Origin: Eubacterium sp.
GTDB taxonomy: Bacteria > Bacillota > Clostridia > Lachnospirales > Lachnospiraceae
Direction: 5' to 3'
NCBI GenBank assembly: GCA_017445525.1
Contig: JAFSTZ010000086.1
Location: forward strand, 1-12,814
Length of the DNA stretch: 12,814 nt
Made by a program: the position numbers and the translations under genes. Below, one piece after another: positions 1-12,814 of the stretch (the first letter of the stretch is position 1; every line of letters starts with the position of its first letter). The notes beneath the pieces are model-generated. The model ran no database searches, was not told where the DNA came from, and saw only the letters and a list, made by a program, of their open reading frames with translations.

Positions 1-16
1 ATAAATAAAAAGTACT

Positions 17-23
17 GGGGAGG
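17..23 (+). promoter_or_regulatory. Ribosome binding site deciding the dprA start
   Basis: GGGGAGG lies 8 nt before the ATG at 32. An in-frame GTG at 23 overlaps this site and so cannot be served by it. The ATG at 32 is therefore the better start. Confidence 0.8.
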
Positions 24-31
24 TGAGCGCT

Positions 32-1141
32 ATGGATATTGAGAGGATTGCTGACTTCTGGATCGCTCAGGTTGTCGGTATAGGACCGGTCGGAAGGCAG
101 GTGATCGACGGGATATTCGGAAGTGTTATGATGCTTTTTTTATCTTCGGCTGACGAGATATATACACTGATCGGAAGATGGCGCGCCGGAGGGGAAAGTA
201 GCTACAGGATAACGAATAAAACCCTGAGGCAGCTGGCTGATCCGGTGAGTCGTATAAAGATAGTAGATGAGTATGAACGGGTGCTGAAGAAAAATATTTG
301 CTTTGTCAGAAAGTGCGATGATGATTATCCGGATCAGCTGAGGCATATTCAGGTTCCTCCGGAACAGCTTTTTTACATAGGAAGACTTCCGACAGCATAT
401 AGAGTGTCTGTCGGTATAGTAGGTGCCAGAGAGTGCACAACCTACGGAAGAGATATGGCCAGGCTTTTCGGATATCGCCTTGCTGAGGCCGGTGTTGTGG
501 TTATCAGCGGTATGGCGAAGGGGGTTGACGGTTGGGCTCATATGGGTGCGCTTGAGGCAGGCGGCGAGACAGTGGCTGTTCTGGGGTGCGGTGTCGAGGT
601 GTGTTATCCCTCGTCGAATGAAAAGATATACAGGCAGATACCCGAGAGGGGGTGCATCATCAGTGAATACCCGACAAAGTACGGAGCCATGCCGGCCAAT
701 TTTCCAATGAGGAACAGGATCATAAGCGGACTGAGCCGTGGTATCCTCATAGTGGAGGCGAGGATACGTTCGGGAAGTCTCATAACTGCAGATGCTGCAT
801 TGGATCAGGGCAAGGATGTTTTTATGATACCCGGCAGGATAGGTGATGTGCTGAGTGAGGGCTGCAACAGGCTTATCCGTCAGGGGGCGATCCCCGTGAT
901 CTCCCCCGATGATATACTGGAATACTATAATGTCAAAACCGGTCCGGAAAAGGGCAGAGGCATGGGTCGTGATGAGAAGATGATTCTTGATCTGATAAAG
1001 GATAAGCCGATTTCTCTTATGGAGCTTGCTTCAAAAGCACAGGGAGCCTACGGCTATACCGTTAAACTTGTCAGAAAACTTGAAAAGGACGGACTTATCA
1101 GGGAGATAAGCAGGGATAGGTATGTCCGGGTGGAGATCTGA
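32..1141 (+). CDS. dprA: DNA processing protein DprA (Smf)
   Basis: DprA binds incoming single-stranded DNA in the cytoplasm and loads RecA during natural transformation; it is widely conserved even in bacteria not known to be competent. From the ATG at 32 the product is 369 aa, a usual length. An N-terminal helical part with helix-hairpin-helix character (about 1-70) precedes the Rossmann-like DprA core (about 100-300). That core carries VGIVGAREC (127-135), SGMAKGVDGWAH (159-170, the family's SGxAxGxDxxAH motif) and FPMRNRIISGLS (224-235). The last 60 residues look like the DprA winged-helix domain. The gene sits just upstream of topA, as in many Firmicutes (smf-topA in B. subtilis). No broken motifs are seen. 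Family assignment is very secure; whether this organism takes up DNA cannot be told from the window. Confidence 0.96.
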   Translation: MDIERIADFWIAQVVGIGPVGRQVIDGIFGSVMMLFLSSADEIYTLIGRWRAGGESSYRITNKTLRQLADPVSRIKIVDEYERVLKKNICFVRKCDDDYPDQLRHIQVPPEQLFYIGRLPTAYRVSVGIVGARECTTYGRDMARLFGYRLAEAGVVVISGMAKGVDGWAHMGALEAGGETVAVLGCGVEVCYPSSNEKIYRQIPERGCIISEYPTKYGAMPANFPMRNRIISGLSRGILIVEARIRSGSLITADAALDQGKDVFMIPGRIGDVLSEGCNRLIRQGAIPVISPDDILEYYNVKTGPEKGRGMGRDEKMILDLIKDKPISLMELASKAQGAYGYTVKLVRKLEKDGLIREISRDRYVRVEI

Positions 1142-1191
1142 GGGTGTAGAAAAACAAATTTATGTTTTACAAATGACGATTTTTCGTGTAT

Positions 1192-1258
1192 TTGTCGCAC
1201 TTTTTAACATGTGTAAAATAAAATTATCCTTGCATGCGTTGCTTTTTTGGTGTATGCT
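1192..1258 (+). promoter_or_regulatory. Candidate topA promoters in the dprA-topA gap
   Basis: The 153-nt gap between dprA and topA is AT-rich and holds two sigma-A-like candidates. The downstream one is TTGCAT (1230-1235), 17 nt, TATGCT (1253-1258). The upstream one is TTGTCG (1192-1197), 16 nt, TAAAAT (1214-1219). Either would put the start of transcription 30-70 nt before the topA ATG. No terminator hairpin for dprA is visible here, so read-through from dprA is also likely. Confidence 0.45.
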
Positions 1259-1294
1259 ATCAAACGAAAATCTCATATTTAAGGAGATACACCG

Positions 1295-3355
1295 ATGTCA
1301 AAAAATCTGATAATTGTCGAGTCGCCTGCCAAATCAAAGACAATAGGGCGATTTTTGGGAAAAAACTATGAGGTTATGGCTTCAAACGGTCATGTCAGGG
1401 ATCTGCCTAAAAGTCAGATGGGCTTTGATGCAGAGCATGATTTTGAGCCGAAGTATATCACTATCAGGGGAAAGGGTGAGCTTTTAGCTTCTCTCAGAAA
1501 GGAAGTAAAGAAAGCTGACAAGATCTATCTTGCAACGGACCCTGACCGCGAGGGTGAGGCTATATCCTGGCATCTTGTATCAGCCCTGAATCTGGATCCG
1601 AAGAAAACCAGTCGTATCACCTTCAACGAGATCACCAAGAATGCTGTAAAGCAGTCGCTCAAGGAATCAAGGGATATAGACATGGATCTTGTTAATGCAC
1701 AGCAGGCAAGACGTGTTCTCGATCGTATGGTTGGTTATTCCATCAGTCCGCTTTTGTGGGCAAAGGTTAAGAGGGGACTATCTGCCGGACGAGTGCAGTC
1801 TGTTGCACTGAGGATCATAGCCGACAGGGAAAGAGAGATTGATGAGTTTATACCGAAGGAGTTTTGGACTATAGAGGCTGATTTCTCAGTGGACAGCACC
1901 AAAAAGATGCTCACTGCGAAGTACTATGGCAAGGATGGCAAGGATGAGCTTGATTCGGAGGAAGAAGCAAAGAAGGTAGTAAAAGAGCTTAACGGTGCCA
2001 CCTATACCGTTGAGGAGATAAAAAAGGGCGAGCGCACGAAGAAGGCGCCTCTTCCGTTTACTACATCGACATTGCAGCAGGAATGTGCAAAAGTGCTGAA
2101 CTTCCCGACCAGGAAGACCATGCAGATCGCACAGCAGCTGTACGAGGGTGTTACTGTCAAAGGACACGGAACCATCGGACTTATTACTTATCTGCGTACT
2201 GATTCGACCAGAATATCCGATGAGGCTGATGCTGCCTGCAAGGAGTATATACTGAACAATCACGGCAAGGACTTCGTGACGGATAAAGAGCAGAAAAAGA
2301 CATCCGGAAAAAACATTCAGGATGCGCATGAGGCGATCAGACCGACGTATGTTGACATCACACCTGCGCAGGTCAAGGATTCGCTTTCCAGAGATCAGTA
2401 CAGACTGTATCAGCTCATATGGAAACGTTTTGTTGCAAGCCGTATGAGTGCGGCTGTCTATGATACCGTATCAGTAAAAATAGAAGCAAACGGGCATCAC
2501 TTTACGAGCTCGGGTTCCAGTCTTAAGTTTCAGGGATTTTTGGCCGTATACCAGGACGGCGAGGATAAGGCCGAGACCAATCCGGTACTCACGAAGTTGA
2601 AGGAGAACGAAAAGCTGAAGCTTAACGAGTTAAAGAGTGAACAGCATTTCACACAGCCGCCGGCTCACTTTACGGAGGCGTCTTTGGTAAAGGCTTTGGA
2701 AGAACTTGGTATAGGCCGCCCGAGTACATATGCGCCCACTATAACTACCATCATCTCAAGAAGATATGTGACCAAGGAAAAGAAAAATATCTTTATGACC
2801 GAGCTGGGTGAGGTCGTAAACAAGATTATGGTTGAGGAGTTCCCGGGTATCGTGGATGTGAACTTTACAGCGACCATGGAGGCTTTGCTTGATGATGTGG
2901 CTGACGGAAATGTTGAGTGGAAGACTGTGATCCGGAACTTTTATCCGGATCTAAAAGAGGCTGTAGATAAGGCGGAGGAAACGCTGGAAAAGGTTGAGAT
3001 TCACGATGAAGAGACCGATATAGTATGTGAGGAATGCGGTCGCAATATGGTGATCAAGTACGGACCGCACGGAAAGTTTTTGGCCTGTCCCGGTTTTCCC
3101 GAGTGCAAAAATACCAAGCCGTATTTTGAAAAGATCGGCGTAAAGTGCCCGAAGTGCGGCGGAGAGATAGTGATCAAGAGGACAAAGAAGGGTCGTCCAT
3201 ACTATGGATGTGAGAACTATCCGGAGTGTGATGTGATGACATGGCAGCGTCCTTCGGGAGAAAAATGTCCCAAGTGCGGAAATCTCTTAGTCCACAAAGG
3301 AAATAAACTTGCCTGCTCTGATGATAAATGCGGATATGTGAGTGATAAGGCATGA
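1295..3355 (+). CDS. topA: DNA topoisomerase I (type IA)
   Basis: This enzyme relaxes negatively supercoiled DNA by passing one strand through a transient break held by a tyrosine-5'-phosphate link. The 686-aa product is a usual length for Firmicutes. The N-terminal Toprim domain has the metal-site Glu9 in IIVESPAKS and the acidic motif TDPDREGEAISWH (81-93). The catalytic tyrosine is Tyr299 in GLITYLRTDSTRIS. LGIGRPSTYA (471-480) is the conserved motif of the gate domain. The C-terminus carries three four-cysteine zinc ribbons, at C578/C581/C598/C604, C618/C621/C639/C645 and C658/C661/C674/C679. AAGGAG (1281-1286) lies 8 nt before the ATG. It lies between dprA and codY; the trmFO, xerC and hslVU genes that follow topA in B. 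subtilis are missing. Confidence 0.98.
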   Translation: MSKNLIIVESPAKSKTIGRFLGKNYEVMASNGHVRDLPKSQMGFDAEHDFEPKYITIRGKGELLASLRKEVKKADKIYLATDPDREGEAISWHLVSALNLDPKKTSRITFNEITKNAVKQSLKESRDIDMDLVNAQQARRVLDRMVGYSISPLLWAKVKRGLSAGRVQSVALRIIADREREIDEFIPKEFWTIEADFSVDSTKKMLTAKYYGKDGKDELDSEEEAKKVVKELNGATYTVEEIKKGERTKKAPLPFTTSTLQQECAKVLNFPTRKTMQIAQQLYEGVTVKGHGTIGLITYLRTDSTRISDEADAACKEYILNNHGKDFVTDKEQKKTSGKNIQDAHEAIRPTYVDITPAQVKDSLSRDQYRLYQLIWKRFVASRMSAAVYDTVSVKIEANGHHFTSSGSSLKFQGFLAVYQDGEDKAETNPVLTKLKENEKLKLNELKSEQHFTQPPAHFTEASLVKALEELGIGRPSTYAPTITTIISRRYVTKEKKNIFMTELGEVVNKIMVEEFPGIVDVNFTATMEALLDDVADGNVEWKTVIRNFYPDLKEAVDKAEETLEKVEIHDEETDIVCEECGRNMVIKYGPHGKFLACPGFPECKNTKPYFEKIGVKCPKCGGEIVIKRTKKGRPYYGCENYPECDVMTWQRPSGEKCPKCGNLLVHKGNKLACSDDKCGYVSDKA

Positions 3356-3373
3356 GTCTGCCACAATTTTTAC

Positions 3374-3402
3374 TTGAAAAAAGAGAGTATGTGTGATAAA
3401 AT
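3374..3402 (+). promoter_or_regulatory. codY promoter, sigma-A type with extended -10
   Basis: TTGAAA (3374-3379) is followed by 17 nt and TAAAAT (3397-3402). A TG at 3394-3395 stands one base before the -10, making an extended -10 element. The predicted start, near 3409, leaves a leader of about 40 nt before codY. This is the best-looking vegetative promoter in the window, and it begins only 18 nt after the topA stop. Confidence 0.7.
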
Positions 3403-3447
3403 GAAGAATAAAATTGGTATTTGTGTGATAAAGGGGATTTTCGGGAT

Positions 3448-4233
3448 ATGAGCATAGAACTTTTGGATCGTACCAGAAGGTTGAACAATCTGCTGGCGAC
3501 CAATTCTGATGAGAAGGTCGCATTTTCGGATATATGCACCATGATGGGCGAGTTCCTGGGATCGAGTGTTTATGTGATCTCGAGGAGAGGAAAGCTCCTG
3601 GGTGAGTACAGGTGTCCGGATATCAGAGCCATAGAGGGATTCAGCAGTATAAAAGTCGGCAATCACGCTGATGAGAGGCTGAACGAGAGATTTTTATCCG
3701 TACTCTCCACCAAGGAGAATGTAAATCTCGAAACTCTCGGACTTGAGGAGTATGAAGCGGAGGGACTTACCGCACTGATTGCGCCTACACTGGTTGACGG
3801 AGACAGACTCGGTACATTCTTTTTATACCGCGAGGACAAGACATACAGGATAGACGATATCATACTTTGCGAGTATTGCAACATGATCATCGGGCTTTTG
3901 ATGACCACATCTTTGGTTGCGGAAAGCGGCGAGGAGACAAACAAGAGAGAGGCGATCTCATCTGCCATAAGAGCTTTATCCGAGCTTGAACAGTCATCGG
4001 TTTGCTGTGTTATACATGCGTTGGGTGGTATGAGCGGACAGGTGATCACGTCGAAGCTGGCAGCGGAGTATCATGTGACCAGATCGGTCATGGTGAATGC
4101 GCTCAGAAAACTGGAGAGTGCCAGACTTATCCGCACACAGTCGGCAGGTGTAAAGGGAACCAAGATAGAAGTTTTAAACGACATCGCATATGATGAGTTT
4201 GAAAGATTATATTCAGAGAAATGGACTTCATAA
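3448..4233 (+). CDS. codY: GTP-sensing/BCAA-responsive transcriptional regulator CodY
   Basis: CodY is a cytoplasmic DNA-binding protein. In low-GC Gram-positives it represses amino-acid synthesis, transport, and often competence and motility genes while branched-chain amino acids and GTP are plentiful. The 261-aa product has the family's N-terminus (MSIELLDRTRRLNNLL), a GAF ligand domain with VISRRGKLLG (43-52) and GDRLGTF (118-124), and a C-terminal winged helix. The winged helix has TRSVMVNALRKLESA (211-225) and VKGTKIEVLND (235-245), nearly identical to B. subtilis CodY. The ATG at 3448 is chosen because the homologous start falls there; an in-frame TTG at 3421 would add nine non-conserved residues. 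The ribosome binding site AAGGGG (3431-3436) is 11 nt away, rather far. The ligand-loop region (about 60-85) diverges from the Bacillus protein. The location directly before flgB matches B. subtilis. Confidence 0.96.
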   Translation: MSIELLDRTRRLNNLLATNSDEKVAFSDICTMMGEFLGSSVYVISRRGKLLGEYRCPDIRAIEGFSSIKVGNHADERLNERFLSVLSTKENVNLETLGLEEYEAEGLTALIAPTLVDGDRLGTFFLYREDKTYRIDDIILCEYCNMIIGLLMTTSLVAESGEETNKREAISSAIRALSELEQSSVCCVIHALGGMSGQVITSKLAAEYHVTRSVMVNALRKLESARLIRTQSAGVKGTKIEVLNDIAYDEFERLYSEKWTS

Positions 4234-4274
4234 ACGCAAACGGAATTGTGATATTCATGATTTCTTTTGCGTTT
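4232..4274 (+). terminator. Weak terminator-like hairpin between codY and flgB
   Basis: AAACGCAAA (4232-4240) is a perfect inverted repeat of TTTGCGTTT (4266-4274), a 9-bp stem with a 25-nt loop. Three further pairs are possible inside the loop (GAA 4243-4245 with TTC 4262-4264). The 3' arm ends in a short T run and overlaps the codY stop region. The stem is AT-rich and the loop large, so termination is probably partial. Some flgB transcription could then come from the codY promoter. Confidence 0.4.
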
Positions 4275-4313
4275 TATAAGGTTAAAAAACAGAGATAAGG
4301 AGGGACGGACGGT

Positions 4314-4709
4314 ATGATCTTATCGGGAGCTTATAACTATGTAAATGTCTTAGACAAAGCTGCTGATGCCGGCTGGAAGAGAAATGACGTGCTGGCGAAC
4401 AACATAGCGAATGCGGACACGCCGGGATATAAGCGCAAGGATGTGCAGTTCGAAACTTACCTCATAGGAGCGATAGGCGGAACGGATTCGCTCGACAGGA
4501 CGATAGCGGAGATGGATCTTGATGATCTGAATGCCACTACATACACGGAGCAGGCGGGACTCAGCTATCGTATGGATGGAAACAATGTTGATATCACTAC
4601 TGAGAATGTGGAGCTTGCGAAGAATCAGATTCGTTACAACACGTTGATGACTTCGATCAATCACGAGTTCCAGCAACTGAAGTCGGCAATCGGCGGTGGA
4701 GGACGATAA
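4314..4709 (+). CDS. flgB: Flagellar proximal rod protein FlgB
   Basis: FlgB is exported by the flagellar type III system and builds the part of the rod next to the MS ring, with FlgC and FliE. The 131-aa product shows the rod/hook family signature near the N-terminus, NDVLANNIANADTPGYKRKDVQFE (residues 24-47, given here as the motif core NNIANADTPGYKR). It also has the matching C-terminal helix NVELAKNQIRYNTLMTSIN. Both ends form the coiled domain D0. AAGGAGG (4297-4303) is 10 nt before the ATG. It is the first gene of the flagellar operon, and flgC starts 1 nt after its stop, so the two are translationally coupled. A clear sigma-A promoter is not visible in the 80 nt upstream; TATAAG at 4275-4280 could be a -10 but lacks a good -35. 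Confidence 0.96.
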   Translation: MILSGAYNYVNVLDKAADAGWKRNDVLANNIANADTPGYKRKDVQFETYLIGAIGGTDSLDRTIAEMDLDDLNATTYTEQAGLSYRMDGNNVDITTENVELAKNQIRYNTLMTSINHEFQQLKSAIGGGGR

Positions 4710-4710
4710 T

Positions 4711-5145
4711 ATGTCAGTTTTCGGTGCTTTTGACGTAAGCGCTACGGGGCTTACCGCGCAGCAGTTGCGCATGGATACTATTTCAGAAAACCTTGCAAAT
4801 GTAAACACGACCAGAGACGGCAAAGGGAATGTTTATCGCAGAAAAATGGTCGTTTTTGAAGAAAAGGCATATCCGACGTTTAAAGAGAGCCTGGGACTTG
4901 CCGGACAGTACATAGGCAAGGGAGTCAAGGTGACCAGGATCGTTGAGGATCCTTCCGAGGGAAATATGGTATACGATCCCTCTCATCCGGATGCCAATGA
5001 AGATGGATATGTGATCTATCCCAATGTTAATACCGTAACAGAGATGACAAACATGATCGATGCCACGAGAGCGTACGAGGCAAACGTAACTATGCTGAAT
5101 GCTTCAAAGAGCATGGCTACAAGAGCTCTTTCCATCGGTCAGTGA
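4711..5145 (+). CDS. flgC: Flagellar proximal rod protein FlgC
   Basis: FlgC is a rod subunit assembled through the MS ring after FliE and FlgB. The 144-aa product begins MSVFGAFDVSATGLTAQQLR, followed by MDTISENLANVNTTR (21-35), the family's N-terminal signature. It ends with the helix MIDATRAYEANVTMLNASK typical of FlgC. The start is the ATG at 4711, because GGAGG (4698-4702) inside the end of flgB sits 8 nt away. An in-frame GTG at 4696 would lie on top of that site. The separation from flgB is 1 nt. Length and motifs are ordinary for the family. Confidence 0.97.
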   Translation: MSVFGAFDVSATGLTAQQLRMDTISENLANVNTTRDGKGNVYRRKMVVFEEKAYPTFKESLGLAGQYIGKGVKVTRIVEDPSEGNMVYDPSHPDANEDGYVIYPNVNTVTEMTNMIDATRAYEANVTMLNASKSMATRALSIGQ

Positions 5146-5200
5146 TAGGGATGCATTGATAGGATCAGTATTCTACGATAAACAGAGATAGGAGAATGAT

Positions 5201-5527
5201 ATGAATATCAGCAGCCTTTCGGCGATTCAAGGTCTTGAGAGTGTCAGCCGATATCAGACTACCAATCCTATACGACCGGAGACCAGAACGGAGAAGTCAC
5301 AAAGCTTTGATGCTCTGCTCAATTCCGCTATGGGACTGATTTCGGAGACTAATGATTACTCAAACAAGGTCGAGGAAGAGGAGATCAAGTTTGCTACCGG
5401 CGAGTCAGACAATCTTCACGATCTGATGATCGCCCAGCAAAAAGCCAGTGTCTCGCTTCAGTACACTGCAGCCGTCAAGAATGGCGTAGTTGAGGCGTAT
5501 CGGACGATAATGAATATGCAATTCTAA
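5201..5527 (+). CDS. fliE: Flagellar hook-basal body complex protein FliE
   Basis: FliE links the MS ring (FliF) to the rod (FlgB) and is one of the first proteins exported. At 108 aa it is family-sized. The N-terminal half is variable and polar; the C-terminal half has the conserved helix LHDLMIAQQKASVSLQYTAA followed by VKNGVVEAYRTIMNMQF to the end. GGAG (5191-5194) is 6 nt before the ATG. A 55-nt gap without evident features separates it from flgC. Downstream there is an unusually long 241-nt gap before fliF, described separately. Confidence 0.95.
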   Translation: MNISSLSAIQGLESVSRYQTTNPIRPETRTEKSQSFDALLNSAMGLISETNDYSNKVEEEEIKFATGESDNLHDLMIAQQKASVSLQYTAAVKNGVVEAYRTIMNMQF

Positions 5528-5534
5528 GCTACGG

Positions 5535-5555
5535 GTTCCGGCATAGTTCCGGCAT
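5535..5555. repeat. Tandem 10-mer at the left edge of the element
   Basis: GTTCCGGCAT occurs at 5535-5544 and again at 5546-5555, separated by one base. Each copy can pair with ATGCCGGA at 5740-5747, so the closing helix of the element has two possible registers. The first copy gives the longer helix. Confidence 0.8.
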
Positions 5556-5594
5556 GAGATACACACAGCAAGCTTGCTTGCATGTGGGTATCTC
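5556..5594. repeat. Hairpin A (16 bp) inside the fliE-fliF element
   Basis: GAGATAC (5556-5562) pairs with GTATCTC (5588-5594), CACA (5564-5567) with TGTG (5583-5586), and GCAAG (5568-5572) with CTTGC (5577-5581). The loop is CTTG, with one A/G mismatch and one bulged A. Its tip shares AGCTTGCT with the tip of the hairpin at 5660-5715. It has no following T run, so it is not an intrinsic terminator. Confidence 0.8.
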
Positions 5595-5659
5595 TGACGG
5601 GACGTGCGTCGAAGACGTCGCCAAACCACATGAGGTGTATGCTGCGTAGCAGCGGTAGA

Positions 5660-5715
5660 GCACCGTGTGCACAGATGTGCCGAGCTTGCTCGAGCACAGA
5701 TGTGGGCACGAGTGC
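5660..5715. repeat. Hairpin B (long imperfect, about 22 bp) inside the fliE-fliF element
   Basis: The arms pair as GCAC (5660-5663) with GTGC (5712-5715), CGTG (5664-5667) with CACG (5707-5710), CACA (5670-5673) with TGTG (5701-5704), TGTGC (5676-5680) with GCACA (5694-5698) and CGAGC (5681-5685) with GCTCG (5688-5692). Mismatched pairs TG/GG and GA/GA interrupt the stem, and single As at 5693 and 5711 bulge. The apical two-base TT would open by one pair to give a four-base loop. CACAGATGTG occurs in both arms. Confidence 0.78.
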
Positions 5716-5730
5716 GGATACACCGAATGC

Positions 5731-5749
5731 GGTCTGGCGATGCCGGACC
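5731..5749 (+). promoter_or_regulatory. Hairpin just upstream of the fliF ribosome binding site, competing with the closing helix
   Basis: GGTCTGGC (5731-5738) pairs with GCCGGACC (5742-5749): eight pairs including one T-G wobble, loop GAT. It uses the same bases (5740-5751) that pair with 5532-5544, so the two structures exclude each other. The Shine-Dalgarno-like GGAGG (5754-5758) begins five bases later. The pairing is direct observation; any control of fliF translation is inference. Confidence 0.45.
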
Positions 5750-5768
5750 CGGTGGAGGATATATACCA

Positions 5769-7403
5769 ATGATGGATCGGCTTGTGGCGATTCGTGACAA
5801 GCTACTTGCTTTTTGGAATCGTTATACGACAAAACAGAAGACAATAATCATCTGCGTGGCGCTCGCAATACTCTTTGCGATCGTCCTTTTGGCGTATTTT
5901 CTTACAAGACCGGTTTATGTGGATCTCGTTACTCTGAACGCCGATGCAGCCAGTGAGTTCAGAGAACAGCTCGATGCAGCAGGAGTGGATTATGAGGACG
6001 AGGCGATATCCACCGACAGGGTGAGATTCAGAGTTGAGCAGGGACAGTACTCTGACGCAGTGGTTGTTATGGGAGCCAACCAGATCACCGACAGTGAGGG
6101 TATGTCCTGGGAGGATGCTCTTCAGGAGGATATGACGACGACATCTCAGGTGCGTTCCGCAAAGATCGATCTGGCACTTCAGTCATCCATACGAACCGGA
6201 CTTCTGACATTTGACGGCGTAGAGGACGCAACAGTCTATCTGTCGAGGCAGGAGGATGATATGACGGTCTTCGCTGAGAAGGCGGAGGCATATGTCAGTG
6301 CGTCACTGAAGCTTGCCAAGGGCTACGAGATGGATCAGAATGTTGCCATGGGCATCGCATATTATATAGCAAATGCAGTTGGCAACAAAACTACGGACAA
6401 TATCATCATCACGGACACTACAGGAAATCTTCTGTACGGAAGCAAGGAGGACAACACTCTCGGAGGTTCCGTAACGGGCGTAAACGACTACCGTGAGAAA
6501 CTGCAGAACACATTTGCTAAAAATGTTGAGACCATGTTGAGAAAAGCAGGATGGGATGATGTCGAGATCGGAAAGAGTGCTATCAAGTTCCGTATGGACA
6601 AGATAGAAGAACTCGTAAAAACGTATACTGCAAATGAAGGAATGGAGCAGGGACTTTACTCTCATTCATATAACTATAAATCGACCGGCCAGTCAGGAAC
6701 CGGCGGTATCCCCGGAACGGATTCAAACGGAGATCTGACTGACTATCCTATAGTCGGAACCGGATCGACCAATACCGAGACAACTTTGGATAAATACGAC
6801 TACCTGCCCAATGAAACCGTAAGAAATATCGAGTACGAGGTTGGGGCGGTTGTTCCGGAGGAGTCATCTATCGGTATCATCCTCACTCACTATAATATAC
6901 TTCATGAGGAGACTCTTCAGGAGCAGGGAATGCTTGATGAGATATCTTTTGATGAATATGTTGAGCAGAATTCTGCAGCTACTCAGATAGAGCTTCCGAA
7001 CAGGGATGAACTCATAGAGCTTGTATCGGCGGCAACCGGTATAGCAACCGGTAATATCGATATCATGGCTTATGACCAGCCGGTATATGAAGCTGCGGAG
7101 ACGGGATCATTTTTCGATAATATAACCAATTATCTCATGGTGATCCTGACCGTACTCATTGCAATACTTTTGATATTTGTTATCATCAGAGGAACATCGC
7201 CGGTTGAGGTTACGGAGACTGAACCGGAGTTGTCAGTGGAGGATCTTTTGGAATCTACCAGGGATGATCATGAAGCTCTTGATGAGATTGAGCTTGAGGA
7301 TAAATCTGAAACAAGGATCATGATTGAGAAGTTTGTTGATGAGAATCCGGAAGCGGTAGCACTCCTGCTCCGTAACTGGATAAATGAAGATTGGGGTGGA
7401 TGA
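5769..7403 (+). CDS. fliF: Flagellar MS-ring protein FliF
   Basis: FliF forms the membrane ring that is the base of the flagellum and carries the FliG rotor. From the first of two adjacent ATGs (5769, 5772) the product is 544 aa, a usual length. A membrane segment lies at about 24-46 (IIICVALAILFAIVLLAYFL), then the YscJ/FliF ring-building domain. A low-complexity Gly/Ser/Thr/Asn-rich stretch follows in the middle of the periplasmic part. The second membrane segment is at about 455-472. The cytoplasmic tail ends ENPEAVALLLRNWINED, the canonical FliG-binding helix. GGAGG (5754-5758) is 10 nt before the first ATG. The open frame continues upstream to 5667 through the structured element, but those 34 codons lack conservation and a ribosome binding site, so they are left out. 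Confidence 0.96.
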   Translation: MMDRLVAIRDKLLAFWNRYTTKQKTIIICVALAILFAIVLLAYFLTRPVYVDLVTLNADAASEFREQLDAAGVDYEDEAISTDRVRFRVEQGQYSDAVVVMGANQITDSEGMSWEDALQEDMTTTSQVRSAKIDLALQSSIRTGLLTFDGVEDATVYLSRQEDDMTVFAEKAEAYVSASLKLAKGYEMDQNVAMGIAYYIANAVGNKTTDNIIITDTTGNLLYGSKEDNTLGGSVTGVNDYREKLQNTFAKNVETMLRKAGWDDVEIGKSAIKFRMDKIEELVKTYTANEGMEQGLYSHSYNYKSTGQSGTGGIPGTDSNGDLTDYPIVGTGSTNTETTLDKYDYLPNETVRNIEYEVGAVVPEESSIGIILTHYNILHEETLQEQGMLDEISFDEYVEQNSAATQIELPNRDELIELVSAATGIATGNIDIMAYDQPVYEAAETGSFFDNITNYLMVILTVLIAILLIFVIIRGTSPVEVTETEPELSVEDLLESTRDDHEALDEIELEDKSETRIMIEKFVDENPEAVALLLRNWINEDWGG

Positions 7404-7424
7404 TAAAGGATTGGAGGGATCAAC

Positions 7425-8441
7425 ATGGCAGCAGCTCCCGTAACGGATCTTGACGGTGTACAGAAGGCCGCAATACTTCTGATCACTCTCGGGCCAGAGA
7501 AAGCAGCCACTATTTTTAAACATCTGAAGGAAGATGAGATAGAACAGCTGACACTTGAGATAGCGAACACGAGAAGTGTTCCGCCCAATCAGAAGGAAGC
7601 TGTATTAAATGAGTTTTATGAAGTCTGTCTTGCTCAGCAGTATATTGCAGAGGGTGGTATCGGATATGCGAAAGAGCTGTTGCAACAGGCTCTCGGTGAT
7701 GATAAGGCAGCTCAGGTGCTTGGCAAGCTGACCGCTTCTCTGCAGGTAAGACCTTTTGAGTTTATCAGAAAGACAGAGGCGACTCAGATATTGAACTTTA
7801 TACAGGACGAGCATCCTCAGACGATAGCACTTATCCTGTCGTATCTGTCTCCGCAACAGGCAGCAGCCATTATCTCGGCACTTACTCCGGACAAACAGAC
7901 CGATGTTGCAAAGCGTATTGCGATGATGGACAGAACAAGTCCCGATGTCATCAAGGAGGTCGAGAACATATTGGAGCAGAAGCTGTCTTCTCTGGTCAGC
8001 CAGGATTACACCATCGTCGGTGGTGTGGATTCTGTAGTAGAGGTCCTGAATACTGTAGACCGTGGTACAGAAAAACATATCATGGAAAACTTGGAGATCG
8101 AGGAGCCGGAGCTGGCAGACGAGATCCGCAAGAAGATGTTCGTGTTCGAGGATATCCTCATGCTGGACGATCGTTCCATCCAGCGTGTGCTGCGTGAGGT
8201 TGAGAACTCCGAGCTTGCGGTCGCACTTAAAAATGCCAACGAAGAGGTTCAGAACGTTATCTTCAACAACATGTCTTCGCGTCTTGCCGATATGATCAGG
8301 GAGGATATGGAATACATGGGTCCTGTCAGGTTGAAGGATGTTGAGGAAGCACAGCAGAAGATCGTTAATGTTATCAGGAAGCTGGAGGATAGCGCAGAGA
8401 TCGTTATTTCACGTGGTGGAGGAGACGAGATAATTGTCTAA
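7425..8441 (+). CDS. fliG: Flagellar motor switch protein FliG
   Basis: FliG sits on the cytoplasmic face of the MS ring, takes torque from the stator (MotA) and changes rotor direction through FliM. The 338-aa product is of standard length with three domains: N-terminal FliF-binding (1-105), middle with the EHPQTIALILSYL segment (129-141; EHPQ is the FliM-contact motif), and C-terminal. The C-terminal domain has GGVDSVVEVLN (199-209), MFVFEDILMLDDRSIQ (238-253) and the charged torque helix VLREVENSELAVALK (255-269). GGAGG (7413-7417) is 7 nt before the ATG, 21 nt after fliF. The last codons overlap the start of fliH by 8 nt. No missing motifs were noticed. Confidence 0.97.
   Translation: MAAAPVTDLDGVQKAAILLITLGPEKAATIFKHLKEDEIEQLTLEIANTRSVPPNQKEAVLNEFYEVCLAQQYIAEGGIGYAKELLQQALGDDKAAQVLGKLTASLQVRPFEFIRKTEATQILNFIQDEHPQTIALILSYLSPQQAAAIISALTPDKQTDVAKRIAMMDRTSPDVIKEVENILEQKLSSLVSQDYTIVGGVDSVVEVLNTVDRGTEKHIMENLEIEEPELADEIRKKMFVFEDILMLDDRSIQRVLREVENSELAVALKNANEEVQNVIFNNMSSRLADMIREDMEYMGPVRLKDVEEAQQKIVNVIRKLEDSAEIVISRGGGDEIIV
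8418..8424 (+). promoter_or_regulatory. Ribosome binding site for the fliH TTG start
   Basis: GGAGGAG within the end of fliG stands 9 nt before the TTG at 8434. The nearest in-frame ATG (8470) has no such site, and the ATG at 8444 is out of frame and stops after two codons. This supports initiation at TTG. Confidence 0.7.
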
Positions 8442-9318
8442 TAATGTTGTAACATATCCGTTCGTAAATATGCAGGGACAGGAGGCCCGGTCTGTCTCGT
8501 ATGAGAAGCCGGGCAGCTTTTCACCCTTGGAGAAGCCCAGGAAGGTTGTAGTCCGTGATGCTGAAGAGGTTGCGGAGGAGCTGGAAAAGGGGTTTTCCAT
8601 AGAGGAGATTTTCAAGGTGCTCCCATCAGGACCCGTCAAGGTCGGTGGTGATCAGGCAGATGCTGATAACGGCTTTACTGCGGGGCTGCATGCTGAGGAG
8701 ATCGACAAAGAAGCGGATGAGATCATAGAAAAAGCAAATGCTCAGGCGGATGAGATAGTTTCTTCTGCTAGGGAGCAGGCTGATGAGATAGTTGTTGAAG
8801 CCAGAAAACAGGCTGATGATGTGATGTCCCAGGCACATGCCGAGGGCTTTGAAGTGGGCAAGGAAGAGGGGATAGCCGCTGCGGGTGCTGAGATCGATGC
8901 CATCAGAGCGGAGCTTGAGGATGAGAGAAGAACCCTTGAAGAGGAGTATGCACAAAAAGTATCTGAGCTTGAACCGCAGTTTGCCGGACTGGTTGCCGGT
9001 CTTCTGGAGAAGCTTACCGGCGTTGTAGGCGAGGAGTATGAGGATATCATCCTTCATCTGATAAAGTCGGGTCTTAACGAAGTCAGGAAGACAGATCATA
9101 TAATTGTGAGAGTTTCGCAGGAGGATATCCTCACGGCGGAAAGTCACAAGAAAGATTTTCTTGAAAGATTTGAGGGAGATGTTGCCATAGATATACAGGG
9201 GCAGGAGGGTCTCCGGAAAAATGAGTGCTTTATAGAAACTGATAATCAGATGTTAGATGCCGGGTTGAAAACGCAGCTTGACAATCTGATCACGGCACTT
9301 AGGCTTTTGTCACAGTGA
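8434..9318 (+). CDS. fliH: Flagellar export ATPase regulator FliH
   Basis: FliH binds the export ATPase FliI, holds it inactive and docks it at the export gate; it is related to the b and delta subunits of F-type ATP synthase. The product is 294 aa. After a variable N-terminus there is a charged Ala/Glu-rich helix with an exact 11-residue repeat (residues 94-148), then a long coiled coil (about 150-190). The C-terminal domain follows (GLVAGLLEKLTGVVGEEYEDIILHLI and the end NECFIETDNQMLDAGLKTQLDNLI), typical of FliH/YscL. The start is a TTG inside the last codons of fliG, giving MSNN at the N-terminus. The 8-nt overlap implies coupled translation. FliH is poorly conserved in general; the assignment rests on this C-terminal pattern plus its place between fliG and fliI. 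Confidence 0.93.
   Translation: MSNNVVTYPFVNMQGQEARSVSYEKPGSFSPLEKPRKVVVRDAEEVAEELEKGFSIEEIFKVLPSGPVKVGGDQADADNGFTAGLHAEEIDKEADEIIEKANAQADEIVSSAREQADEIVVEARKQADDVMSQAHAEGFEVGKEEGIAAAGAEIDAIRAELEDERRTLEEEYAQKVSELEPQFAGLVAGLLEKLTGVVGEEYEDIILHLIKSGLNEVRKTDHIIVRVSQEDILTAESHKKDFLERFEGDVAIDIQGQEGLRKNECFIETDNQMLDAGLKTQLDNLITALRLLSQ
8713..8877 (+). repeat. Five 11-residue (33-bp) repeats encoding a hendecad helix in FliH
   Basis: The encoded units start at residues 94, 105, 116, 127 and 138: ADEIIEKANAQ, ADEIVSSAREQ, ADEIVVEARKQ, ADDVMSQAHAE and GFEVGKEEGIA. The middle units are also alike in DNA (CAGGC-GATGAGATAGTT twice), pointing to local duplication. Confidence 0.8.
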
Positions 9319-9377
9319 CATTATTGATATTTATCTGATTATTTTTATCGTTTTTGTATATAAAAGGGGATGTGAGT

Positions 9378-10724
9378 ATGCCTTCTGCAGCAATTTCGGT
9401 TGCCAAGTATAATGCGCTTCTTGACAGGAGCTACGTAAAACATCTTGGTAAGGTGGCAAAGGTCGTTGGGCTGACGGTAGAGTCCATTGGTCCTGAAGCA
9501 AAGCTAAATGACCTGTGTTTGATCCACTCTGTATCAAGACCTAATCCCGTGAAGGCCGAGGTGGTCGGCTTCAGGGATGACAGGGTATTGCTCATGCCCT
9601 ATGATGATGTGGAGGGTGTCGGTCTGGGAAGCTTCGTTGAAAACACGGGGGCTCCACTTACCGTGGCCGTTACCGATGAGCTTTTGGGACAGTCTCTTGA
9701 CGGAGTCGGCAATCCGATGTCGTTTGAAGGACTGCCGGAGGGCTCTCCCAGATATTCGGTGGAGGCTGATCCGCCGGATCCTCTATCCAGAGAGATCATC
9801 ACGGATGTATTGCCGCTTGGAGTAAAGGCGGTTGACGGACTGATCACTGTCGGCAAGGGACAGCGTATCGGGATATTTGCCGGCTCGGGTGTCGGCAAAA
9901 GTACTCTTATGGGTATGTTTGCCAGAAACACAAAAGCGGATATAAATGTTATCGCGCTCATCGGCGAGCGAGGTCGTGAGGTTCGCGAGTTCATAGAGAG
10001 GGATCTCGGACCTGAGGGTATGAAAAGGTCAGTAGTGGTCATAGCAACATCCGACAGACCTGCGCTCATCAGAAATAAGGCAGCAAAAACAGCTACGGCT
10101 ATAGCAGAGTATTTCAGGGATCAGGGTAAGGATGTTCTGCTTATGATGGACAACCTCACCCGTTTTTCCATGGCGCAGAGAGAGATTGGCCTGGCGTCGG
10201 GTGAACCTCCGGTATCCAGAGGATATCCACCCAGCGTATACTCGGAGATGCCAAAGCTCCTTGAGAGAGCCGGAAACTCTGACAAGGGATCGATCACCGG
10301 TCTTTACGCAGTGCTTGTTGACGGCGATGATTTCAATGTGCCGATAGCGGATACTGCCAGAGGTATCCTCGACGGTCATATCGTACTGTCGCGAGGCATG
10401 GCACAGAAGAATCACTATCCTGCCATAGATGTACTTGCAAGTATTTCCCGTGTCATGTCGGCAGTTGCCACCAAGGAACACAAGCAGATAGCAGGACAGA
10501 TGAAGGAGGTACTTGCAACCTACAGGGATGCGGAGGATCTGATAAATATAGGCGCTTACAGATCCGGTTCGAACAAGTCAATTGACTACGCCATCGAGAA
10601 GATAGATGCGGTGAACAGCTTTCTGAAGCAGGGCACCGATGAGAAGTTTGATTTTGACGACATAGTTGCTCAGATGACGGCGATCTTTCAGGAACCGGAT
10701 ATTGATAATTCTGAACAAGTATGA
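9378..10724 (+). CDS. fliI: Flagellum-specific export ATPase FliI
   Basis: FliI is a hexameric ATPase, homologous to the F1 beta subunit, that helps unload and unfold substrates for the flagellar type III export gate. The 448-aa product (from the ATG at 9378) has Walker A AGSGVGKST (168-176) and Walker B VLLMMD (253-258), running into the FliI/YscN signature NLTRFSMAQREIGL. GEPPVSRGYPPSVYSEMPKL and the arginine-finger region ADTARGILDGHIVLSR follow. AAAGGGGA (9363-9370) is placed 7 nt before the ATG. An in-frame TTG at 9354 and a GTG at 9372 are poorer starts, the GTG lying too close to that site. The 59-nt gap after fliH is very AT-rich and may hold a weak promoter. Length and motifs are fully typical. 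Confidence 0.98.
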   Translation: MPSAAISVAKYNALLDRSYVKHLGKVAKVVGLTVESIGPEAKLNDLCLIHSVSRPNPVKAEVVGFRDDRVLLMPYDDVEGVGLGSFVENTGAPLTVAVTDELLGQSLDGVGNPMSFEGLPEGSPRYSVEADPPDPLSREIITDVLPLGVKAVDGLITVGKGQRIGIFAGSGVGKSTLMGMFARNTKADINVIALIGERGREVREFIERDLGPEGMKRSVVVIATSDRPALIRNKAAKTATAIAEYFRDQGKDVLLMMDNLTRFSMAQREIGLASGEPPVSRGYPPSVYSEMPKLLERAGNSDKGSITGLYAVLVDGDDFNVPIADTARGILDGHIVLSRGMAQKNHYPAIDVLASISRVMSAVATKEHKQIAGQMKEVLATYRDAEDLINIGAYRSGSNKSIDYAIEKIDAVNSFLKQGTDEKFDFDDIVAQMTAIFQEPDIDNSEQV

Positions 10725-10766
10725 TGAGGTACTAACACATCCCGAATCATATCGAGGTTACAGATT

Positions 10767-11207
10767 ATGGCTCGTTTTCGATTTAAACTGCAGAACATCC
10801 TGAATATGAAAGAGAAGCTCGAGGAGCAAGCGAAGAATGAGTACTCTCAGGCAAATATGAGACTTCGTGAGGCCGAGGAGGAAGAAGAGCGGCTGAAGGC
10901 ACGACAGGCTGATGCAGAGGCAGAGCTTGCCAAGCTGTTGAGCGAGACTTTGGATGTTATGAAGATAAAGCAGGGCGAGGATGCTGTTGAGATACTGAAG
11001 GTGTATGTCAGGCAACAGCATCTTGTTGTGATACAGTGTGCGAGAGAGGTTGAGATCGCCAGAGAGAAGTTGAATGAAGCTATGAAAGAGAGAAAGACCT
11101 TTGAAAAGCTAAGAGAACATGCCTTTGAGGATTTCCTGAAAGAAGTGAATCTGGCTGAGCAAAAGGAAGTAGATGAGTTGGTAAGTTACAGACATGGGAG
11201 GATGTGA
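10767..11207 (+). CDS. fliJ: Flagellar export chaperone FliJ
   Basis: FliJ is a coiled-coil protein that sits like the gamma subunit in the FliI ring and contacts the export gate FlhA. The 146-aa product starts ARFRFKLQNILNMKEKLEEQ, the recurring F-F-LQ-L pattern of Gram-positive FliJ. It is almost wholly charged helix and ends with EHAFEDFLKEVNLAEQKEVDE, the usual FliJ tail. GAGGT (10754-10758) is 8 nt before the ATG. The gap from fliI is 42 nt, and the next gene starts 2 nt after its stop. The sequence is low in specific signatures, so position adds much to the call. Confidence 0.93.
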   Translation: MARFRFKLQNILNMKEKLEEQAKNEYSQANMRLREAEEEEERLKARQADAEAELAKLLSETLDVMKIKQGEDAVEILKVYVRQQHLVVIQCAREVEIAREKLNEAMKERKTFEKLREHAFEDFLKEVNLAEQKEVDELVSYRHGRM

Positions 11208-11209
11208 AC

Positions 11210-11980
11210 ATGGCTAAAGAAGATAAAGAGAAAGAAAAACAGGAAGGGGCTGAGGTTACCGCAGATGCTGGAGAAAGCTCGGGGTCTAAAGTCGTAACTC
11301 TGATCATAGTTCTTGTCATAGTTATCATATGGCTTGCTATATTCGGACTTTTGATAAAGCTCGATGTGGGCGGTTTCGGAAGCGGTGTGCTCTATCCGGT
11401 GCTCAAGGATGTACCTGTTATCAGTATGATATTGCCCGAACCGGATGCCAGTAAAACAGATGAAACATACTATGATAACCTCGCTGAAGCAAATGCACGT
11501 ATAAAAGAGCTTGAGGCTCAGCTTGCGTCTACATCCAGCTCGAATACTGCCAACAGTGACGAGATAGAGGATCTGAAAAAAGAGAATGCAAGGCTGAAAA
11601 AATTTGAGGAGGCTCAGGCCAACTTTGCAAAGCAGCAGTCGAGATTCTACGAGGAAGTCGTGATGAACGACAAGGCGCCGGATATAGAGGAGTATAAGAA
11701 TTATTATGAAATGATCGATCCGGATAATGCCGAAAAGATTTATGAAAAGGTAGCCAAGAAGTATCAGTATGCCGCCGAGATCAAGAAACAGGGCGAGATC
11801 TACGCCAGGATGCAGCCTGCAAAGGCAGCGGAGGTTCTGACTGAGATGTCTGCTGATCTGACTCTGGTGACACAGATACTTGACAGTATGGCAGATAATA
11901 AGAGAGCTCTTATCATGGATCAGATGGATGCCGGTGTTGCGGCACAGATCACAACAAAGTCAGCTGCGATGAAGAGGTGA
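11210..11980 (+). CDS. ylxF: YlxF/MotE-like membrane coiled-coil flagellar protein
   Basis: This gene occupies the fliJ-ylxF-fliK slot of Gram-positive flagellar operons. The 256-aa product has a lysine/glutamate-rich cytoplasmic N-terminus (1-27), one membrane segment (about 28-50) and a coiled coil (about 85-145, LAEANARIKELEAQLAS onward). The C-terminal domain (about 166-250, MQPAKAAEVLTEMSADLTLVTQIL) resembles the MgtE-N-like repeats of YlxF/MotE proteins. MotE in alphaproteobacteria is a chaperone for a motor protein; the role of YlxF in Firmicutes is not settled, so no precise function is claimed. The ATG at 11210 is chosen because GGGAGG (11196-11201) lies 8 nt before it; an in-frame GTG at 11204 is too close. 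It is likely coupled to fliJ. Confidence 0.85.
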   Translation: MAKEDKEKEKQEGAEVTADAGESSGSKVVTLIIVLVIVIIWLAIFGLLIKLDVGGFGSGVLYPVLKDVPVISMILPEPDASKTDETYYDNLAEANARIKELEAQLASTSSSNTANSDEIEDLKKENARLKKFEEAQANFAKQQSRFYEEVVMNDKAPDIEEYKNYYEMIDPDNAEKIYEKVAKKYQYAAEIKKQGEIYARMQPAKAAEVLTEMSADLTLVTQILDSMADNKRALIMDQMDAGVAAQITTKSAAMKR

Positions 11981-11985
11981 GTGGT

Positions 11986-12012
11986 TAAGCTATTTATATT
12001 TCCTGCCGATAT
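11986..12012 (+). promoter_or_regulatory. Candidate sigma-28 (SigD) promoter upstream of fliK
   Basis: TAAG (11986-11989) is followed by exactly 15 nt and GCCGATAT (12005-12012). The SigD consensus is TAAA-N15-GCCGATAT, so only one base differs. It lies in a non-coding gap, with the expected start near 12019. GCCGATAT also occurs inside fliE and fliG as Ala-Asp codons, but there without a good -35. Confidence 0.5.
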
Positions 12013-12020
12013 ATATCCCG

Positions 12021-12046
12021 ACAGAGTGTGCCTGTATACACTCTGT
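12021..12046 (+). promoter_or_regulatory. Perfect 9-bp hairpin in the fliK leader
   Basis: ACAGAGTGT (12021-12029) pairs perfectly with ACACTCTGT (12038-12046) around an 8-nt loop. No T run follows, so it is not a standard terminator. It begins one or two bases after the predicted SigD start, where it could protect the 5' end of a fliK transcript. Confidence 0.55.
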
Positions 12047-12073
12047 GAGATCAAAACGGAAGGAGGCATGCAC

Positions 12074-12814
12074 ATGAAGACACAGGGAATCACCCTGATG
12101 ACTTCCCAGACGACGGAGGTCAAGATCAAGAAAAAGACCAATGCTCAGGATGCTACATTTGACAACTTCATAGCGAACAACGCATCAGGTGTAAGCAAGA
12201 GACCGCAGAACCCCAATGCAAGTATCGCAGAGACGAAGTCGAGCATGGAAGCCAAGTCGTCAAAGGTTCAAAGTTCTAAAAAATCTGAGGACGGATCCTC
12301 TTCCGATAAAACCCAAAGCAAGGATGCTGTAACAAACGGACAGAGAAATAATTCAGATGATGCAAACACCGCAAAGGATATCAAGGACCAGCCGGTAAAG
12401 ACCGATGATGTGACAGATGTCAAGTCGACCGGGACTGAGCTTGTATCCGAAGACGGACAGATCGACATCGAAAAGGTAAATGAAGAGATCATGGCGATTC
12501 TTCAGGATATCCTCAATCTCCTGCCACAGGATGTTCAGGATATTTTCGATCAGATAGGTATGCAGCCGACGGATCTTTTTACCGGTATTCAGACCGGAGA
12601 GATCGAGAGCTTTTCTATCACAACAGTTCAGGTATTTGTTATGGAGGTTCACGGTATCGAGGATCCCAGCGCATTTCTCACAAACGATATGCTGAATCAG
12701 GAGATGAACGATATCTTTGATAAGATGAAGACTCTCCTTGCAGAGATGATGAGAGTCGGGGTTCAGGATATCGAAAAGATGGATGATGCGGTTTGGGAGT
12801 CATTTGCAGGAGAT
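12074..12814 (+). CDS. fliK: Flagellar hook-length control protein FliK (partial, 3' end beyond window)
   Basis: FliK is an exported molecular ruler that stops hook growth and switches export to filament proteins. The 247 codons seen are open to the window edge. The N-terminal 120 residues are polar and rich in Ser, Lys, Asp and Thr with little expected structure, as in FliK N-termini. A helical, hydrophobic-patterned part follows, with MAILQDILNLLPQDVQDIFD (about 140-159). The conserved C-terminal FliK domain would lie beyond the edge. AAGGAGG (12060-12066) is 7 nt before the ATG at 12074; an ATG at 12068 is too close. The assignment rests mainly on position after fliJ-ylxF and on composition, since FliK N-termini are poorly conserved. 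Confidence 0.78.
   Translation, partial: MKTQGITLMTSQTTEVKIKKKTNAQDATFDNFIANNASGVSKRPQNPNASIAETKSSMEAKSSKVQSSKKSEDGSSSDKTQSKDAVTNGQRNNSDDANTAKDIKDQPVKTDDVTDVKSTGTELVSEDGQIDIEKVNEEIMAILQDILNLLPQDVQDIFDQIGMQPTDLFTGIQTGEIESFSITTVQVFVMEVHGIEDPSAFLTNDMLNQEMNDIFDKMKTLLAEMMRVGVQDIEKMDDAVWESFAGD

Follow-up and report, generated by a model that had tools for sequence, protein, structure and literature searches.

The window analysed here is a 12,814-nt contig of Eubacterium sp. (Lachnospiraceae) in which Pfam matches give the gene order topA, codY, flgB, flgC, fliE, fliF, fliG, fliH, fliI and fliJ, the names flgB and flgC being assigned through rod-protein domains together with gene order. Between the end of fliE (5527) and the ATG of fliF (5769) lies a gap of 241 nt, the length given in a preliminary description of this DNA, and the Pfam borders of the two genes agree with it. 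With ORF starts taken as listed, the other intergenic distances from codY to fliJ are 80, 55, 21, 35 and 42 nt or overlaps, all below 100 nt as had been stated there for flgB to fliK. The gap is also richer in GC: the hand count of about 59% corresponds to a computed 0.595 for 5532-5751 (0.581 for the entire fliE-fliF gap), compared with 0.473 for the whole window and, in the two adjoining genes fliE and fliF, 0.471 and 0.467 respectively. No promoter-like or intrinsic terminator-like site was found in 5450-5800, and the element occupying the gap is probably transcribed as part of the flagellar operon. Upstream of its ATG the fliF frame (5667-7403) stays open well into the element and reaches back as far as a GTG at 5667, so that a gene caller may place the fliF start too early. 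The features of the region are listed in Table 1.

Table 1. Features of the fliE-fliF intergenic element and its neighbours, in window coordinates
Feature	Position	Strand	Basis
fliE, upstream neighbour	5201..5527	+	Pfam FliE, 92.5 bits
Whole element, old MITE copy, ends drifted yet paired	5528..5753	+	MFE helices; homologues occupying the same gap in L015, L017, L019 and L023
Terminal stem, 5' side (place of the terminal inverted repeat)	5532..5544	+	Pairs with 5740-5751
Arm A, long hairpin with G(CTTG)C loop; sequence varies among copies	5546..5603	+	MFE; other copies
Small hairpin, form CGnCGAAGnCGTC private to fliE-fliF copies	5606..5618	+	Copy comparison
Arm B, closed by 5619-5631/5727-5739	5619..5739	+	MFE
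CATGAGG, 5' half of conserved motif	5629..5635	+	ATGAG invariant in 13/13 cores
Hairpin GCTGC(GTA)GCAGC	5641..5653	+	100% of cells paired, 3/5 pairs with two-sided changes, 13 cores
Conserved linker GGTAGA, 6 nt	5654..5659	+	TAGA invariant in 13/13 cores
Long hairpin, G(CTTG)C-type loop	5660..5715	+	22 pairs, 14 two-sided, 95.6% of cells paired, 13 cores
CCGAATG, 3' half of conserved motif	5723..5729	+	CGAATG invariant in 13/13 cores
Terminal stem, 3' side	5740..5751	+	Pairs with 5532-5544
Likely fliF ribosome-binding site GGTGGAGG	5751..5758	+	Sequence; adjoins foot of terminal stem
fliF, downstream neighbour	5769..7403	+	Pfam YscJ_FliF, 104.6 bits

The minimum free energy (MFE) of 5512-5770 is -132.1 kcal/mol, against a mean of -88.8 for 200 dinucleotide shuffles (z -8.62), none of which is as low; this bears out the earlier statement that such compact nested folding is unlikely by chance. 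The MFE structure also contains helices matching those previously described, namely the 12-bp ends, a 16-bp hairpin, the small hairpin and the junction. The terminal stem is composed of 5532-5536/5747-5751 and 5538-5544/5740-5746 with one bulged base, the 16-bp hairpin is made up of three runs inside 5556-5594, the junction helix is 5634-5640/5718-5724 and the hairpin that follows it is closed by 5641-5645/5649-5653. The facing GA and GA of the CATGAGG/CCGAATG motif could form tandem G-A pairs. The opposite strand folds equally well (z -9.04), and the strand therefore cannot be read from folding alone.

A DNA search identified four more places in the source genome, with matches in 5 of 61 genomes, source genome included. 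Thirteen cores were aligned: the window copy, ten sequences from this search and two (L017 and L023) from a fliE search; L005 and L012, which are short, were left out, as was L014, a duplicate. A covariance model, R1, built on these cores gives 70 matches in 14 of the 39 genomes of the genus, including 14 in the source genome G000 (window copy counted), 18 in G007 and 15 in G022, although the sole matches of three of the 14 genomes (G016, G020 and G024) overlap matches of another family, Clostridiales-1, described below. Among 299 genomes drawn from the bacterial family, 15 carry R1 matches. Covariation, which the preliminary description had proposed as a check on the helices, is found: 27 of the 42 pairs in the 13 cores changed two-sidedly and 94.4% of cells pair, compared with 24-25% when partners are shifted by one column. 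None of 500 shuffles reaches the covariation score, though 27 of them match or exceed the number of further pair types.

The dispersed family is a MITE. Its elements are non-autonomous, of about 180-230 bp, and have a body with a branched fold; complete copies elsewhere end in GTTACTATTCACGG...CCGTGAATAGTAAC, an inverted repeat whose two halves pair mutually. The 14-mer end repeat, allowing at most one mismatch, occurs at 63 places in G000, 123 in G007, 33 in G022, 14 in G009 and 5 in G015, whereas the reversed 14-mer used as a control is found 0, 2, 0, 1 and 0 times respectively. Two ends were located in 55 rows; this set retains at least seven rows that were paired falsely, through an inner repeat or because one place has a second end. 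Identical 8-mers lie directly outside both ends in 14 of these rows, against 0.1 expected from re-paired flanks; a match of 4 bp is seen in three rows (0.4 expected) and one of 9 bp in a single row. Six copies of G022 (L116, L117, L118, L120, L121 and L122) are 93.8-100% alike and occupy different sites, and in internal-deletion derivatives (L165-L169, L192) little remains beyond the ends. A search for homologues, also proposed earlier, has thus yielded dispersed relatives with inverted ends and 8-bp target duplications. Of the two readings that the preliminary description had left, a mobile palindromic element and a structured RNA retained in the flagellar transcript, the former accounts for the origin.

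Several further features of the dispersed copies were observed. In L105, L107, L058, L059, L116 and others, the arm A sequence diverges strongly while the ends are the same and each copy has a near-perfect long hairpin. L168 (G000:C131) and L169 (G000:C339), which lie on two contigs, are different internal-deletion derivatives set within the same flanks, a sign that strains may be mixed in the assembly. In G007 (L163:547-1473, contig C39) a 216-aa reading frame is enclosed by two end repeats with a spacing of 927 nt; it may be a captured gene, or the repeats may be two separate relics. By eye the protein does not resemble a transposase and it was rejected as one.

The arrangement of neighbouring genes, recorded for 56 of the 70 model matches, is co-directed in 19, reversed in 8, divergent in 13 and convergent in 8, one side being missing in 8 (labels of the window copy and of L007 were set by hand). 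No orientation bias is claimed because 5 of the 19 co-directed cases are the fliE-fliF site itself. In the same 56 matches the homologues adjoin unrelated genes, with no consistent link to one gene class. A cis-regulatory RNA made by the host, such as a riboswitch-like fliF leader without transposon origin, would agree with the compact nested fold, the conserved internal loops and the recurrence at the same gene pair in five species; since homologues lie by unrelated genes in all orientations and have transposon-like ends with duplications, such an origin is very improbable. A riboswitch or operon-specific leader as such was rejected on these unrelated neighbours and transposon ends.

The window copy itself carries neither the family end sequence nor a recognisable target duplication, and its membership in the family rests on core homology. 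Its ends have drifted to the GCTACGGGTTCCGG type and are still paired. It is therefore an old copy, in which the ends changed and their pairing was kept. To follow its history, 36 loci encoding a FliE relative were collected and the gap was measured in 34, two Gemmatimonadetes loci being dropped. A homologous element fills the fliE-fliF gap in the window and in L015, L017, L019 and L023. The empty gap for which a comparison of related strains had been recommended exists in L016 (21 nt) and L018 (23 nt). Deletion remnants are present in L021, where TAAGCTACGG and CACCGAATGCGGT, two pieces of the element as seen in the window, survive, and in L022, where TAAACCTACGG of the L023 element does; the L020 gap contains the end of a different copy. 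As the element is missing or broken in 5 of these 10 species, it is not indispensable. The fliE-fliF gaps of the more distant L042 (221 nt) and L046 (486 nt) hold other structured inserts, with CATGAGC...GCGAATG arms.

The ten species form one FliF clade (100/98) that includes the pairs window+L015, L017+L019 and L022+L023, in a tree where L023 covers only a third of the columns. This tree needs two label changes and therefore does not by itself prove a single insertion. In the core tree, where L023 and L007 have long branches, the five copies fall into two groups (window+L015 and L017+L019+L023), with dispersed copies unresolved beside one of them, a topology that is compatible with one origin. 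The form CGnCGAAGnCGTC of the small hairpin, found in 5/5 fliE-fliF copies and in 0/30 dispersed complete copies, speaks for one origin of the five. The gap could alternatively be a favoured target that was hit independently, its conservation reflecting young copies. The separation of the two groups in the core tree, the foreign end in L020 and the other inserts of L042 and L046 point in this direction. However, the private hairpin is common to all five copies, these start right at the fliE stop without the end sequence of the mobile family, and L021 and L022 retain pieces of their neighbours' element. Repeated insertion is consequently improbable.

Sequence divergence around the element is high. 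At 4-fold degenerate sites, window and L015 are 40% identical in fliE and 39% in the first 180 codons of fliF; the comparisons with L017, L019 and L023 give 19-42%. The synonymous sites beside the element are near saturation. In the element body, by comparison, identity to the window copy in paired and unpaired columns is 63% and 78% for L015, 69% and 80% for L017, 68% and 80% for L019, and 51% and 64% for L023. Covariation extends to the five fliE-fliF copies, in which 43 of 88 pairs are two-sided, 87.2% of cells pair and none of 500 shuffles reaches any of five measures; helix 6, in arm B, is paired in 97.8% of cells. L015 is a weak point, its alignment breaking 19 of 87 scored pairs. The reading as a structured RNA retained in the flagellar transcript fits the window copy as far as retention goes, the element being common to related species despite drifted synonymous sites; the function that it implies is conjectural.

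These arms might nevertheless be those of a functionless old MITE, kept complementary at the DNA level by template switching or arm-to-arm conversion. The principal doubt about a role in the mRNA comes from the scarcity of G-U pairs, which number 65 of 2401 in 30 copies as against 278 of 1808 in shuffles. Selection at the RNA level alone would give otherwise, and the identity of the arms is apparently maintained at the DNA level too. Two-sided changes are moreover far more numerous than one-sided ones, both strands fold about equally, and half of the ten species have lost or broken the element. Conversion between arms would, however, leave unpaired motifs unprotected, and these are also kept: ATGAG, TAGA and CGAATG are invariant in all 13 cores, and unpaired columns are 78-80% identical in the comparisons with L015, L017 and L019, where 4-fold sites are at 19-41%. 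In addition, the closest copies (at least 98% alike) differ by single, not double, changes. A neutral relic is on balance rather unlikely.

A source of movement was looked for among transposases. Of 39 genomes, 14 are hit by the IS66 family model; G000 and G007, which carry most end repeats of the five genomes searched, are not among them. The 23 loci matching this model include only one, L211, with the end repeat on both sides, and two (L215 and L216) with the repeat on one side. L211 is 2231 bp long, has GTTACCATTCACGC at both ends and encodes a 544-aa transposase. Its IS66 transposase domain (PF03050) scores 63.7 bits for a cut-off of 23.1, and NF033517 scores 165.6 bits, below the NCBI IS66 cut-off of 180. 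Its ends agree with those of the MITE at 12 of 14 bases, and at 13 of 14 with MITE copies having GTTACCATTCACGG. The protein is present in 3 of 39 genomes, whole in G015, broken on two contigs in G011 and as a fragment in G022, and all three have R1 matches; no transposase of this type was found in G000 or G007. Of 7996 candidates scored, 1742 are relatives of the protein at E <= 1e-20. An 8-bp target duplication is absent at L211, the single complete copy, whose flanks are unlike, and the flanks of the G011 ends, on two contigs, are unlike as well. The likely source of movement is an IS66-like transposase that acts in trans and belongs to elements whose ends closely resemble those of the MITE.

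Searched at the gathering score, Rfam gives nothing in the window. Clostridiales-1 (RF01699) is the only family that matches; the window scores 24.1 bits and L007 scores 37.2 bits (E 8.3e-5), both below its gathering score of 48 bits. Clostridiales-1 appears among the candidate RNAs of 2010, for Clostridiales and the human gut (PMC2864571); PMC4081043 has no passage about it. It is dispersed in the genus: matches at E <= 0.001 occur in 28 of 39 genomes and matches over the cut-off in 19 of 39, with up to 27 per genome. Head-to-tail runs of three or four copies with a period of about 155-160 nt occur at G016:C22:15395-15858, G024:C12:24590-25056 and G020:C9:51169-51799. Forty Clostridiales-1 copies were fetched (L231-L270, for instance L239, L249, L258 and L261), and both 17-bp inverted ends, TGATGYCAGGGTCAA and TTGACCCCAACATCA, were located in 21 of them. 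Twelve of these 21 are immediately flanked by identical 5-mers (1.1 expected), while 3 match at 6 and 1 at 9. With such inverted ends and 5-bp duplications, Clostridiales-1 behaves as a MITE whose ends and target length differ from those of the window family. If the element were an independent small-RNA gene of the Clostridiales-1 type, this would explain why RF01699 is the sole Rfam family to match the window and L007. The sub-threshold scores of both, the transposon-like ends and duplications of Clostridiales-1 itself and the lack of promoter- or terminator-like sites around the element make this highly unlikely.

The two families nevertheless share motifs. The strict pattern ATGAG...CGAATG is found in 32/40 Clostridiales-1 copies, 15/30 window-family copies (28/30 in a looser form) and 10/2000 random 225-mers. 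Applied to the 40 Clostridiales-1 loci, R1 gives a best E of 0.15, although some of its genome-wide matches, with E 9e-6 to 8e-4, coincide in part with those of Clostridiales-1. The + strand is the more stable by folding energy in 28/31 window-family and 39/40 Clostridiales-1 copies, a weak strand call because the copies are related and the other strand folds too. More speculatively, the body could be a selfish module of structured RNA that rides on more than one transposon frame, acts in host mRNA, for example by protecting or processing it, and was adopted by the host at fliE-fliF. The frames would be the IS66-like one (GTTAC ends, 8-bp duplications) and that of Clostridiales-1 (TGATG ends, 5-bp duplications); common to both are the CUUG-loop hairpin and the CATGAG/CGAATG arm, parts that should be dispensable for a transposition that depends on the ends.

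Most likely, the element is a MITE that has been kept between fliE and fliF as a structured part of the mRNA, where it may have a function. The MITE would have entered the gap in an ancestor within the ten-species clade of Eubacterium-like Lachnospiraceae. The terminal repeat of the inserted copy would then have drifted, so that the window copy is probably no longer mobile, and the copy would have been inherited, its fold being kept in 5 of 10 species through compensatory change while synonymous sites drifted. There are hints that the host now uses the fold at this site. The terminal stem and long hairpins could form, within the flagellar mRNA, a barrier or a processing site, for example for RNase III, that would separate the fliE and fliF segments and set their relative mRNA levels. 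RNase III cuts mRNAs with Correia elements (PMC10969869; PMC2649163). This barrier or processing role is a tentative proposal. An effect on fliF translation is also possible, as the likely ribosome-binding site is found at the stem's foot and AGGAT (5756-5760), which overlaps it, pairs weakly with 5521-5525 at the end of fliE in the MFE structure. Taken together, MITE origin, an IS66-like partner and an inherited, retained copy with a presumed role in the mRNA form an account that we consider probable.

These observations give an origin for strongly covarying candidate RNAs of gut Clostridia: the window family and, apparently, the uncharacterised Clostridiales-1 are transposable elements, and covariation alone is therefore no proof of a host RNA gene. 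They also provide a natural experiment: at a single place of the flagellar operon, one element is present in five species, survives as pieces in two and is absent from two more, a set that allows testing how a mobile structured RNA affects an operon. In the titles and visible abstracts of open-licence literature, supplements aside, nothing was found on the window family, on a structured fliE-fliF element or on a tie between Clostridiales-1 and transposition, and papers naming both IS66 and MITEs do exist. This absence is a weak sign that the family is new.

Among known systems, Clostridiales-1 shares with the window family a long hairpin with a CUUG-type loop, the CATGAG...CGAATG arm, paired ends and dispersal in the same genus. 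It differs in its end sequence, in its 5-bp rather than 8-bp duplications and in an additional arm and 3' hairpin, and the window scores under the RF01699 cut-off. The candidate partner L211 resembles IS66 elements by its PF03050 domain and an accessory ORF. Classical IS66 elements end in GTAA, unlike the GTTAC ends of the L211 type, and the NF033517 score falls short of the IS66 threshold. The 8-bp duplications of the window family match those given for two IS66 elements, ISPpa5a and ISPpa7 (PMC3281130). Like Correia/NEMIS of Neisseria and ERIC of Yersinia, MITEs with an action in mRNA, members of the window family are small, non-autonomous elements with paired ends and many copies in transcribed intergenic regions. 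Ends and hosts are different, however, and in the window family the whole body, not the ends alone, has nested covarying helices and conserved internal loops, one copy being common to several species at a fixed place.
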